A stretch of DNA of 64,000 bases. Source: Hyphomonas sp. CY54-11-8 (GTDB lineage: Bacteria; Pseudomonadota; Alphaproteobacteria; Caulobacterales; Hyphomonadaceae). Every line of letters begins with the position of its first letter. The stretch's first letter is position 1. The DNA lies in assembly GCF_000682735.1 (NCBI RefSeq), contig NZ_AWFD01000001.1, positions 62,001 to 126,000 of the forward strand. Reading direction: 5' to 3'. Positions 1-64,000 of this stretch are shown one piece after another. The notes under the pieces are model-generated. The model was not told where the DNA came from, did no database searches, and worked only from the letters and a program-made list of their open reading frames with translations. Both the position numbers and the translations under genes were made by a program.

Positions 1-29
1 AGATAAGACCCATTTATTGGAGCGAGACC

Positions 30-314
30 ATGTCCCGCGAGTGTGAACTTACCGGCACCAAGCCGATGGTCGGCCACCGTGTCAGCCACTCCCAGATCAA
101 GACGAAACGGATTTTCCGTCCGAACCTCGTGCGCGTCACGCTTCACTCCGAAGCGCTGAACCAGAACTTCCCGATGCGTATCACCGCCTCGGCTCTGCGC
201 ACCGTCGACAAGCTGGGTGGCCTCGACGGCTTCCTGGCCAAGGCCAAGGACGACACGCTGTCGGCCAAGGCTCTCAAGATCAAGCGCGATATCGCCAAAA
301 AGGCAGTTGCCTGA
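30..314 (+). CDS. rpmB: 50S ribosomal protein L28
   Basis: Structural protein of the large ribosomal subunit. The 94-residue product begins MSRECELTGTKP and carries the family core with the conserved GHRVSHS segment and a basic Lys/Arg-rich body. The length matches alphaproteobacterial L28 proteins, which are longer than the E. coli form (about 78 aa). A TTGGAG-like ribosome binding site precedes the ATG. The gene is monocistronic as far as seen here: a strong intrinsic terminator follows at 355-384. Identification is firm from sequence alone. Confidence 0.97.
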   Translation: MSRECELTGTKPMVGHRVSHSQIKTKRIFRPNLVRVTLHSEALNQNFPMRITASALRTVDKLGGLDGFLAKAKDDTLSAKALKIKRDIAKKAVA

Positions 315-354
315 TATCTGCGCATATCTGCAGCAGAAATTGCAGAAACGGAAC

Positions 355-384
355 AGCGCGCCAGTTTTGGCGCGCTTTTCTTTT
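355..384 (+). terminator. Intrinsic terminator after rpmB
   Basis: A perfect 8-bp stem, AGCGCGCC (355-362) with GGCGCGCT (369-376), closes a 6-nt loop and is followed by TTTCTTTT. It lies 41 bases after the rpmB stop codon. Confidence 0.9.
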
Positions 385-439
385 GCCCCTTGGAAAATCG
401 CGTGGCAGGAGAAAGACCGCTGATCAACGGAGGTCTTAA

Positions 440-2122
440 ATGTTGCGCTTTGCCAGTCTCGCCCTCGCCCTGACACTCGCTGCCTGCGGCGCAGGCCAAT
501 CGGCAGAGCCGGCAGACACGGTCCCCGCGCAGAAACTGACCGTCTTTACCGGCGGCACGATCTATACCGGAAATCCTGACCTTCCGACCGTCGATGCCGT
601 CGTGGTCGGCGAGGATGGCCGCATCGTCGGCACTGCCCCGCCGCTCTCGGAGGACTGGGACGAGGCCGAGATCGATCTCGTCGATCTCAAGGGCAGCTTC
701 ATGTATCCGGGTTTCACGGATTCCCACGCCCACCTCATGGGGATTGGCCAACGTGAACTGAACCTCAGCCTGGAAGGCACCGCCTCCATCGCCGAACTGG
801 TGACTCGGATCGAATCCGAACTGGTCGGCATGGAGCCGGGCGTGCTGCTGTTCGGCCGCGGCTGGATTGAGACCGGCTGGCCTGAAGGCCGCATGCCGTC
901 GGCGGCAGACCTCGATGCCGTCAGCCCGGACAATCCGGTGATCCTCACCCGCGCAGACGGCCACGCCATGGTGGTGAACACCGCCGCAATGGAAGCGGCC
1001 GGCATCACCGATGAGACGGAAAGCCCGGACGGCGGCGCGATTGAACGCGACGCTGACGGCCATGCCACTGGTATGCTGATCGACAATGCCATGGGCCTGG
1101 TCGCGCCGCTGCGGACCAAGCCCGATGCCGCCGACAAGGCGCGGGCGCTGGAAACCGGCGCGAAAGTCTATGTCTCGCGCGGCTGGACCGGCGTGCAGAA
1201 CATGAGCGTCGGTCCGGATGAAGCCCCGATCATGCTGGAACTGGCCGGGGAGGGGAAAATGCCCCTGCGCCTGTGGAACGCCTTTGATGCAACCGAGGAG
1301 GGCATGGCTCTCGCGGCGGCTCGGGAATACGAAGCGCCGACGATCACCAACAATGCCATCAAGCTCTACATGGACGGCGCGCTCGGCTCGCGCGGGGCCC
1401 AACTGATCAAGCCCTATTCCGACCGTCCGGATACGTCGGGCCTCTCCCTCATCACCGATGAAGACCTCGCCGACTTCATGAAGCGTGCCGACGAGTCGGG
1501 TATTCAAGTGGCCATCCATGCCATCGGCGACCTCGCCAACCAGCGCATTCTCGATATCTATGAAGCCGGCGGTTACCCGCCGGAGAAGCGCTGGCGCATC
1601 GAACACACGCAGATCCTCGCCCCGACGGATATCGCCCGCGTCGGTGCCCTCGGCCTGATCGCGTCCATGCAGCCGAGCCACGCCATTGGCGACCTGCATT
1701 TCGCCCCGTCCCGCCTCGGCATCGACCGTCTGGCTGGGGCCTATGCCTGGAAGGCGCTGATCGATGATGGCGCCGTTGTCGCGGGCGGCTCTGATGCGCC
1801 CGTGGAAGTCGGCTCGCCGCTGATCGAGTTCTATGCTGCGGTCGCCCGGAAAGACCTCAAAGGCTTCGAAGGCGAAGGCTGGCACCCGGAACAGAAGCTG
1901 ACCCGCGAGCAGGCACTCGCCCTCTTCACCTCCTCGGCCGCTTACGCAGCCTTCCAGGAAGACGACCTCGGCACGATCGAGGCCGGCAAGCTCGCAGACT
2001 TCACCGTCTTCGACATCGACCTGATGACCGTTCCGGAAGCGGAAATCCTCGATGCCAAAACGGTCATGACTATCGTGGGCGGCAAGATCGTGTATGATGC
2101 CAGCTCGGCTGAGGGCCAGTAG
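440..2122 (+). CDS. Lipoprotein amidohydrolase (YtcJ-like metal-dependent hydrolase)
   Basis: 560-residue member of the amidohydrolase superfamily, YtcJ-like branch (amidohydrolase 3). The N terminus is a lipoprotein signal with lipobox LAAC at residues 13-16, so the enzyme should be membrane-anchored outside the cytoplasm. The metal-binding HxH is visible as DSHAHL (H96, H98), and a late SDAP segment carries the usual aspartate; a C-terminal GxLADF segment completes the composite beta-sandwich typical of the family. A GGAGGT ribosome site lies upstream of the ATG. The substrate cannot be told from sequence; YtcJ-type proteins act on cyclic or linear amides. It is followed after 24 bases by another small lipoprotein gene, so the two may be co-transcribed. 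Confidence 0.88.
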   Translation: MLRFASLALALTLAACGAGQSAEPADTVPAQKLTVFTGGTIYTGNPDLPTVDAVVVGEDGRIVGTAPPLSEDWDEAEIDLVDLKGSFMYPGFTDSHAHLMGIGQRELNLSLEGTASIAELVTRIESELVGMEPGVLLFGRGWIETGWPEGRMPSAADLDAVSPDNPVILTRADGHAMVVNTAAMEAAGITDETESPDGGAIERDADGHATGMLIDNAMGLVAPLRTKPDAADKARALETGAKVYVSRGWTGVQNMSVGPDEAPIMLELAGEGKMPLRLWNAFDATEEGMALAAAREYEAPTITNNAIKLYMDGALGSRGAQLIKPYSDRPDTSGLSLITDEDLADFMKRADESGIQVAIHAIGDLANQRILDIYEAGGYPPEKRWRIEHTQILAPTDIARVGALGLIASMQPSHAIGDLHFAPSRLGIDRLAGAYAWKALIDDGAVVAGGSDAPVEVGSPLIEFYAAVARKDLKGFEGEGWHPEQKLTREQALALFTSSAAYAAFQEDDLGTIEAGKLADFTVFDIDLMTVPEAEILDAKTVMTIVGGKIVYDASSAEGQ

Positions 2123-2146
2123 GGGCACACTTCAAAGGAGAGGCGA

Positions 2147-2611
2147 ATGCCTCGATTGATGCAGCGTCTTATCGCCCTGCCGGCGATTGGCCTTGCCGCC
2201 TGTGCTACAGTTTCCACACCCGCTGCCACCGAACAGGAATTGCTGGAAGCTGACCGGGCGTTCGCTGCCCGCGCGCTGGAAATCGGCGCCGGACCGGCCT
2301 TTGTCGAGTTCGCCGCCGATGACGTCACCATCTTCCCCGCCGGGGCGGCGCCCGCCGCAGGCAAGGCGGCTGTTGAAGAGTGGACGTCTGCATGGCCCGC
2401 CGACATGATCATCGAATGGGCGCCAGAGGCGGCCCAAGCCGGTGCGGGCGGGGATTTCGGCTACACCTGGGGCTACGCCACCTACACCCAGCGCGGGCAG
2501 GAGGGCGCCTCCTACGGCAAATACATCACCATCTGGCAGCGCCAGGAGGATGGCAGCTGGAAGTGGATTGCCGATATGGGGGCAGGCGCCCCGGCGCCGG
2601 AAGACCGCTAG
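2147..2611 (+). CDS. Small lipoprotein with DUF4440/SnoaL-like (NTF2 fold) domain
   Basis: 154-residue protein with a lipoprotein signal (LAAC lipobox near residues 17-20) and a body resembling DUF4440/SnoaL-like NTF2-fold domains: an N-terminal helix (EQELLEADRAFAARA), a FAADDVTIFPAG strand pair, and a C-terminal GKYITIWQRQEDGSWKW hairpin, which is the commonest signature of that fold. It has an AAGGAGAG ribosome site and lies 24 bases downstream of the amidohydrolase gene. Catalytic function is unknown; many such proteins are ligand-binding rather than enzymatic. The fold call is from pattern recognition only. Confidence 0.75.
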   Translation: MPRLMQRLIALPAIGLAACATVSTPAATEQELLEADRAFAARALEIGAGPAFVEFAADDVTIFPAGAAPAAGKAAVEEWTSAWPADMIIEWAPEAAQAGAGGDFGYTWGYATYTQRGQEGASYGKYITIWQRQEDGSWKWIADMGAGAPAPEDR

Positions 2612-2733
2612 CCGCCCACGAGCCGTCTTCCCGCGGGCTGCAGGATTTACCCTACGTCGCACTAGCCCGGACACGTAGCCGTGCTAGAAGCCTAATTGTA
2701 TGAATAGACCTCCCGAAGCCTGAGATATTTGCA

Positions 2734-3717
2734 ATGACCGTAATGAGTGACACCACCGCCCTGGACGGCCTGGAACCGACCGAGAAAATCAATGTCCGCA
2801 AGGTGTTCGGCCTCGACACGGACATGGTGGTACATGGCTTCAAGACCCGCACCGAATATGTGCCGGAGATTGACGACGCCTACCGGTTCGACCCGCAGAC
2901 GACGCTGGCGATCCTTGCCGGCTTCGAACACAACCGCCGGGTCATGGTGCAGGGCTATCACGGCACCGGGAAATCGACCCACATCGAACAGGTGGCCGCG
3001 CGCCTCAACTGGCCGATGATCCGGGTCAACCTCGACAGCCATGTCAGCCGGATCGACATGGTCGGCAAGGACGCCATCGTCTTGAAGGAAGGCCAGCAGA
3101 TCACCGAATTCCGCGAAGGCATCCTGCCATGGGCGCTGCAGCGCCCGGTGGCGATCACCTTCGACGAATATGATGCCGGCCGTCCGGATGTGATGTTCGT
3201 GATCCAGCGTGTTCTGGAAAGCTCAGGCAAGCTGACCCTGTTGGACCAGAACCGTGTCATCGCGCCGAACCCTTATTTCCGTCTGTTCTCGACCACCAAC
3301 ACGGTCGGCCTCGGCGACACGACGGGCCTCTATCACGGCACGCAACAGCTGAACCAGGGCCAGATGGACCGCTGGAACATCGTCACAACGCTGAACTATC
3401 TGGAACACGACGCCGAAGTGGAGATCGTGAAATCCAAGGCGACTGGCGTGGACGACGACACGCTCGCCAAGATGGTGACGCTCGCAGACCTGACCCGGAA
3501 CGCCTTCATGGCCGGCGACCTCTCCACCGTGATGAGCCCGCGGACCGTGATCACCTGGGCGGAAAACTTCGCCATCTTCGGCAATCTCGGCCATGCCTTC
3601 CGCATGACCTTCCTCAACAAGTGTGACGAGCTGGAACGCCCGTTGGTCGCCGAGATGTACCAGCGCTGCTTCGCCGAGGAACTGCCTGAAAGCGCCCTGA
3701 TGGTGCGGGTGGCCTGA
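2734..3717 (+). CDS. cobS: Cobaltochelatase subunit CobS (AAA+ ATPase)
   Basis: 327-residue AAA+ ATPase of the CobS family. In aerobic cobalamin synthesis CobS and CobT form the chaperone-like part of the cobaltochelatase that works with CobN. Walker A is GYHGTGKS at residues 74-81 and Walker B is ITFDEYD at 141-147; the sensor region includes LFSTTNT. Length fits the family. A second ATG at 2743 (MSDTT) is also possible. A dienelactone hydrolase gene starts one base after the stop and cobT follows, so the three genes probably form one operon. No cobN or other cobalamin-ring gene is in view, so the in vivo role could differ from the textbook one. Confidence 0.93.
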
Positions 3718-3718
3718 G

Positions 3719-4399
3719 ATGAGCGGCACAGTCATCGAGCTGACGAGCGGTGACGGCTTCCGGTTCAATGCGCTGCATGTTCCGGCCAGGGGCGCACGCA
3801 AGGGCGGCCTGGTACTGGTGCAGGAAATCTTCGGCGTGAACTCCTACATGATCGAGGCGTGCGAGCGCTTTGCTGCCGAAGGCTATGAAGTGCTTGCCCC
3901 GTCCATGTTCGACCGCCAGAAGAAAGGCTTCGCCACTGAAAGCCATTCCGCGGAAGCGATCGCGGAAGGCGGCGGTTATGCCCGCGCGAACGGCCTCGAC
4001 AACGCCATGGCGGACATTGCGGCCTGCATCGCCGAACTGGAGGCCCCGGTCTTCATCACCGGTTTCTGCTATGGCGGGTCGATGGCCTATCTCGCCGCCT
4101 GTCAGCTGGACGGCCTGTCCGCCGCGAGCGGCTATTACGGCAGCCTCGTGCCCGGCGCGAAGGACCAGGCGCCGAGATGCCCGACCATCGTTCATTTCGG
4201 CCAGCACGATGCGCACATTCCGATGGAAGGCGTGCGCGCGTTCGAGCAGGCGAGGCGCGATGTGCCGGTCTATGTCTATGACGCCGGCCACGGCTTCGCC
4301 CGGCGGCGCTCTGACGACCATGACGCCCACGCCGACGAGCTCGCTTTCCGCCGCACCCTCGACCTTTTCAACCAGGCCGCCGCCGATGCGGGCTTCTAG
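3719..4399 (+). CDS. Dienelactone hydrolase family protein
   Basis: 226-residue alpha/beta-hydrolase of the dienelactone hydrolase family. The Cys-Asp-His triad is visible: C117 in GFCYGG, D164 in GQHDAHIP and H191 in DAGHGF. It also has the early QEIFGV segment typical of the family. The start codon lies one base after the cobS stop, and cobT begins 31 bases after its own stop, so it is translated from the cobST transcript. The natural substrate is unknown; family members hydrolyse dienelactones or other small esters and thioesters. Its position between cobS and cobT is the unusual point. Confidence 0.9.
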   Translation: MSGTVIELTSGDGFRFNALHVPARGARKGGLVLVQEIFGVNSYMIEACERFAAEGYEVLAPSMFDRQKKGFATESHSAEAIAEGGGYARANGLDNAMADIAACIAELEAPVFITGFCYGGSMAYLAACQLDGLSAASGYYGSLVPGAKDQAPRCPTIVHFGQHDAHIPMEGVRAFEQARRDVPVYVYDAGHGFARRRSDDHDAHADELAFRRTLDLFNQAAADAGF

Positions 4400-4430
4400 A
4401 TTGCGCCCCGGCGCACCAGATAAGACTTAG

Positions 4431-6431
4431 ATGGCCAAGGACACGACCCCTCAGGAACTCTTCAAGCAAGCGCTCGCCGTGACGACCAAGGCGATGAGCG
4501 CGGACCGGGACGTGGAAGTCGGCTTTGGCAATGATGCCGGTGCCGATGCCGAGCGTATCGTGCTGCGCCCGCCGCCGGTCACACTGCCGGCCGAGGTGGC
4601 GGCCCGTATCCGCGGCGAGGCCGATGCCGTTGCCCTGCGCAAGGCGCATCATGACGCCGCCGCCCACAGCAAGCACCGCCCGCAAGGCGAGTTGCCCCGG
4701 AAGGTGTACGACGCGGCCGAAACCGCACGGATCGAAAGCCTCGGCGCCAACGCCATGCGCGGCACGGCCAACAATCTGGACGCGGTGCTGACCTATCGCT
4801 GCCAGTCCGGCGAATTTGCCATGGGCACAGAAGAGCCCGAAGCCGTGCTGGCCCCGGCGATCGAATTCCTGCTGCGCGAGCGCCTGACCGGCCGACCGCT
4901 GCCGGAAGCGGCAAACCGTGTGGCCGATGTCTGGCGTGAACAGGTCGCCGAGAAGACCGGCGACGCGCTCGACAAGCTGATCTCCCAACTGCACGACCAG
5001 CCGGGCTTTGCCCGCACCGTGCGCGACATGATCCGGGACCTGACGGCCACCGATGTACCCAGCGAGGACGCTGAAACCAGCGAAGACCAGCAGGACAGCG
5101 AGATGGAGTCCGAGCAGCAGCCGGACCAGGGCGAGCAGGAAATGCAGTCCGAGGAGGAAATGGGTGCCTCCACCGAGCAGATGGAAGCCGGGGACACGGA
5201 AGAAATGGAAGGCGAGGAATCCAACGTCTCTGTCGATCAGGACATGGACATGGAGTCCGACGACACGCCGGACGACGACGAAGACGGCACCCAGCCGCTG
5301 CGCCCGAATTTCCGCGACGGCGACGACAAGGACCGCTTCACCTATTCGGTCTTCACCCGCGAGCATGACGAAGTCGCGCAAGCGCCGGACCTTTGCGATG
5401 CCGAAGAGCTGACCCGCCTGCGCGCCTATCTGGATCACCAGCTGCAGGGGCTGCAGGGCGCGGTCTCGAAACTCGCCAACAAGCTGCAGCGCCTGTTGAT
5501 GGCGCAGCAGAACCGGTCGTGGAGCTTTGACCTGGAAGAGGGCGTGCTGGACACCGCGCGCCTGACGCGTGTCATCACCGATCCGACCGCACCGCTGTCT
5601 TTCAAGCAGGAAGACGATTCGGAATTCCGCGACACGATCGTGACGCTGCTGCTGGACAATTCCGGTTCCATGCGTGGCCGCCCGATCATGGTGGCGGCTC
5701 TGTGTGCGGACATTCTGGCCCGCACGCTGGAACGCTGCAATGTGAAGACCGAAGTGCTGGGTTTCACCACCAAGGCGTGGAAAGGCGGCCTCTCCCGTGA
5801 AGACTGGGTGAAGGCCGGCAAGCCGTCCTCCCCGGGGCGCCTCAATGATGTGCGCCACATCGTCTACAAGCAGGCAGACGCCCCGTGGCGCCGCGCCCGC
5901 AAGAATCTCGGCCTGATGATGCGAGAGGGCCTGCTGAAAGAGAATATCGACGGCGAGGCGCTGCTCTGGGCGCATGACCGTCTGCTGGCCCGGCCGGAAC
6001 AGCGCAAGATCCTGATGGTGATCTCGGACGGTGCGCCGGTCGACGATTCCACGCTGAACGTGAATGTCGGCAACTATCTCGAGCGCCACCTCCGCCAGGT
6101 GATCGAGGAGATCGAAACGCGCAGCCCGGTGGAACTGATCGCCATCGGCATCGGTCACGACGTGACGCGCTATTACAAGCGCGCCGTCACCATCGTGGAC
6201 GCCGAACAGCTCGGCGGCGCGATGACGGACCAGCTGGCGAGCCTGTTCGACGAGAACCAGCCGAATCCGAAGGCGATGGCCATTCCTCCGCTGACGGAAC
6301 GCACCGTCCGTCCCGGCGCCGTCTCAGGCGCCTCCAGCGGCGCGCCCTCCTATGGCAAAGGCAAGAAAGTCGACATCGGCCGCGCCGTGAAGACGACCAG
6401 CTTTCAGGAAGTGAAGGGCGCTAAGAAGTAG
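4431..6431 (+). CDS. cobT: Cobaltochelatase subunit CobT (vWA domain)
   Basis: 666-residue CobT-type protein. The N-terminal region is followed by a strongly acidic, low-complexity stretch (about residues 205-290, rich in Glu, Asp, Gln and Met) and a C-terminal von Willebrand A domain whose MIDAS motif DNSGS is at residues 409-413. This layout is characteristic of CobT, the partner of the CobS ATPase. The C-terminal about 60 residues ([11 protein letters not shown] onward) are a basic, Gly/Ser-rich tail. The 3' end overlaps the convergent HMG-CoA lyase gene by 11 bases (6421-6431). Confidence 0.93.
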
Positions 6432-7335
6432 CGGCGCTCTTTACGGGAAACCCGCCCGCCTTGCTGAGGGATGAGCTGACGGGGTGCTGCAGCACCGTCT
6501 CCAGCCATTTCGAGGTCCTGATCAGCTTGGCGAGGTCCAGCCCCGTTTCGAAGCCGCCGCGTTCCAGCATGTAGACGACATCTTCCGTCGCCACATTGCC
6601 CGTCGCCGCCGGCGCAAAGGGGCAGCCGCCGATGCCTCCGCAGCTCGCATCGATCACGTCGACGCCCGCATCCACCGCCGCCGCCACATTGGCGAGGCCC
6701 TGTCCGCGCGTGTCGTGGAAATGCATGCGCAGGTAAACGTCCGGCGCCTCGATCCGTACCCGGTCGATGGCGCGGCGCACGGCCCAGGGGTCTGCGACGC
6801 CAATCGTGTCGCCGAGGGCGAGCTCTGCCACCCCCGCGCGCTGCGACTGGGCGGCGAGATTGCCGACCACGCCCATGTCCACTTCGCCATCATAGGGGTC
6901 GCCGAACGCGACAGAGATCGTGGCGGAGAGGGGGATGCCTGCCTCATGTACCAGCGGCGCGCACTGGGCCAGCATGTCCGCGCTCTCCTGCGGGCTCATG
7001 CCCTGGTTCTTCCGGCCGAAGGTTTCGCTGGCGACCAGCACGAAATTGATCTCGTCGGCCTGCGCATCAATGGCGCGGCGTACGCCTTTTTCATTGAGAG
7101 CGAGCGCGATGTGGCGCGTCGGCTTCGACCGGTCGAGCCCGGCGAAGACGGCCGGGCTGTCCGCCATTTTCGGTACGGCCTTCGGCGAGACAAAGCTGCC
7201 GGATTCCATCCGCTTCACGCCAGCGTCTTCCAGCCGGGCAATGAATTCCAGCTTCTGCTCGACCGTCAGGTTTGCAGGATCGTTCTGCAACCCGTCACGC
7301 GGGCCGACTTCCACAATGTCGATGCGGCGGGTCAT
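6421..7335 (-). CDS. Hydroxymethylglutaryl-CoA lyase
   Basis: 304-residue DRE-TIM metallolyase that cleaves HMG-CoA to acetyl-CoA and acetoacetate, the last step of leucine breakdown. The start chosen is ATG at 7335 because the protein then opens [18 protein letters not shown], with catalytic R13 and D14 at the family position. [10 protein letters not shown] supplies the metal-binding HxHDT pattern, and the glycine-rich [15 protein letters not shown] carries the signature cysteine. Longer upstream reading adds 38 residues that overlap the enoyl-CoA hydratase and are unlikely. The gene starts 7 bases after the hydratase stop, so the pair is an operon. Confidence 0.93.
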
Positions 7336-7342
7336 GATGCTC

Positions 7343-8158
7343 CTATCGTCCTTTGAACTGCGCAGCGCGGCGTTCCACAAAGCTCGCCACACCTTCCTTG
7401 AAGTCGAATGTGGTAAAGCTTTCCTCCATTGCAGCATCTGCTTCTGCAAGAGAGTCGCCGAAACTCTGGAAATAGGTCTTGCGCACCTGCTGTTTCATCA
7501 CCGCGACAGAGCGGGGCGAGACCATGGTGGCGAGGTGGTGGGCGGTGTGCTGTACATTGCCCATCAGCTCGCCGACCGGCAGGGCTGCATTGACGAGGCC
7601 CAGCTCTGCGGCTTCGGCCCCGGTAAACTTGCGGGCGGTGAAGAGCAGGTCCAGCGACTTGGCTTCACCGATCAGGCGCGGCAACAGCCAGGCGATGCCA
7701 TGTTCCGCGATCAGGCCGCGCTGGGCAAAGGCGGTCGTGAATTTTGCCTCGGCGGCGGCGTAACGCAGGTCCGCGAACAGGGCGAAGATCAGGCCGATCC
7801 CGGCGCAGGCGCCATTAATCGCCGCGATGATCGGCTTCGGGCAGGCATACATGTAGCCGAACCGGCCCGGATAGAGATCGCGCAGGTCAGACGGCGCTTC
7901 CTCGATTTCCGCCAACCGGTCGCGCGCGCCGCCCTGAATGCCCTGCAGAACATCCATGTCCGCCCCGGCGCAGAAGCCGCGCCCGGCGCCCGTCACCACG
8001 ATCACACGCACGGCGTCGTCGCTGCTGGCGGTCACAATCGCGTGTTTCAGCTCATTGTGCATGACGTCGGTCCACGCGTTCAGCCGGTCCGGCCGGTTGA
8101 GGGTCAGCGTCAGCACCCCGTCCTTCAGGTCGCTCAGGATCTGCTCATAGTCCGCCAT
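7343..8158 (-). CDS. Enoyl-CoA hydratase/isomerase family protein (crotonase)
   Basis: 271-residue crotonase-fold protein. The oxyanion-hole segments are visible as GAGRGFCAGADM and INGACAGIG, with FTGAEAAELGLVN downstream. Start ATG 8158 (MADYEQ) is preferred because GGAGG sits 7 bases upstream; the ATG at 8164 would be only one base from it. It is the first gene of a two-gene operon with HMG-CoA lyase, which suggests a role in branched-chain or isoprenoid-type acyl-CoA breakdown, for example a methylglutaconyl-CoA hydratase-like step. The exact substrate cannot be assigned from sequence. Confidence 0.9.
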   Translation of the reverse strand: MADYEQILSDLKDGVLTLTLNRPDRLNAWTDVMHNELKHAIVTASSDDAVRVIVVTGAGRGFCAGADMDVLQGIQGGARDRLAEIEEAPSDLRDLYPGRFGYMYACPKPIIAAINGACAGIGLIFALFADLRYAAAEAKFTTAFAQRGLIAEHGIAWLLPRLIGEAKSLDLLFTARKFTGAEAAELGLVNAALPVGELMGNVQHTAHHLATMVSPRSVAVMKQQVRKTYFQSFGDSLAEADAAMEESFTTFDFKEGVASFVERRAAQFKGR

Positions 8159-8256
8159 GGTCATGCCTCCGTCATGGGTTGGTCCGTTATGGACTCGTAT
8201 GATCACAGCCTAGACTGTGGCTGGCGCGAAGGGGAGGGGTGACGTATGGAGCGGGC

Positions 8257-8658
8257 ATGACACAATTTCCGCCCCCCCTTTCCGGAAGTGCGCAGGACGA
8301 GACGTCCGAATTGCGCCCGAAATTCAATGCCGACGGTCTGATTGCCGCCATTACGCAGGACGCAGAAACCGGCGACGTGCTGATGCTGGCCTGGATGAAT
8401 GCCGACGCGCTCGCCGCCACGCTTGAGACGCGCCGGGCCACTTACTGGTCCCGTTCGCGCGGCGAATTGTGGGTAAAGGGCGAAACTTCCGGCCACACGC
8501 AGGAAGTGGTGGAAGTGCGGATCGACTGCGATCAGGACGCGGTCCTCTTGAAGGTGAAACAGACCGGCGGGGCCTGTCACACCGGCCGGGCGAGTTGTTT
8601 CTACCGGATAGTCCCTTTTGAAGGGACTGCGCTTTCGCACGATCCGGACATGGGGTAG
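8257..8658 (+). CDS. hisI: Phosphoribosyl-AMP cyclohydrolase
   Basis: 133-residue HisI that opens the adenine ring of phosphoribosyl-AMP, third step of histidine synthesis. Key family segments are the [10 protein letters not shown] stretch, KGETSGHTQ, the DCDQD metal-binding motif and two conserved cysteines in [17 protein letters not shown] 8257 is chosen because GGAG lies five bases upstream; an in-frame GTG at 8239 is too close to its GGGGAGG. It is stand-alone HisI, not a HisI-HisE fusion. It is transcribed divergently from the enoyl-CoA hydratase operon and no other his gene is nearby. Confidence 0.95.
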
Positions 8659-8699
8659 GCTTTCCTTCAGTGGGTTTCACCGAACTGAAGGGGGTTCTG

Positions 8700-9596
8700 A
8701 TGCGCCTGATCCATGCGCTGCTCGCAACAACTGCGTTTACGCTCGCACCGGCCTGTGCGCCGAATTCTGCACCGCCTGAGGTGCCTGCCGAACCGGAAAC
8801 CGGGATAGTTGCCGAAGCCGAAGCGCCGGCTCCGCTGAACGTGAACGTGCTGGACTGCGGCACGATCAATGTGCTCGATCTCGATGCCTTTTCCAGCGCC
8901 GGGGATTATGCCGGCCAGTCGGACACGTTCACCGACACCTGTTACGTCATCAATCATCCGGATGGCCGCCTGCTGTGGGATCTCGGCCTGCCGGGCATGC
9001 TGGCGGGCGCCGGAGAGCAGAATGTCAGCGGCATTTTCAATGTCTCGCTGGACAAGACGATCACCGCCCAGCTCGCCGATCTTGGCCTGACACCGGACGA
9101 CATCGACTATGTCTCTCTCTCGCATGACCATTTCGATCATATCGGCCAGGTGGACCAGGTGCAGGGCGCGACCTGGATCGTTCAGGAAGACGAATACAAC
9201 GACATGTTCCCGCCGGAAGGCACCGAGCGTGCGGTCGATCCGCAGCTCGCTGCCATGTGGGCCGCCTTCGGTCCGATGGATGCGAAGACCATCTCCGGCG
9301 ACTATGATGTCTTCGGCGATGGCACCGTGAAGATCCTCGAAATGCCGGGTCATACGCCGGGCCATTCTGTCCTGCTGCTGGATATGCCGGAAAGCGGCCC
9401 CGTCCTGCTGGCAGGGGACCTGTATCACCGCACGGAAAGCCGCGACCTGCGCCGGGTGCCGCGCTTCAACTGGAGCGAACCGGTCACGCTGGAATCGATG
9501 GACAAGTTCGAGGCCCTGGCCGAAGAGCTTGGCGCCAAGGTGATTCTGCAGCACGAGCCGGACGATGTCGAACCGCTTGGCGGCGTGATCCGGTAG
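8700..9596 (+). CDS. Exported metallo-beta-lactamase-fold hydrolase (AHL-lactonase-like)
   Basis: 298-residue protein with an N-terminal signal region (MRLIHALLATTAFTLAPAC) and a metallo-beta-lactamase fold. The zinc motif HDHFDH is at residues 142-147 (HxHxDH), followed by PGHTPGHS and AGDLYHR, which supply the later His and Asp ligands. Motif spacing resembles lactonase-type members such as N-acyl homoserine lactonases, but the family has many substrates, so quorum quenching is only a possibility. The Cys after APA is not a canonical lipobox. ATG 8700 has AAGGGGG upstream; a GTG at 8670 would precede the signal. A GH16 lipoprotein gene follows 6 bases after the stop. Confidence 0.85.
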   Translation: MRLIHALLATTAFTLAPACAPNSAPPEVPAEPETGIVAEAEAPAPLNVNVLDCGTINVLDLDAFSSAGDYAGQSDTFTDTCYVINHPDGRLLWDLGLPGMLAGAGEQNVSGIFNVSLDKTITAQLADLGLTPDDIDYVSLSHDHFDHIGQVDQVQGATWIVQEDEYNDMFPPEGTERAVDPQLAAMWAAFGPMDAKTISGDYDVFGDGTVKILEMPGHTPGHSVLLLDMPESGPVLLAGDLYHRTESRDLRRVPRFNWSEPVTLESMDKFEALAEELGAKVILQHEPDDVEPLGGVIR

Positions 9597-9602
9597 GGAG
9601 GC

Positions 9603-10442
9603 ATGAAACGCCTTCTAGCGTCCCTTTTTCTCGTCCTGTTTGTCGGTGCCTGTGAAACACAGACCTTTTCGGCATTGGATGAAAAGTCCCCTGAATGGCG
9701 GCTCGTCTTTCAGGACGAGTTCAGCGGCAGGGGCCGTCCGGATCCGGACAAATGGATTTCAAAGGAATACAATCGCCGGCCCAATGATGACGGCCCGGAT
9801 GGCTGGTGGGATCCCACCAATGCCTATCTGAACGGGTCAGGCAAGCTGGTGCTCAAAACCAGCGTCATCAAGAACCGCAATCCGGACGAGGATTCGGATC
9901 CCTACGACTATGCCAGCGCCATGGTGTCGACGGAGGGAAAATTCGAGCAGGCCTTCGGCCGTTACGAAGTGCGGGCGAAATTGCCACACTCGCCGGGCTG
10001 GTGGTCCGCCTTCTGGCTGTTCTCACAGTCCGTACACCATGTGGACGGGTCTGGCCGCGACGGCACGGAAGTCGACATCATGGAAACCTTCGGCTGGAAC
10101 GACAAGGTGCACCATGCGCTGCACTGGGACGGTTATGGGGAACAGCACCAGTGGAGCGCTTTCTCCGCGGTACGGCCGGGGATCCGGCGGGGCTGGCACA
10201 CCTTCACGCTGGAATGGTTCCCCGACGAATACATCTTCTATGTCGACGGTCAGGAAACCTGGCGCTCATCCGCCGGCGGCGTCAGCCAGAACCCGCTTTG
10301 GGTGAAGCTTTCCGGAGAAATCTCCTCGCGGGAAGACATGGCCAACAAATGGTGGGCGAACACGCCTGATCCGGACAGGTTTCCGGACAAGTTCGTGATC
10401 GACTGGGTGCGCGTCTACGAACACGTGCCGTCTGCGGAATAG
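9603..10442 (+). CDS. Glycoside hydrolase family 16 lipoprotein
   Basis: 279-residue GH16-type beta-glucan or galactan hydrolase. The N terminus is a lipoprotein signal with lipobox VGAC, so the enzyme should sit on the membrane facing out. The active-site signature EVDIME is at residues 156-161, with nucleophile E156, D158 and acid/base E161. The flanking SPGWWSAFWLF segment and HHALHWDGYG are typical. A marine-polysaccharide substrate (laminarin, agar or carrageenan type) is plausible, but subfamily cannot be told. It directly follows the exported metallo-hydrolase gene, and a hairpin separates it from the convergent acyl-CoA dehydrogenase. Confidence 0.92.
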   Translation: MKRLLASLFLVLFVGACETQTFSALDEKSPEWRLVFQDEFSGRGRPDPDKWISKEYNRRPNDDGPDGWWDPTNAYLNGSGKLVLKTSVIKNRNPDEDSDPYDYASAMVSTEGKFEQAFGRYEVRAKLPHSPGWWSAFWLFSQSVHHVDGSGRDGTEVDIMETFGWNDKVHHALHWDGYGEQHQWSAFSAVRPGIRRGWHTFTLEWFPDEYIFYVDGQETWRSSAGGVSQNPLWVKLSGEISSREDMANKWWANTPDPDRFPDKFVIDWVRVYEHVPSAE

Positions 10443-10446
10443 GCCG

Positions 10447-10470
10447 CCGGCAGACTGATTTGCCTGCCGG
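10447..10470. terminator. GC-rich hairpin between convergent genes
   Basis: CCGGCAG (10447-10453) pairs with CTGCCGG (10464-10470) across a 10-nt loop, between the ends of the GH16 and acyl-CoA dehydrogenase genes. There is no clear T tract on either side, so it may be a weak terminator or a 3'-end stabiliser. Confidence 0.4.
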
Positions 10471-10485
10471 TAAAGGTGATGGGGG

Positions 10486-12186
10486 CTAATTGCCCCCTTC
10501 GACCAGGCGGCGCGCGATGACCATGGCCTGCACTTCGCCAGCACCCTCGAAGATGTTGAGGATACGGGCATCCTGCAGGATACGGCTGATCGTGTATTCC
10601 AGCGCGAAGCCGTTGCCGCCATGGATCTGCACGGCATTGTCAGCGGCGGCCCAGGCGACGCGTGCGCCGAGCAGCTTGGCCATGCCGGCTTCGAGGTCGC
10701 AGCGCTTGCCTTCGTCCTTCTTGCGGGCGGAGTAATAGGTTAGCTGGCGCACGCCGACGAGTTCTGCGGCCATCATCACCAGCTTGTTGGCAACGCGCGG
10801 GAATTCGAAGATCGGCTTGCCGAACTGGTTGCGGTCGAGGGCGTATTGCAGGCCGGTCTCGAATGCGTTCTGCGCGACGCCAATGGCACGGGCCGCCGTC
10901 TGGATGCGGGCACTTTCGAACGTTGCCATCAGGTGCTTGAAGCCCTGGCCTTCCACACCGCCGAGCAGGTTCTCCGACTTCACCTTGAAGTTGTCGAAGC
11001 CGATTTCGTATTCCTTCATGCCGCGATAGCCGAGCACTTCGATCTCGCCGCCAGTCATGCCTTCGGCCGGGAACGGGTTGGCATCGTCGCCGCGCGGTTT
11101 CTCGGCGAGGAACATGGACAGGCCGGAGAAATTGTTCGTGGCCGGATCGGTCCGGGCGAGCAGCGTCATCACGTCCGCGCGCACCGGGTGGGTGATCCAG
11201 GTCTTGTTGCCTGTGATCGAGTAGGTCTCACCATCGGCATCCTTCACCGCGCGGGTGCGCAGGGAGCCGAGGTCGGACCCGGTGTTCGGTTCGGTGAAGA
11301 CAGCCGTCGGCAGGATCTCGCCGCTGGCGATCATAGGCAGCCACTTCTCCTTCTGTTCCGGCGTGCCGCCGATCAGGATCAGTTCCGCTGCAATCTCGGA
11401 ACGGGTACCGAGCGAGCCGGTGCCGATATAGCCGCGGGAAAGTTCTTCGGAGACGACGCACATCGCCGTCTTGCCCATGCCGAGGCCGCCGAAATCTTCC
11501 GGAATGGTCAAGCCGAACACGCCGAGCTCTGCCATCTCGTTGACCACGTCCATCGGGATATAGTCATTGCGCAGGTGCCAGCCATGGGCGTGCGGCTTGA
11601 TGCGTTCGGAGGCGTATTTCGCAAACTGCTCACGCACCATGCTCATGGTTTCGTCGAGGCCAGTCTCCTCGACCGTATTGCGTGTCAGGGCATCCGGCAG
11701 CAGGGCAGCGGCAGCGGCCATCGAGGCCGGCGCCTTGCCTTCGGTGATCAGCTTCTTGATTGATGCGTCCGCGAACAGCGCGCCCGAAGCTTCGAGGCTG
11801 CCAAGTTCGTGCGGGCGAATGGTCTCGCCCTGGTTCATCGGGATGCCGCCGACAATCTGGGCGCAATAGTCGCTGAACAGGATCTGGGACAGCAGGGCTT
11901 CGATCTCGCCGAACTTGCCTTCGGCTTCGAGGCGGGAGGCCCATTCGGACACCTGGCGCAGCGTCTCGACATAGGTGACGAGCCAGGACAGGCCGTGCGC
12001 GAGGTGCTGGTGGCGCTCGAACGCCTTGCGGTCCGGACGGCCGTCTTCGCCAGCCAGCTGGCCGCGGGCGCCGGAGGTTGCTGCCGCCGCATAGGTGTCG
12101 AGCGCGCCGAGGGCGTCGCGCATCGTGGCCGTCAGGCCTTCCATCACAATCGGTTGCTTGTCCTGAACCATTTCGCCGGTGCTCAT
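10486..12186 (-). CDS. Acyl-CoA dehydrogenase with N-terminal extension
   Basis: 566-residue FAD-dependent acyl-CoA dehydrogenase that oxidises an acyl-CoA to the trans-2-enoyl-CoA. A helical N-terminal extension of about 170 residues (AHGLSWLVTYVETLRQ and neighbours) precedes the standard ACAD body, which contains FTEPNTGSDLGSLRT and the C-terminal IFEGAGEVQ, the position of the catalytic Glu in IYEGT-type motifs. The extra N-terminal part puts it in the longer ACAD group rather than the about 380-residue short-chain type. An AAGGA site precedes the ATG. Chain-length preference cannot be told. Confidence 0.9.
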   Translation of the reverse strand: MSTGEMVQDKQPIVMEGLTATMRDALGALDTYAAAATSGARGQLAGEDGRPDRKAFERHQHLAHGLSWLVTYVETLRQVSEWASRLEAEGKFGEIEALLSQILFSDYCAQIVGGIPMNQGETIRPHELGSLEASGALFADASIKKLITEGKAPASMAAAAALLPDALTRNTVEETGLDETMSMVREQFAKYASERIKPHAHGWHLRNDYIPMDVVNEMAELGVFGLTIPEDFGGLGMGKTAMCVVSEELSRGYIGTGSLGTRSEIAAELILIGGTPEQKEKWLPMIASGEILPTAVFTEPNTGSDLGSLRTRAVKDADGETYSITGNKTWITHPVRADVMTLLARTDPATNNFSGLSMFLAEKPRGDDANPFPAEGMTGGEIEVLGYRGMKEYEIGFDNFKVKSENLLGGVEGQGFKHLMATFESARIQTAARAIGVAQNAFETGLQYALDRNQFGKPIFEFPRVANKLVMMAAELVGVRQLTYYSARKKDEGKRCDLEAGMAKLLGARVAWAAADNAVQIHGGNGFALEYTISRILQDARILNIFEGAGEVQAMVIARRLVEGGN

Positions 12187-12274
12187 ATCCTTGCCCCTTT
12201 TCAGTTTTTTGCCCTTATAGGGGCCTCTCTTTGCCCTGTCAGTCCATATTTGTGCGGTGCAACATCGCAGGCAT

Positions 12275-13084
12275 TCACTCCAACCTGCGGAAACGCTTTC
12301 CCTGCGACCGGACCATGGCCCGGCCCAATGGTTCCGGCAGGATGCGGGACAGGGTCGCTATCCCTTTGTTGACGAGGCCCGGCACGACGACCGGTTGTCC
12401 CCTGTTTACGGCCTCGATGCCCTGGCGGACCACTGGTTCTGCAGGCATCCACATCCATTTCGGCATCTTGTTGGTGTCTTCCCGCGTGCCGTTTACGTCA
12501 TGGAACTCGCTCCAGGTGAAGCCGGGGCAGAGCGCGGTGCAGTGAATGTCTTCATGGCCGAGGCTTTCGCATTCGGCATTCAGGCTTTCGGAGAATTTGA
12601 TCAGGCCGGCTTTGACGCTGGCATAGAGCGTGTGCCCGGCGCTTCCGGCGGCGTAGCCCGCGAGCGAGGCGACATTGATGATCCGGCCATAGCCGCGCTC
12701 CACCATGCCCGGCAGGACCCGGTGCGCCAGTTCCAGCGGCGCGACATAGAGCACCTGCAGGAAGTCGGCCTGATCCTTCCAGCTGGTGGAGAAGAAGGTA
12801 CCCGGCAGGCCGTAACCGGCATTGTTCACCAGCGCATCGACATGGCGGCCCTTTTCGTCAAGCGCGGCGAGGATCTTTGCCGGCGCGGATTTCTTTGCCA
12901 GGTCCTCGGCGATCACGATCGCCGTCACCTTGTATTTTTCCTCGATTTCGGCCGCGAGCGTTTCAAGCCGGTCAGCGCGCCGCGCCGTCAGCGCAACGTC
13001 CCATCCGAGCGCGGCATACTGGCGGGCGAATTCTGCGCCGATTCCGGCGGAGGCTCCTGTGATCAGGCAAAGTCGGCGTTCCAT
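12275..13084 (-). CDS. Short-chain dehydrogenase/reductase
   Basis: 269-residue classical SDR. The cofactor motif TGASAGIG is at about residues 9-16, the structural motif NNAG follows at about 90, and the catalytic Tyr-x3-Lys is YASVK. The glycine-rich end and the LARRADRLETLAAEIE-like segment after the first strand suggest NADP(H) preference, since an Arg follows the second beta strand (TARRADR). It is monocistronic or the first gene upstream of the acyl-CoA dehydrogenase, which begins 88 bases beyond its stop on the same strand. The substrate is unknown. Confidence 0.88.
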   Translation of the reverse strand: MERRLCLITGASAGIGAEFARQYAALGWDVALTARRADRLETLAAEIEEKYKVTAIVIAEDLAKKSAPAKILAALDEKGRHVDALVNNAGYGLPGTFFSTSWKDQADFLQVLYVAPLELAHRVLPGMVERGYGRIINVASLAGYAAGSAGHTLYASVKAGLIKFSESLNAECESLGHEDIHCTALCPGFTWSEFHDVNGTREDTNKMPKWMWMPAEPVVRQGIEAVNRGQPVVVPGLVNKGIATLSRILPEPLGRAMVRSQGKRFRRLE

Positions 13085-13154
13085 AAATGCGCTCCTTTGC
13101 CTTTAGATGTAGCGCATTCCGCTCCGGGTAACAGGCCCCGCCAGACAAGACCTG

Positions 13155-14102
13155 TCAGATGCGCCGGACGAAGAATCCCGCCCGCGGGAAATGAACATGC
13201 ACCGTTCCGGCTTCCTCAGACAGGCGTTGCAGGATCACGCGCTGGGAATCGGCATGCACGATTTCGCCTTCCACCCAGACCTGTCCGTAATCGTCCGGAG
13301 CCACCGCCACCATGTCGCCGGGGGCAATATCCTGCGGCTCATATTTGGTTGTCGCCATGACGAGGCGCGGCGCGGCATGCAGGCCGATGTCCAGTGCTTC
13401 TTTCGAGGAGATGGTCTCCGGTTCCTGGCCTTCATATTCCTGCAGGCGCTCGAACCACGCCTTGGTCAGGTCGGCGGTCTCGAAACACTTCTCCAGGAAG
13501 TCCGGCAGGTTCTGCTGCATGAACCAGACATTCATGTAGGCATGAACGTCGACCAGTCCCGGCTTCATGCCGACGAGATACATGCCGGACCCAGCGCCCT
13601 GCCCGCCCTGAAGGCGTTCTTCCAGCAGCATCAGCCGCGCGCGCCACTGGTCGCGCATCATCGGGGCGACGGCTTTCATGGCGTTCACGTCGAACGGACG
13701 GCCCGACAGCTTTTCCCGGTCCTTCTTGAACTCCTCGCCAACCTTGTCGCCCATTTCGCCGAAGATCACAGCGACGGAAGACTGGAACCAGCGCCCATCT
13801 GTCCAGCCGGCCACCATCTGGGCAAGGCCTTCATGCCCCGGCAGCTTCAGCGCCGGCATCGGATAGCGTGCTTCCAGCTCGCGCAGGATGATGGCGGTGT
13901 CGCAATAGATGTCGGCGCCGATCTGCATGACAGGGGTCCGACGATAGCCGCCGGTCAGCGGCATCAGGTCCGGCCGGGGCATGATCACGGGGATCTCCAC
14001 GCGTGACCAGGCGAGGTTCTTCAGGCGCAGGGCGAGACGGATTTTCTCGGCATAGGGCGAAGTCGGGTATTCGTGCAGAATAATGCTGCGTGCGTCCGCC
14101 AT
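13155..14102 (-). CDS. Glutathione S-transferase-like protein
   Basis: 315-residue protein with an N-terminal thioredoxin-fold GST domain (ILHEYPTSPYAEKIRLAL, then RTPVMQIGADIYCDTAIILREL, which is the usual substrate-recognition pattern with a cis-proline and Ser/Thr glutathione contact replaced by DTA). A helical C-terminal GST domain follows to about residue 230, and a further about 80-residue extension (EPQDIAPGDMVAVAPDDYGQVWVEGE) forms beta-rich sequence not usual in small GSTs. It is a separate minus-strand unit, divergent from the Ada-like gene at 14249. Confidence 0.8.
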   Translation of the reverse strand: MADARSIILHEYPTSPYAEKIRLALRLKNLAWSRVEIPVIMPRPDLMPLTGGYRRTPVMQIGADIYCDTAIILRELEARYPMPALKLPGHEGLAQMVAGWTDGRWFQSSVAVIFGEMGDKVGEEFKKDREKLSGRPFDVNAMKAVAPMMRDQWRARLMLLEERLQGGQGAGSGMYLVGMKPGLVDVHAYMNVWFMQQNLPDFLEKCFETADLTKAWFERLQEYEGQEPETISSKEALDIGLHAAPRLVMATTKYEPQDIAPGDMVAVAPDDYGQVWVEGEIVHADSQRVILQRLSEEAGTVHVHFPRAGFFVRRI

Positions 14103-14248
14103 GTCCGTTTCTCTCCGGTCTCTTGTTTTTTGAGTTGTGTAGTCATGCCGGGCTTTTCACGGGCAGGGAAGAGGCCAATTCCGACCAGTCAGCATTGTGC
14201 ATCTGCGCAAGAATCGGGTGGCCTGCCTTGGAACGCTCAGGCAAATTG

Positions 14249-15139
14249 ATGCCCATGCAGACCCAAGCGACCCCTCTCGACGAACGCGCCGCCGCCTATG
14301 ACCGCATGGCTGAGGCGCTCTCCTATCTGGGTGACACATGGCGGGACTGGCCGGATCTGGCCTCGATCGCGGGGGCCATGGGCCTCAGCCCCAGCCACTT
14401 CCAGCGGGAGTTTACCCGTTGGGCTGGCGTCTCCCCGCGCCAGTTCCAGTCGGCCATCGCCCATGCCGAGGCTGGCGAATTGCTGCGCCAGGGCGCGAGC
14501 GTTCTGGACGCGACGTTCGAGACGGGCCTCTCCGGCCCCGGACGCCTGCATGACTTGTTCATTGCGCATGAGGGCCTGACCCCCGGCGAAGCCAAGGCTG
14601 GCGGGCGGGGCGCTGACCTCGTGCTCGGCCGGGCGCCGACCCCGTTCGGGGAAGGGGCCTGGCTGATCTCGCCCCGGGGGCTCGTCGCGCTCGGTTTCAT
14701 CGACGACAACGCCCCTGAAAAGGCCGGTTTCGTCCATCCGGGCTATGGCGAGGACGCCGCCTTTGCCGATCTGGCCGGGCGGTATCCGAACGCGGACATC
14801 CGCCGGGATGATGCGGCGGCGCGGAAAATGGCCGCGCAGGTCTTCGAAAAGGGTGAGCCGCTTCCGGTCGCGCTTTATGGCACGCCCTTCCGGCGGCAGG
14901 TCTGGCGCGCCCTGCTGGAAATCCCTGCCGGCACCACCTGTACCTATGGCGACCTGGCACGGGCGAGCGGGCATCCGAAAGCGGCGCGGGCAGTGGGGGC
15001 TGCAGTCGGCGCAAACCCGGTCAGCTGGTTCATTCCCTGTCATCGCGCCCTTGCGGCGGATGGGCGTCTTCATAATTATCATTGGGGTGTGGCCCGCAAA
15101 CGCGCCATGCTCACTTATGAACGCGCCCATGCCGCCTGA
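14249..15139 (+). CDS. Ada-like methylated-DNA-cysteine methyltransferase with AraC-type domain
   Basis: 296-residue protein: an AraC-type helix-turn-helix half (residues about 20-100, with LASIAGAMGLSPSHFQREF) followed by an O6-alkylguanine methyltransferase domain ending in the active-site PCHR (C264) of WFIPCHRALAADG. It repairs O6-alkylguanine by suicide alkyl transfer and may regulate its own expression. E. coli Ada has an extra N-terminal zinc domain with a methyl-phosphotriester-accepting Cys; that domain is missing here. ATG 14249 is chosen because the helix-turn-helix begins soon after; longer upstream reading is out of register with a recognisable domain. It is transcribed divergently from the GST-like gene. 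Confidence 0.88.
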   Translation: MPMQTQATPLDERAAAYDRMAEALSYLGDTWRDWPDLASIAGAMGLSPSHFQREFTRWAGVSPRQFQSAIAHAEAGELLRQGASVLDATFETGLSGPGRLHDLFIAHEGLTPGEAKAGGRGADLVLGRAPTPFGEGAWLISPRGLVALGFIDDNAPEKAGFVHPGYGEDAAFADLAGRYPNADIRRDDAAARKMAAQVFEKGEPLPVALYGTPFRRQVWRALLEIPAGTTCTYGDLARASGHPKAARAVGAAVGANPVSWFIPCHRALAADGRLHNYHWGVARKRAMLTYERAHAA

Positions 15140-15175
15140 TGGCTGACCGGGGCGCACAGCCCGGACGGCCTGCTC

Positions 15176-15634
15176 ATGCTGCTCTATTTCTTCGTCGTTG
15201 CCGGATTGCTGATCTGGGGCGCCAGCCTTGCCTGGCGCTGGAGAGAGGTGAAGGCCTTTGCGCCGGACGTGCTCGCCGCGAAGAAGCGCGACAAGGAACT
15301 GCCTGAAAGCGTCACCGATGAGGCGTTCACCGACCTCTATCTGCGCAGCGAGGGGCCGAGGGGGCAGACCTATTTCTTCGTCTGCGCCGCCATCATGTTC
15401 CTGCTGCTCGGGCCCTTCGTGGCAGGCTTCAATGCCGTGTGGCAGATGTTCTGGGAGATGAGCGGAAAATCACCGGTCTTCGAGACCGGCACGCTGATCC
15501 ACACATTCATGGTGTTCCTGACATTCATGTTCGCCACGATCGGTCTTCTGGCGATTGCCATGCGCCGCTATTACGCGCTGATGCCGCCCAATCTGAAACA
15601 AGTCATTCGCGATCTGAACGGAGGTGCCTTATGA
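15176..15634 (+). CDS. Small membrane protein of unknown function
   Basis: 152-residue protein with three likely membrane segments: residues about 1-18, 67-88 and 108-128 (FVCAAIMFLLLGPFVAG and FMVFLTFMFATIGLLAIAM), separated by a charged cytoplasmic stretch. I recognise no family. Its stop overlaps the next gene's start by ATGA (15631-15634), so it is translationally coupled to the glyoxalase-family gene, and a 36-base gap separates it from the Ada-like gene upstream. Confidence 0.72.
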   Translation: MLLYFFVVAGLLIWGASLAWRWREVKAFAPDVLAAKKRDKELPESVTDEAFTDLYLRSEGPRGQTYFFVCAAIMFLLLGPFVAGFNAVWQMFWEMSGKSPVFETGTLIHTFMVFLTFMFATIGLLAIAMRRYYALMPPNLKQVIRDLNGGAL

Positions 15635-16104
15635 GCATCGAATTCCTGCATACAATGGTGCGTGTCACCGATATCGACGCCTCGCTCAAATTCTATTGCC
15701 AGGGTCTCGGCCTGACCGAAGTCGGCCGCTATGACAGCGAGGCCGGGCGCTTCACGCTGGTCTTCCTCGCGTCTCCGGCGGATATCGAACGGTGCGGCGG
15801 CATCCCGGAAGGCAAGAGCCCGACGGACATGCAGATCCCGATGATCGAGCTGACGCACAACTGGGATCCGGAAGATTATGGCGGCGGGCGGAATTTCGGC
15901 CATCTCGCCTATTCGGTCTCGGACATCTACGACGCGGTCGAAAAGCTGCAGGGCCTTGGCGTCACCATCAACCGTCCGCCGCGTGACGGGCGCATGGCCT
16001 TCGTCCGCTCGCCGGACGGGATCTCGGTCGAGCTCCTCCAGCAGGGCAAGCCGCTGGCACCGAAGGAGCCCTGGGCCAGCGCGGAGAATATCGGCAGCTG
16101 GTAA
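15631..16104 (+). CDS. gloA: Lactoylglutathione lyase / glyoxalase I family (VOC) protein
   Basis: 157-residue VOC-superfamily protein close to glyoxalase I, which isomerises the hemithioacetal of methylglyoxal and glutathione. It starts MSIEFLHTMVRVTDID and contains the paired beta-alpha-beta-beta-beta modules with metal-ligand residues (H7, E-type ligand in IELTHNW, and GHLAYSV), and ends with the characteristic PDGISVELLQ. GGAGG lies 6 bases upstream of ATG 15631, and the start overlaps the preceding stop by 4 bases. Specificity for methylglyoxal is the usual inference for this close match, but not proven. Confidence 0.82.
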   Translation: MSIEFLHTMVRVTDIDASLKFYCQGLGLTEVGRYDSEAGRFTLVFLASPADIERCGGIPEGKSPTDMQIPMIELTHNWDPEDYGGGRNFGHLAYSVSDIYDAVEKLQGLGVTINRPPRDGRMAFVRSPDGISVELLQQGKPLAPKEPWASAENIGSW

Positions 16105-16119
16105 GCCTGCCTCGCGGAA

Positions 16120-16164
16120 AACACCGCCGTATAGACGGTCCATACATGGTCTATACACGGTGTT
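16120..16164. repeat. Long imperfect inverted repeat downstream of the glyoxalase gene
   Basis: AACACCG at 16120-16126 and GTATAGAC at 16129-16136 are mirrored by GTCTATAC at 16149-16156 and CGGTGTT at 16158-16164, around a 12-nt centre. The arms differ only at one or two unpaired bases. It may form an extended hairpin in the gloA 3' untranslated region or be a protein site. Confidence 0.6.
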
Positions 16165-16193
16165 CTTCATGGTGTTTTGAGGCCCCGGAAATG

Positions 16194-16234
16194 AAAACGC
16201 CCCGCCTGGCTGATACCGGGCGGGGCGTTTGTTT
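16194..16234. terminator. Bidirectional terminator between gloA and the symporter gene
   Basis: An 11-bp stem, AACGCCCCGCC (16196-16206) with GGCGGGGCGTT (16219-16229), flanked by AAAA on the left and TTTGTTTT on the right. It can end transcription from both the plus-strand glyoxalase gene and the minus-strand symporter gene. Confidence 0.9.
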
Positions 16235-16248
16235 TGGGGGAGGGCGCC

Positions 16249-17727
16249 TTACTCTTTCGGCGCCTGCTTACGCTGGTCGATGATCGGATAGCGCGGCTTC
16301 GGTGTGCCGTTCCGGACGGCTTCGAAGTGCGCCTTGGTCATCGCGAACACGACCGGGCTCAGGAAGACCAGGCCGACAAGGTTCGGCGCGGCCATCATGC
16401 CGGTCAGCGTATCGGCAACCAGCCAGAACAGGTTCACGATATTGGCGACCGAGCCTTCGAACATCAGGGCAGCGGCACCAAGGAAGGTGACCACGATCCA
16501 GCTGATGCGGAACGGCAGGATCGACTTCTCGCCGAACAGGTATTCGCAGCAGCGTTCGCCATAATAGCTCCAGCCGAGAATGGTCGTGAAGCCAAACACG
16601 GTGAGGCCGATGGCGACGATATGCTCGCCGATGCCGGTCAGGCCCGCATCAAACGCAGCAACGGTCAGCGGTGCGCCTGTGTCACAGCCAGCAGGCTGTC
16701 CGTTCGCCAGAATGTCGGCGGCATTGGCAGCGGTCGGAATGCATTCCGGGCCAAGCACGCCAGAGGTCAGGATCACGAGTGCGGTGATGGAGCAGACGAT
16801 CAGCGTGTCGATGATCGTGCCCAGCATGGCGACGAGGCCCTGGTCGACCGGGTCCTGGATCTTGGCGGCAGCGTGGGCGATCGGGGCGGAGCCCTGACCG
16901 GCCTCGTTCGAGAATATGCCGCGCGCGACACCTTTCTGCATGGCCAACATCAGAAGGCCGATGGAGATGCCGGTGCCCGCGCTGTCAAAGCCGAACGCGC
17001 CCGAGAAGATCATGCCGAAGGCCGCCGGGACGGCGTCGAGGTGTAGCGAGATCACCAGCAGGCCGCCGGCAAGATAGGAGATCGCCATGACCGGCACGAG
17101 CCGGCTCGCCACGCTCGCAATCCGCTTGATCCCACCCAGGATCACCGCCGCTGCAGCGACGGACAGCACGATGGCCGAAATCAGCGGTGAGATGCCATAA
17201 GTTGCGTTCAGGGCATCGGCGATCGAGTTGGACTGGATCGAGGCGCCTGTGCCCCAGCTGGCCAGGATGCCCAGCGTCGCGAACAGGCCGCCGAGCCAGA
17301 TCCATTTCTTCCCCATGCCGTTCTTGATGTAGTACATCGGCCCGCCGACATGGCGGCCATCATGGTCAATCTCGCGGAAGCGGACGGCCAGGACGCCTTC
17401 GGAATATTTCGTGGCCGTGCCGACGATGGCCGTGATCCACATCCAGAACACCGCGCCCGGTCCGCCAATAGCGATCGCTGCCGCGACGCCGGCAATGTTG
17501 CCCGTACCGATCGTGGAGGACAGGGCGGTCATCAGGGCGGCGAACGGGGTGACGTCACCTTCTTCATTCCGGTCCGGTTTCTTGAACAGCTGGCCGAAGG
17601 CGAAGGGGATCTTCAGAACCGACAAGAGCCGGAGGCCGATCGTAAGGTAGAGCCCGGTCCCCAGCAGGAGCACCAGCATGGGTGGCCCCCAGACAAATTC
17701 GTTTAGCGCCCGAATAATGTTTTCCAT
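16249..17727 (-). CDS. Alanine/glycine:cation symporter family protein (AGCS)
   Basis: 492-residue inner-membrane amino-acid:sodium symporter. The N terminus holds hydrophobic helices (MLVLLLGTGLYLTIGL), and the family signature GTGNIAGVAAAIAIGGPGA with FWMW follows at about residues 90-112. Many further hydrophobic helices run to the C terminus. The start at 17727 (MENIIRAL) has GGGGAGG upstream; an upstream in-frame start at 17766 is weaker. The transport specificity (alanine or glycine) is inferred from the family. It is divergent from miaB, with a 6-bp inverted repeat in the shared promoter region at 17798-17819. Confidence 0.92.
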   Translation of the reverse strand: MENIIRALNEFVWGPPMLVLLLGTGLYLTIGLRLLSVLKIPFAFGQLFKKPDRNEEGDVTPFAALMTALSSTIGTGNIAGVAAAIAIGGPGAVFWMWITAIVGTATKYSEGVLAVRFREIDHDGRHVGGPMYYIKNGMGKKWIWLGGLFATLGILASWGTGASIQSNSIADALNATYGISPLISAIVLSVAAAAVILGGIKRIASVASRLVPVMAISYLAGGLLVISLHLDAVPAAFGMIFSGAFGFDSAGTGISIGLLMLAMQKGVARGIFSNEAGQGSAPIAHAAAKIQDPVDQGLVAMLGTIIDTLIVCSITALVILTSGVLGPECIPTAANAADILANGQPAGCDTGAPLTVAAFDAGLTGIGEHIVAIGLTVFGFTTILGWSYYGERCCEYLFGEKSILPFRISWIVVTFLGAAALMFEGSVANIVNLFWLVADTLTGMMAAPNLVGLVFLSPVVFAMTKAHFEAVRNGTPKPRYPIIDQRKQAPKE

Positions 17728-17797
17728 AAGCCTCCCCGGCTCCTTTACTCTGCTTGGGGCCGACACTAACCCCGTTTGCCCATGTGTGAAGCGAGCA

Positions 17798-17819
17798 TTG
17801 CAGGTATGTAACGCTGCAA
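17798..17819. promoter_or_regulatory. Possible operator: inverted repeat in the symporter/miaB divergent region
   Basis: TTGCAG (17798-17803) and CTGCAA (17814-17819) are exact inverses separated by 10 bases. The arrangement, in the promoter region between the symporter gene and miaB, resembles a binding site for a dimeric regulator. It could be chance; no regulator is identified. Confidence 0.35.
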
Positions 17820-17873
17820 GGGCTCCGCAATCGGCTGTGGAAGGACGGCCTGTTTTCAGGCATAAGCCCGCGA

Positions 17874-19271
17874 ATGACCGACCCCCGCGAACCCAAGCAG
17901 GCCAAAGGCGTCTTCATCAAGACCTATGGCTGCCAGATGAATGTATATGACTCCGAGCGCATGCGAGACGTGCTGCGGCCGCTCGGTTATGCGCCGGTAG
18001 ATAGTGCCGATGAGGCCGACCTCGTAGTGCTCAATACCTGCCATATCCGTGAAAAGGCGACCGAAAAGGTCTATTCGGAACTGGGCCAGCTGAAGCTGAC
18101 CAAGCAGGCCCGCGGCGGCAATCTCACTATCGCCGTGGCTGGCTGTGTCGCCCAGGCCGAAGGTGCCGAGATCATGCGCCGCCAGCCTGCCGTGGACCTG
18201 GTGCTTGGCCCGCAGGCCTATCACAAGCTGCCGGAGATGATCGCCCGGGCCAGCCGCGCTGTGGGGGACCGGTTGGAAACCGAATTCGAGACACTCGAGA
18301 AGTTCGACGCCCTGCCGAAGACGCGCGAGGCGGACGGGCCGACGGCTTTCCTGTCCGTTCAGGAAGGTTGCGACAAGTTCTGCACCTTTTGCGTGGTGCC
18401 TTATACACGCGGCGCTGAACTCTCGCGTCCTGTCGACGATATTACGATGGAGGCCCGCAGCCTTGCGGCGCAGGGCGTGCGTGAGATCACGCTACTGGGC
18501 CAGAATGTGAACGCCTTCCATGGCGCCGCGCCGGCCCTGACCAATGAAGCCGACTGGACGCTTGGACAGCTCGTCCGTCACATCGCGAAAGTCGGCGGAA
18601 TCGAGCGGATCCGCTACACAACCAGCCATCCCCGCGACATGGACGACGATCTGATCGCTGCCCATGGCGAAGTGCCGGAAATGATGCCTTTCCTGCACCT
18701 GCCGGTGCAGTCGGGCTCAGATAATATCCTGAAGGCGATGAATCGCGGCCACACGGCGGAAGAGTATCGCGAGATCATCCGCAAGGTACGAGAAGCCCGG
18801 TCCGATATCGCAATCGCCTCTGATTTCATTGTCGGTTTTCCAGGTGAGAGCGATGCCGATTTCGAGGCGACGATGCAGCTCGTCCGCGATATCGACTACG
18901 CAATCGCCTATTCCTTTAAATATTCAGCCCGCCCGGGTACGCCGGCAGCGGACATGTTCGGCCAGGTGCCGGAAGAGGTGAAGGACGCGCGCCTGCAGCA
19001 GCTGCAACAGCTTCTGCGCGAGCAGCAGATCGGGTTCAACCGCTCCAAGATCGGCCAGACCGTACCGGTCCTGATCACAGGCAAGGGCCGCAATCCGGGT
19101 CAGGCGCATGGCCGCTCACCGTGGCTTCAGGCCGTTCACTTCGAACTGCCGCTGGATCACGCCATGACGATACCGGACCTGGTCGGAACCATCGTGGACG
19201 TCCGCGTGATCGATGCGAGCCTCAACTCGCTGACCGGCGAACTAGTCAAAGTTCGCGAGGCCGCCCTGTGA
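17874..19271 (+). CDS. miaB: tRNA-2-methylthio-N6-dimethylallyladenosine synthase
   Basis: 465-residue radical-SAM methylthiotransferase that adds a methylthio group to i6A37 of tRNAs. The N-terminal cluster ligands C20, C56 and C91 and the radical-SAM C166xxxC170xxC173 in [10 protein letters not shown] are all present, and a C-terminal TRAM region follows ([16 protein letters not shown]). It opens a conserved operon with phoH, ybeY, corC and lnt; its TGA overlaps the GTG start of phoH. Confidence 0.97.
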
Positions 19272-20257
19272 GCGGAAAGCGCCGTCCGAACGTGTCACCG
19301 GAAGCGCCGGTGAGCCGGTTCTACGAAGTCAGCAATGCCGAGCGCCTGCGTGACCTGTGCGGGCCGCATCACCGGTATCTGCACCGGCTGGAAGCTAAGC
19401 TGAAGGATTATGGCCTGCGCGCCGAAAGCCAGGGCGGCGGCATCCTGCTGGCCGGCACGGCGGAGGGCGTCTCCATTGCGGAGGCCGCGCTGGCGGAGCT
19501 GGAGCGCCGCATGCGGTCCGGCGCGGACATCACCGACATGGACCTTGATGCGGCCATTGAAGCCGCCTCCACCCCGGCGCAGAGTTTCGGCGGTGGCCTG
19601 AAGGGTCTGAAAAAGCCGATCACGCCGCAGACCAAGGGTCAGGCACGCTACATCAATCTGCTGGCCAATCCGGACAACGGGCTCGTCTTCGGCATCGGCC
19701 CGGCCGGCACGGGCAAGACCTTCCTGGCTGTCGCGGCCGGTGTGGCCGAATTGATCTCCGGCGCGCGCCAACGCCTGATCGTAACGCGACCTGCTGTCGA
19801 AGCGGGCGAAAAGCTCGGCTTCCTGCCCGGCACGCTGGAAGAAAAGGTCGACCCCTACATGCTGCCCATCTGGGACAGTCTGCGCGAACTGATGGGCCAG
19901 GAACAGATGGAACGCCGTATGGCGCGCGGCGAGATCGAGGTCGCTCCGATCGCCTTCATGCGCGGGCGGACGCTGAAGAATGCCTTTGTCATCGTCGACG
20001 AGGCGCAGAACACGACCGTCCCGCAAATGAAGATGGTGCTGACCCGGCTTGGCCGCGACAGCCGCATGGTGGTCACCGGCGATCCGGGCCAGGTGGACCT
20101 GCCGGGCATCCAGACCTCGGGCCTGCGGCACGCCCTGCAGATCCTGTCGGATGTCGAGGGGATCAGTGTACACACGCTGACCGCTGCAGACGTCGTGCGC
20201 CATGGGCTCGTCAGCCGGATCATCGATGCCTATGCCGCCGCCGGCGAGGGCAACTGA
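19268..20257 (+). CDS. phoH: PhoH-family ATPase
   Basis: 329-residue PhoH-type ATPase (probably an RNA-metabolism ATPase, often beside YbeY). The start is GTG 19268 in a GTGA overlap with the miaB stop. Walker A is GPAGTGKT at residues 144-151 and Walker B is VIVDEAQN at 241-248; the N-terminal part is an about 100-residue extension with a KH-like character as in PhoL-type proteins. It lies 8 bases before ybeY. Confidence 0.95.
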
Positions 20258-20265
20258 GCTGTCCG

Positions 20266-20715
20266 ATGATCACCACCGACCTGATCGTTGAAGAGTCCGG
20301 CTGGGAGGCCGTGCCGGATCTTGCCGCCCTGTGCGACCAGGCCTTTGCGGCTGCGGCGGCCGTTGAGCCCGCTGAAGGCACTGTGTCCCTTCTGCTGGCG
20401 GATGACGAGACGCTGCACCAGCTGAACCGGGATTTCAGGGGCAAGGACAAGCCGACGGATGTCCTGTCTTTTCCGGCCCATGAGATGGATCGGCCGCAGC
20501 TGGGCGACATCGCCGTGGCGCTCGGCGTTTCCGCGCGAGATGCAGAGGCGCAGGGCATAAGCCTGGCCGATCACCTGACGCACCTGCTGGTGCACGGTTA
20601 CCTTCACCTTCTCGGGCATGATCATGAGGTGGAGGCAGAGGCTGAGATCATGGAGGGATTGGAAATAAAGGCGCTTGCATCGCTCGGCATTCCAAACCCA
20701 TATGGAACGGACTGA
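20266..20715 (+). CDS. ybeY: Endoribonuclease YbeY (rRNA maturation factor)
   Basis: 149-residue metal-dependent endoribonuclease needed for 16S rRNA 3'-end maturation and late ribosome quality control. The zinc motif [11 protein letters not shown] is at residues 110-120 with H110, H114 and H120 as ligands. The conserved TDVLSFP segment is at 64-70. It is translated 8 bases after phoH and 12 bases before the corC-like gene, in the standard alphaproteobacterial order. Confidence 0.96.
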
Positions 20716-20727
20716 TTTACAGAGACG

Positions 20728-21603
20728 ATGAGCGATCCAGACCCTTTAGAACCCGCGCCTCAAAGGCGCCGGCGTAGTTTTTTCGGAATAGGCCGCCGGC
20801 AGGAAAGTGCGCCTGAAGCACCGGCTGAACCAAATGGCAGTCCGGAGGCGTCCGCCCCGGTGACCCCGCAGGCGATGCGCCTGCGCATCCAGGAATTCCA
20901 GGAACTGCGCGTCGAGGACGTGATGGTCGCCCGGGCTGAGGTGAAGGCCGTCGAGGTGAACACCGAATTCCCCGACCTTCTCAAAGTCTTTGCCGAATGC
21001 ACCCATTCGCGCCTGCCGGTCTTCCGGGAAACGCTGGATGACCCGATCGGTTTTGTTCACATCAAGGATGTCGTCAGCGAACTGGCCAAGGGCGGCGAAC
21101 CGCCCAAGCGCCCGCTGGAACGGCTGCACCGGGAAGTGCTTTATGTGCCGCCTTCCATGAAACTGTCCGATTTGCTGGTGAAGATGCAGTCGACCCGCAT
21201 CCATCTGGCATTGGTTGTGGATGAATATGGCGGAACGGACGGACTTGTGAGTCTGGAAGACCTGGTTGAGGAAATCGTCGGTGACATCGAAGACGAACAC
21301 GATGATGAAGAGCCCATGTTCGTCCGGCGCAGCGCTCGGGTTTGGGAAGTCGATGCGCGCACCGAAATACAGGATTTCGCCGAGGAGACGGGGATTGACC
21401 TCGAACTCAGTGATGAGGATTCGGAATTCGACACGCTGGGCGGGATTGCCTACGCGCTCGCTGGCCGTGTGCCGGTGCGCGGGGAAATCCTCAAGCATCC
21501 GTCCGGCGTCGAGATCGAAGTCCTCGATGCCGATGCCCGCCGCATCCGGCGCCTGCGTCTCCGGACGCCCGAACCTGTGCCCGCGCCCAAGCCGCAGGAG
21601 TAG
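20728..21603 (+). CDS. CorC/HlyC-type CBS-pair protein (hemolysin family)
   Basis: 291-residue cytoplasmic protein: two CBS domains (starting at about residue 65 with VEDVMVARAEVKAVEV, and DLLVKMQSTRIHLALVVDEYGGTDGLVSLEDLVEEIVGDIEDEHD, a hallmark of CorC) followed by a CorC_HlyC transporter-associated domain. It lacks the membrane domain of longer hemolysin-family proteins, as usual for CorC. It is probably involved in divalent cation homeostasis. Downstream gene is lnt, 6 bases away. Confidence 0.9.
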   Translation: MSDPDPLEPAPQRRRRSFFGIGRRQESAPEAPAEPNGSPEASAPVTPQAMRLRIQEFQELRVEDVMVARAEVKAVEVNTEFPDLLKVFAECTHSRLPVFRETLDDPIGFVHIKDVVSELAKGGEPPKRPLERLHREVLYVPPSMKLSDLLVKMQSTRIHLALVVDEYGGTDGLVSLEDLVEEIVGDIEDEHDDEEPMFVRRSARVWEVDARTEIQDFAEETGIDLELSDEDSEFDTLGGIAYALAGRVPVRGEILKHPSGVEIEVLDADARRIRRLRLRTPEPVPAPKPQE

Positions 21604-21609
21604 GCAAAA

Positions 21610-23253
21610 ATGAATACCGCTGTCCGCAGCCACGGGTTCACTGCGCTTGGACCCCTTCACGAAGCCTTTGCCCGGCTGACCGGTTGGGCTGCCGCCGGCG
21701 CCGCCGTCCTGCTGGGCGCGTTCTCGGCCGTTGCGTTTGCCCCGTTCCATTTCAGCGCCGTGCTGGCGCTGTCTTTCACCGGCCTGATCTGGATGATCGA
21801 CGGTGCCCGCAGTCATCGCCGATGGGGCAGGGCGGTGTTCATGCGCACCTGGGCTTTCGGCGTCGGTTTTACCCTGATTTCCATGCACTGGACGGCCGAG
21901 CCTTTCCTGGTCGAGCCGGAACGGTTTGCCGTCTTTCTCTGGATGCCGCTGATCCTGCTGCCGGCCGGCATGGCGCTGATCTGGGGCGCATTTGGGGCAA
22001 TGGCGGGCGCTTTCTGGTCTGCGTCGCCGTCGCGAGTGTTCGTTTTTGCCTTCTTCTTTGCCATTGCCGAATTCGTGCGCGGGCATTTGTTTGGCGGCTT
22101 CCCGTGGAACCTGCCGGGCACGACCTGGGTGCCAGGCGGGGCGATCTCGCAGGCGGCGTCGCTTGGAGGGGTATATTGGCTGACCCTTCTGACCGTCTTC
22201 GTCATGGCGGCGCCGGCCGCAATGGTGGATACGCGCGATGCGCGCGGTCTGGTGCTGCGGATCGCGCCGTCCTTCGGGGCGGTCATCCTGCTGGCCGTCG
22301 GCTGGGCCTGGGGCGCTCAGCGCATCGCCGCGCCGTCTCCGCTGACGGAGCAATATGTCGTCCTGATGGATTCCGGCGTGCCGCAGGACGAAAAATGGGA
22401 AACCGGTCCCGATCCGGTGATGATCGAATACCTGCGCATGATGACCAATGGCGAAAGCCAGCCAGGTGACATCATGATCTGGCCGGAAGGCGCGGTGCCG
22501 ACCAGCCTGCTGAACGATATCAACGCGCTGGATGCGATCGGCGCCTATCTCGGCCCGCGCACGCTGATCGCCGGGACGACACGCTACCAGCTCGAAGGAC
22601 AGAACGAGCGCGTCTATTTCAATTCCATGGTCGTGCTGGACGAGAATGTCAGCCGGTCGGGCGCCGTGGCGCTGTATGACAAGTTCCGGCTCGTCCCGTT
22701 CGGCGAACTGGCCGCCGCAGAAATCATCCCCTTCGGGCAGGCCATGTCGGACTTCCTGCCGGGCGCGATGCAGCAACTGGCCCGCAACGGGTTCCATCCC
22801 GGCACGGGCCCTGCGGTGATCTTTGCCGACAATGTGCCGCCTTTCGTGGCGCTCATCTGCTATGAGGGCCTGTACCCGGAGATTACGCGCGCGGCGAACC
22901 TTGCCACACGGGCGGACTGGATTGTCCTCGTCTCCAATGATGCCTGGTTTGGTGGCGGTATGGGCCCGTCCCAGCACTATGCGCAGAACCGGTATCGCGC
23001 GATCGAGAGCGGCTTGCCCATGGCGCGTGTCGCAAGCCGTGGCGCCTCGGCAATTATCGACGGCTATGGCCGCGAAGTGCTGCGCGCTTCACCGGTCCAG
23101 GATGCCCCCTCCGGCTGGAACACGACCTTCGGGCGCGGCAAGTTGCCGGCCCCGGCGAAAGTGACCCTGTTCCAGAGCCGGGCGGGTGTTGTGCTGTTCT
23201 GGCTCACACTTGCTGCCTTTGTGGGTCTGGCATTTGCAACATGGCGCCGCTAG
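21610..23253 (+). CDS. lnt: Apolipoprotein N-acyltransferase
   Basis: 547-residue inner-membrane enzyme that adds the third fatty acid to the N terminus of lipoproteins. Several N-terminal transmembrane helices precede a nitrilase-like periplasmic domain in which the triad is visible: E293 in WPEGAVP, K358 in YDKFRLVPFGE and C417 in ICYEG. Because this window encodes several lipoproteins, it is directly relevant to them. It is the last gene of the miaB-to-lnt operon before an unrelated regulator. Confidence 0.95.
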   Translation: MNTAVRSHGFTALGPLHEAFARLTGWAAAGAAVLLGAFSAVAFAPFHFSAVLALSFTGLIWMIDGARSHRRWGRAVFMRTWAFGVGFTLISMHWTAEPFLVEPERFAVFLWMPLILLPAGMALIWGAFGAMAGAFWSASPSRVFVFAFFFAIAEFVRGHLFGGFPWNLPGTTWVPGGAISQAASLGGVYWLTLLTVFVMAAPAAMVDTRDARGLVLRIAPSFGAVILLAVGWAWGAQRIAAPSPLTEQYVVLMDSGVPQDEKWETGPDPVMIEYLRMMTNGESQPGDIMIWPEGAVPTSLLNDINALDAIGAYLGPRTLIAGTTRYQLEGQNERVYFNSMVVLDENVSRSGAVALYDKFRLVPFGELAAAEIIPFGQAMSDFLPGAMQQLARNGFHPGTGPAVIFADNVPPFVALICYEGLYPEITRAANLATRADWIVLVSNDAWFGGGMGPSQHYAQNRYRAIESGLPMARVASRGASAIIDGYGREVLRASPVQDAPSGWNTTFGRGKLPAPAKVTLFQSRAGVVLFWLTLAAFVGLAFATWRR

Positions 23254-23295
23254 GAGTGCGCGCCGGACTACATTTTCGTCGCGGGTAGGGGTTAA

Positions 23296-23730
23296 ATGTC
23301 TGACAGCAAGCTTCCGAGTGGAATAGACCGCGTCGTCGGCCAGCGCATTCGCTGGCGCCGCCGGGAGCTGAAGCTGTCCCAGGAACAACTCGCCGAATTG
23401 CTGAGCCTGACCTTCCAGCAGGTGCAGAAATACGAGAAGGGCGTGAACCGCGTCTCGGCCGGGCGCCTGTTCGAGATCGCCTCGGTCATGGGCGTGAACG
23501 TCAATTATTTCTATGACGGCGCCGAAAGCCAGCTGGAAGATGACCGGCAACATCGCTTCGCCGAAGGCGGCAACGCAAGCGACGGCCCGCGCGCGCCTGT
23601 GCTGGATGCGGAGACGCTGGACCTGATCGCGGCCTTCCAGAAGATCGAGGACGATTCCCTGCGCAGGTCGCTGCTGAACACCGTACGGGCCGCTGCATCT
23701 GCTTTCGAGTCGAAGCAGGGCGAGGATTGA
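23296..23730 (+). CDS. XRE-family transcriptional regulator
   Basis: 144-residue regulator with an N-terminal helix-turn-helix of the XRE/HTH_3 type (KLSQEQLAELLSLTFQQVQKYEKGVNRVSAGRLFEIASVMGVNVNYFY, residues about 28-75) and a C-terminal tail with a DDSLRRSLLNTVRAAASAF helix. The layout matches the short conserved alphaproteobacterial XRE regulators. No target can be told from sequence. trmB follows after 32 bases. Confidence 0.9.
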   Translation: MSDSKLPSGIDRVVGQRIRWRRRELKLSQEQLAELLSLTFQQVQKYEKGVNRVSAGRLFEIASVMGVNVNYFYDGAESQLEDDRQHRFAEGGNASDGPRAPVLDAETLDLIAAFQKIEDDSLRRSLLNTVRAAASAFESKQGED

Positions 23731-23762
23731 TTGCAGCGCAGGGCTCGGGCATCAGGCGCGCC

Positions 23763-24476
23763 ATGAACGAGACATCAGGTAATAGGGGCGGCAAACAGGG
23801 CGGCCAGCAACCCGGGCGCCCCATCCGCACTTTCGGCCGCATTGGCGGCCGGGCATTGTCCGCGCGCCAGCAGGTTTTGGTCGACGATCTGTTGCCGAAA
23901 CTGCAGGTTCCGGACGGGCTGAGCGATCCGCTGGAGATGTTCCCGGGTCTGACGGAAACCTGGCTGGAGATCGGTTTCGGCGGCGGGGAGCACCTCGCCG
24001 AACAGGCGCGCCGGAACCCGGAGGTCGGCTTCATCGGCTGCGAACCCTTTGTTGAAGGCATGGCCAAGGCCCTAACGCAGGTCGATGCGGATGGCCTGGA
24101 TAATGTCCGCCTCCGGATGGACGATGCGCGGCCGCTGATCGACGGGCTTGCGCCGGGCAGCCTCGCGCGGGTGTTCATCATGTTCCCGGACCCCTGGCCC
24201 AAGAAGCGCCAGCAGAAGCGCCGCCTGATCCAGCCTGACTTTCTGGAAAGCCTGCACCGCGCCTGTCGGAAAGGTGCGCGCATACGCTTTGCGACCGATG
24301 TGACGAGCTATGCCGACGAGGCGCTCTGGCGCTTCCTGCAGCATGGCGGCTATCGCTGGCTGGCCGAAAGCGCCGACGACTGGCGCACTGCCCCCAGCGA
24401 CCATGTGACGACCCGTTATGAAACAAAGAAGCTCGGCGATTGTGACCCGGTCTGGTACAATTTCGAAACCGTCTGA
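23763..24476 (+). CDS. trmB: tRNA (guanine-N7-)-methyltransferase
   Basis: 237-residue SAM-dependent enzyme that makes m7G46 in tRNA. The N-terminal RTFGRIGGRALSARQ segment matches the usual TrmB opening, and the SAM-binding LEIGFGGGEHL and FPDPWPKKR motifs are clear. Start ATG 23763 (MNETSGN) is preferred by similarity to the family length; a TTG at 23727 overlapping the preceding stop would give 12 more residues and cannot be ruled out. Confidence 0.94.
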   Translation: MNETSGNRGGKQGGQQPGRPIRTFGRIGGRALSARQQVLVDDLLPKLQVPDGLSDPLEMFPGLTETWLEIGFGGGEHLAEQARRNPEVGFIGCEPFVEGMAKALTQVDADGLDNVRLRMDDARPLIDGLAPGSLARVFIMFPDPWPKKRQQKRRLIQPDFLESLHRACRKGARIRFATDVTSYADEALWRFLQHGGYRWLAESADDWRTAPSDHVTTRYETKKLGDCDPVWYNFETV

Positions 24477-24491
24477 CCCCTGCGGATATTC

Positions 24492-24520
24492 TTGACGGAA
24501 GCCTGTAAAGCGTGTACAAA
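24492..24520 (+). promoter_or_regulatory. Probable cspA promoter
   Basis: TTGACG at 24492-24497, a 17-base spacer, and TACAAA at 24515-24520 form a good sigma-70-type -35/-10 pair. Transcription would start near 24528, leaving a long leader before the cold-shock gene at 24661. Confidence 0.6.
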
Positions 24521-24537
24521 ATGTCGCATCGAATTCG

Positions 24538-24572
24538 GTCGGTCTGAAATATCAAGACCCCGTCAGACCGAC
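24538..24572 (+). promoter_or_regulatory. Hairpin in the cold-shock mRNA leader
   Basis: GTCGGTCTG (24538-24546) pairs exactly with CAGACCGAC (24564-24572), a 9-bp stem with a 17-nt loop, inside the long 5' untranslated region of the cold-shock gene. Long structured leaders are usual for cspA-type mRNAs, where structure controls stability and translation with temperature. Confidence 0.6.
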
Positions 24573-24660
24573 GGCCATGACTTTCTTCCTACCCGTTTCG
24601 ATAGGCAGACCTTCCCATTCCGGGATCGGCTGCTTGAATTGACACAAAGGACTAGAAGTA

Positions 24661-24870
24661 ATGGCAACTGGCAAAGTGAAATGGTTCAACGACCAGAAGG
24701 GCTTTGGCTTCATCAAACCTGATGAAGGCGGCACGGACGTGTTCGTTCACATCTCCGCAGTTGAACGCTCGGGCCTCCGCACTCTTGCGGAAGACCAGGC
24801 GGTTTCCTACGAGCTCTACAAGGACGAGCGCCGCGGCAAGACCTCGGCGGTGGACCTGAAAGTTCTCTAA
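24661..24870 (+). CDS. Cold-shock protein (CspA family)
   Basis: 69-residue single cold-shock domain that binds single-stranded RNA and DNA. RNP1 KGFGFI is at residues 13-18 and RNP2 DVFVH at 26-30. An AAAGGA site lies 9 bases upstream of the ATG. The promoter is about 140 bases upstream and a clear terminator follows. Which of several paralogues this is cannot be told, so no suffix is assigned. Confidence 0.95.
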   Translation: MATGKVKWFNDQKGFGFIKPDEGGTDVFVHISAVERSGLRTLAEDQAVSYELYKDERRGKTSAVDLKVL

Positions 24871-24893
24871 GGTTTCCTGCAATCAGGAACAGG

Positions 24894-24925
24894 AACGGCA
24901 GCTCTGCGGAGCTGCCGTTTTTTGT
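24894..24925 (+). terminator. Intrinsic terminator after the cold-shock gene
   Basis: An 11-bp stem, AACGGCAGCTC (24894-24904) with GAGCTGCCGTT (24909-24919), a TGCG tetraloop, then TTTTTGTT. Strong terminator starting 24 bases after the stop. Confidence 0.93.
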
Positions 24926-25018
24926 TGGGCCAATTTTGTTTCGAGCGGGCCTGCTGAGTGTGCCTCTCGACAGCGGGCAGCTACAGCATTATATAACCTC
25001 CCAAGTCGAAACATATCG

Positions 25019-25053
25019 GCGGCGGTTCCGGGAACGGGGCCGCCGCTTTTCTT
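25019..25053 (+). terminator. Terminator-like hairpin in the rimP leader
   Basis: GCGGCGG (25019-25025) pairs with CCGCCGC (25040-25046) across a 14-nt loop, followed by TTTTCTTT, 25 bases before the rimP start. It is not preceded by a gene in this window, so it may be a leader attenuator or the end of a short transcript from 24926-25018. Confidence 0.6.
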
Positions 25054-25077
25054 TACCCGAAGGTCTGTCCCGGACGC

Positions 25078-25677
25078 ATGATCGCCCTGACTGAACAGGA
25101 ACGCCGCATTCTCAGCCTCGCCGCACCCGTGGCGGAGTCGCTGGGCATGGAGATCGTGCGCCTGCGCATCCAGGGCGGGCGCCGGCCGCACCTTCAGATC
25201 ATGGCCGAGAAAGAAGGCGGCGCGCCGACCGATGTCGAGGATTGCGCGCGCCTGTCCCGTGCCATTGGCCCGGTGCTGGAAGCCGCTGACCCGATCAAGG
25301 AAGCCTACACGCTGGAAGTTTCGACCCCCGGCATCGACCGGCCGCTGACCCGGGAAGGGGATTTCGGCCGCTGGGTAGGTCACCTTGCCAAGGTGGAACT
25401 GGCCCGGCCGATCGATGGCCGCCGCCGCTTCACCGGCGTGATCACTGGCGAAGACGAGGATGGGGCCCACATAGAGCTGGACGATGACGTCGAGCTGGTG
25501 GCCCACGTCCATGAAATGAGCCGGGCAAGCCTCGTCCTGACGGATGAGCTGATCGAGGCCGCCCGGCAGGCAGGCAATCTGCCGCCGCAACCTGATGAAG
25601 ACGACCTCGGCGATCTTGAGATCGACGAGACCGAAGACGAAACAGATACCAACGAAGAGACGGGAGACGTCCAATGA
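25078..25677 (+). CDS. rimP: Ribosome maturation factor RimP
   Basis: 199-residue 30S assembly factor. The conserved core includes LGMEIVRLRIQGG, TDVEDCARLSRAIGPVLE and the STPGIDRPLT motif. The C-terminal about 45 residues form a very acidic tail (many Glu and Asp) not present in the E. coli protein but common in alphaproteobacteria. The TGA overlaps the nusA ATG (ATGA, 25674-25677), so the two are translationally coupled. Confidence 0.96.
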   Translation: MIALTEQERRILSLAAPVAESLGMEIVRLRIQGGRRPHLQIMAEKEGGAPTDVEDCARLSRAIGPVLEAADPIKEAYTLEVSTPGIDRPLTREGDFGRWVGHLAKVELARPIDGRRRFTGVITGEDEDGAHIELDDDVELVAHVHEMSRASLVLTDELIEAARQAGNLPPQPDEDDLGDLEIDETEDETDTNEETGDVQ

Positions 25678-27446
25678 GCGCTATCGGCGTTTCAGCCAAC
25701 AGGCTCGAAATTCTGCAGATCGCCAAGGCGGTGGCCGAAGAGAAGTCGATCGACCAGTCGATCGTCATCGAGGCCATGCAGGAAGCCATCGAGAAGGCTG
25801 CCAAGGCGAAATACGGCCAGGAGCATGACATCCGCGCCACCATTGACCCGGTGACCGGTGAGCAGACGCTGCTGCGTGTCCTGACGGTGGTTCCGGACGA
25901 GGAATTCGAAGACGAAGCCAAGCAGCTGCGTCTTGCCGAAGCCAAGAAAATCGATGCGTCGCTCGAGATCGGCAGCGAGCTGACCGAAGAGCTGCCGCCG
26001 TTCGATTTCGGCCGTGTCGCTGCACAGACCGCCAAGCAGGTCATCATGCAGAAGGTGCGCGATGCCGAGCGTGAGCGTCAGTACAATGAGTACAAGGACC
26101 GCGTCGGCGAAGTCATCTCCGGCGTCGTCAAGCGTGTTGAGTACGGCCATGTGATCGTGGACCTCGGCCGCGCTGAAGGCATCATCCGCCGCAATGACGG
26201 TATCCCGCGCGAGAACTTCCAGCCGAACGACCGTGTGCGTGCATACCTCTACAAGGTCTCCCGCGAAACCAAGGGGCCGCAGATCTTCCTGTCGCGTGCT
26301 GCGCCTGACTTCATGGTCAAGCTCTTCGCCCAGGAAGTGCCGGAAGTTTACGAGGGCGTGATCGAAATCAAGGCCTGTGCCCGCGATCCGGGTTCGCGCG
26401 CCAAGATTGGTGTCATTTCCAATGACAGCTCCATCGATCCCGTCGGCGCCTGTGTCGGTATGCGCGGTGCGCGCGTGCAGGCGGTTGTCGGCGAACTGTC
26501 GGGCGAGAAGATCGACATCATTCCGTGGAGCTATGACGACGCGACCTTTATCGTGAACGCGCTGCAGCCGGCCGAAGTGTCGAAAGTGGTGCTGGACGAG
26601 GAAGAGCGCCGCGTGGAAGTCGTCGTCGCCGACGACCAGTTCCCGCTGGCCATCGGCCGCCGCGGCCAGAACGTGCGTCTCGCTTCCCAGCTGACCGGCT
26701 GGCAGATCGACCTGATCACGGAGAGCGCCGATTCCGAGCGTTATCAGCGCGAATTCCAGGAGCGTACCGAACTCTTCATGAAGGCGCTCGACGCTGACGA
26801 AACGCTGGCCCAGCTGCTGGCTTCGGAAGGCTTCGAGACGGTCGAAGAGATCGCTTATGTGGCTCCGGAAGACTTCATCTCGATCGAAGGCTTCGACGAA
26901 GATGTGGCTGCCGAGCTGCAGGAACGTGCCCGCGAATACCTCGAACGCCTGGCCGCTGAAAATGATGCCAAGCGCAAGGAACTGGGTGTCGAGGATGCCG
27001 TCATGGAACTGGAAGGCATGAATCCGTCCTTCGCGGTTCGCCTCGGTGAGGAAGGCGTGCAGACGCTGGACGATGTGGCCGGTCTTGTGCCGGACGACAT
27101 CACCGGCTGGCGCGAGCCGGGCCCGGACGGCAAGCCGGTCTGGGTCGAGGGCATCCTGAAGAAAGGCGAAATGCGCAAGGATGACGCCCAGATGTTCATC
27201 ATGAAGGCCCGCGTCGCCGCTGGCTGGATTGAGGCAGACGCCATCGACCAGATGATTGCCGCCCAGAAAGAGGCCGAAGCCCCGCAGGAGCTGACCGAGG
27301 AAGAGCGCGCGCTGCTCGCCCTCAACACACTCGATAGCGGTGAGACCGAGGAAATCGATCTCGGTGACCTCGGCGATCTTGGCGATATCGACCTTGAAGC
27401 ACTTGCAGCGGAGGGCGGCGATGACGAAGCCGCACCCGAAGAGTGA
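25674..27446 (+). CDS. nusA: Transcription termination/antitermination factor NusA
   Basis: 590-residue RNA polymerase-binding factor. After the N-terminal domain comes S1 (about residues 135-200, GEVISGVVKRVEYGH), then two KH domains (about 230-350, with GVCVGMRG-like GACVGMRGARVQAV and LAIGRRGQNVRLASQLTGW), then two helix-hairpin-helix repeats (about 375-500) typical of proteobacteria. A long acidic tail with repeated LGDLGDLGDI follows. It overlaps rimP upstream by 4 bases and the YlxR gene downstream by 26. Confidence 0.97.
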   Translation: MSAIGVSANRLEILQIAKAVAEEKSIDQSIVIEAMQEAIEKAAKAKYGQEHDIRATIDPVTGEQTLLRVLTVVPDEEFEDEAKQLRLAEAKKIDASLEIGSELTEELPPFDFGRVAAQTAKQVIMQKVRDAERERQYNEYKDRVGEVISGVVKRVEYGHVIVDLGRAEGIIRRNDGIPRENFQPNDRVRAYLYKVSRETKGPQIFLSRAAPDFMVKLFAQEVPEVYEGVIEIKACARDPGSRAKIGVISNDSSIDPVGACVGMRGARVQAVVGELSGEKIDIIPWSYDDATFIVNALQPAEVSKVVLDEEERRVEVVVADDQFPLAIGRRGQNVRLASQLTGWQIDLITESADSERYQREFQERTELFMKALDADETLAQLLASEGFETVEEIAYVAPEDFISIEGFDEDVAAELQERAREYLERLAAENDAKRKELGVEDAVMELEGMNPSFAVRLGEEGVQTLDDVAGLVPDDITGWREPGPDGKPVWVEGILKKGEMRKDDAQMFIMKARVAAGWIEADAIDQMIAAQKEAEAPQELTEEERALLALNTLDSGETEEIDLGDLGDLGDIDLEALAAEGGDDEAAPEE

Positions 27447-28098
27447 TGTCGCAGTAGCCGGCACTGAAGGAAATGCTGCGGACGGAGGCGATGCTTCCGT
27501 CCGGCAGTGTGCCGTCACGCGTGAGCGTCTCGGCAAGGAAGCGCTTGTGCGCTTCGTGCTTTCGCCCGATGGCGTGGTGACGCCGGACGTGGCGGAGAAG
27601 CTTCCCGGACGCGGGGTCTGGATCAAGGCAGACCGTGCTGTTCTGGCGGAAGCCGTGAAGAAGAATGCGTTTGCCCGCGCATTCAAGACATCCGTCCAGG
27701 TGCCCGATGGCCTTCCGGATACGGTGGAAGGCCTGCTGGTACAGCGCTTTGTCGGCCTTCTCGGCATGGCAAAGAAGGGCGGGGACGTGGTGCTTGGTTT
27801 CGATCAGGTCCACGCGGCCCTGCAAAAACGGCCGCCGGGACTGATGCTGGAGGCATCCGACGGTGCAGAAGATGGCCGTTCGAAGCTGTATTTCCTCGCA
27901 AAAGGCCTATATAGCGAGGTGCAGGTTGCGGGTGCCCTGACATCGACTGAATTGGGCATGGCATTCGGACGTGAGCGTGTGATACACGGTCTCGTCCGCA
28001 AGGGGCCTTTCGCCAAAGCTCTGAAGGCCGCGTATGCGCGCCTTACCGGGTTTCGGGAGAGGCCGGAGCTGGACTGGTTTGCGGATCAGGATCGGTAG
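27421..28098 (+). CDS. Fused YlxR (DUF448) and L7Ae-like RNA-binding protein
   Basis: 225-residue two-domain protein. The N-terminal YlxR (DUF448) domain has RQC (28-30), the TRE turn and GRGVWI (63-68); the C-terminal half, after about residue 110, has the L7Ae-like [21 protein letters not shown]. Gram-positive bacteria encode the two as separate ylxR and ylxQ; the fused form is common in alphaproteobacteria. Start ATG 27421 has GGAGG upstream and lies within nusA (26-base overlap). It is probably an RNA-binding partner of the nusA-infB operon. Confidence 0.92.
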
Positions 28099-28158
28099 CG
28101 GACAAACCGCCTTCGCGCCATGTGGGTGCGTTGGCCAGAATTGTGATATGTAGGACGA

Positions 28159-30720
28159 ATGAGCGATACGAAAGACACTGGTGGCAATACGGGCGGGCGC
28201 AAGCCGCTCACTGTTTCCCGCAAGACCTCGGGGACGGTGAAGCAGAGCTTCAGCCATGGCCGGTCCAAACAGGTCGTCGTGGAGACGAAGAAACGCCGGA
28301 CGGTTGGTCCGGGCGGCTCTGAGGGAGGCGGCGGCGCAGCTGCATCCGGCTCCGGTAAGGCAGAGCCTTCGCTTGAGCAGAAGCTGAAGGCGATCGCGGC
28401 CCAGCGCGGGATTACCGTGGCAGAGCTGATCGCGCAGCAGAAAGCGCTGGCTGAACGCAAGGCCCAGCAGAACGCGCGCGAGAAAGAAATCGAGAAGGAC
28501 AAGGCCGCCCAGGAGCGCCTCCGGTCCGAACAGGAGCGCAAGCTCCAGGAACAGAAAGAGCGTGAAGAGGCCGAAGCCCGCCGCAAGGCTGAGGAAGAAG
28601 CCCGCAAGGCAGCCGAAGCCGCGGAGAAAGAGCGTGCCGAGCGCGCCTCGAAACCTTCCCGTGCAAAATCGGACTTCCAGCCGGCACCCGGCGAGCCTGC
28701 TCCTGCTGAGGAAAGCGCCGGCCGCGGAAAGCGCGGCAAGTCCGGCCGTGACGACCGCAATGAGCGGCCGCGTAACGAAGCCCCGTCCCGTGGTGCACGC
28801 GGGGGCGATTCCCGCCGCCGTGGCAAGCTGACCATCACGTCTGCCCTTGGCGACGATGCCGATCGCCAGCGTTCGCTCGCGTCGGTGCGCCGGGCCCGTG
28901 AGCGTGAACGTGAGCGCCGCGGTGGTGGTGGCGGTGAGCGCGAGAAGGTCTCCGTCGAAGTCACGTTGCCTGAAACCATCACGCTGCAGGACTTGGCCGG
29001 CCGGATGAACGAGCGCGTCGCAGACGTCGTGAAGTTCATGATCCAGCAGGGCGAGATGCTGCGTGGCAACGACATCATCGATGCCGACACGGCCGAACTG
29101 ATTGCCGAGGAATTCGGCCACACCGTGAAACGTGTCTCCGAGGCCGATGTCGAAATCGGTCTGGAAGGGGTTGAGGACGATCCGAAGGATCTGGAGCCGC
29201 GCCCGCCGATCGTGACCATCATGGGCCACGTCGACCACGGCAAGACCTCGCTGCTCGACGCCTTGCGCAAGACGGACGTGGTCTCTGGCGAAGCCGGCGG
29301 CATTACCCAGCACATCGGTGCCTATCAGGTGAAACTGAAGTCGGGCGAGCGGATCACGTTCCTCGACACGCCAGGCCACGCGGCCTTCACGGCGATGCGG
29401 GCACGCGGTGCAATTGCGACCGATATTGCCATTATCGTTGTGGCGGCTGACGACTCGGTCATGCCGCAGACGATTGAATCCATCAATCACGCCAAGGCGG
29501 CCGGTGTGCCGATCATTATCGCCGTGAACAAGAGCGATCTTGAAACGGCCGACCCGAACAAGGTGCTGACAGACCTGCTGCAGCATGACGTTCAGGTTGA
29601 GAGCATGGGCGGTGAAACCCAGGCGGTTGCTGTGTCGGCCAAGACCGGCATGGGCCTTGATGAGCTGACCGACGCGATCTCGCTTCAGGCCGAACTGCTT
29701 GAGCTGAAGGCCAATCCGAACCGGGATGCTGACGGCATCGTGGTCGAAAGCCAGCTGGACAAGGGCCGCGGCCCGGTTGCGACCGTTCTGGTCAAGCGCG
29801 GCACGCTGAAGCGCGGCGATATCGTCGTCGCCGGCACCCAGTGGGGCAAGGTGCGTGCTCTGGTCGACGAGCGCGGCCAACAGCTGAAAGACGCTGGACC
29901 ATCCCAGCCGGTCGAGGTGCTTGGCCTCGATGGTGCGCCCGACCCGGGCGAGGCCTTCGTGGTTGTCGATACTGAAGCTCGCGCCCGTGAAATCACGGAT
30001 TACCGTATCCGGACGAAGCGTCAGGTCGCCGGCAAGGCCGGTGTTGCCGCACGTGCTTCGCTGGATCAGCTGCTGACCAAGCTGAAAGAGGGCGCTGTCG
30101 AAACGTCCGAACTGCCTGTCGTTGTCAAAGGCGACGTGCAGGGGTCGGTCGAAGCGATCAGCCAGTCGCTGGACAAGCTGTCGACCGAAGAAGTCCGCGC
30201 CCGCGTCATTCATGGCGCTGTCGGCGGTATTTCCGAAAGCGACGTGCTGTTGGCGAAATCGTCTGAAGCTCCGATCTTCGCGTTTAACGTCCGTGCCAAC
30301 AAACAGGCCCGCGACCTTGCGGAGAAGGAAGGCGTGGAGATCCGCTATTATTCGGTGATCTACGACCTGATCGACGATGTGAAAGCGACCCTGTCGGGCA
30401 TGCTGGCACCGGAGAAGCGTGAGACCTTCATCGGCTATGCCGAGATCCTCGAAGTCTTCAATATCACCAAGGTCGGCAAGGTCGCTGGCTGTAGGATCTC
30501 TGAAGGCAAAGTGCTTCGCGGTTGTGGTGTCCGCCTCCTGCGCGACGATGTCGTTATCCACGAAGGCAAGCTGAAGACGCTGAAGCGCTTCAAGGACGAA
30601 GTGAACGAAGTGACGGCCGGTATGGAATGCGGCATGGCGTTCGAGCGCTATGACGACATCCGGGTCGGCGACAAGATCGAATGCTTCCAGGTTGAGGAAA
30701 TCGCAAGAACGCTCGACTAG
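28159..30720 (+). CDS. infB: Translation initiation factor IF-2
   Basis: 853-residue GTPase that places initiator tRNA on the 30S subunit. The N-terminal third is a charged, low-complexity region (EKLRKEQ-like Arg, Lys, Glu runs) followed by the IF2-associated region ([20 protein letters not shown]), then the GTPase: G1 GHVDHGKT at residues 356-363, DTPGHAAF and NKSD. A beta-barrel domain, and the C-terminal initiator-tRNA domain end the protein. It is preceded by 60 bases after ylxR and followed after 11 bases by a small membrane protein gene. Confidence 0.98.
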
Positions 30721-30731
30721 TCTGGTCCTCC

Positions 30732-31259
30732 ATGACTGAGCCGCTCACCGTCACCGGTCTTCTGACCGAGAAGGATGTCAGGAAACTGACACGGCTGGCG
30801 CGTGGCGGCACAGTCGGGCCAACGGCGGTCTACTATGCCGGTGTGACGGCGCCGATCATCTCGGCCAGCATGTCGGTCCTGATGCGCAATGCCATGATCA
30901 TGGTTGGGGCCAGTCCGTATTGGCAATGGCTTGTGGCGGCCCTCGTCGCAGCCTTCGCCGGTATCGCCTGGTATCTGATCTTCATCCGGTGGTCCTACCG
31001 CCATGTTCATGGGCGCGGTACGGAAACCCGGCTGGAGACCAGCATCGCACTGGAAGAGGACAGTCTGGTCGTCCGGCGTGGCGGTATTGAAACACGCGCC
31101 GCCTGGAGCAGTGTTACGAATGTGGCAGCCACAGGCGGGCATGTTACGGTGCGGTTGGACGGGGCAGCGCCGCTGATCATCCCGAATGCCTGGTTTGGCA
31201 AGAACAAGACCGCGCGTCAGGCTTTCCTGGCCCGGCTCAATGAGAAGGTTCCATCCTGA
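30732..31259 (+). CDS. YcxB-like membrane protein
   Basis: 175-residue protein with two adjacent membrane segments (residues about 28-46 and 62-88) and a C-terminal soluble domain resembling the YcxB C-terminal domain: LEEDSLVVRRGGIETRAAW, then VTVRLDGAAPLIIPNAWFG, the pattern of an IPxxAF-type ending. It is the first of three small membrane proteins inserted in this translation operon. Its TGA overlaps the rbfA ATG by one base, so it is co-translated with rbfA. Function unknown. Confidence 0.75.
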   Translation: MTEPLTVTGLLTEKDVRKLTRLARGGTVGPTAVYYAGVTAPIISASMSVLMRNAMIMVGASPYWQWLVAALVAAFAGIAWYLIFIRWSYRHVHGRGTETRLETSIALEEDSLVVRRGGIETRAAWSSVTNVAATGGHVTVRLDGAAPLIIPNAWFGKNKTARQAFLARLNEKVPS

Positions 31260-31663
31260 TGGCCCGCAAATCCGCCCCGCCCGGCATGCCATCGCAGCGT
31301 CAGTTGCGGGCTGGTGAACTCGTGCGCCATGCCCTGACCGATATTCTCTCGCGCGAAGCCTTTCGCGACCCGGATCTGGAGCAGGTCATGATCACGGTCG
31401 GGGAAGTACGCTGCTCACCGGACCTGAAGCATGCGAACGTGTTCGTGTCTCCGCTGGGCGACGACTCCGATGAGGGCCGGACGAAACTTGCCAATGCGCT
31501 CAACCGGGCAGCCGGTTTCCTCCGTGGCCGTCTCGGCCGGGAGGTTGAACTGCGTTACACACCGGAACTGCACTTCATCGCTGACAAATCCTATGACGAC
31601 GCCACGGCGATCGACCGTCTCCTGATGGATCCGAAGGTCCGCCGGGATGTGGAAGGCGAATAG
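31259..31663 (+). CDS. rbfA: Ribosome-binding factor A
   Basis: 134-residue KH-fold factor for 16S rRNA 5'-end maturation and cold adaptation. The SQRQLRAGELVRHALTDILS opening and EVELRYTPELHFIADKSYDDATAIDRLL end match the family. ATG 31259 overlaps the preceding stop by one base. A short intergenic region with a near-perfect 14-nt palindrome follows at 31694. Confidence 0.95.
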   Translation: MARKSAPPGMPSQRQLRAGELVRHALTDILSREAFRDPDLEQVMITVGEVRCSPDLKHANVFVSPLGDDSDEGRTKLANALNRAAGFLRGRLGREVELRYTPELHFIADKSYDDATAIDRLLMDPKVRRDVEGE

Positions 31664-31693
31664 GCCTAGCTGGTCCGGTATTCTGGACCGGAT

Positions 31694-31707
31694 GTAAGTT
31701 GACTTAC
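31694..31707. promoter_or_regulatory. Palindrome with embedded TTGACT downstream of rbfA
   Basis: GTAAGT and ACTTAC (31694-31699 and 31702-31707) form a perfect 6-bp inverted repeat around TG. TTGACT (31699-31704) overlaps it and could be a -35 element for the following membrane-protein gene, but no good -10 is seen at the right distance. Confidence 0.3.
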
Positions 31708-31781
31708 TCTGGCCACATTGCCAGCATTTCATGACATGCCGAAAAGGGGCCATAGGAAGCGCCCCGGAATAGGGGCAAGTG

Positions 31782-32522
31782 ATGGATCGCCAGACGCTCG
31801 ACATGGAAGGCGCCCGCCAGGGTGAGATTTCCGCTGCCTCGCTGCAGATGGGCGATGACACGATTGCCATACAGCGCATCGCGACAATGAGTGTGGAAGC
31901 GAAAGATTTCTTTCCTTGGGACACGCCGAAGAACCGCGTGACGCAGAAGGGCTATGCCACCGCGTTCGTGTCGCTGATGTTCTTCGCGCTGATGGGCATC
32001 GGCTGGTGGGCCGTGCTGCCGGGCCGGCCATCCAGCATGGTGATGCTGGCGATCGGCGTCGTGATGCTGATCGGTGCCATGGTCTGCGGCCTGCGGGCGG
32101 GGATGATTGCGGCGAAGCTGCGGGTGAAGCAGAAATATTTCCGCCTCGTCATTGGCACGTCGGATGCGCGCCAGATCCCGTTGGTGGACGATAATCGCGA
32201 CGTGCTGTGCAAGATCCGCGATGTGGTACGCCACAAGATGGACACCGACGACCGCACGATCATGGGCGATTTTGATCTGAATCTCGACATCGTGAACCTG
32301 AAATCCCCGAACCCGTCCCCGGGCCAGCCGGACCCTGAGCCCCCGCGGGGCCGGGCTTCAGCTGTGCCGGAACGCCCGGCAGAGCCGGAACCGAAACCGC
32401 TGCCCGAGCTCGGCGATGCGGACAATGACCCGCCGCTGCCGAAGCTTGCCCGCCGGCATGATGACGACCATCAGGACGCCCTGTTCGACAAGGTGGCCGA
32501 GGCGATGAAGCCGGCCTCCTGA
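31782..32522 (+). CDS. Membrane protein, DUF6232-like
   Basis: 246-residue protein: an N-terminal soluble part (TIAIQRIATMSVEAKDF), two close membrane segments (residues about 60-78 and 81-103, with LMFFALMGIGWW), then a soluble stretch (KQKYFRLVIGTSDARQIPL, VLCKIRDVVRHKMDT) and a disordered Pro/Glu/Arg-rich C-terminus. The order short beta pattern, double helix, IxxAI-type helix resembles DUF6232, a small membrane-anchored family. ATG 31782 is preferred over GTG 31779 because GGGGC sits 6 bases upstream. Function unknown. Confidence 0.6.
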   Translation: MDRQTLDMEGARQGEISAASLQMGDDTIAIQRIATMSVEAKDFFPWDTPKNRVTQKGYATAFVSLMFFALMGIGWWAVLPGRPSSMVMLAIGVVMLIGAMVCGLRAGMIAAKLRVKQKYFRLVIGTSDARQIPLVDDNRDVLCKIRDVVRHKMDTDDRTIMGDFDLNLDIVNLKSPNPSPGQPDPEPPRGRASAVPERPAEPEPKPLPELGDADNDPPLPKLARRHDDDHQDALFDKVAEAMKPAS

Positions 32523-32640
32523 CCGGGAACACAATTCGCCCGGTTGACGGCGGGGGTCCGCCCGCTTAAGGCCCTCGCTTTCCATTCTGCCAGACCGCAT
32601 CGCGGCGTCCGATCCGCCGGCCGGTGCAAGGGAGTTGATC

Positions 32641-33576
32641 TTGGCGAGACAGCGCAAGCGCAAGGGCGATCCGGTCACCGGATGGCTGAACCTGTTCAAA
32701 CCGGTCGACATGACCTCCACTCAGGCCGTGGCGATCCTGAAGCGCCGCTACAATGCCGCGAAGGTCGGCCATGGCGGAACGCTTGATCCGCTGGCAGACG
32801 GTATCCTGCCGATTGCCTTCGGGGAGGCAACCAAGACCGTCCAGTGGGCGATGGACGCCGAGAAGGAATATGTCTTCACCATTCGCTGGGGCATTTCCAC
32901 CGCCAGCCAGGACGCGGAAGGGGAGGCGACGGCCACTTCCGATGCGCGGCCGACGCGGGATGAGGTCGAGGATGTCCTCAGGAACTATGTCGGCACGATC
33001 GAACAGGTCCCGCCGAAATACTCCGCCATCAAGGTGGACGGCCAGCGCGCCTATGACCTGGCCCGCGAGGGTGAGGATTTCGAACTGAAATCCCGCGAAG
33101 TGGACGTGTTCGAGGCTGCCGTGATCGGCATGCCGGATCCGGATCATACGGTCATTCACGTCACCTCCGGCAAGGGCTTCTATGTCCGGGCCATGGCGCG
33201 AGACCTGGCGTTCGACCTTGGCTGCGAGGGCCATATCAGCCAGCTGCGCCGCACGCGCGTCGGCAATTTCGGCGCCGCGACGGCCGTGCCGATCTCCAGA
33301 ATCGAGGAGACCGAGGACAAGGCGGCACTGCTTGCCCTGCTGCAGCCGGTCCAGGCCGTACTGGACGATATTCCCCAGCTCACCATCACCCGCGACGAGG
33401 CCGCCAATGTGCGCCAGGGCCGCGAGATCCAGCTGATGCCCCATCTTGTGGAACAGTGGCGGGTCGAGCGCGTGGACGATGACCGCTCCGCCCTCGTCAT
33501 CTGCGATGGCCACGCCGTGGCGATGGGAGAGGTGCGTGCCGGGCGGTTTGAGCCGGCCCGCGTATTCGTAGCGTAA
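32641..33576 (+). CDS. truB: tRNA pseudouridine(55) synthase
   Basis: 311-residue enzyme that makes pseudouridine 55 in the tRNA T loop. The catalytic motif HGGTLDPLADG places D49 as nucleophile, matching D48 of the E. coli enzyme. It starts at an unusual TTG (32641), chosen because GGGAG is 7 bases upstream and the protein then begins MARQRKRKGDPVTGWL, the expected opening. The N-terminal Arg/Lys-rich segment is typical. In most alphaproteobacteria rpsO follows directly; here it is over 2 kb away. Confidence 0.95.
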   Translation: MARQRKRKGDPVTGWLNLFKPVDMTSTQAVAILKRRYNAAKVGHGGTLDPLADGILPIAFGEATKTVQWAMDAEKEYVFTIRWGISTASQDAEGEATATSDARPTRDEVEDVLRNYVGTIEQVPPKYSAIKVDGQRAYDLAREGEDFELKSREVDVFEAAVIGMPDPDHTVIHVTSGKGFYVRAMARDLAFDLGCEGHISQLRRTRVGNFGAATAVPISRIEETEDKAALLALLQPVQAVLDDIPQLTITRDEAANVRQGREIQLMPHLVEQWRVERVDDDRSALVICDGHAVAMGEVRAGRFEPARVFVA

Positions 33577-33628
33577 TTTTTCACGTCGCCTCCACCGGAT
33601 TTTAAACCTGATCCCCCATACAGGCGTG

Positions 33629-34132
33629 ATGGATTTCGTGGAAATCTTCGCGCGCTTTTATGCCCTCGGGTTCGGCCTCGTCGTTGGCGGCGGGGCGCTG
33701 GCCATTGTCATCTGGCGCGACAGCTGGCGCTGGCGCCAACTGGCGGAGGCCTATGAATCCGCCGCCGAGCCGGAAGGTCCGCGCAAGCGTTTCAGCACGG
33801 TGATCCTGCATGGCCGGGGCGTTGCCTATAATTCCTACCACTCCATGGTGACGCTTCATGTGGACCGGAAAGGTATCTGGCTGCTGTTCCGACCCTTCCT
33901 GCTGAACATTCCAATCTTCAAGCCGCTCTACATTCCGTTTGCCGACCTTCAGGCCACGCCGCAGAGCTGGATGCTGATCCACAGGACGGTGGAGCTCGAA
34001 ACCGGAAAAACGCCGGGCCTCAAGATCGTGGTCTGGCAGCGCACTGCCGACTGGATCGACGAGCAGAGCGGCGGCCGCCTCGGCCTCTTTTCCCGGCAGG
34101 CGAGCCGCATGGCCGCCAGCTGGCCGAACTGA
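33629..34132 (+). CDS. Membrane-anchored protein of unknown function, possible PH-like domain
   Basis: 167-residue protein with one N-terminal membrane helix (FALGFGLVVGGGALAIVIW, residues about 10-30) and a C-terminal soluble domain of beta strands ending in a helix: HSMVTLHVDRKGIWLLFRPF, PLYIPFADL, IHRTVELE, LKIVVWQRTADWI. The strand-strand-IPFxDL pattern recalls bacterial PH-like domains, an inference from pattern only. ATG 33629 is one codon after an in-frame GTG at 33626. It is the third small membrane protein in the infB-to-truB neighbourhood. Confidence 0.6.
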   Translation: MDFVEIFARFYALGFGLVVGGGALAIVIWRDSWRWRQLAEAYESAAEPEGPRKRFSTVILHGRGVAYNSYHSMVTLHVDRKGIWLLFRPFLLNIPIFKPLYIPFADLQATPQSWMLIHRTVELETGKTPGLKIVVWQRTADWIDEQSGGRLGLFSRQASRMAASWPN

Positions 34133-34154
34133 TCCCGGCGCGCCCTTTGGCCGC

Positions 34155-35195
34155 CTAGAGCGTCGCCATGTCGATCACGAAGCGGTACTTCACATCGCTG
34201 GCGACGACGCGGTCATACGCTTCGTTGATGTCCTTCATGGCGATCACTTCCACATCGCAGGTTATGTCATGCTCGGCGCAGAAATCGAGCATCTCCTGCG
34301 TCTCTTCGAGACCGCCGATGCCGGAACCCGCAATGCGCCGCCGGTTGGCCAGCAAGAGGCCGCCATGCATCTCTTCCAGCGGTTCGATCGCGCCGACGAT
34401 CACCATCGTGCCGTTGCGGGCGAGGAGGCCCAGATAGGGGTTCAGGTCGTGCTTCACCGGCACGGTGTTCAGCAGGAAATCGAAGCTGCCCAGATGCGCC
34501 TTCATCTGTGCCCGGTCTTTCGAGACCAGCACATCGCTGACGCCGAGGCGGCGCGCATCCTCTCCCTTTTCGGGTGAGGTGGTGATCATCACGACTTCTG
34601 CGCCGAGGGCGACGGCGAACTTGATGCCCATATGGCCGAGGCCGCCGAGGCCAATGACGCCCACCTTGTCGCCCTTGCCGATATTCCAGTGCTTCAGCGG
34701 CGACCAGCTGGTGATCCCGGCGCAGAGCAGGGGGGCGACCTTTTCCGGCGGCAGTTTCTCAGACACTTTCAGCACGAATTCCTGGCGCACCACGATCTGG
34801 CGGGAATAGCCGCCAAAGGTCGGTCCGCCGATCACGGGCTCCGTGCCGCCATAGGTGCCGACCATGCCTTTCTCGCAATATTGTTCGTCCCCGTCATGAC
34901 AGGCCGGACAGGCAAGGCAGGCATCCACCATGCAGCCGACGCCGACGAGATCGCCCACCTTGTGCTGCGTCACGTCCGGGCCGATCTCGCTGACCCGGCC
35001 GATGATCTCGTGCCCCGGCACGAAGGGATAGCGCGAGCGGCCCCATTCATTGCGCGCGGCATGGATGTCGCTGTGGCAGACGCCGCAATGCGTGATGTCG
35101 ATCAGAACATCGTTCGACTGCAGGTCGCGGCGCGTGATCTCGAACGGTTTCAGCGCCTCCGTGGCGCCCTCTGTTGCGTATGCGTGAACCTGCAT
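34155..35195 (-). CDS. Zinc-dependent alcohol dehydrogenase (cinnamyl-type)
   Basis: 346-residue NAD(P)-dependent medium-chain dehydrogenase. Catalytic zinc ligands C37 and H62 are in HCGVC and PGHE, and the four structural zinc cysteines C93, C96, C99 and C107 are all present. The Rossmann motif GLGGLGHMG is at about residue 182. The protein resembles cinnamyl alcohol dehydrogenases and YahK-type aldehyde reductases, with preference for NADPH likely but not shown. It is on the opposite strand to its neighbours and is an insertion relative to the usual truB-rpsO order. Confidence 0.92.
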   Translation of the reverse strand: MQVHAYATEGATEALKPFEITRRDLQSNDVLIDITHCGVCHSDIHAARNEWGRSRYPFVPGHEIIGRVSEIGPDVTQHKVGDLVGVGCMVDACLACPACHDGDEQYCEKGMVGTYGGTEPVIGGPTFGGYSRQIVVRQEFVLKVSEKLPPEKVAPLLCAGITSWSPLKHWNIGKGDKVGVIGLGGLGHMGIKFAVALGAEVVMITTSPEKGEDARRLGVSDVLVSKDRAQMKAHLGSFDFLLNTVPVKHDLNPYLGLLARNGTMVIVGAIEPLEEMHGGLLLANRRRIAGSGIGGLEETQEMLDFCAEHDITCDVEVIAMKDINEAYDRVVASDVKYRFVIDMATL

Positions 35196-35251
35196 GATGT
35201 GCCTCCCTTTATCGTTAGAAGCATTTCACCGGAGCGGGGCCTTGTCCATGC

Positions 35252-35656
35252 GTGCCGGTGCGGGAGGCGGGCCCAGCGCTGAGAGCCGGACTGGCATCGG
35301 CCATCCGGTTACGGGTCGATATTTGCTCCTCACTTGTCGGACACACGTGGATTGCTTTGTTTGACGGACAGCCACAAGAAGTATTGGACGCTTGTGCCGC
35401 GCTCGCATCACTCGAACCGCAGTACTTAGGTGAATTTGATACTCGTATAGCGTTGGTGAATTGGGCTCATGCACAAACGCTTCTTGGAAATGATGCCCAA
35501 GCAAACCAAGTTTATATTGCTTTTGCTGATGGCGATTATGGGTCTGAGGTTCGTTGGCCGGAAGTTATTGTCGAGGATTTCCGAATCCTGCGGGCCGCTG
35601 GCTACGTCCATCGAAACATGGACTTCATTTTGGCGATTATAGGAGCTCCGGAATAG
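35252..35656 (+). pseudogene. AT-rich open frame, probable gene remnant
   Basis: The reading frame gives 134 residues from a GTG, but only the part after about residue 24 (around 35320) looks like real protein sequence (HTWIALFDGQPQEVLD, then YVHRNMDFILAII). Third-position use is A/T-rich (tta, ata, gat, caa, gtt), unlike the high-GC neighbours. I recognise no domain, though the EVLDACAALASLEPQYLGEFDT stretch is helical and TPR-like in appearance. The most likely reading is the 3' part of a transferred gene that lost its 5' end, joined to local DNA. Start is undetermined; expression unknown. Confidence 0.4.
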
Positions 35657-35879
35657 CGCTCTGGAAATATGGGCATGGGATTACGCCAACTCACCTCGCC
35701 CCCTTCCAATTCGCCCCGAAATGAGCCATAAGCCGCCGCTTGAGGTGGGCCCTTCGGACCTTGACCCTGCTGGACGACATCCCGGCTGTGGCCATTGACC
35801 CCGGAAACCACCGAAAAACCCCGCCAAATCAGGCGTTTAAGTGAACCCCGCCGCAAGGCGACAGTACGAAAGATATTCG
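35657..35879. other. Non-coding stretch before rpsO
   Basis: About 220 bases between the AT-rich island and rpsO. I see no gene or strong terminator. TTGACC occurs twice without a convincing -10, and one of these would be the nearest candidate for an rpsO promoter. Confidence 0.5.
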
Positions 35880-36149
35880 ATGTCGATTACCGCTGAGAAA
35901 AAAGCAGAGCTGATCACGAAATTCGCCACCAAACCGGGCGATACGGGCTCTCCAGAAGTGCAGGTCGCGATCCTGACCGAACGGATCAACAATCTGACCG
36001 ACCACTTCAAGACCAACAAGAAAGACAACCACTCCCGCCGCGGCCTGCTGGCCATGGTGGCAACGCGTAGAAAGCTGCTTGACTACGTCAAGGGCAAGGA
36101 TGAGGCGCGCTATACAAAACTCATCACCGAACTGGGCATCCGCCGCTAG
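35880..36149 (+). CDS. rpsO: 30S ribosomal protein S15
   Basis: 89-residue 16S rRNA-binding protein, the standard S15 length, from ATG 35880 ([12 protein letters not shown]). Conserved helix and turn segments [34 protein letters not shown] and ITELGIRR are present. It precedes pnp, its usual partner, with a terminator-like hairpin between them. Confidence 0.97.
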
Positions 36150-36163
36150 GGCGACCCAAAACA

Positions 36164-36200
36164 AGCCCGCCGGGCAATAGGGCCGCGGCGGGCTTTTCGT
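36164..36200 (+). terminator. Terminator-like hairpin between rpsO and pnp
   Basis: AAGCCCGCC (36164-36172) pairs with GGCGGGCTT (36187-36195), followed by TTCGT. It is a strong 9-bp stem with only a short T run, so it likely attenuates or partially terminates the rpsO transcript, as happens in E. coli rpsO-pnp. Confidence 0.75.
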
Positions 36201-36222
36201 ATGTGAAGAAAGACAAGACGAA

Positions 36223-38358
36223 ATGTTTAACAAGCAATCCGTGTCGCTGGAATGGGCCGGCCGCACGCTGACGATTGAAACGGGCCAGGTGGCCCGCCAG
36301 GCCGATGGCGCCGTTATGGTGACGTATGGCGACACGGTCCTCCTCGCGACGGCCGTTTTTGCGAAGGAAGCCAAGCCCGGACAGGACTTCTTCCCGCTGA
36401 CGGTCAACTATCAGGAAAAATACTACGCATCGGGCCGCATCCCGGGTGGCTACTTCAAGCGTGAAGGCCGCCCGACCGAGAAAGAGACGCTGACCTCGCG
36501 CCTCATCGACCGCCCGATCCGCCCGCTGTTCGTTTCCGGCTTCAAGCATGAAGTCCAGGTCGTGCTGACGGCTGTGTCCTACGATCTCGAAAACGATCCG
36601 GACATTCTCGGAATGATCGGCGCCTCCGCGGCGCTCGTCCTTTCCGGCGCCCCGTTCATGGGCCCGATCGGCGCTGCGCGTGTCGGCTACAAGGATGGCG
36701 AATACATCATCAACCCGAGCCAGATGGACCTTGAAGAGTCCGAACTGGACCTCGTCGTCGCCGGTACGGCCGACGCCGTGATGATGGTGGAATCTCAGGC
36801 CAAGGAACTTTCCGAGGACATCATGCTGGGCGCCGTTGTCGCCGGCCATGACGCCATGCAGCCGGTGATCGACGCGATCATCGACCTCGCCGAGAAAGCC
36901 GCCAAGGCCCCGTTCGACTTCGAGCCGGTGGACAACTCCGCCGCTGTCGCCGCGATCCAGGGCATTGTCGGCGGGGATCTCTCCGCTGCCTACAAGATCA
37001 CCGAGAAGCTGGCCCGTCAGGCCGCCGTGGCCGAGGCCCGCGACAAGGCGAAAGCCGCGCTTGTCGGCACCGAGGAAGCGCCGGGCGAAATGTCCGCCGA
37101 GACCTTCAAGGCAGCCTTCAAGGAAACCGAGGCCGCTGTGGTCCGCGGTGACATCCTGAAAACCGGTGAGCGCATCGACGGTCGTAAGCTGGACCAGGTT
37201 CGCCCGATCGTGGCCGAAGCCGGCTTCCTGCCGCGTACCCACGGTTCCTCGCTCTTCACCCGCGGTGAAACGCAGGCGATCTGTGTGGCAACGCTGGGCA
37301 CGTCCGACGACGAACAATATATCGACAGCCTGGACGGCACCCGGAAGGAGAACTTCCTGCTGCACTACAACTTCCCGCCTTACTCCGTCGGCGAGACCGG
37401 CCGGATGGGTGGTGCTGGCCGCCGCGAGATCGGCCACGGCAAGCTCGCATGGCGCGCGCTGAAGGCTGTGCTGCCGGATCACGCGGAATTCCCGTACACG
37501 ATCCGTCTCGTCTCCGAGATCACCGAGTCCAACGGCTCGTCCTCGATGGCGACGGTCTGCGGCTGTTCGCTGGCCATGATGGACGCCGGTGTGCCGGTGA
37601 AGCGTCCGGTCTCCGGTATCGCCATGGGCCTGATCCTGGAAGGCGAAGAGTTCGCCGTCCTCTCCGACATCCTGGGTGACGAAGACCACCTCGGCGACAT
37701 GGACTTCAAGGTCGCCGGGACGGAAGTCGGCGTGACCTCGCTCCAGATGGACATCAAAGTTGCCGGCATCACCAAGGACATCATGGAGAAAGCCCTCGCC
37801 CAGGCGAATGGCGGCCGTATGCACATCCTCGGCAAGATGGCGGAAGCCCTCGGCGAAAGCCGCGGCCAGCTCTCCGACAACGCCCCGCAGATGGAAATCA
37901 TCAAGGTGCCGACCGACAAGATCCGCGACGTGATTGGCTCGGGCGGCAAGGTGATCCGCGGCATCGTGGATGAGTCCGGCGCAAAGGTGAACATCGACGA
38001 CGATGGCACCGTGCAGGTTTCTGCCCTCGACCGCGCCTCCATCGACAAGGCCCTGCAGATGATCAAGGAGATCGTTGCAGAGCCGGAAGTCGGCGAGATC
38101 TATCAGGGCACGGTCGTTGGCCTGAAGGACTTCGGCGCCTTCGTGAACTTCTTCGGTCCGAAGGACGGCCTCGTTCACGTGTCGCAGATGGCAAACGAGC
38201 GCGTTGGCCATCCGAAAGACGTGGTCAAGGAAGGCGACAAGGTCTGGGTCAAGCTGCTCGGCTTCGATGACCGCGGCAAGGTCCGCCTGTCGATGAAAGT
38301 CGTCGATCAGGAGACCGGCAAGGAACTCTCCGAAGACAAGGGCGGCGAAGAGGAATAA
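36223..38358 (+). CDS. pnp: Polyribonucleotide nucleotidyltransferase (PNPase)
   Basis: 711-residue 3'-5' phosphorolytic exoribonuclease of the RNA degradosome. Order is RNase PH domain 1, an alpha domain, RNase PH domain 2, a KH domain ([11 protein letters not shown]) at about residues 555-615, and an S1 domain from about 624 ([18 protein letters not shown]). The length is the family norm. It lies 73 bases after rpsO. A strong terminator follows at 38383. Confidence 0.98.
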
Positions 38359-38382
38359 TCCTCGCCCCTCAACGGACTTCAG

Positions 38383-38413
38383 AAGGCCGCCCCGAAACGG
38401 GCGGCCTTTTTAT
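38383..38413 (+). terminator. Intrinsic terminator after pnp
   Basis: AAGGCCGCCC (38383-38392) pairs with GGGCGGCCTT (38399-38408), a 10-bp stem with a 6-nt loop, followed by TTTTTA. It ends the rpsO-pnp operon. Confidence 0.92.
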
Positions 38414-38490
38414 TGCCCAGATGTTTTCCGGAACCAGGCCGCATTTCACGCGTCAACTCTGTCAGCAACAAGAACAGATGAGCCGTAACC

Positions 38491-38982
38491 ATGCCTGCCA
38501 CCAAGACTTATGAAGCCTCCCGCATCGTCTTTGCGCCTGAAGACACGATCTATGGCGTGATGACGGATATCGACCGGCTTTCCCTCTGGCTGCTGCCGGA
38601 CGGGGAAGACGTGCGGATCGACAAGTTCGACCTGCGCCCGGGCGGACGGTTCCGTGTGGCATTTACCCCCGCCGACGACTGCCCCGTTCAGGCGATCAAT
38701 GGCCGCTTTATCGACATTGTCAGTGACCAGCAGATTGTACAGGTTGTGGAACTGGAGTCCGCCCTTCAGGGCTTTACCGGCACGATGCGTATCATCTGGT
38801 GTCTCGAAGACGTGCCCGAAGGCACCTGCCTGCGGCTTGCCGCGCAGGACATGCCGCCGGGCCTCGATGCCGAATGGCTGACCCGCCAGTTCGAGGTCAC
38901 GCTTGACCGGCTCGCCCTGCTGGTGGAGCGCCTGCCCAGCGCCAGCATTATCTATTCCGAAGCCGGTGCCCGGCCCTGTTAA
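38491..38982 (+). CDS. SRPBCC-type (AHSA1-like) protein
   Basis: 163-residue protein with the START/SRPBCC fold of the AHSA1 group (Aha1-like): PEDTIYGVMTDIDRLSLWL at the start, RFRVAFTPA and RIIWCLEDVPEGTCL strands, and a long C-terminal helix LTRQFEVTLDRLALLVERL. Such proteins bind hydrophobic ligands or act as co-chaperone-like domains; no activity can be assigned. Its 3' end overlaps the convergent decarboxylase gene by 4 bases (38979-38982). Confidence 0.8.
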   Translation: MPATKTYEASRIVFAPEDTIYGVMTDIDRLSLWLLPDGEDVRIDKFDLRPGGRFRVAFTPADDCPVQAINGRFIDIVSDQQIVQVVELESALQGFTGTMRIIWCLEDVPEGTCLRLAAQDMPPGLDAEWLTRQFEVTLDRLALLVERLPSASIIYSEAGARPC

Positions 38983-40373
38983 ACGCCCGCGCCTGATAGC
39001 GCCTGCTTCACCGCGGCAATCGTCCGCTTCACATCCTTTTCATTCGTCCGCCAGCTGACGACGCTGATGCGCATGGCGCGTTGGCCGTTCCAGGTGGTGG
39101 GGGAGAAGAAGGCCTCTCCGGTGGCGTTGACGCGGGCGATGATCTCGTCCGTGAAGGCGTCATTCTCTTCCTTGCTCGCGCCCGCCCGTTCGAAGCGGAC
39201 GAGGCCCTGGTTCAGGACCGGATCGTTCAGCGCGCGCGCGCCAGGCAAAGAACCGATACCGGAAACCAGCGCGCGGCAGTGATTGCAGCAGCGGTCGATC
39301 ATGTCGGCCACGCCCTGCCGCCCCAGTTCCTGAAGCGCGGCATAGACCGGGATTGCCCGCGCCCGGCGGGAGAGTTCGAGGTTCCAGTCATTCGGATCGC
39401 GCGCTTCCCGGGTGGGGGAAAGATAGGTGGCGCCCAGCGCCATGGCAGCGCGGTGGGCGTCCGTATCGCGCACGAAAGCGATGCCGCAATCATAAGGCAC
39501 GTTCAGCCATTTATGGCCGTCGGTTGCCCAGCTGTCGGCAAGCTCGATCCCCTCGGTCAGCGGTCGCAGCCGCTCGCTCACCCGCGCGAACAGGCCGAAG
39601 GCGCCGTCAACATGCACCCAGGCGCCCGCCGCCTTTGCCACCGGGATCAGTTTCGCAAAATCGTCGAACGTGCCGACATTCAAATCCGCCGCATTGAGGC
39701 AGAGAATGATCGGCCCGTCATAGTGGGAGAGCTTGCGTTCGAGATCGTCCAGCAGCATGTCGCCCATCGCCCCGGTATCCACGTCCACAATGTAGGACTG
39801 GCCGATGCCGAGATAGCGAATGGCAGAATCGATGGAGCCATGCCGGTTGCGGCTGGTCAGCACGCGGATCGCGGGCGCGCCGAACAGGCCGTCTTCCTCC
39901 ACATTCCAGCCTGCATTGGCCAGCACGCGGTGGCGCGCCGCGGCGAGCGCCGTGACATGCGCCATCTGGCAGCCGGTTGTGAAGGCGAAGGACGCCTCGC
40001 GCGGCAGGTCGAACAGATCCTTCAGCCATTCGCCGGCGATTTCCTCGATCATGGCGGCAGCGGGGGCGACGGAGAACAGGCCGACATTCTGGTCCCAGGC
40101 CGAGACCAGCCAGTCTGCTGCCGTGGCAGACGGCAGGGACCCCGCCATCACCCAGGCGAAGAACCGCCCGCTGGCGTTGGCATTGAGGCCCGGCGTCGCC
40201 TTGGCGGCAAGATCGTCGATGATCGCGCCCGCGTCTCGCCCCGTTTCAGGTAGCGGCGCCGCGAAGGCGGCGCGCAGCTCGGCGGCGCTCGCCTGCGCCC
40301 CGGCCGGGCAGTTGCCGAGATTGTCCAGCCATTGATGGGCATGGAACCGGGCGCGGTCGAAGGGATCAGACAT
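38979..40373 (-). CDS. Pyridoxal-phosphate-dependent decarboxylase (group II)
   Basis: 464-residue PLP-dependent decarboxylase of the aromatic-L-amino-acid/glutamate decarboxylase-type family. The cofactor lysine is K288 in DGHKWLNVP, with D256 in HVDGAFG stacking on the pyridine ring and the usual HVTALAAARHRVL segment. The substrate cannot be determined; aromatic amino acid, aspartate, or glutamate are all possible. It is a single gene with no amino-acid transport partner in view. The uridine kinase gene is divergent and 132 bases away. Confidence 0.9.
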   Translation of the reverse strand: MSDPFDRARFHAHQWLDNLGNCPAGAQASAAELRAAFAAPLPETGRDAGAIIDDLAAKATPGLNANASGRFFAWVMAGSLPSATAADWLVSAWDQNVGLFSVAPAAAMIEEIAGEWLKDLFDLPREASFAFTTGCQMAHVTALAAARHRVLANAGWNVEEDGLFGAPAIRVLTSRNRHGSIDSAIRYLGIGQSYIVDVDTGAMGDMLLDDLERKLSHYDGPIILCLNAADLNVGTFDDFAKLIPVAKAAGAWVHVDGAFGLFARVSERLRPLTEGIELADSWATDGHKWLNVPYDCGIAFVRDTDAHRAAMALGATYLSPTREARDPNDWNLELSRRARAIPVYAALQELGRQGVADMIDRCCNHCRALVSGIGSLPGARALNDPVLNQGLVRFERAGASKEENDAFTDEIIARVNATGEAFFSPTTWNGQRAMRISVVSWRTNEKDVKRTIAAVKQALSGAGV

Positions 40374-40505
40374 GTGAGGTCTCCTCGTCCCCCCACGTCA
40401 TACGCCTGTGGCCGGGCAGGACCACCCGGAAAATGTCGTTCCCGCTGCAGGCGTGCGGCGGTTTCCCCGTTGAAGCGCAAGGGTATTTGCCGCAAAAGCC
40501 AATGC

Positions 40506-41192
40506 ATGACCAAGCGCAAATCCTTCCTCATCGCGATGTCCGGCGGGTCCGGCTCCGGCAAGTCCACCCTGGCCGAGGCCCTGCTGGAACATTTGCCGGA
40601 CGGCAAGGCGGTCATGTTCGGGGAAGACGCTTATTACCACCCGATGAGCTTCTATGGTGCTCCAGCGACCGAGGCCGAACGCCAGGCCCTGATCGCGACG
40701 ATCAACTATGATGCCCCGGCCTCGAAAGAGGTCGACCATCTGGTGAAGGACCTGAAGGCCCTGAAATCAGGACAGGGGATCGACCAGCCGATCTATGATT
40801 ATGACCGCCACGATCGCAGCACCAAGACGCGCCGGATCGAACCTGCGCCGGTACTGATCCTCGAAGGCATCCATGCGCTCTCCATGCCCAAGATCCGGCC
40901 CTTGATCGACCTGTCGGTCTATGTCGACACGCCGGACGATCTGCGCCTCGCGCGCCGGATCCGGCGGGACGTGGTGGAGCGTGGGCGCGATGTGGAAAGC
41001 GTGCTGCAGCAATATCTTGGCACCGTCCGGGCGGCGCATTACCGCTGGACCCATCCGGCGAAGTTCGAGGCCGATCTCGTGATCGCCGACGAAGGCCTGC
41101 CGGCCTATGGCAATGTGCGGCCGACGGGCGAGGCGCTGGAGCGGATGCTGGCGCCTGTGCTGGCGCGCCTGCAGACGGCCGGCGTGATCTGA
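40506..41192 (+). CDS. udk: Uridine kinase
   Basis: 228-residue nucleoside kinase that phosphorylates uridine and cytidine with ATP. Walker A is GGSGSGKST (residues 13-21), and the uridine-kinase segments EDAYYHPMSF, YDRHDRSTKTR and LEGIHALS are present. ATG 40506 is chosen because the P-loop is then at the normal position; the upstream in-frame region is not convincing. It lacks a C-terminal uracil phosphoribosyltransferase domain, so it is the single-function form. Confidence 0.92.
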   Translation: MTKRKSFLIAMSGGSGSGKSTLAEALLEHLPDGKAVMFGEDAYYHPMSFYGAPATEAERQALIATINYDAPASKEVDHLVKDLKALKSGQGIDQPIYDYDRHDRSTKTRRIEPAPVLILEGIHALSMPKIRPLIDLSVYVDTPDDLRLARRIRRDVVERGRDVESVLQQYLGTVRAAHYRWTHPAKFEADLVIADEGLPAYGNVRPTGEALERMLAPVLARLQTAGVI

Positions 41193-41204
41193 AAAACCGG
41201 AAAA

Positions 41205-41227
41205 TTGACAGTTCTGCTGTAACTGTT
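41205..41227 (+). promoter_or_regulatory. Possible promoter with operator-like repeat before the CAP-domain gene
   Basis: TTGACA at 41205-41210 overlaps an inverted repeat ACAGTT (41208-41213) and AACTGT (41221-41226), separated by 7 bases. The -35 element is excellent but the -10 region is poor, so a regulated or activator-dependent promoter is one reading. Confidence 0.35.
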
Positions 41228-41261
41228 CTGTTCATCTTCGGCGCGGTAGACTGCGCAGGCC

Positions 41262-42098
41262 ATGAAGATGCGCGCGCTGTTTCTTGCCTCCGGCTTCCTG
41301 TTTGCGGCCCTGCCGGCCGCGGCCTGCAATATGGATGTGCACCATCGCGGTGTGACTGTGGCGGATTATGTCGAGACCGTGCAGCCCTGCCTGCGGGCCT
41401 GGCCGGCGGGCTACACCGCCGATGCGCGGATGGAGGCGGACTTCTTCACCCGCGTGAATGAGGAGCGCACGTCGCGCGGCCTGACGCCGCTGCGGTACCG
41501 GCCGGAATTGCTGGACGCCGCGCGCTTCCAGAGCCTCGACATGGCCTACAACAAATTCTTCGGGCATGAGAGCCCGGACGGGCGCCACCATGATGCGCGC
41601 GTCGCCGCCTTCGACCGCAGCGCGCTGGTCGAGTTCAGCGCCGAAAATGTCGCCATGGTGGAAGTCATTGGTGGGCGGTGGAATCTGAAACGCAATGCCG
41701 TTGATCGCCTGCACGGCAATCTGATGGACAGCCCCGGCCACCGGGCGAACATTCTCAATCCGGATATTACGGATGTTGCGATGGGGGTTGTGCGGACGGA
41801 GTCAGGTGTCTGGGTGACGCAGGTTTTCGTTGAACTGTCCGGTTCGCTGCCTGCGCCGCTGCCTGTGCGGATGCGGCCGGGCCAACGGCTGGACATGCAG
41901 CCCGCGCTGCGCGAGTGGAATTTCCAGAACTTTGTCGCGAAGCAGGCGGACAACCGCTACACGGCGCTGGGCAAGGCGATCCCGAAAGGCCTGAGCGGTG
42001 ATTTCGAACTGACCGCGAATGGCCGCATGCGTGGGGAACTGCCCGGCATGTATTACACGATCCGCCTGCCGGGGCCGGCCGTGACGGTGGGGCGCTAG
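41262..42098 (+). CDS. CAP-domain (SCP/YkwD-like) secreted protein
   Basis: 278-residue exported protein: a signal peptide (residues 1-21, LPAAAC) then a CAP/SCP domain with the conserved GHESPDG (101-107), and SPGHRANIL further on. The C-terminal about 90 residues are unassigned and hydrophilic. Bacterial CAP proteins have unknown function, sometimes ascribed to proteolysis or lipid binding. No neighbouring gene suggests a partner. Confidence 0.85.
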   Translation: MKMRALFLASGFLFAALPAAACNMDVHHRGVTVADYVETVQPCLRAWPAGYTADARMEADFFTRVNEERTSRGLTPLRYRPELLDAARFQSLDMAYNKFFGHESPDGRHHDARVAAFDRSALVEFSAENVAMVEVIGGRWNLKRNAVDRLHGNLMDSPGHRANILNPDITDVAMGVVRTESGVWVTQVFVELSGSLPAPLPVRMRPGQRLDMQPALREWNFQNFVAKQADNRYTALGKAIPKGLSGDFELTANGRMRGELPGMYYTIRLPGPAVTVGR

Positions 42099-42101
42099 GC
42101 G

Positions 42102-42782
42102 TCAGAGGAAGCCGGCGATCTCGTCCAGCGGTTTCTTGATCAGGGCATGTTTTGGCACCATGGCGCCCTCCGCCGGGTGGCCCGCGACGAGGATCAAAAA
42201 CGGTTTCTCCGTCTCCGGACGGCCGCAGATACCGTTCAGGAACTTCATCGGGTTCGGCGTATGGACCAGCGAGGCGAGACCTGCTTCGTGGCAGGCCGCG
42301 ATCAGCAGGCCCGTGGCGATGCCGACGCTTTCATGGATGTAGTAATTTTTGCGGTCTTCGCCTTCCCGCACGCCGCCGCGGCGCTGGGCGAAGATGCAGA
42401 TCAGCCAGGGCGCGGTTTCCATATAGGGCTTGTCGGCATCGGTGCCGATCGGGGCGAGGGCATCCAGCCATTCTTCCCCTGCGCGGCCTGAATAGAATTC
42501 GCGTTCCTCGGCCTCGGCGGCCTCGCGGATCTCGCGTTTCTTTTCCGCGCTGCCGACGCAGGCGAAATACCAGGGCTGGTGGTTCGCGCCCGACGGGCCA
42601 GAGCCTGCCGTGCGGACGCAGGCCTCGATGACATCCTGCGGCACAGGCTTGTCAGAGAACTGACGGACAGAGCGGCGGCGCGCCATCCGGTCATGGAAGG
42701 CGAGGGCCCGGGCCAGCATTTCGTCTTCCGGCAGATCGGCATAGCCGGTCAGGGGCACATGGGTCTCGGGCGAGGTTTTCAT
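42102..42782 (-). CDS. Nitroreductase family protein
   Basis: 226-residue FMN-dependent oxidoreductase of the nitroreductase fold: [13 protein letters not shown] and [12 protein letters not shown] bind FMN, and [15 protein letters not shown] is the later ligand-binding segment. It resembles BluB/iodotyrosine-deiodinase-like members, but substrate is not assignable. Its stop lies 3 bases from the end of the CAP-domain gene, in convergent orientation. Confidence 0.88.
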
Positions 42783-42822
42783 GCCTCACCGATACCATGC
42801 GCACCTGACCGGGCAACATCAC

Positions 42823-43080
42823 TTACCGGTTATCGAATTCCGCGCGGACGAGCTCCAGCCCCCGCCGCGTGATGCGGTAAGGCTTGCCACCTTGCGAGGC
42901 GATGGCACGATTGCGCTTCAGCTTGCGGAAGAGACGGAGGCTGAGGCCCGGATAGCGCCAGCCATCGCGGGTAAAGCAATGCAGTTCTTCCGGCTTGTTG
43001 TGTTCGTTGCGGATGATTTCGATATGCCCGCCCTGTGCGAGCAGGTGGAGGATGCGCTGTTCTGCGCGGGAGATATCCAT
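42823..43080 (-). CDS. YjhX-family small protein (putative toxin)
   Basis: 85-residue basic protein of the YjhX family (DUF2084), from ATG 43080 (MDISRAEQRILHLLAQGG), with the family's GWRYPGLSLRLFRKLKRN and GGKPYRITRRGLELVRAEFDNR segments. YjhX is named a toxin in annotation but its mode is not well defined. No antitoxin-like gene is adjacent. A hairpin CCGAAGT/ACTTCGG sits at 43091-43114 just upstream. The ribosome site is weak. Confidence 0.8.
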   Translation of the reverse strand: MDISRAEQRILHLLAQGGHIEIIRNEHNKPEELHCFTRDGWRYPGLSLRLFRKLKRNRAIASQGGKPYRITRRGLELVRAEFDNR

Positions 43081-43090
43081 TGTAGGTGGT

Positions 43091-43114
43091 CCGAAGTCGG
43101 GCGCCGCACTTCGG
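43091..43114. promoter_or_regulatory. Hairpin upstream of the YjhX-family gene
   Basis: CCGAAGT (43091-43097) and ACTTCGG (43108-43114) pair exactly across a 10-nt loop, only 10 bases before the start codon (reading on the minus strand). It may hide the ribosome binding site or be an operator. Confidence 0.45.
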
Positions 43115-43313
43115 AGATGTGACGGCGCGCAAAAACGTTCACTGGCGTCAATTGCCAGCGGCATCGTTCTCGCCGGCCTGCCTGACGCTGATCCTCAGCG
43201 CCTCAAACGGCAGGCCCCTTACCGGGACTCAAACATGGAATTGGACATAAACGCTCCGTTGAGCCGCCTATCTGGGTAAGCAGCCCTCACGGGTCAAGTC
43301 TTTTCCGTGCGGA

Positions 43314-44132
43314 TTATTCTTCTTCAGGAAGCTCCGGGACGCCGACGGCGTGGAAGCCGGCGTCGACGTGGATCACTTCGCCGGCAATGGAGTGGCCGAG
43401 CTCTGACAGGAGGTAGAGTGCACAGCCGGCGACGCCGGACATTCGAGTGTCTTCCTTGAGGAGGGACCAGTCACGGCCCGTGCCCATAAGGCTCTTGCCT
43501 CCGCGGATGCCCGCGAGGGAGAGCGTGCGCATCGCGCCCGCACTGATCGCATTGACGCGGATGCCCTGATGGCCCAGGTCGCGCGCGGCATAACGGGTGG
43601 AGGCTTCGAGCGCGGCCTTGGCAACGCCCATGACGTTGTAAGACGGAACGGTCCGCTCGGCGCCGAGATAGGTCATGCAGATCATCGCGCCGCCATCCGG
43701 CATGATCTCTGCCGCGCGGCGGGCGCTGTCGATGAAGGAATAGACGGAGATGTCCATCGCGCGGCGGAAGCCTTCGCGGGACGTATTCGCGACCATGGAG
43801 CCGACCAGCTCGTCCTTGCCGGCAAAGGCGATGGAGTGGACCAGGAAGTCGATCTTGCCCCATTTCTCCTTCACGGAGGCGAAGGCGGCGTCCATCGAAG
43901 CGTCGTCGGTCACGTCAGCAGGGATCATGAAGTCCATGCCGATGGACTCGACCAGCGGGCGTACGCGGCGTTCCAGGTTCTCGCCCTGATAGGTGAAGGC
44001 AATCTCGGCGCCTTGGGCGGCCAGTTGCTGGGCGATGCCCCAAGCGATGGAGTTCTGGTTGGCAACACCCATCACGATGCCGCGCTTGCCCTTCATCAGG
44101 GTGCCTTCGGGCGGGGTCCAGTCATCAGCCAT
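43314..44132 (-). CDS. fabI: Enoyl-[acyl-carrier-protein] reductase (NADH)
   Basis: 272-residue type II fatty-acid synthase enoyl reductase. The chosen ATG 44132 gives MADDWTPPEG and keeps GIVMGVANQNSIAWGIA as the cofactor site; AAGGA lies upstream. The active-site pattern Tyr-x6-Lys is SYNVMGVAK, and the Tyr upstream is in CMTYLGAERTV. fabA lies upstream on the same strand 73 bases away, but the usual fabB gene between them is absent. Confidence 0.94.
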   Translation of the reverse strand: MADDWTPPEGTLMKGKRGIVMGVANQNSIAWGIAQQLAAQGAEIAFTYQGENLERRVRPLVESIGMDFMIPADVTDDASMDAAFASVKEKWGKIDFLVHSIAFAGKDELVGSMVANTSREGFRRAMDISVYSFIDSARRAAEIMPDGGAMICMTYLGAERTVPSYNVMGVAKAALEASTRYAARDLGHQGIRVNAISAGAMRTLSLAGIRGGKSLMGTGRDWSLLKEDTRMSGVAGCALYLLSELGHSIAGEVIHVDAGFHAVGVPELPEEE

Positions 44133-44205
44133 GGCGCGAATCCTTCCTGCTTGTCTTTGAAGAGAACGGCTAGGGGGGCGGTTGGGCCCCGTCAAGCGCG
44201 CCGGA

Positions 44206-44742
44206 TCAGGCCGGCTGGTCCATGTTCTTCAGGCCGACGCGCATGTCGGTGGCCGTGTAGACATGCTCGCCGTCGACATAGACGCGGCCATCGGCGATGC
44301 CGAGGACGAGCTTGCCGCGGCGAACGCGCTTCATGTCGATTTCATAGCGCACCAGCTTCTTGTCCGGCGTGATCTCGCCGGTGAAGCGGACATCGCCCAC
44401 GCCGAGCGCGCGGCCCTTGCCGGGGCTGCCGGACCAGCCGAGCCAGTAGCCGACGATCTGCCACATCGCATCGAGGCCAAGGCAGCCCGGCATGACGGGG
44501 TCGCCCGGGAAGTGGCATTCGAAGAACCAGAGGTCCGGCGTGATATCGAGCTCAGCCACGACATGGCCCTTGCCGAACTGGCCGCCATCCATCGTGATCT
44601 CAGTGATCCGGTCCATCATCAGCATCGGCGGGGCCGGAAGCTGGGCGTTGCCGGGACCGAAATAGCCGCCCTTGCCGGATTCGAGCAGGTCTTCCTTGGA
44701 ATAGGAGGATTTGGGCGTGTGATAGTCGTGCGGTCCGGACAT
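44206..44742 (-). CDS. fabA: 3-hydroxydecanoyl-[ACP] dehydratase/isomerase
   Basis: 178-residue FabA that dehydrates 3-hydroxyacyl-ACP and isomerises the C10 intermediate, starting unsaturated fatty-acid synthesis. The active-site pair is H77 in [12 protein letters not shown] and D91 in GLDAMWQ, as in E. coli FabA. AAGGA precedes the ATG. FabA normally requires FabB for unsaturated chain elongation; FabB is not adjacent and would have to be elsewhere. Confidence 0.95.
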
Positions 44743-44825
44743 GCGTGATTTTCCTTAACGTCAGTAACCGGCCTTGAAGGCACCGGACCGCCCGGATTGT
44801 CAACTCATGAGGCGCGGTTTTGGCC

Positions 44826-45329
44826 TCAGAGGCCCGTTTCGCCAGGGTCTGCGCCCCATAGCGAGGGCTGGGGCGCATAGCCCTTGAATTCCTGGGCCTG
44901 GACGCGGCACCAGCCGCGCGAACAGGCGCCCAGATCGACCAGAACGCCCCGGCCCAGGTCGGCCACGGGTTCGGCGCCCGGCGTCGGATCCTGGCGCAGG
45001 ACGGTGGGCGTCTGGACATAGGCCTTGTGGCCTTCTTCCAGCATGCGGGCATGGACCCAGACCTCAGTGCCGGAGGGGTCGCGTACGCGCCGCCAGTTCT
45101 GGCTTTCCTTGATCACCAGAAGGGGCAGGCCCTTGCGCTGGTATTCCCACAGGACCGGGTGTTGCTTGGACGGGCCGGCGCGGCCGTTGACCATGGCGAA
45201 TTTCAGGGTTTCGAAGCGGGGGACCGGCTTTCCGGAGAATCGCGACACGCGCACCAGCTCCGGTGCCTGCGCCATGGCGGTCCCTCCGAGGAAGAACACG
45301 ACCGAGATCAGAAAGGGTGCCCACTTCAT
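44826..45329 (-). CDS. Exported SH3-like domain protein
   Basis: 167-residue protein with a signal peptide (MKWAPFLISVVFFLGGTAMAQA, cleaved after AQA) and a bacterial SH3-like region: KFAMVNGRAGPSKQHPVLWEY, then WRRVRDPSGTEVWVHARML, and a second repeat ending YAPQPSLW. The start at 45329 is chosen because GGAAG sits 9 bases upstream and the signal peptide then begins normally. Bacterial SH3 domains of this type bind cell-wall or other ligands. Function unknown. Confidence 0.75.
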   Translation of the reverse strand: MKWAPFLISVVFFLGGTAMAQAPELVRVSRFSGKPVPRFETLKFAMVNGRAGPSKQHPVLWEYQRKGLPLLVIKESQNWRRVRDPSGTEVWVHARMLEEGHKAYVQTPTVLRQDPTPGAEPVADLGRGVLVDLGACSRGWCRVQAQEFKGYAPQPSLWGADPGETGL

Positions 45330-45469
45330 GTGCATCAGCTTCCAAAGCGAAATCTGCGACAAGATTGCACGCTCTGGTGAATTAGCCGTAAAATCTTCGG
45401 CATTGGCGTACCGGCAGGGCTTTGCTAAGGCCTCCGCAGAGTCGATTATAAAAGATACAAAGGGTGCTC

Positions 45470-46456
45470 ATGCCGACCAGGAAGCTGAAGATCGTCGTCA
45501 CCCGCAAACTGCCGGCTGCGGTAGAGTTGCGGATGAAGGAGTTGTTCGACGCCCGCCTCAATGAGGACGATCACCCCTTCACGCAGGAAGAACTGGCCGA
45601 GGCGATGCAGACCGCCGACGTGCTGGTGCCCACCGTGACCGACCATATCGACGGCCGCCTTCTGGCGCGGGCAGGGGAGCAGCTCCGCCTGATCGCCCAG
45701 TTCGGCGCCGGTGTGGACAATATTGACGTGCAGAGCGCCATCCAGCGCGGCATCACCGTCACCAACACGCCGGGTGTGCTGACCGACGATACCGCCGATG
45801 TCGCCATGGCGCTGATCCTTGCCGTGCCGCGCCGCCTGCATGAGGGCGCGCAGATCATGGATGGCGGCGGCTTCGATGGCTGGACGCCGACCTGGATGCT
45901 CGGCCGCCGTCTCGCGGGCAAGCGCCTCGGCATCATCGGCATGGGCCGTATCGGCCAGGCCGTTGCGCGCCGCGCAAGATCCTTCGGCCTGCAGATCCAC
46001 TATCACAACCGCAAGCCGGTCGGCGCGCGGATCGAGGAACAGCTCGAAGCAACCTATTGGGACAGCCTCGACCAGATGCTGGCCCGCATGGACATCGTCT
46101 CCATCAACTGCCCTCACACGCCGGCCACGTTCCACTTGATGAATGCCCGCCGGCTGGAGCTGATGAAGCCGGAAGCCTACATTGTGAACACGGCCCGCGG
46201 CGAAGTCATCGACGAGGCGGCGCTCGCCCGTGCCATCAAGGCCGGCAAGCTGGCCGGGGCCGGGCTCGACGTATTCGAACGCGAACCGGCGGTGAACGAG
46301 GAACTGATCGGACTGCCGAACGTCCTGCTGCTGCCACACATGGGCTCGGCCACGATCGAAGGCCGCACCGAGATGGGCGAGAAGGTCATCATCAACATCA
46401 AGACCTTCGCCGACGGCCACCGCCCGCCAGACCGCGTGATCCCCGCGATCCTGTAG
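45470..46456 (+). CDS. D-2-hydroxyacid dehydrogenase (glyoxylate/hydroxypyruvate reductase type)
   Basis: 328-residue NAD(P)-dependent reductase of 2-oxoacids. The catalytic trio is R243 in NTARGEVID, E272 in REPAV and H290 in LLPHMGS; the dinucleotide-binding GMGRIGQAVARRA is at about 158-170. ATG 45470 follows AAAGGG. An Arg follows the second beta strand of the cofactor site (HNRKP), so NADPH use is possible. Substrate is likely glyoxylate or hydroxypyruvate by family resemblance. Confidence 0.88.
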   Translation: MPTRKLKIVVTRKLPAAVELRMKELFDARLNEDDHPFTQEELAEAMQTADVLVPTVTDHIDGRLLARAGEQLRLIAQFGAGVDNIDVQSAIQRGITVTNTPGVLTDDTADVAMALILAVPRRLHEGAQIMDGGGFDGWTPTWMLGRRLAGKRLGIIGMGRIGQAVARRARSFGLQIHYHNRKPVGARIEEQLEATYWDSLDQMLARMDIVSINCPHTPATFHLMNARRLELMKPEAYIVNTARGEVIDEAALARAIKAGKLAGAGLDVFEREPAVNEELIGLPNVLLLPHMGSATIEGRTEMGEKVIINIKTFADGHRPPDRVIPAIL

Positions 46457-46468
46457 CGTTGACGCCTG

Positions 46469-46990
46469 TCAGCGCCGTGCCTTTCTGAGATTCCGGGCGC
46501 GGGCGCGTACGGAGGCGGCCGGATCCTTTTCCGCATCTGCAAGCGCGGCTTCCGCTTCGGCGGAAATGCCGTGATCGCGTTCGGCGAGATAGCAGAGAAG
46601 GTCCAGAGACCAGGCCCGCAGGAAGGGGCGCGGGCTCGCCAACAAGGGACGGGCAAAGGCGAGCAGGTGATCTGCTACATCGTCTGGATAGGGCAGGAGA
46701 CGGGCGCTCTGACAGATGTGCAGTTGCGCATCCCAGGTCGTGAGACCGGTAAGCCGGCCTGCCAGTTTCACGCACTGGTCCGGCGTCAGGAGCTGGTCGT
46801 TTTCGGCATGATGCTTGATCAGCCAGGTCGCCCCGGATGAGATCGCATCGTTCTCATCCGTGGACAGAACGACCAGTTCATTGAAATAGGCCTTTCCTGA
46901 TCCGTGTGCCGCCGCAGCCTCGGTGAGGACGGAAGGGGACTTGCGGTCGAAGGCGGCAAGCTGGTCTCTCAATCCGTCGCTATTTGCCAT
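46469..46990 (-). CDS. Helical protein of unknown function
   Basis: 173-residue protein, rich in Ala and Leu and predicted helical by composition, with HEAT-like alternation (AWSLDLLCYLAERDHG, EAEAALADAEKDPAASVRARARNL). No conserved catalytic motif is visible. The MANSDG start is used because it sets the protein in line with the hpt operon; no strong ribosome site is seen. It is transcribed after hpt, with a 19-base gap. Confidence 0.6.
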   Translation of the reverse strand: MANSDGLRDQLAAFDRKSPSVLTEAAAAHGSGKAYFNELVVLSTDENDAISSGATWLIKHHAENDQLLTPDQCVKLAGRLTGLTTWDAQLHICQSARLLPYPDDVADHLLAFARPLLASPRPFLRAWSLDLLCYLAERDHGISAEAEAALADAEKDPAASVRARARNLRKARR

Positions 46991-47009
46991 TGCGATACCG
47001 GATGTCCGA

Positions 47010-47540
47010 TCAGTCCAGCGCGCCGATATAGGGCAGGCCGCGATATTTGCCGGCATCGTCCATCCCGTAGCCGACGAGGTAGCGGCCCGGCGAATCGAAG
47101 GCGCAGAAATCGACGCCGTTCTCTCCGCGGGGCGCCCACGGCTTTTGCGTCAGCGTGCAGGTAATGACCTCTTTCGCGCCCTTGGCCAGAAGGTGTTGCT
47201 TGGCGAATTCGAGGGTGCGGCCGGTGTCGAACACATCGTCCAGCAGCAGCACGCCGCGATCCTTCACCTGCCGCGACAGGTCCGCCCGGACGACCACCCG
47301 GCCGGAGCTTTCGCGCGCATCGCGATAGCTCTCCAGCCAGATGACATCCAGCATCGGGTGCACGCCGCGCCGGGCGAGCGCCTTCATAAGGTCAGACGTG
47401 AAAGGCGTCGCGCCGATCAGGATGGAAACAACCGTCCAGTCTCCGGTCAGGCGCGGGGCCAGCCGGTCGGCCAGTTCGTCGATCCGCGCCATCAGCTGGT
47501 CTTCCGGCACGAGCACTTCGATCTTCTGGGCGTCGCTCAT
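47010..47540 (-). CDS. hpt: Hypoxanthine phosphoribosyltransferase
   Basis: 176-residue purine salvage enzyme that makes IMP or GMP from hypoxanthine or guanine and PRPP. The PRPP-binding motif VLLLDDVFDTGRT is clear, and VVRADLSRQVKD holds the preceding loop. The start overlaps the stop of the zinc-ribbon gene by ATGA (47537-47540). The family has similar guanine/xanthine PRT members, so precise base preference is inferred. Confidence 0.88.
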   Translation of the reverse strand: MSDAQKIEVLVPEDQLMARIDELADRLAPRLTGDWTVVSILIGATPFTSDLMKALARRGVHPMLDVIWLESYRDARESSGRVVVRADLSRQVKDRGVLLLDDVFDTGRTLEFAKQHLLAKGAKEVITCTLTQKPWAPRGENGVDFCAFDSPGRYLVGYGMDDAGKYRGLPYIGALD

Positions 47541-48268
47541 TCCGTCTCGTCTCCGGCGGGCAATTCAGGCGCCGCCTCATCGTCCGGCGTTTCAGGCGCC
47601 GGGGGTGTCAGCGCGCTCTGGGACACACCGGCCTTGTCCACCAGGGAGAGTTCGATCTGGAAGCTCTCCATCGGGGCCTGCTCCAGCACGATCTGAAAAC
47701 TGCCCTGAGACCCAGCGGGCAGGCGGGCCGGCGTGATCGAGCCATAGCGGGTGGCGACCGTGCGGCCGCGTTCGTCTTCCAGGTCCACTTTCACCAGCGG
47801 TGTATCGACGGTGGAGCGTGCCACGTTCACGGCATGGCCCGAAACGGTGACGACCGGTACGGTGTCGTTGAAGGTGCGGGAGCGTTCGATGTCGGCGAAT
47901 TCGATGCCGAACCGGTTCACATTGAAGCCGGCCATCTTGTAAGCCCCGGCGGCGCGCGGGAAAACCTTCACCACATCATTGCGGAACATGATGGCGGCCA
48001 CACCCAGCACAAAGAACAGGACGGCCGTGCCGATCCAGGAGAGGAGAGCGACCGTGCGGCTCTTGCGGCGGCGCTGTTCGCGCACCCGTTGGCGGTAGAT
48101 TTCATGGGCGGCGGCTGGATGGGCGCCAGCCTTTTCCATTTCCAGCCCCGGCGGGCCCACAAACCAGGAATGCCCGCAGGCGGCGCACTTCACGGTGCGG
48201 CCGCTTTCACCGATTGTTGAGTCATCGGCGAAATACTGTGTCTCACAATTCGGGCAGGTGAGGATCAT
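47537..48268 (-). CDS. MJ0042-type zinc-ribbon membrane protein
   Basis: 243-residue protein with an N-terminal zinc ribbon (C5, C8, C28, C31) of the MJ0042 type, a linker rich in Arg, one membrane helix (WIGTAVLFFVLGVAAIMF, residues about 79-97) and a soluble domain with beta-strand pattern and a Pro-rich acidic end. Function unknown; a regulatory role is often guessed. It heads the hpt operon and is divergent from ftsE. Confidence 0.8.
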   Translation of the reverse strand: MILTCPNCETQYFADDSTIGESGRTVKCAACGHSWFVGPPGLEMEKAGAHPAAAHEIYRQRVREQRRRKSRTVALLSWIGTAVLFFVLGVAAIMFRNDVVKVFPRAAGAYKMAGFNVNRFGIEFADIERSRTFNDTVPVVTVSGHAVNVARSTVDTPLVKVDLEDERGRTVATRYGSITPARLPAGSQGSFQIVLEQAPMESFQIELSLVDKAGVSQSALTPPAPETPDDEAAPELPAGDETE

Positions 48269-48321
48269 GCCTTGGTCTTTCCCGCAATTCGCCCCAATAA
48301 TCCAGCCATCCGGGCCAATCG

Positions 48322-49089
48322 ATGGAGCCGATGACCCTTTCGAGACTCGACCCTTTTGACGATATTGCTGTGCGTCTGGATAACGTGTCGTTACGCTACG
48401 ACACTTCGGATGACGTTCTTAGCGGTATTGATCTCAGCCTGAAACAGGGATCTTTCACATTCCTGACAGGCGCGTCTGGCGCGGGAAAATCCAGCCTTCT
48501 CAAACTCTTGTACCTGGCGCTGAAGCCGTCGCTCGGCGAAGTCTCGCTGTTTGGCCGGCCGACCGGGCGCCTCGCGCGCGATCAGTTGTCGGCCATGCGC
48601 CGCCGGGTGGGCGTCGTGTTCCAGGAGTTCCGCCTGCTGGAACACCTCTCCGCCTATGAAAACGTGGCCCTGCCGCTGCGTGTGGTTGGCCGCAAGGACG
48701 CCGATTACAGGGGGGATGTGGAGGAGCTGCTGGCCTGGGTGGGCCTCGGCAAGCGCCTGCACGCAAAACCGCCGACCCTGTCGGGCGGGGAACAGCAGAG
48801 GGTCGCCATCGCCCGCGCCGTAGTGACCCAGCCGGACATCCTGATCGCCGATGAGCCGACCGGCAACGTCGACCCGGAAATGGGCTCGCGCCTGATGCGC
48901 CTGTTCCTGGAGCTGAACAAGCGCCGGGGCACGACCGTGATCATCGCCACGCACGATCTCGGCCTGGTGCGGCAGGTGGAGGCGCCGGTCTACCGGCTGA
49001 ACAATGGCCTTCTGGTGCGCGATGTCGAGTTCGGCGGAGACGGCGCAGCGGGCCGCCGGCGGACCGACCCGGCAAAGGCGGAAGACTGA
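48322..49089 (+). CDS. ftsE: Cell division ATP-binding protein FtsE
   Basis: 255-residue ABC ATPase that pairs with FtsX at the division septum to control cell-wall hydrolase activity. Walker A is GASGAGKS (50-57), signature LSGGEQQR (153-160) and Walker B ILIADE (173-178). A short basic C-terminal extension of about 20 residues is present. Two starts are possible (48322 or 48331). The TGA overlaps the ftsX ATG by one base. Confidence 0.95.
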   Translation: MEPMTLSRLDPFDDIAVRLDNVSLRYDTSDDVLSGIDLSLKQGSFTFLTGASGAGKSSLLKLLYLALKPSLGEVSLFGRPTGRLARDQLSAMRRRVGVVFQEFRLLEHLSAYENVALPLRVVGRKDADYRGDVEELLAWVGLGKRLHAKPPTLSGGEQQRVAIARAVVTQPDILIADEPTGNVDPEMGSRLMRLFLELNKRRGTTVIIATHDLGLVRQVEAPVYRLNNGLLVRDVEFGGDGAAGRRRTDPAKAED

Positions 49090-49958
49090 TGGCACGTGAA
49101 ACGCCCCTCCTGCCCGTTGAGGACGCCCGCGAGGCGGCGCTGTTCTTTGTCGTTGCAGCGCTCTGTTTTCTGGCGGCGCTCGCGGCCTTGTCGGCCAAGT
49201 CGACCTATGGCGCCGCGCGGGCCTGGACGGCGGAAGTGGAAGGCGAACTGACCGTTACGCTGCAGGATGTCGACCGGAGGGCGGCGGAGGACGCCCGCAA
49301 ACTGATCGAATCGACGGACGGCGTGGCGTCTGCGCACCTGTTGTCGAAGGATGAGATCGACGAATTGCTGGAGCCCAATTTCGGCAATCGCGGCCTGCCG
49401 GACAGCCTGCCTCTCCCGCAGCTGATCGCGGTGACCGCCGACCCTCATGTGCCGGACATGGGTCCGACCCTGCAGCGCGTGCTGACGCAGGCGGGCTATA
49501 ACAGTGCCGTGGACGAACATGCCGACTGGGCGGGCGATGTCCGCCGCGTGCTGGCGATCACGCGGCTGATTGCGCTGACGGCGGTGGCGTTATTGGCCTC
49601 GACCGCTGTGGCGGTGATTGCCTTTGCGACCCATGCCGCGCTGCTGGCCCGGCGGGACATTGTCGATGTGCTGCACCTGTCGGGCGCGCGCGACCGGTTC
49701 ATTGCCAGCCTGTTCGAGCGGCGCTTCTGGGTCCTTGGCCTGCGGGCAGGGGCGGTGGGCGCCTTGCTGGCGCTCGGCGCCGCGGCCGCAGCGATCTTCG
49801 CCGCAAAGGCCCATGGCGGGCACGCCGGCCTGCTGCCGGAGCTGAGCCTTGATTACCTTGACCTTGTCGTCCTCGTTCTGACCCCGGTGATCGCCGGGCT
49901 TGCCGCCCGCATCGCGGCCCGCATCACAGTGATCCGCGCACTCAAGAGCATGATGTGA
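49089..49958 (+). CDS. ftsX: Cell division protein FtsX
   Basis: 289-residue permease-like inner-membrane partner of FtsE. It has one N-terminal membrane segment (about 17-35), a periplasmic loop to about 155, then three C-terminal segments (LIALTAVALLASTAVAVIAF, and two around 215-235 and 250-275), the usual FtsX topology. The N-terminal cytoplasmic part is short. Its TGA overlaps the next gene's GTG. Confidence 0.93.
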   Translation: MARETPLLPVEDAREAALFFVVAALCFLAALAALSAKSTYGAARAWTAEVEGELTVTLQDVDRRAAEDARKLIESTDGVASAHLLSKDEIDELLEPNFGNRGLPDSLPLPQLIAVTADPHVPDMGPTLQRVLTQAGYNSAVDEHADWAGDVRRVLAITRLIALTAVALLASTAVAVIAFATHAALLARRDIVDVLHLSGARDRFIASLFERRFWVLGLRAGAVGALLALGAAAAAIFAAKAHGGHAGLLPELSLDYLDLVVLVLTPVIAGLAARIAARITVIRALKSMM

Positions 49959-50545
49959 GCAAGAACGGCCGTCCCCGGCGTGGAAAATCCCGGCTCGGCA
50001 CGATGGTGGTCGTGTTCGTGCTGGGCCTGCTTGGCATCGACTTCCTGCTATTTGCCCAGCGCGCAGCGAACATGAAACCGGACACGGGCGTGAAAGGCGA
50101 TGCCATCGTGGCGCTGACCGGCGGATCTGGCATTCGCATCGCGGAAGGGGTGAAACTGGTTTCCGAAGGGCGGGGCGGGCACCTGCTGATTTCCGGCGTG
50201 CACCCGGACGTCACCATGGAAGACCTGATCAGCCTTGCGGGCGGCGACCCGGAAGTCTGGGCCTGCTGCGTCACCATCGGCCATGCGGCGGAGACCACGC
50301 TCGGCAATGCCGAAGAGACCGCCGCCTGGGCCTATGAGAATGGTTATGACGACCTGATCCTGGTCACGTCCGACTATCACATGGCGCGCAGCATGCTGGT
50401 GCTGCAGGACGCGATGCCGGACATCACGCTCGAGCCTTGGCCCGTGCGGACCGTGATCGACCCATCGCGCCTGTTGACGGATTACAAGTCCCTCAAGGGC
50501 GTATTCCTGGAATGGGCGAAGTGGCGGGTAACGACGCTGGAATGA
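49955..50545 (+). CDS. YdcF/SanA-like DUF218 membrane protein
   Basis: 196-residue protein with one N-terminal membrane helix (MVVVFVLGLLGIDFLLFA) and a DUF218 domain: DAIVALTGGSGIRIAEGV, LLISGVHP, then TTLGNAEETAAWA and LVTSDYHMARSML, the family's conserved sequence blocks. It starts at GTG 49955, overlapping the ftsX stop by 4 bases. DUF218 proteins are linked to envelope integrity in other bacteria; precise role unknown. Confidence 0.85.
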   Translation: MSKNGRPRRGKSRLGTMVVVFVLGLLGIDFLLFAQRAANMKPDTGVKGDAIVALTGGSGIRIAEGVKLVSEGRGGHLLISGVHPDVTMEDLISLAGGDPEVWACCVTIGHAAETTLGNAEETAAWAYENGYDDLILVTSDYHMARSMLVLQDAMPDITLEPWPVRTVIDPSRLLTDYKSLKGVFLEWAKWRVTTLE

Positions 50546-50573
50546 TCGCGCGCGATTGGCTAAGCCAGCGGGC

Positions 50574-51320
50574 ATGAGAGTCTTCACTTCCCTCCTGTTC
50601 GTGATCTGGCTGTACCTGTGGATGGCCATTCTCGGCATCTTGTTCCTGCCGGCACTGATCCTGCCGCGCTGGGCGACGATTTTCGGCATCCGCACATATG
50701 CGCGCACCATCCGCCTCGGCCTGCGCCTGATCTGCGGCATCAGCACCGAAATCCGCGGGCGCGAGAACATGCCGGAAGGTCCTGTGATCTATGCGGGCAA
50801 GCACCAGTGCATGTACGACGTGTTCATTCCCTTCCTGGTGATGCGCGACCCCGCCATCATCATGAAGAAGGAACTGCTCTGGTATCCCTTCCTCGGCTGG
50901 TACGCGCTGAAAGCCGCGATGATCCCGATTGACCGGGCGGGTACGACCAAGACGCTGAAGGCCATGGTCGCCGAGGCGAAGAAACGGGCGGAAAACTACC
51001 GACAGATCGTCATCTTCCCGGAAGGCACGCGCAAGGCGCCGGGCGCCCCGCCGGATTATCATGCCGCAGGCATCTCCGCGCTGGCAAAGGCCATCGAGGC
51101 GCCGATCGTGCCGGTGGCGACCAATGCGGGCCTCTGTTGGCCAGGCAGGGGCCTCCTGCGGCGGCCCGGAAAGGTGGTCTACGAGATCCTGCCGCCAATA
51201 CCGGGTGGCCTGCCGCGCAGGGACATGATGGCAAGGCTGCAGGGCGAACTGGAACCGGCGACGGATAAGCTGGTGAAGGAAGGCCTTGCCGTACAGGGCC
51301 GCGAACTGCCGGCCACTTAG
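50574..51320 (+). CDS. plsC: 1-acyl-sn-glycerol-3-phosphate acyltransferase
   Basis: 248-residue membrane acyltransferase making phosphatidic acid. The catalytic H-x4-D is HQCMYD (77-82), and the second motif FPEGTR is at 148-153. An N-terminal hydrophobic segment anchors it. ATG 50574 (MRVFTSLLF) is preferred; a TTG start at 50556 would add 6 residues. It is followed by a DUF2125 gene 13 bases away. Confidence 0.92.
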   Translation: MRVFTSLLFVIWLYLWMAILGILFLPALILPRWATIFGIRTYARTIRLGLRLICGISTEIRGRENMPEGPVIYAGKHQCMYDVFIPFLVMRDPAIIMKKELLWYPFLGWYALKAAMIPIDRAGTTKTLKAMVAEAKKRAENYRQIVIFPEGTRKAPGAPPDYHAAGISALAKAIEAPIVPVATNAGLCWPGRGLLRRPGKVVYEILPPIPGGLPRRDMMARLQGELEPATDKLVKEGLAVQGRELPAT

Positions 51321-51333
51321 AGGAATTCCGGAT

Positions 51334-52353
51334 ATGGTGTCGTCTTCCACGCCGAAGAAAAAACCCCGCTTCGGCCTCTTCCTGCCGTTTGTCTTGCTGC
51401 TGCTTGTCGTTGGTGCCTGGTCGGCCTGGTGGCATGTCGCCAGTGGCCGGATCGATCAGGCCGTGGACGAATGGATCTCGGAACAGGAGGCTCAAGGCGC
51501 GGCGTTCACCTATGCCGGCCGCCACATGGGAGGATATCCATTCCGCTTCGAACTCGTGTTCGACCAACCGGCGTATTCCGGCAGGCCCGGGGAAGCGTCC
51601 TGGGAAGGCGACCGGGCCGAATTCGTGATGCAGGCCTGGAATTTGACCCACATGATCGGACGCATGCCGGGTCATCACGTCATCACCGGTGCAAACGGCA
51701 TCCGCAACAGCGTCGATTTCGACGGGCATGCCGCCTTCAGCCTGTCCTGGAACAAGGCGGGGCTGAACCGGTTGGGCTTCCAGTCCGGCGAGGCGCAGGC
51801 GCTGGTTGGCGGGCAGGTCTACGAGATCAGCAATCTGTCCCTGAACCTTGCCCCTCGCCCGAAGAGCCCGGACGATCTGATGATCGCGGCGCAGTGGGAC
51901 AAGCTGGCGCTGGAGGCGGCGCCTGTGGCTGCGCCTTATCTGGGTACGGAGCTTGGGCCCTCCCGCCTGATCGGGGAAGTGCGCAGTTTCTTTCCGGCCT
52001 ATGAGGCGGCTGGCCGCGAAGTGGGCGGCGTCTGGCCCATGCTTCTGGAAGATGGCGAGGTGGAAGTTGCACAGCTCTTGCTGGACTGGGGCCCGCTGGA
52101 CCTTGGCGCGCAGGCCAATCTGACGCTGGCGAATGGCCGCTCGAACGGCGCGTTCAAGGTGCGGATCGAGAATGCCGATGCGCTGAAGCAGGCCATGATC
52201 GATACGGGTCATTGGAATCAGCAGGAGCAGATCGTGTTCGGTACGTTGGCGCCAGCCTCACGCGATGGCGGCTTCCTGACCCTACCGGTGATCAACGATA
52301 CGGTCTTTGTCGGCCCGGTGCCGCTGGGCAAGCTGCCCGGCAGCCGATCGTGA
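51334..52353 (+). CDS. DUF2125 domain protein
   Basis: 339-residue protein with one N-terminal membrane segment (FLPFVLLLLVVGAWSAWW, residues about 15-33) and a periplasmic body typical of DUF2125, which is an alphaproteobacterial family of unknown function. GGYPFRFELVFDQP near residue 70 is characteristic. Its TGA overlaps the next gene's GTG (52350-52353), so it is translationally coupled to the DNA glycosylase gene. Confidence 0.8.
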   Translation: MVSSSTPKKKPRFGLFLPFVLLLLVVGAWSAWWHVASGRIDQAVDEWISEQEAQGAAFTYAGRHMGGYPFRFELVFDQPAYSGRPGEASWEGDRAEFVMQAWNLTHMIGRMPGHHVITGANGIRNSVDFDGHAAFSLSWNKAGLNRLGFQSGEAQALVGGQVYEISNLSLNLAPRPKSPDDLMIAAQWDKLALEAAPVAAPYLGTELGPSRLIGEVRSFFPAYEAAGREVGGVWPMLLEDGEVEVAQLLLDWGPLDLGAQANLTLANGRSNGAFKVRIENADALKQAMIDTGHWNQQEQIVFGTLAPASRDGGFLTLPVINDTVFVGPVPLGKLPGSRS

Positions 52354-52991
52354 CTGCGCCTTCCAGAGCGACTATCCAGTCGGCCTGCGAGGCCTTGTCT
52401 GTCATCGATCCGGCGCTCGCCCGCGCCTATGACATTGTCGGCGTGCCGGACTGGCGGACGCATGCGCCGAGCTATGCGCTGCTGGCGCGGACGGTGGTCT
52501 ACCAGCTGGTCTCCACGCGCGCAGCCGATGCGATCTGGGTCAGGGTGGAGGGCTTTCTGGGTGAGGTGACACCGGAGCGTGTGCTTTCCTGCGACCAGGA
52601 CAAGCTGCGCGCCTGTGGCTTGTCGCGTCCGAAACTCTCCCACATGAACACAATCGCCGACGCCATCGCGGAGGGCGCGCTGGATCTCGCCCGCGTCGAG
52701 GCGGCAGATGTGGACGCGGCCCGCGCCGAATTGCTGGCGGTGAAGGGAATTGGTCCGTGGACGGCAGACCTTTACCTGCTCTATGCCGCCGGGAAGGTGG
52801 ACGCATTCCCGCATGGCGACGCCGCCCTGATGGAAGCGCACCGGCGCCTCGGCGGCTATGAGCAGCGTATGGCGAACAAGGCATTTTCCATGCATGCAGA
52901 GCGTTGGCGCCCGTACCGGGGCGTTGCGGCGCATCTTCTCTGGGGTTGGGTAAACACGGAGCGGGCGAAAGCGGGCATTCCGCCAGCCTGA
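52350..52991 (+). CDS. DNA-3-methyladenine glycosylase (AlkA-like)
   Basis: 213-residue HhH-GPD DNA glycosylase that removes alkylated purines. The helix-hairpin-helix is at about 126-140 (VKGIGPWTAD) and the catalytic aspartate is D157 in HGDAAL. It is short and lacks the E. coli AlkA N-terminal domain, so it is of the compact type. It starts at GTG 52350 in a GTGA overlap. Its neighbours have no DNA-repair link; the Ada-like gene is about 37 kb away. Confidence 0.9.
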   Translation: MTAPSRATIQSACEALSVIDPALARAYDIVGVPDWRTHAPSYALLARTVVYQLVSTRAADAIWVRVEGFLGEVTPERVLSCDQDKLRACGLSRPKLSHMNTIADAIAEGALDLARVEAADVDAARAELLAVKGIGPWTADLYLLYAAGKVDAFPHGDAALMEAHRRLGGYEQRMANKAFSMHAERWRPYRGVAAHLLWGWVNTERAKAGIPPA

Positions 52992-53001
52992 GTGCCGGGC
53001 A

Positions 53002-53029
53002 TTGCAAAACACCGTTCCTGTCATATTCT
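53002..53029 (+). promoter_or_regulatory. Possible promoter for the HNH endonuclease gene
   Basis: TTGCAA at 53002-53007, a 16-base spacer, and TATTCT at 53024-53029 give a moderate -35/-10 pair, about 100 bases before the HNH gene start. Confidence 0.35.
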
Positions 53030-53132
53030 CTTGATAAGAATCGCCTAGATGAACAGGCGAAACCAAGAGGAGCGCACGCTTTCAGTCGGTTCGAACAACA
53101 GATTTCCAGTCTCTGTCGCATGGGGGGTCACC

Positions 53133-53696
53133 ATGGCTGAGATACTTACGGCGCCGCCCAGCGGGCGGCCTGCACTGGTTCTGAATGCCGATTACAGGCC
53201 GCTTTCCTATTATCCGCTCTCATTGTGGCCGTGGCAGGAAGTCGTGAAGGCGGTTTTCCTCGATCGTGTCGATATCATTGCAGAATACGACTATATCGTG
53301 CGCTCTCCGAGCACGGAATTCCGCCTGCCGAGCGTCATCGCGCTGCGCGATTTCGTGCGCCAGGACCGTCCTCCAGCCTTCACACGCTTCAACGTGTTCC
53401 TGCGCGACGGTTTCCAGTGCGCCTATTGCGGCACGCACGACCAGCTGACGTTCGATCATGTCGTCCCGCGCTCGAAGGGCGGACGCACGACGTGGGACAA
53501 TATCGTCGCCGCCTGTTCGCCCTGTAACCTGCGCAAGGGCAACAAGCTGCTGAATCAGACGGATATGCACCTGCTGCGCCGGCCTTTCCGGCCCAACAAT
53601 TACCAGCTGCAGGAAACCGGCCGCCGCTTCCCGCCCAACCATTTGCATGAGACGTGGATGGACTATCTCTATTGGGATGTGGAGCTGGAAAGCTGA
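53133..53696 (+). CDS. HNH endonuclease-domain protein
   Basis: 187-residue protein with an HNH nuclease domain: C96/C99 and C128/C131 zinc-ribbon pairs, D108-H109 in TFDHVVPRSKGG, and N123. The upstream half (PALVLNADYRPLSYYPLSLWPW and VVKAVFLDRVDII) is the conserved N-terminal region of a widespread alphaproteobacterial family. ATG 53133 has GGGGGG 5 bases upstream. It is probably a metal-dependent DNA-cleaving or repair-associated protein; no mobile-element partner is present. Confidence 0.9.
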   Translation: MAEILTAPPSGRPALVLNADYRPLSYYPLSLWPWQEVVKAVFLDRVDIIAEYDYIVRSPSTEFRLPSVIALRDFVRQDRPPAFTRFNVFLRDGFQCAYCGTHDQLTFDHVVPRSKGGRTTWDNIVAACSPCNLRKGNKLLNQTDMHLLRRPFRPNNYQLQETGRRFPPNHLHETWMDYLYWDVELES

Positions 53697-53780
53697 TTAA
53701 CCATCAGAGCGCTGTATTTGTTACATATTCGCACCTGAACTGTCATAAAAACTGTATGAAATCGGGCTATCCGCCAACGG

Positions 53781-54602
53781 ATGTCCTTCTCGCGCGCGCA
53801 GCCGAAGCCTGATTACAAGGCGATTTTCATCTCCGATGTGCATCTCGGCAGTGCCGGGTGCCAGGCCGATGCGCTGTGCGCATTCATGAAAACGCATACA
53901 TCCGAACAGCTTTATCTCGTCGGTGACATCATTGATGGCTGGCGCATGCGGAAGAAATGGTTCTGGCCGCAGTCGCACACCAACGTCATCCGCCGCATCC
54001 TGACCGCTGCGAAGCGCGGCACGGAAGTCACCTATATCATCGGCAATCATGACGAGTTCCTGCGGGCCTTCCTGCAGTTTCGGCTCGCCTTCGGCGATAT
54101 CCGCGTGAAGAACCGCGCCCTGCATGATGGCGAGGACGGCAAGCGCTACCTCGTTGTGCATGGCGACATGTTCGACGGCATGATGCGGGCCGACCGCAAA
54201 TGGATCATGCATCTCGGCGACCATGCCTATAATTTCCTGCTGTGGACGAACACGAAGCTGAACGCGATCCGCCGCCGTCTCGGCATGCCTTACTGGTCGC
54301 TCTCGCAGGCCCTGAAGAAGCGCACCAAGCGGGCGCTGAACCATATCCACAATTTCGAAGGCCATGTGGCGGACTATTGCCGCCGCAAGGGCTATGACGG
54401 AGCGATCTGCGGCCACATCCATGTCGCCGAAATGCGCGACATCGACGGCATAACCTACATGAACGATGGCGACTGGGTGGAAAGCTGCACCGCGCTGGTC
54501 GAGCATCATGATGGCCGCTGGGAAATCCTCCACTTCCAGCCCCACGCCGTGAAAGCGGACGAACCGGTGGCAAAAGAGGCCCGCATCAGGGCAGTGGCGT
54601 AA
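53781..54602 (+). CDS. LpxH-like metallophosphoesterase (UDP-2,3-diacylglucosamine hydrolase type)
   Basis: 273-residue calcineurin-type phosphoesterase. Motifs are SDVHLG (D19, H21), GDIIDGW (D49), GNHDE (89-92) and GHIH late, all metal ligands. This fits LpxH-like enzymes, which remove UMP in lipid A synthesis, or their paralogues of unknown role. It follows the HNH gene by 84 bases, which contain TTAACCAT (53697-53704). The protein is a little longer than E. coli LpxH (about 240). Confidence 0.82.
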   Translation: MSFSRAQPKPDYKAIFISDVHLGSAGCQADALCAFMKTHTSEQLYLVGDIIDGWRMRKKWFWPQSHTNVIRRILTAAKRGTEVTYIIGNHDEFLRAFLQFRLAFGDIRVKNRALHDGEDGKRYLVVHGDMFDGMMRADRKWIMHLGDHAYNFLLWTNTKLNAIRRRLGMPYWSLSQALKKRTKRALNHIHNFEGHVADYCRRKGYDGAICGHIHVAEMRDIDGITYMNDGDWVESCTALVEHHDGRWEILHFQPHAVKADEPVAKEARIRAVA

Positions 54603-54699
54603 GCCCGTCCTTCCTTGTCACCCCGTGAGGAAGGGCGGGTCACAAACGCTGCTAACCGCGCCGCTTGACTTCCCGCGCGTGCCCGGCCACCTGACACCG

Positions 54700-57441
54700 A
54701 TGCAATCCACCCTGAAGGCCATTCTGGGCCCCACCAATACCGGCAAGACGCACTACGCGATTGAACGGATGACCGGCTTCGGCACCGGCATGATCGGCCT
54801 GCCGCTGCGCCTGCTGGCGCGCGAAGTCTATGACCGGGTCGTGGAGCGCAAGGGCGAAGCCGCTGCGGCGCTGATCACAGGTGAGGAGCGGATTGTTCCG
54901 TCCACGGCGCGATACTTCATCTGCACGGTCGAGGCGATGCCGGTGGAGATGCGCACGGACTTCGTGGCCATCGACGAGATCCAGCTCGCCCAGGACGAGG
55001 ATCGCGGCCACATCTTCACCGACCGCATCCTCAATTTGCGCGGCAATCACGAGACGCTGCTGCTCGGCTCCGACACGATGCGCGGCCTTCTGCGAGAGCT
55101 GAAACTGCAGGCGGAGACCGAGCCGCGCGAGCGCTTCTCGGAATTGCGCTATATCGGCCATACCAAGATCACCAAGCTGCCGAAGCGCACGGCGATTGTC
55201 GGCTTCAGTGCTGAGGAGGTTTACGCCATTGCGGAGCTGCTGCGCCGGCAGAAGGGCGGGGCGGCGGTGGTGATGGGTGCGCTCAGCCCCCGCACCCGCA
55301 ACGCGCAGGTCGAGATGTTCCAGTCCGGCGAGGTGGATTATATCGTCGCGACCGATGCCATCGGCATGGGTCTGAACCTCGATGTCGACCGGGTGGTCTT
55401 TTCCTCGCGCTCGAAATTCGACGGGCGGCGCCACCGCCCGCTGACACTGGCCGAATGCGGACAGATCGCCGGCCGGGCCGGGCGCTTCCGGCAAGACGGC
55501 GAATTCGGCGAGACGGCGGACTGTCCGCCTTTCGAAGAAGAACAATGGCGCGCCATTGAGGCCCACCGGTTCGATCCGGTGGACGCGATCCAGTGGCGCA
55601 ATTCCGATCTCGACTTCTCGTCGCTGAAATCGCTGATCCGCAGCCTGGAAAAGCCGTCGGGCAATCCGGTGCTGATCCATACGCCGCATGCGCTGGACGA
55701 ATGGGTGCTGCGTCGGATGGGGGAGGATGGCCATATCGGGCCGGATGTGTCCGGCGCCCGGCAAGTGCGCCGCCTTTGGGATCTCGCCCGCCTGCCGGAC
55801 TTCCGAAAGCTGGGGCCCGAAGGCCATGGCCGGCTCGTGCTGGGTCTTGCCGAGACGCTGATGGATCCGGATGCGCGCCTGTCTAATGCCGGCATGGAGC
55901 GGCGGCTGGACGATCTGTCCTCCACCGAGGGCGATATCGCAAAATTGCAGCAGCGCCTTGCCAGCATCCGCACATGGACGTATGCGGCCAACCGCCCCGA
56001 TTGGTTGGAGAACCCTGCTTATTGGCAGGAAAAGACCCGCACGATAGAAGACGCCTTGTCGGACGCGCTACACCAGGCGCTGACAGCAAGATTCGTGGAC
56101 CGAAGAACAACAGCGCTGCTCGCCAGCCTGAAAAAGGAAGATGCACTCGTGACTGACCTGACGCCGGAAGGCGACGTGACCGTCGAAGGCCACATCGTCG
56201 GCCGCCTGAAAGGCCTGACCTTTGAACCGGTCCTGGACGCCCGAACCCTGGAAGGCAAGGCTGTGCGCGGCGCGGCCGCGGCTGCCATCCGCCCGATGCT
56301 GCTTCAACGCCTCGGCCAGATTGCGGGGGCGGCGTCGGATGCGTTCACGCTGGCTGATGATGGCTCGATCGTACATGGCGGCGCCGCTGTGGCGCGCCTG
56401 TCGAAAGGCGCAAGCTGGATGACCCCGCGTGTCGACCTGGTCGGCGCGACCGAGACAGAACCACACGACCGCGAACCGGCCCGTGCCCGGATCGAGGAAT
56501 GGCTACGCAGCGAAATCGCGCGCGTCCTGCCGGTCCACTGGAAACTCTCCGAGGAGAAATCCGGCGAGACGCTGGATGGCCTGCCGCGCGGCCTCGCTTT
56601 CCGTGTGCTCGAAAGCGGCGCGGCGGTGGACCTGCGGGGTGACGACCAGTCCGTCCGCCTGACCCCGGAACAGCGCGAAGCCCTGAAAGGCATCGGCATC
56701 CGCGCCGGCCGTGTCGCCGCCCATGTGCCGGATGCGCAAAAGCCTGCTGCCCAGCGCATGATCGCCATCCTGCGCGCCGTGTTTGCCGACGAAGCCTTCC
56801 CGCTCGCGCCGGAAGGGGCTGGATCGTTTGCGCTGGACGGCACCTGGCCGGAAGAGGCGCTCGCCGCCAACGGCTATCTCCGCTTCGGCAAACGCGCCGT
56901 GCGGGCAGATCTCGCCGAGCGTCTCGGCTGGGAACTGTCCAAACGCCGCCGTGAGGCCGGCAAGAACGCATTCGCCATCCCGATCGATCTGGCATCCGTC
57001 GTGTCCTGTCCGGCCGATGACTGGCCGGCCGTGCTGAAAGGCTTCGGCCTTGCCCCGGCTGAGAAGGACCCGGAAACCGGTGCCGTGACGCTCTGGCGCT
57101 ATGGCGCCCGCTCGCGCCCTGAAGAGGGCGGTGGCCGCCCGCCGCGCCGTGAAGGCGGGCATGGGCAAGGTAAACGCTCGGACAATCGTGGCGGCGGAAA
57201 AGGCGGTCCCCGCCCGGGCGGCAAGGGCGGTTCACCGCGCCGGTCTGCCCCGCAAAGCCGCCAGCCGGATCCGAACAGCCCCTTCGCTGCGCTGGCCGCC
57301 CTGTTGCCGCCGGAACCGCCGCCGAAAAAGAAGCGCAAGCCCAAGAAAAAGGGCGGCGCGAAACAGGGATCTGCCGGTGGACCGGCTGGAAATGACGCTG
57401 CTGGATCAAAAGGCGGTTTCACTTACACGCCGTTCAGCTGA
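54700..57441 (+). CDS. Suv3-like SF2 RNA helicase
   Basis: 913-residue ATP-dependent helicase like the bacterial and mitochondrial Suv3 family. It begins with Walker A GPTNTGKT (residues 10-17) in the family-specific opening AILGPTNTGKTHYAIERM, has DEIQ as motif II, and ATDAIGMGLNLD and QIAGRAGRF as motifs V and VI. After the core come a long C-terminal region and a disordered Gly/Arg/Lys-rich tail. ATG 54700 is used because the P-loop follows at once. It precedes S4, TerB-like, FdxA and CarD genes. Confidence 0.94.
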   Translation: MQSTLKAILGPTNTGKTHYAIERMTGFGTGMIGLPLRLLAREVYDRVVERKGEAAAALITGEERIVPSTARYFICTVEAMPVEMRTDFVAIDEIQLAQDEDRGHIFTDRILNLRGNHETLLLGSDTMRGLLRELKLQAETEPRERFSELRYIGHTKITKLPKRTAIVGFSAEEVYAIAELLRRQKGGAAVVMGALSPRTRNAQVEMFQSGEVDYIVATDAIGMGLNLDVDRVVFSSRSKFDGRRHRPLTLAECGQIAGRAGRFRQDGEFGETADCPPFEEEQWRAIEAHRFDPVDAIQWRNSDLDFSSLKSLIRSLEKPSGNPVLIHTPHALDEWVLRRMGEDGHIGPDVSGARQVRRLWDLARLPDFRKLGPEGHGRLVLGLAETLMDPDARLSNAGMERRLDDLSSTEGDIAKLQQRLASIRTWTYAANRPDWLENPAYWQEKTRTIEDALSDALHQALTARFVDRRTTALLASLKKEDALVTDLTPEGDVTVEGHIVGRLKGLTFEPVLDARTLEGKAVRGAAAAAIRPMLLQRLGQIAGAASDAFTLADDGSIVHGGAAVARLSKGASWMTPRVDLVGATETEPHDREPARARIEEWLRSEIARVLPVHWKLSEEKSGETLDGLPRGLAFRVLESGAAVDLRGDDQSVRLTPEQREALKGIGIRAGRVAAHVPDAQKPAAQRMIAILRAVFADEAFPLAPEGAGSFALDGTWPEEALAANGYLRFGKRAVRADLAERLGWELSKRRREAGKNAFAIPIDLASVVSCPADDWPAVLKGFGLAPAEKDPETGAVTLWRYGARSRPEEGGGRPPRREGGHGQGKRSDNRGGGKGGPRPGGKGGSPRRSAPQSRQPDPNSPFAALAALLPPEPPPKKKRKPKKKGGAKQGSAGGPAGNDAAGSKGGFTYTPFS

Positions 57442-57449
57442 GCGCGCGC

Positions 57450-57734
57450 ATGGACGACACGCTGCGCCTTGATGTCTGGCTGTGGCGGGCGCGCTTTTTC
57501 AAGACACGGTCCCTGGCAGCCGGCCATGTGCGTGGACGCGGGGTGCGCCTGTCGCACAACGGACAGACCCGCCGGATCGACAAACCGGGCCAGGTGATCA
57601 CACCGGGTGATGTTGTAACCATTGCGCGTGGGGCGCATATAACCAGCGTTGAGATCCTCGAGCTCGGCACACGGCGTGGCCCGCCTGCCGAAGCCCAGGC
57701 GCTCTACAGATTGTTGGAAGGCGGACCTGAATGA
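57450..57734 (+). CDS. S4-domain RNA-binding protein (Hsp15-like)
   Basis: 94-residue S4-domain protein, LRLDVWLWRARFFKTRSLA giving the S4 RNA-binding helices. It resembles Hsp15 (HslR), which binds stalled 50S subunits, but is shorter. It lies 8 bases after the helicase gene and its stop overlaps the next gene's start (ATGA, 57731-57734). Together they form a translation-linked operon with the helicase. Confidence 0.9.
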   Translation: MDDTLRLDVWLWRARFFKTRSLAAGHVRGRGVRLSHNGQTRRIDKPGQVITPGDVVTIARGAHITSVEILELGTRRGPPAEAQALYRLLEGGPE

Positions 57735-58168
57735 ATATTCTCCGAAATCTCTTCCGGTCCCGCACGCCGGCTGAGCGCGACATGGATCCGAAACTGGCGG
57801 CAGCTGCGCTTCTGGTCGAAGCGGCCCTGGTCGATGGCGTATATGTGAACATCGAAAGCGACATGATCGCGGAGATTCTGCTGGACGCCTTCGATCTGGA
57901 AGCCGAGCAGGTGGATGAGCTGATTTCCGAAGGCGAAACCCTCGCCGAAGAAGCCGTCGATTCCTTCAATTTTACTCGCCACGTAAAAAAACTTCCCATG
58001 GAAACAAGGGTGTCCGTGATCGAGGGGCTCTACCGCGTAGCCCTTTCCGACGGCGAACGGTCTGACGAGGAGGATGCCTTCATCCGCCATGTCGCCTCGC
58101 TCCTTTATGTCGACGATGTAGCCCGCGCAGGCGCCCGCCAGCGCGCCGAGGCCCGTCGCACTGCGTAA
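57731..58168 (+). CDS. TerB-family protein
   Basis: 145-residue all-helical protein of the TerB tellurite-resistance family: LAAAALLVEAALVDGVYVNIESDMI and LYRVALSDGERSDEEDAFIRHVASLLYV give the paired DG-containing helical repeats that often bind metal. No other ter gene is nearby, so a tellurite role is unlikely here. Its start overlaps the S4 gene. Confidence 0.85.
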   Translation: MNILRNLFRSRTPAERDMDPKLAAAALLVEAALVDGVYVNIESDMIAEILLDAFDLEAEQVDELISEGETLAEEAVDSFNFTRHVKKLPMETRVSVIEGLYRVALSDGERSDEEDAFIRHVASLLYVDDVARAGARQRAEARRTA

Positions 58169-58261
58169 AGCTAAACACACCGTGCAGGACGCCGCATTGA
58201 CAGGGCCCGCTACGCGCGCCATTTCGCCCCTGCAAAAATCCTCTGAAGAGGCCTCCCGCCC

Positions 58262-58603
58262 ATGACCTATATCGTTGTCGACGCCTGTATCCGCTGCAAA
58301 TACATGGATTGCGTCGAGGTTTGCCCCGTCGATTGCTTCTATGAAGGCGAGAACATGCTCGTCATCCATCCGGAAGAATGTATCGACTGCGGCGTGTGTG
58401 AGCCGGAATGCCCGGTCGAGGCGATCAAGCCCGACACGGAGGACGATCCGGACGGCAAGTGGCTGAAACTCAATTCCGAGTATTCGAAGACCTGGCCAAA
58501 CATCACGCGAATGAAAGAGCCGCCGGCGGACCGTGAAGAGTTTGCGCAGGAAACTGGTAAACTTGAGAAATACTTCAGTGCCAATCCGGGGGCCGGAGAC
58601 TGA
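58262..58603 (+). CDS. fdxA: Ferredoxin FdxA (3Fe-4S/4Fe-4S)
   Basis: 113-residue ferredoxin of the 7Fe FdxA type. Cysteines C9, C12, C17, C21, C40, C43, C46 and C50 form the cluster motifs, with a long C-terminal extension to 113 residues, typical of the aerobic FdxA family. An upstream TTGACA (58197-58202) has only a weak -10. CarD follows 251 bases away. Role is electron transfer; the partner is not visible. Confidence 0.93.
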
Positions 58604-58652
58604 CCGGCTGATCCCTCCGGGGGCGCTGCAACTGCTGCAGGACTGAGGAAAA

Positions 58653-58695
58653 GTTAACGATTTCCGGCGCTTCGTTAACTTCATACATGGTTAAC
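58653..58695. repeat. Three GTTAAC palindromes before carD
   Basis: Exact GTTAAC hexamers at 58653-58658, 58674-58679 and 58690-58695. The third, read on the minus strand, continues as TTAACCAT (58687-58694), matching a CtrA half site. They lie just upstream of the probable carD promoter. Confidence 0.55.
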
Positions 58696-58710
58696 GGTTG
58701 CGCAGACCTG

Positions 58711-58739
58711 TTGAAAAAGCTGCAGATTTGTGATACTGT
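58711..58739 (+). promoter_or_regulatory. Probable carD promoter
   Basis: TTGAAA at 58711-58716, a 17-base spacer and TACTGT at 58734-58739. Transcription would start near 58746, giving a leader of about 109 bases. The last GTTAAC lies 16 bases before the -35. Confidence 0.5.
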
Positions 58740-58854
58740 TCAGACTTGAGCAATAAATGAAAAGAGCTGCGACTTCCTAACTCAGACCGTACATATAGCG
58801 GACTGGGGTGGGTTTCTTCGGCTCTTATACGCGTAGAAAAGGGCGATAACCGAC

Positions 58855-59376
58855 ATGGCGAAAAAAACAGATGCCTCACTGACGTTCGGGGTGGGTCAAA
58901 GCGTCGTTTACCCGGCACACGGGGTCGGCAAGATCACCGGGGTAGAGAAGCAGACTGTCGCCGGGATGGAACTGGAAGTTTACGTCGTCGCCTTCGATCA
59001 GGACAAAATGATCCTGCGCGTGCCGACCAATCGCGCCGAAGCCTCCGGTATGCGCGCGCTGGCCGGCTCCAAGCTGGTTGACGATGCCCTCAAGACGCTG
59101 GGCGGCAAGGCCCGCATCAAACGCACCATGTGGTCGCGCCGAGCCCAGGAATATGAAGCCAAGATCAATTCCGGCGACCTGATCTCGATCGCTGAAGTCG
59201 TGCGCGACCTGCACCGCGGCGAAGACCAGCCGGAACAGTCCTACTCCGAGCGCCAGCTCTATGAGAGCGCGCTGGACCGTATGGCCCGTGAACTGGCCGC
59301 CGTCGAAAATATCGACAAGGGCGACGCCATGGAAAAGCTGGCCAAATCGCTGGCCAAGAAAAAAGTGGCCGCCTAA
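58855..59376 (+). CDS. carD: CarD-family transcriptional regulator (CdnL)
   Basis: 173-residue RNA polymerase-binding protein that stabilises open promoter complexes, chiefly at rRNA and ribosomal promoters. The N-terminal Tudor-like domain (FGVGQSVVYPAHGVGKITGVEKQ) binds the RNA polymerase beta subunit, and the C-terminal helical domain (MWSRRAQEYEAKINSGDLISIAEVVRDL) binds DNA. It ends a cluster of RNA-metabolism genes. Confidence 0.94.
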   Translation: MAKKTDASLTFGVGQSVVYPAHGVGKITGVEKQTVAGMELEVYVVAFDQDKMILRVPTNRAEASGMRALAGSKLVDDALKTLGGKARIKRTMWSRRAQEYEAKINSGDLISIAEVVRDLHRGEDQPEQSYSERQLYESALDRMARELAAVENIDKGDAMEKLAKSLAKKKVAA

Positions 59377-59405
59377 GCGACCACTTTACAGAATTCATCA
59401 TGCAG

Positions 59406-59443
59406 AAACCCTCGCGAAGCTCCGGCTTTGCGGGGGTTTTTTC
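59406..59443 (+). terminator. Intrinsic terminator after carD
   Basis: AACCCTCGC pairs with GCGGGGGTT (one G-U wobble), with an inner AAGC/GCTT stem, followed by TTTTTT. It overlaps the end of the convergent membrane-protein gene at 59443. Confidence 0.88.
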
Positions 59444-60015
59444 TATGCGGCAGCGGCTTTGGCTTTCGCCCGGCCGGAATCGACGATCACGATCGCAGCC
59501 GTGATGAGATAGGCGGCCACAACGACCAGCGGCAGCAGGGTGTAGCGCCCCTCCGGCACGAACCACCAGACCATGAACACGGCGACGGCGCGGACCAGGG
59601 CATGGTTCATGTAGAGCCAGGTGCGGTTGTAGCTCCAGCCGATCACAGGGAAGTGGAGGGAGAGACCGACCGCCAGGATCAGCGGGAAGAGATCCTTCGC
59701 GGTCCAGAGGGCCCCGATCGCCATGGGCCAGAACAGCAGCATGGCGATGAAGGCCGGCAGCAGCACGCTGGTGACCGGCGAGCGGTCCTTCAGGAAATTG
59801 TTTCCGAAGATCGCGCCATACATCACGGCGAGGGGGAAGATCGTACCGCTGCCGAACAGGGCGATGGGAAACCAGAAGCGCAGCTCCAGCAGGTACCCGG
59901 CCGCGGCGAGACCGGCCCAATAGGTCGCCCCAGCCAGTAGCACGGGGAATCCGCCCCGCAGCCGTACATAGCTTGCCTCGCGCGCATCGCGCAGCGCGGT
60001 TTCCAGATCGCTCAT
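59443..60015 (-). CDS. Integral membrane protein of unknown function
   Basis: 190-residue protein with about five or six membrane helices, including FWFPIALFGSGTIFPLAVMY and AVAVFMVWWFVP. The WSYNRTWLYMNHA segment between helices resembles a small DUF7010-like family, an uncertain match. ATG 60015 (MSDLETAL) has AGGAAA upstream. It is convergent with carD, and its start region faces TTAAC repeats at 60124-60187. Confidence 0.7.
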   Translation of the reverse strand: MSDLETALRDAREASYVRLRGGFPVLLAGATYWAGLAAAGYLLELRFWFPIALFGSGTIFPLAVMYGAIFGNNFLKDRSPVTSVLLPAFIAMLLFWPMAIGALWTAKDLFPLILAVGLSLHFPVIGWSYNRTWLYMNHALVRAVAVFMVWWFVPEGRYTLLPLVVVAAYLITAAIVIVDSGRAKAKAAAA

Positions 60016-60304
60016 AAAGGTATTTCCTGTCTTGCTGGCTCCGCCTGGCGGGGCTGTTTTTCTTTTTAAGGCCCCCAATTCGGTATGATAGACCGTCAAT
60101 TCAAGGTGTATTTCGAGGGAAACTTAACCGCAACACGCCCGGCATTAACGAAGCCGGGCTGCTCGCCATTTCCTGTTAACCTTAACGAAAACCTGAAGGC
60201 GCACTCTTTTCTCCGTCGCCGGACATTCCGGTGACCCTTGGGTTGATCCCGGAAAGTACGGAGAAAACTCCGGCTGAAGGGAAAATGGGTGACAGGAGAA
60301 CGAG

Positions 60305-60574
60305 ATGCCCTATTCAGATATGCCTTTGCCGCCAGGAGCCCTGCTGGGCGCTGATGCCTGCGCAGAAGACCTTTATCAGGCTGGCCTTGTCTGCGCCGCC
60401 GGGATCGATGCCGACATCGATCTGGTCGCCGCACACAAATGGTTCAACCTCGCCGCATCGCGCGGACATGAGGAAGCCAAGTTCCAGCGCCAGGAAATGG
60501 CCGAGCTTCTGACTTCGGAAGAAGTGAAGATCGCCCTGTCCGCCGCACGCGACTGGCTGAAACTCGCCCACTAA
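60305..60574 (+). CDS. Short Sel1-like repeat protein
   Basis: 89-residue protein with one Sel1/TPR-like repeat (DLVAAHKWFNLAASRGHEEA, residues about 39-58) and flanking helices. AGGAG lies 6 bases upstream. Sel1 repeats are protein-binding modules; a single repeat is too little for function. It follows an about 290-base intergenic region with several TTAAC motifs. Confidence 0.75.
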   Translation: MPYSDMPLPPGALLGADACAEDLYQAGLVCAAGIDADIDLVAAHKWFNLAASRGHEEAKFQRQEMAELLTSEEVKIALSAARDWLKLAH

Positions 60575-60580
60575 GACCCG

Positions 60581-60837
60581 TTCGGGCAGAGAGGGGCGGC
60601 AAACACCCCCGATGGCTGAGTGGCTCTTCTCGGCTGCTGCGTGACGCATGTCCGCCGCATAGGGACGTATGCGGACGGTGGGTGTCGCTGGCGACTGCCG
60701 GATCTGGCCCGGAAAGCGATTAGGCTCCGGCATGCCTGCAGGGAAGCAGGACACACCGGAGACCGTTCAAAATGCAGCAGGCTGCAAATAATTGCCGGGG
60801 CCGTGGGGATGGAACGCCGGCAAAAGGGTGGGCGGCG
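60581..60837. other. Structured intergenic region, possible non-coding RNA
   Basis: About 260 bases with no gene. Several hairpins can be drawn on the plus strand: CGCATA/TATGCG (60656-60672), GTCG/CGAC (60684-60695), TGCCGG/CCGGCA (60696-60733), CCTGC/GCAGG (60735-60750) and a longer pairing GGTG..TGT with ACACACC enclosing the last four. It does not match a class I recognise. It may be a folded leader, an RNA gene or chance. Confidence 0.35.
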
Positions 60838-61245
60838 TTACGAACTCGCCGCGCGGCTGGCCTGGAACCCGGTTTTCTTCTGGGTCGGCCGGAGAAGGAA
60901 ATAGAGGAACGCGGCGATGAAGCCCAAATCCATCAGCACGATCAGTGTCGTGGTGAAGGGAATGGTGCCGTGGTACCAGTCCGGCAGGTAGACATAGGCA
61001 ATGCCCAGCTTGCCGAGCAGGCCCGCCCACACAACCGGGCGGTAGCGCTTGGGGTCCCCGCCGACAATCGCGTAAACGACACCGAAACAGAGCACGAGCG
61101 CGCCGGTCACTTTCATGAGTGCCGGATCGACCGCTTCTACCGTGCCGGTCATGGCGACCATCGTCTCCGGAGAGATGAAAAGTGGCGCGCCGATTGCAAA
61201 ATTGAAGAAGGCTGCGGTCCAGAAAAAGATCTGCCAGTCTTTCAT
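60838..61245 (-). CDS. Small membrane protein of unknown function
   Basis: 135-residue protein with about four membrane helices (IFFWTAAFFNFAIGAPLFI, GALVLCFGVVYAIVGG, VVWAGLLGKLGIAYVYL and LIVLMDLGFIAAFLYFLL). ATG 61245 (MKDWQIFF) has GGGAG 6 bases upstream and is preferred over an in-frame start at 61374 that would give a non-hydrophobic N terminus. No family is recognised. Confidence 0.75.
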   Translation of the reverse strand: MKDWQIFFWTAAFFNFAIGAPLFISPETMVAMTGTVEAVDPALMKVTGALVLCFGVVYAIVGGDPKRYRPVVWAGLLGKLGIAYVYLPDWYHGTIPFTTTLIVLMDLGFIAAFLYFLLRPTQKKTGFQASRAASS

Positions 61246-61570
61246 GTTCGTCTCCCTCTGCGGCGTAACGGACGGATCCGGACCCGCCGCTTCTCTGAAC
61301 ATTACCCCCAGAATTCCCCGGAAACCTTTATGGCTGTTTTCGCCGATCGATCGAATTGATCGGAACAGCACCAATTTGCTGGGTTTTTCTCATTATATAC
61401 GTGTGCGGAGTGGCAGAATGGCCACGCCCGACAGCAATCTGGTGTGCTTTGTGCCGTTCAAGTTACACATGCGGTAACCTTGATCCTGGTAACAGACGGC
61501 AGGTCTCCCCGTTCCAGACCGGGACGCGGCCGCCGGGGAGCGCCTGTCTCCCCGCGGCACAATCCCGGCC
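61246..61570. other. Non-coding region between a membrane-protein gene and the acyl-CoA synthetase gene
   Basis: About 325 bases with no gene found. It includes TATATA around 61394, a tRNA-like GCGGAGTGGCAGAATGG run that does not fold into a proper cloverleaf, and an exact GC-rich hairpin CGGGGAG/CTCCCCG at 61534-61554 near the end of the synthetase gene. Confidence 0.5.
61534..61554. terminator. GC-rich hairpin at the 3' end of the acyl-CoA synthetase gene
   Basis: CGGGGAG (61534-61540) and CTCCCCG (61548-61554) pair exactly with a 7-nt loop. There is no T tract in the minus-strand direction, so its termination role is doubtful. Confidence 0.35.
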
Positions 61571-63139
61571 TCAGCCGATCCGTCGATCCATGTCTTTCCA
61601 GTAGGGTTCTCTCAGATCCTTGCGCAGGATCTTGCCCGAGGGATTGCGGGGCAGGGTCTCGATGATATCGACCGACTTCGGACATTTGTATCCGGCGATG
61701 CGTTCCTTCGCCCAGGCGATCACGCTTTCCGCCGTTGGGGTCTCGCCCGGCTTCGGCACCACGATGGCCTTGACCGCTTCGCCCCATTTCTCGTCCGGCA
61801 CGCCGATCACGGCGACATCCGCGACGGCCGGGTGGCCGAAGATCGCATTCTCGACTTCCGCCGGATAGACGTTCTCCCCGCCGGACACGATCATGTCCTT
61901 CACGCGGTCGTGGATGTAGAGGAAGCCATCTTCGTCGAAATAGCCCGCATCGCCGGTATGGAAGAAGCCGTCGCGGATCGCCTCTTCGGTCGCCTCCGGA
62001 CGGTTCCAGTATCCCTTCATGACGAAGCCCGCCTTGATGACGATCTCGCCGACTTCGCCAGTGGGCACCGGCGCGCCGGTCTCGTCCACGCAGCGGATCA
62101 CGGCGCCTGGATAGGCAACGCCGCAGGAGCGTAGCTTGCCCCAACTGGGGTCATGCGCTTCCGGCGGCAGGAAGGTCGCCGCGCCGACCGTTTCCGTCAG
62201 GCCATAGAGCTGGGTGAAATTGGCACCCGTGATTTCCTTCGCTTCCAGCAGCAGGCTCTCTGCAATGGGGGAGGCGCCGTAGAAGATCTGCTTCATCCTG
62301 CTCCAGTCGATCTCGCGCACATTCGGCTGCTGGGTCAGCATCAGGATGACTGCAGGCACCCAGAAGGCATGCATGATCTCCTGCTCTTCGATCAGGCTGA
62401 GGATGACCTGCGGATCGATTTCGCGCAGCACGACGGTTTTTGCGCCCTGGATCGTGGCAAGCAGGCCGATGTTGACACCCGCCACATGGAAAAGCGGCAT
62501 GGCGTTCATGACGGCTTCGCCGACGCCGTAAGTTGACCATTCCAGCCTGCTGGCCTGTTCGAACATGGAGCGGTAATTGGCATTGGTCAGCTGCACGCCC
62601 TTGGGCAGGCCGGTCGTGCCGGACGTGTAGAGCTGGATCACGTCATCTTCCGGCTTTGGCGTCAGGCCGGGCAGGGCGGCGCTCTGGCTGTCGCGCCACT
62701 CGCGATAGTCCGGCCATTCGGGGTGGCCGCCATCGACGGCGATGATCTGCACTAGGTCCGGCAGCTCGGCGCGGATCTGCTCGGCCATTTCGTAGAAATC
62801 GCGGCCGACGAACAGCACCTTCGCCCTGGCATCTGACAGGATGAACTTCACTTCCGGCGCAGCGAGGCGTGTGTTCACCGCGGTCATCACGGCGCGGGCC
62901 TTCGCCGCGCCGTACAGCATCTCATAATATTGTGATGTGTTCTTTCCGAGGTACCCCACGCGGTCGTCCGGTTCCACGCCCAGCGCGACGAGGCCATTGG
63001 CGACCTGGTTGGAATAGATATCCAGCTGGCGATAGGTCGTCGTCTCGCCTTCGAACCAGAAGGCTGTGTCTTCAGGGCGCATCTGGGCCTGCACACGCGG
63101 GACATCCGCCAGAAAAGGCATTGCCTCTGTGTCGATCAT
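61571..63139 (-). CDS. Acyl-CoA synthetase (AMP-forming; long-chain fatty-acid-CoA ligase type)
   Basis: 522-residue adenylate-forming enzyme that activates a carboxylic acid to acyl-CoA. The ATP-binding P-loop YTSGTTGLPKG is at 171-181; other family motifs include TGDAGYF (about 400) and the C-terminal hinge region with lysine NPSGKILR. Start 63139 has GGAGGA 5 bases upstream; a start at 63154 (MPEEP) would overlap this site. It could feed the acyl-CoA enzymes found elsewhere in this window. Substrate is not determinable. Confidence 0.92.
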   Translation of the reverse strand: MIDTEAMPFLADVPRVQAQMRPEDTAFWFEGETTTYRQLDIYSNQVANGLVALGVEPDDRVGYLGKNTSQYYEMLYGAAKARAVMTAVNTRLAAPEVKFILSDARAKVLFVGRDFYEMAEQIRAELPDLVQIIAVDGGHPEWPDYREWRDSQSAALPGLTPKPEDDVIQLYTSGTTGLPKGVQLTNANYRSMFEQASRLEWSTYGVGEAVMNAMPLFHVAGVNIGLLATIQGAKTVVLREIDPQVILSLIEEQEIMHAFWVPAVILMLTQQPNVREIDWSRMKQIFYGASPIAESLLLEAKEITGANFTQLYGLTETVGAATFLPPEAHDPSWGKLRSCGVAYPGAVIRCVDETGAPVPTGEVGEIVIKAGFVMKGYWNRPEATEEAIRDGFFHTGDAGYFDEDGFLYIHDRVKDMIVSGGENVYPAEVENAIFGHPAVADVAVIGVPDEKWGEAVKAIVVPKPGETPTAESVIAWAKERIAGYKCPKSVDIIETLPRNPSGKILRKDLREPYWKDMDRRIG

Positions 63140-63268
63140 GGGTTCCTCCGGCATGTCTTTTTATCGGGCCTGACTGTAGTCGCTTCTGGCTATATGTCAG
63201 CCCATCACTGCTTTGCAGCTGCAGGCGGAACCCTTGCGGTCCGCCTGCGTTTACGGCACTTGATGCCC

Positions 63269-64000
63269 ATGACTATTCAAACACCCGCCCCGAACGCCGA
63301 ACTCGCCGAAACCATGCTGCAACTGGGCCGCAACGCCCGGGCAGCGTCGCGCGCGCTCGGTAAACTGACCGCTGATGACCGTACCCGTGGCCTGAAAGCC
63401 ATTGCGGCCGCCATTCGCGACGCCGCGCCGGACATTCTGGCTGCGAACGCCGAGGACATGGAAGCTGCCCGCGAAAAAGGCCTCGACGCCGCGATGCTCG
63501 ACCGGCTGGCGCTGGACGAGGCGCGCGTCGAAGGCATTGCCAGCGGTGTCGAAGCCGTGGCTGGCCTGCCGGACCCGATTGGCCGCGAACTTGCTCGCTG
63601 GACGGTGCCGTCCGGGCTGGACATCGCCCGGGTGTCCGTGCCGCTCGGCGTGATCGGCATCATCTATGAGAGCCGCCCGAATGTGACGGCAGACGCCGGT
63701 GCGCTGTGCCTGCGCTCCGGCAATGCCGCGATCCTGCGCTGCGGCTCGGAAAGTGCCTTGTCGTCCCGGGCGCTTGTCAGCGCCATGCGCGGCGCGCTTG
63801 AGAAGGAAGGCCTGCCGCAGGCCGCAATCCAGCTGGTACCGACACAGGACCGCGAAGCCGTCGGCCACCTCCTGTCAGGCCTTGAAGGCGATGTCGACGT
63901 GATCGTGCCGCGCGGCGGACGCGGTCTTGTCGAACGCGTGCAGATGGATGCCCGCGTGCCGGTGATCGGCCACCTCGAAGGCCTCTGCCATGTCTATGTC
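63269..64000 (+). CDS. proA: Glutamate-5-semialdehyde dehydrogenase, 5' part
   Basis: First 244 codons of a gamma-glutamyl phosphate reductase (proline synthesis), cut by the window end. MTIQTPAPNAELAET is followed by LGRNARAASRALGKL, then VPLGVIGIIYESRPNVTADAGALCLRSGNAAILRCGSE, typical of the ProA aldehyde-dehydrogenase-like fold, which has the catalytic Cys beyond the cut. An ATG at 63263 is two codons upstream and possible. The frame is open to the last base. Confidence 0.95.
   Translation, partial: MTIQTPAPNAELAETMLQLGRNARAASRALGKLTADDRTRGLKAIAAAIRDAAPDILAANAEDMEAAREKGLDAAMLDRLALDEARVEGIASGVEAVAGLPDPIGRELARWTVPSGLDIARVSVPLGVIGIIYESRPNVTADAGALCLRSGNAAILRCGSESALSSRALVSAMRGALEKEGLPQAAIQLVPTQDREAVGHLLSGLEGDVDVIVPRGGRGLVERVQMDARVPVIGHLEGLCHVYV

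Follow-up and report, generated by a model that had tools for sequence, protein, structure and literature searches.

A YcxB-like membrane protein gene with a predicted PH fold recurs between infB and rbfA in Hyphomonadaceae

A previous sequence-only reading of the window (the whole 64,000-nucleotide stretch of Hyphomonas sp. CY54-11-8 DNA analysed here) proposed that three genes for small membrane proteins, possibly of PH fold, were inserted in an infB-rbfA-truB operon. All three are present as co-directional ORFs, here termed genes A, B, and C (Table 1), and the flanking reading frames are ones that we take to be infB and truB. Genes B and C have alternative GTG starts at 31779 and 33626, respectively. 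Genes A and B do lie between operon members as proposed; C does not, since it sits after truB and is strictly outside infB-rbfA-truB. Scans of the window for tRNAs and Rfam families (the latter at gathering score) found none, PADLOC gave no match, and promoter and terminator scans returned numbers about equal to those obtained with shuffled sequence.

Table 1. Genes of the infB-truB region in the window
Feature	Position	Strand	Remarks
infB (translation initiation factor IF-2)	28159..30720	+	ORF of 853 aa; syntenic matches in relatives
Gene A, YcxB-like protein, 175 aa	30732..31259	+	between infB and rbfA
rbfA (30S maturation factor)	31259..31663	+	start codon shares one base with stop of A
Gene B, DUF6232-like protein, 246 aa	31782..32522	+	between rbfA and truB
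truB (tRNA pseudouridine synthase)	32635..33576	+	ORF; matched in 117/120 relatives
Gene C, one-TM protein, 167 aa, no Pfam family	33629..34132	+	downstream of truB

Gene A had previously been recognised as YcxB-like, and at family level this was borne out: the YcxB model (PF14317) matched 25 of 26 gene A family members, the window copy included (E up to 0.1; best 1.9e-9). The window copy was matched over residues 108-166 and scored 20.5 bits, under the curated cut-off of 23.3 (whole-protein score), while a six-frame scan gave it 22.5 bits and gave two genomes of the same genus, G018 and G006, 23.8 and 21.2 bits. From its sequence, gene A is best described as YcxB-like and not as a filed YcxB member. 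In its own genome, bPH_2 (PF03703) had no match, and a search for a second copy of A returned just one 13.6-bit match (E 0.06). NCBIfam yielded weak matches only, far under the cut-offs, for A and B and no match for C; PDB sequence searches found nothing credible with any of the three genes, the lowest E value with C (0.0019) coming from a 19-residue match to an engineered repeat protein. In an alignment of 59 gene A sequences, G29 P30 and Y34-Y35-A36-G37 at TM1 were invariant. The majority fraction was 0.68 in TM1 and 0.75 in TM2 versus 0.54 in the PH part. Comparison with eight relatives each gave dN/dS of 0.09-0.18 for A, i.e., purifying selection, and 0.06-0.32 for B, values that indicate a genuine gene in both cases.

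The AF2 model of gene A (mean pLDDT 81.9, pTM 0.59) consists of a strand (5-10), a helix (13-23), two TM helices (30-57 and 62-89), and a PH-fold domain at ~101-172. The top structural matches to this model were of PH type, with Rtt106 at Z 9.3 (rmsd 2.4, 80 aligned) and the bacterial PH domain 3hsa at Z 9.1 (rmsd 2.5, 80 aligned), and rows 1-31 of the list were all PH-, FERM- or FACT/Rtt106-type chains (assigned by title or recall), the bacterial PH domains 3hsa and 3dcx among them. Since the leading matches start at residues 1-5, the sheet appears to include the N-terminal strand, behind which the hairpin is inserted. Rows 32-34 were the MscS hairpin, which the hairpin of A alone resembles at Z 8.5, a likeness that may be just a common arrangement. 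With Foldseek, the best E value was 1.1e-3 and no match reached 0.001. The model supports a PH fold in gene A, with a beta sandwich on which a C-terminal helix forms the cap, as had been suggested for its soluble domain. K/R counts of 5 before TM1, 0 in the loop, and 4 after TM2 favour, from charges alone, a topology with both ends inside.

The earlier likening of gene B to DUF6232 also held, as PF19744 matched 15 of 15 family members (best E 1.8e-10), the window copy scoring 19.5 bits, below the curated cut-off of 27.4. Its AF2 model (mean pLDDT 69.3) shares with that of A a two-helix membrane hairpin, one or two membrane helices having been noted earlier, and comprises strands at 13-43, TM helices at 49-78 and 83-113, strands at 117-136, a helix at 139-155, and a low-confidence tail, so that the beta part is split by the hairpin. 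A fold search with B was dominated by the TM hairpin; at rank 39, the MTMR6 chain 2yf0, which we take to be a PH-GRAM domain, was aligned to residues 3-154 (Z 7.9, rmsd 3.1, 74 aligned). For B, a PH fold is suggested at most by the model. Among 120 relatives, only members of Hyphomonas and of a single other genus had gene B.

Gene C has one hydrophobic stretch, judging from its translation, and occurred at the place after truB in 3 genomes only. Pfam returned nothing for seven C family members or for two further ones, and dN/dS was 0.33 and 0.60 against its only two relatives at the same place. Profile comparisons among A, B, and C with hhalign gave probabilities of 0.1, 1.3, and 4.5 percent, i.e., no sequence relationship was detected. 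Given these values and the differing phyletic depths of the three genes, the idea that A, B, and C form one set of related PH proteins was rejected, as far as sequence and distribution can tell; B or C may still be related to A in fold.

The position of gene A was found to be far from confined to one strain. It followed infB in 62 of 62 loci from public genomes, with rbfA downstream in 61 and the remaining locus ending at A; in 53 regions from relative genomes, partly the same genomes as the public set, rbfA was present in all 53 and infB in 52, the remaining region having its first base within A. At 46 of 61 loci the stop of A overlapped the start of rbfA; the median distance was -1, with rbfA starts assigned by nearness to that of the window. 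Gene A held this slot across seven genera, and strong matches to it were confined to its own family, Hyphomonadaceae; lineage specificity, raised earlier as a possibility, is thus true for close relatives of A and, at its narrower depth, of B. Gene A was missing from 9 of 40 scorable Hyphomonas genomes and is therefore dispensable. In Hyphomonas genomes without A the aligned ends of infB and rbfA were 12-15 bases apart, and on a tree the nine absences needed three changes, two of them forced by starred branches.

The sequence-only reading had considered three such proteins among ribosome-assembly genes unusual and a possible sign that translation is anchored to the membrane. Unrelated genes, however, also occupy the gaps infB/A-rbfA, rbfA-B, and rbfA-truB in relatives, including what we take to be a GGDEF/EAL-type protein between rbfA and B, and, ahead of rbfA and following either infB or A, genes that are presumably peptidase-like and lipoprotein-like. 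Since extra genes are frequent in these gaps, insertion among ribosome genes is by itself weak evidence. The long-kept position of A and the overlap of its stop with the rbfA start are stronger evidence than mere insertion, even if a conserved position can be explained by expression or missing rearrangement, without functional linkage. Indeed, A, B, and C could all be unrelated passengers in a permissive operon, kept for constitutive expression, their position being uninformative on function. The filling of the same gaps by unrelated genes, the patchiness of C, and the lack of a detected sequence relation among the three genes are what such passengers would predict; the persistence of A in its slot across seven genera is not, and neither is the recurrence in that slot, in other families, of YcxB-like genes, which few genomes of the class carry (10 of 387). 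We regard passenger status for all three as a doubtful, though serious, alternative.

The recurrence outside Hyphomonadaceae is sparse. Divergent YcxB-like genes beside infB and/or rbfA were found in a few genomes from each of the other four families of the order that were examined, whereas most genomes of these families and outside the order had no YcxB-like gene adjoining infB/rbfA. An order-wide scan matched 11 genomes outside the family, in 7 of which the gene adjoins infB and/or rbfA, and one genome outside the order likewise had such a neighbour. Five of seven divergent slot genes scored 24.7-41.1 bits against PF14317, one scored 20.7, and one had no match. The starting profile matched none of 46 non-family loci for which the presence of truB was the sole reason of choice (infB and rbfA were both there in 37); two slot genes, L245 and L243, emerged from these loci later. 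L245 (family f4) reached 34.6 bits, above the YcxB cut-off (23.3 bits); its overlap with infB is due only to an early start codon, and the stretch past infB encodes a YcxB-like protein with two TM helices. L243 is a weaker case, with no match to Pfam or to the starting profile; the iterated profile search is partly circular, and since the A7 profile includes L243, its score for that gene is no test. A single origin of slot-located YcxB-like genes was examined with a tree built from 18 proteins encoded in the slot and 8 encoded elsewhere, L245 being left out; it needed four label changes, two forced by starred branches, and given these changes and its long branches it decides neither for one origin nor for repeated entry.

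These distributions bear on the proposal that A is a membrane anchor whose PH domain ties the assembly of ribosomes or initiation (RbfA, 30S, IF-2) to the inner membrane. Its family-wide slot, the overlap with rbfA, and the divergent neighbours of infB and/or rbfA elsewhere (L245, the 7 of 11 genomes, and the one outside the order) would fit an anchor, but the absences within Hyphomonas, the lack of any starting-profile match in the truB-chosen loci, and three genomes (G125, G191, G254) in which the gene adjoins infB but rbfA lies on a different contig all argue against it, and we consider it unlikely. Equally improbable, in our judgement, is the bolder version in which A is an old inner-membrane PH-fold protein, co-translated with RbfA in Hyphomonadaceae and serving as a membrane dock in initiation or in the late maturation of 30S, with divergent forms of it surviving beside infB/rbfA in scattered genomes of the order's other examined families and of one family outside it.

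The reading that we prefer, with a probability of roughly 0.6, is that gene A encodes an inner-membrane PH scaffold or oligomer inherited in the infB-rbfA slot, its translation probably coupled to that of rbfA, while B is independent and C a patchy addition. Under this scaffold reading, A would be a two-helix inner-membrane protein with its PH-fold domain on the cytosolic side, as the charges suggest, passed on vertically in its slot through much of Hyphomonadaceae. The membrane hairpin, the best conserved part, would do the main work, and the PH domain may mediate self-assembly or bind proteins on the cytosolic side; the operon would give A steady, growth-linked expression, so that the benefit would be one of co-expression. 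Gene B would be a further membrane protein, independent of A and limited to the genus level, in the gap after rbfA. In favour of this reading are the steady slot of A and its overlap with rbfA, the low dN/dS, the model with its PH-type matches, the higher conservation of the TM helices, the K/R counts, and the membrane-bound oligomers proposed in print for two-TM PH families. Against the scaffold stand the dispensability of A, the Foldseek result, the MscS-like hairpin, and the chance that the position was conserved without a functional link.

Literature searches returned, by title and among the matches listed, no paper on YcxB function, nothing relevant on bPH domain, membrane, and YcxB, and no gene-essentiality study of Hyphomonas neptunium among papers that mention it with transposons. 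A search joining rbfA, infB, truB, operon, and Alphaproteobacteria gave just a species description by title, no mention of DUF6232 was found, and the infB-A-rbfA arrangement was not found in print in the literature searched. YcxB function is termed uncharacterised in one paper (PMC8112048).

To our knowledge, bacterial PH-fold membrane proteins have almost no known functions, and a firm family-wide operon link to rbfA provides a testable partner for one of them. A functional link would mean that a step of ribosome maturation takes place at the membrane; otherwise, the locus is a clear example of a conserved operon acquiring and retaining membrane-protein genes.

Among known systems, gene A resembles the YcxB-like family (PF14317) in being a two-TM protein with a C-terminal domain matched by the model, and differs in its slot between infB and rbfA and in the invariant TM1 residues. 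Two-TM bacterial PH families were predicted to have intracellular domains, and membrane-bound oligomers were proposed for them (Xu et al., 2010; PMC2817789). Of these, DUF2244/DUF1200 share with A the two TM helices and a predicted intracellular PH-like domain but are said there to be without strand beta1; in A, by contrast, an N-terminal strand appears to precede the hairpin. A matched DUF2244 weakly (E 0.026, below cut-off). Gene B is like DUF6232 (PF19744) in that the model matches it on either side of the TM hairpin, and differs in its extra C-terminal tail and its location between rbfA and truB. Finally, YlxP (DUF503), which lies between infB and rbfA in Bacillus, is like A encoded by a small conserved gene at this point of the operon but, unlike A, is a soluble protein of another family.

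Genes A, B and C, described by a sequence-only reading as small membrane proteins, possibly of PH fold, lie among neighbours that we presume to be rimP, nusA, ylxR, infB, rbfA, truB, an alcohol-dehydrogenase-like gene, rpsO and pnp; the positions given by that reading agree with ORFs in the window to within one start codon.

Gene order in the window, and related genes in other genomes (G) and loci (L); f4 and f5 are family codes
Feature	Position	Strand	Observation
rimP, nusA, ylxR, infB		+	in this order
Gene A	30732-31259	+	175 aa
rbfA		+	
Gene B	31782-32522	+	246 aa
truB		+	
Gene C	33629-34132	+	167 aa
Alcohol-dehydrogenase-like gene		opposite	downstream of gene C
rpsO, pnp			next in order
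truB-rpsO interval	34155-35656		gene content varies from one Hyphomonas genome to another (alcohol-dehydrogenase-like gene, small ORFs, other genes)
Gap gene	L117:4534-5208		between gene A and rbfA
Gap gene	L123:4361-5077		between gene A and rbfA
YcxB-like gene	G223, G173, G187, G240		immediately upstream of rbfA
YcxB-like gene	G125, G191, G254		immediately after infB; rbfA on different contig; two in tandem in the G254 slot
YcxB-like pair	L228:2792-3913		tandem, diverged in sequence, straight after infB; family f5
YcxB-like gene	L245:2792-3337	-	two-TM, directly after infB; family f4

Gene A sits in the gap after infB and before rbfA (the slot). A profile search matched it in 54 of 120 relatives' genomes and 7 of 31 genera, every one in its own family, Hyphomonadaceae. 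Among loci from public genomes (Hyphomonas, Henriciella, Ponticaulis, Hirschia and further Hyphomonadaceae, with a few filed under Alphaproteobacteria, Rhodobacterales or Acidobacteria), gene A follows infB in 62 of 62 and has rbfA downstream in 61. In 46 of these 61, the stop codon of gene A and the start codon of rbfA overlap, and in 54 the two are at most 60 bases apart; the remaining seven (Ponticaulis and two other Hyphomonadaceae) show gaps of 91-785 bases, filled by an extra gene in all four of those inspected. Within Hyphomonas, 31 of 42 genomes carry gene A. Two of the 11 without it also lack an rbfA or truB match, and in the other nine the aligned ends of infB and rbfA lie 12-15 bases apart. 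Placed on a 43-genome RbfA-TruB tree, the nine absences correspond to three changes, two of them forced by starred branches. Gene A has thus long been retained in the slot, yet can be absent.

The window copy of gene A matched YcxB (PF14317) with E 4e-4 and 20.5 bits, below the Pfam cut-off of 23.3; with that copy counted, 25 of 26 family members matched YcxB and 8 of 26 matched bPH_6. The AlphaFold2 model, built on an alignment of 59 sequences (pLDDT 81.9, pTM 0.59), predicts a strand (residues 5-10) and a helix (13-23), a membrane hairpin (helices 30-57 and 62-89), then six strands within 102-151 and a helix at 159-172. PH-type domains topped the list of a second-look aligner (Rtt106, Z 9.3; PH domain 3hsa of Shewanella, Z 9.1, with 80 residues aligned at rmsd 2.5), while Foldseek alone was weaker, its best match (E 1.1e-3) being to a FERM domain. 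Judged from aligned ranges alone, the hairpin appears to be inserted behind the domain's first strand, since the ranges of the top rows start at residues 1-5. Conservation is higher in the hairpin, whose helices have majority fractions of 0.68 and 0.75, versus 0.54 in the PH part.

Gene B shows the reverse pattern, with conservation highest outside the membrane (0.84-0.85 versus 0.64-0.67 in the helices). Of 42 Hyphomonas genomes, 40 gave a match to it, and the two exceptions also lack rbfA and truB matches; elsewhere among the 120 relatives, it was matched solely in three genomes, all belonging to a single additional genus. It occupies the rbfA-truB gap in Hyphomonas, and the additional genus has truB elsewhere. 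The DUF6232-like label (PF19744) proposed from sequence was borne out, as all 15 family members scanned matched (best E 1.8e-10), though the window copy fell below the cut-off. In the model (pLDDT 69.3), four strands precede the membrane hairpin and two strands follow it; next come a helix, a short hairpin and a tail of low confidence. The membrane hairpin dominated the fold search, in which chain 2yf0, which we take to bear a PH-GRAM domain, ranked 39 (Z 7.9); a split PH-like domain is plausible.

Outside the family, an order-wide scan with the gene A profile, which was built from slot members and is biased toward finding them, matched 80 of 398 genomes, 11 of them non-family. All 11 were inspected: the YcxB-like gene adjoins infB and/or rbfA in seven, and in G129, G159, G243 and G276 neither was present within the 9-10 kb around the match. 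In a comparison set of 46 non-family loci chosen solely for holding truB (infB and rbfA both in 37), the starting profile found no slot gene; a closer look gave two, in L245 and in L243 (family f2), and many other infB-rbfA gaps there contain lipoprotein-like or other genes. The L245 gene scored 34.6 bits to YcxB; the longest ORF there begins inside infB. That gene A provides a membrane docking site for ribosome maturation or initiation is improbable, though slightly less so because L245 extends the slot gene to one more family. Pfam matched YcxB in six of seven slot proteins (from the matching non-family genomes and L243), five above cut-off, and found no match for L243. A class-wide scan detected YcxB in 10 of 387 genomes: three are Hyphomonas, in the slot; G503, which lies beyond the order, carries the gene between infB and rbfA; and the other six have it and rbfA on different contigs. 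Thus, a YcxB-like slot gene occurs in one or more genomes of each of the families f1-f5. By rough judgement rather than computation, and with the profile's bias toward slot members as a caveat, recurrence beside infB or rbfA far exceeds what scattering over some thousands of genes would give; the tree of YcxB-like genes fits one old gene and repeated entry alike. Separately, G480, of another family, has one YcxB-like gene and two gene C relatives in separate places (L278, L286, L288).

Gene C matched 15 of the 120 relatives' genomes, 12 elsewhere and three at the window position (its own, G004 with 77 percent identity and G026 with 47 percent), and a seven-row profile found it in 3 genomes, its own included, out of 289 scanned in the class. 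No Pfam family was found in 7 + 2 members, and dN/dS was 0.33 and 0.60. It is a patchy gene within the variable truB-rpsO stretch, a plastic spot downstream of truB.

Other genes also enter the operon gaps. Sister genomes (L081, L033) carry a gene between rbfA and gene B that, judging by its motifs, is presumably of GGDEF or GGDEF/EAL type, and this gap spans 1.9-2.0 kb in G004, G006, G018 and G032. In Ponticaulis-type genomes, a presumably peptidase-like or another gene separates gene A from rbfA; the products in L117 and L123 have MCGRFF close to the start, which we take as SRAP/YedK-like, and L144 and L145 hold another gene. On the reverse strand of L227 and L229 (family f3), presumed lipoprotein-like genes lie between infB and the YcxB-like slot gene, and similar ones occur in L259 and L273, with no YcxB-like candidate in the gap. 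Since the gaps take in unrelated genes, claims from position alone are tempered.

The gene A product would most likely be a scaffold in the membrane, its gene passed on together with rbfA and probably co-translated with it. In excerpts of Xu et al. (2010; PMC2817789), the PH-like domains of two-TM families such as DUF2244 are argued to be intracellular, and these families might assemble into membrane-bound oligomers; an excerpt of PMC8657885 connects bacteriocin export in Enterococcus with two membrane proteins that carry PH domains. Gene A fits the general kind of two-TM, PH-domain membrane protein that these excerpts describe.
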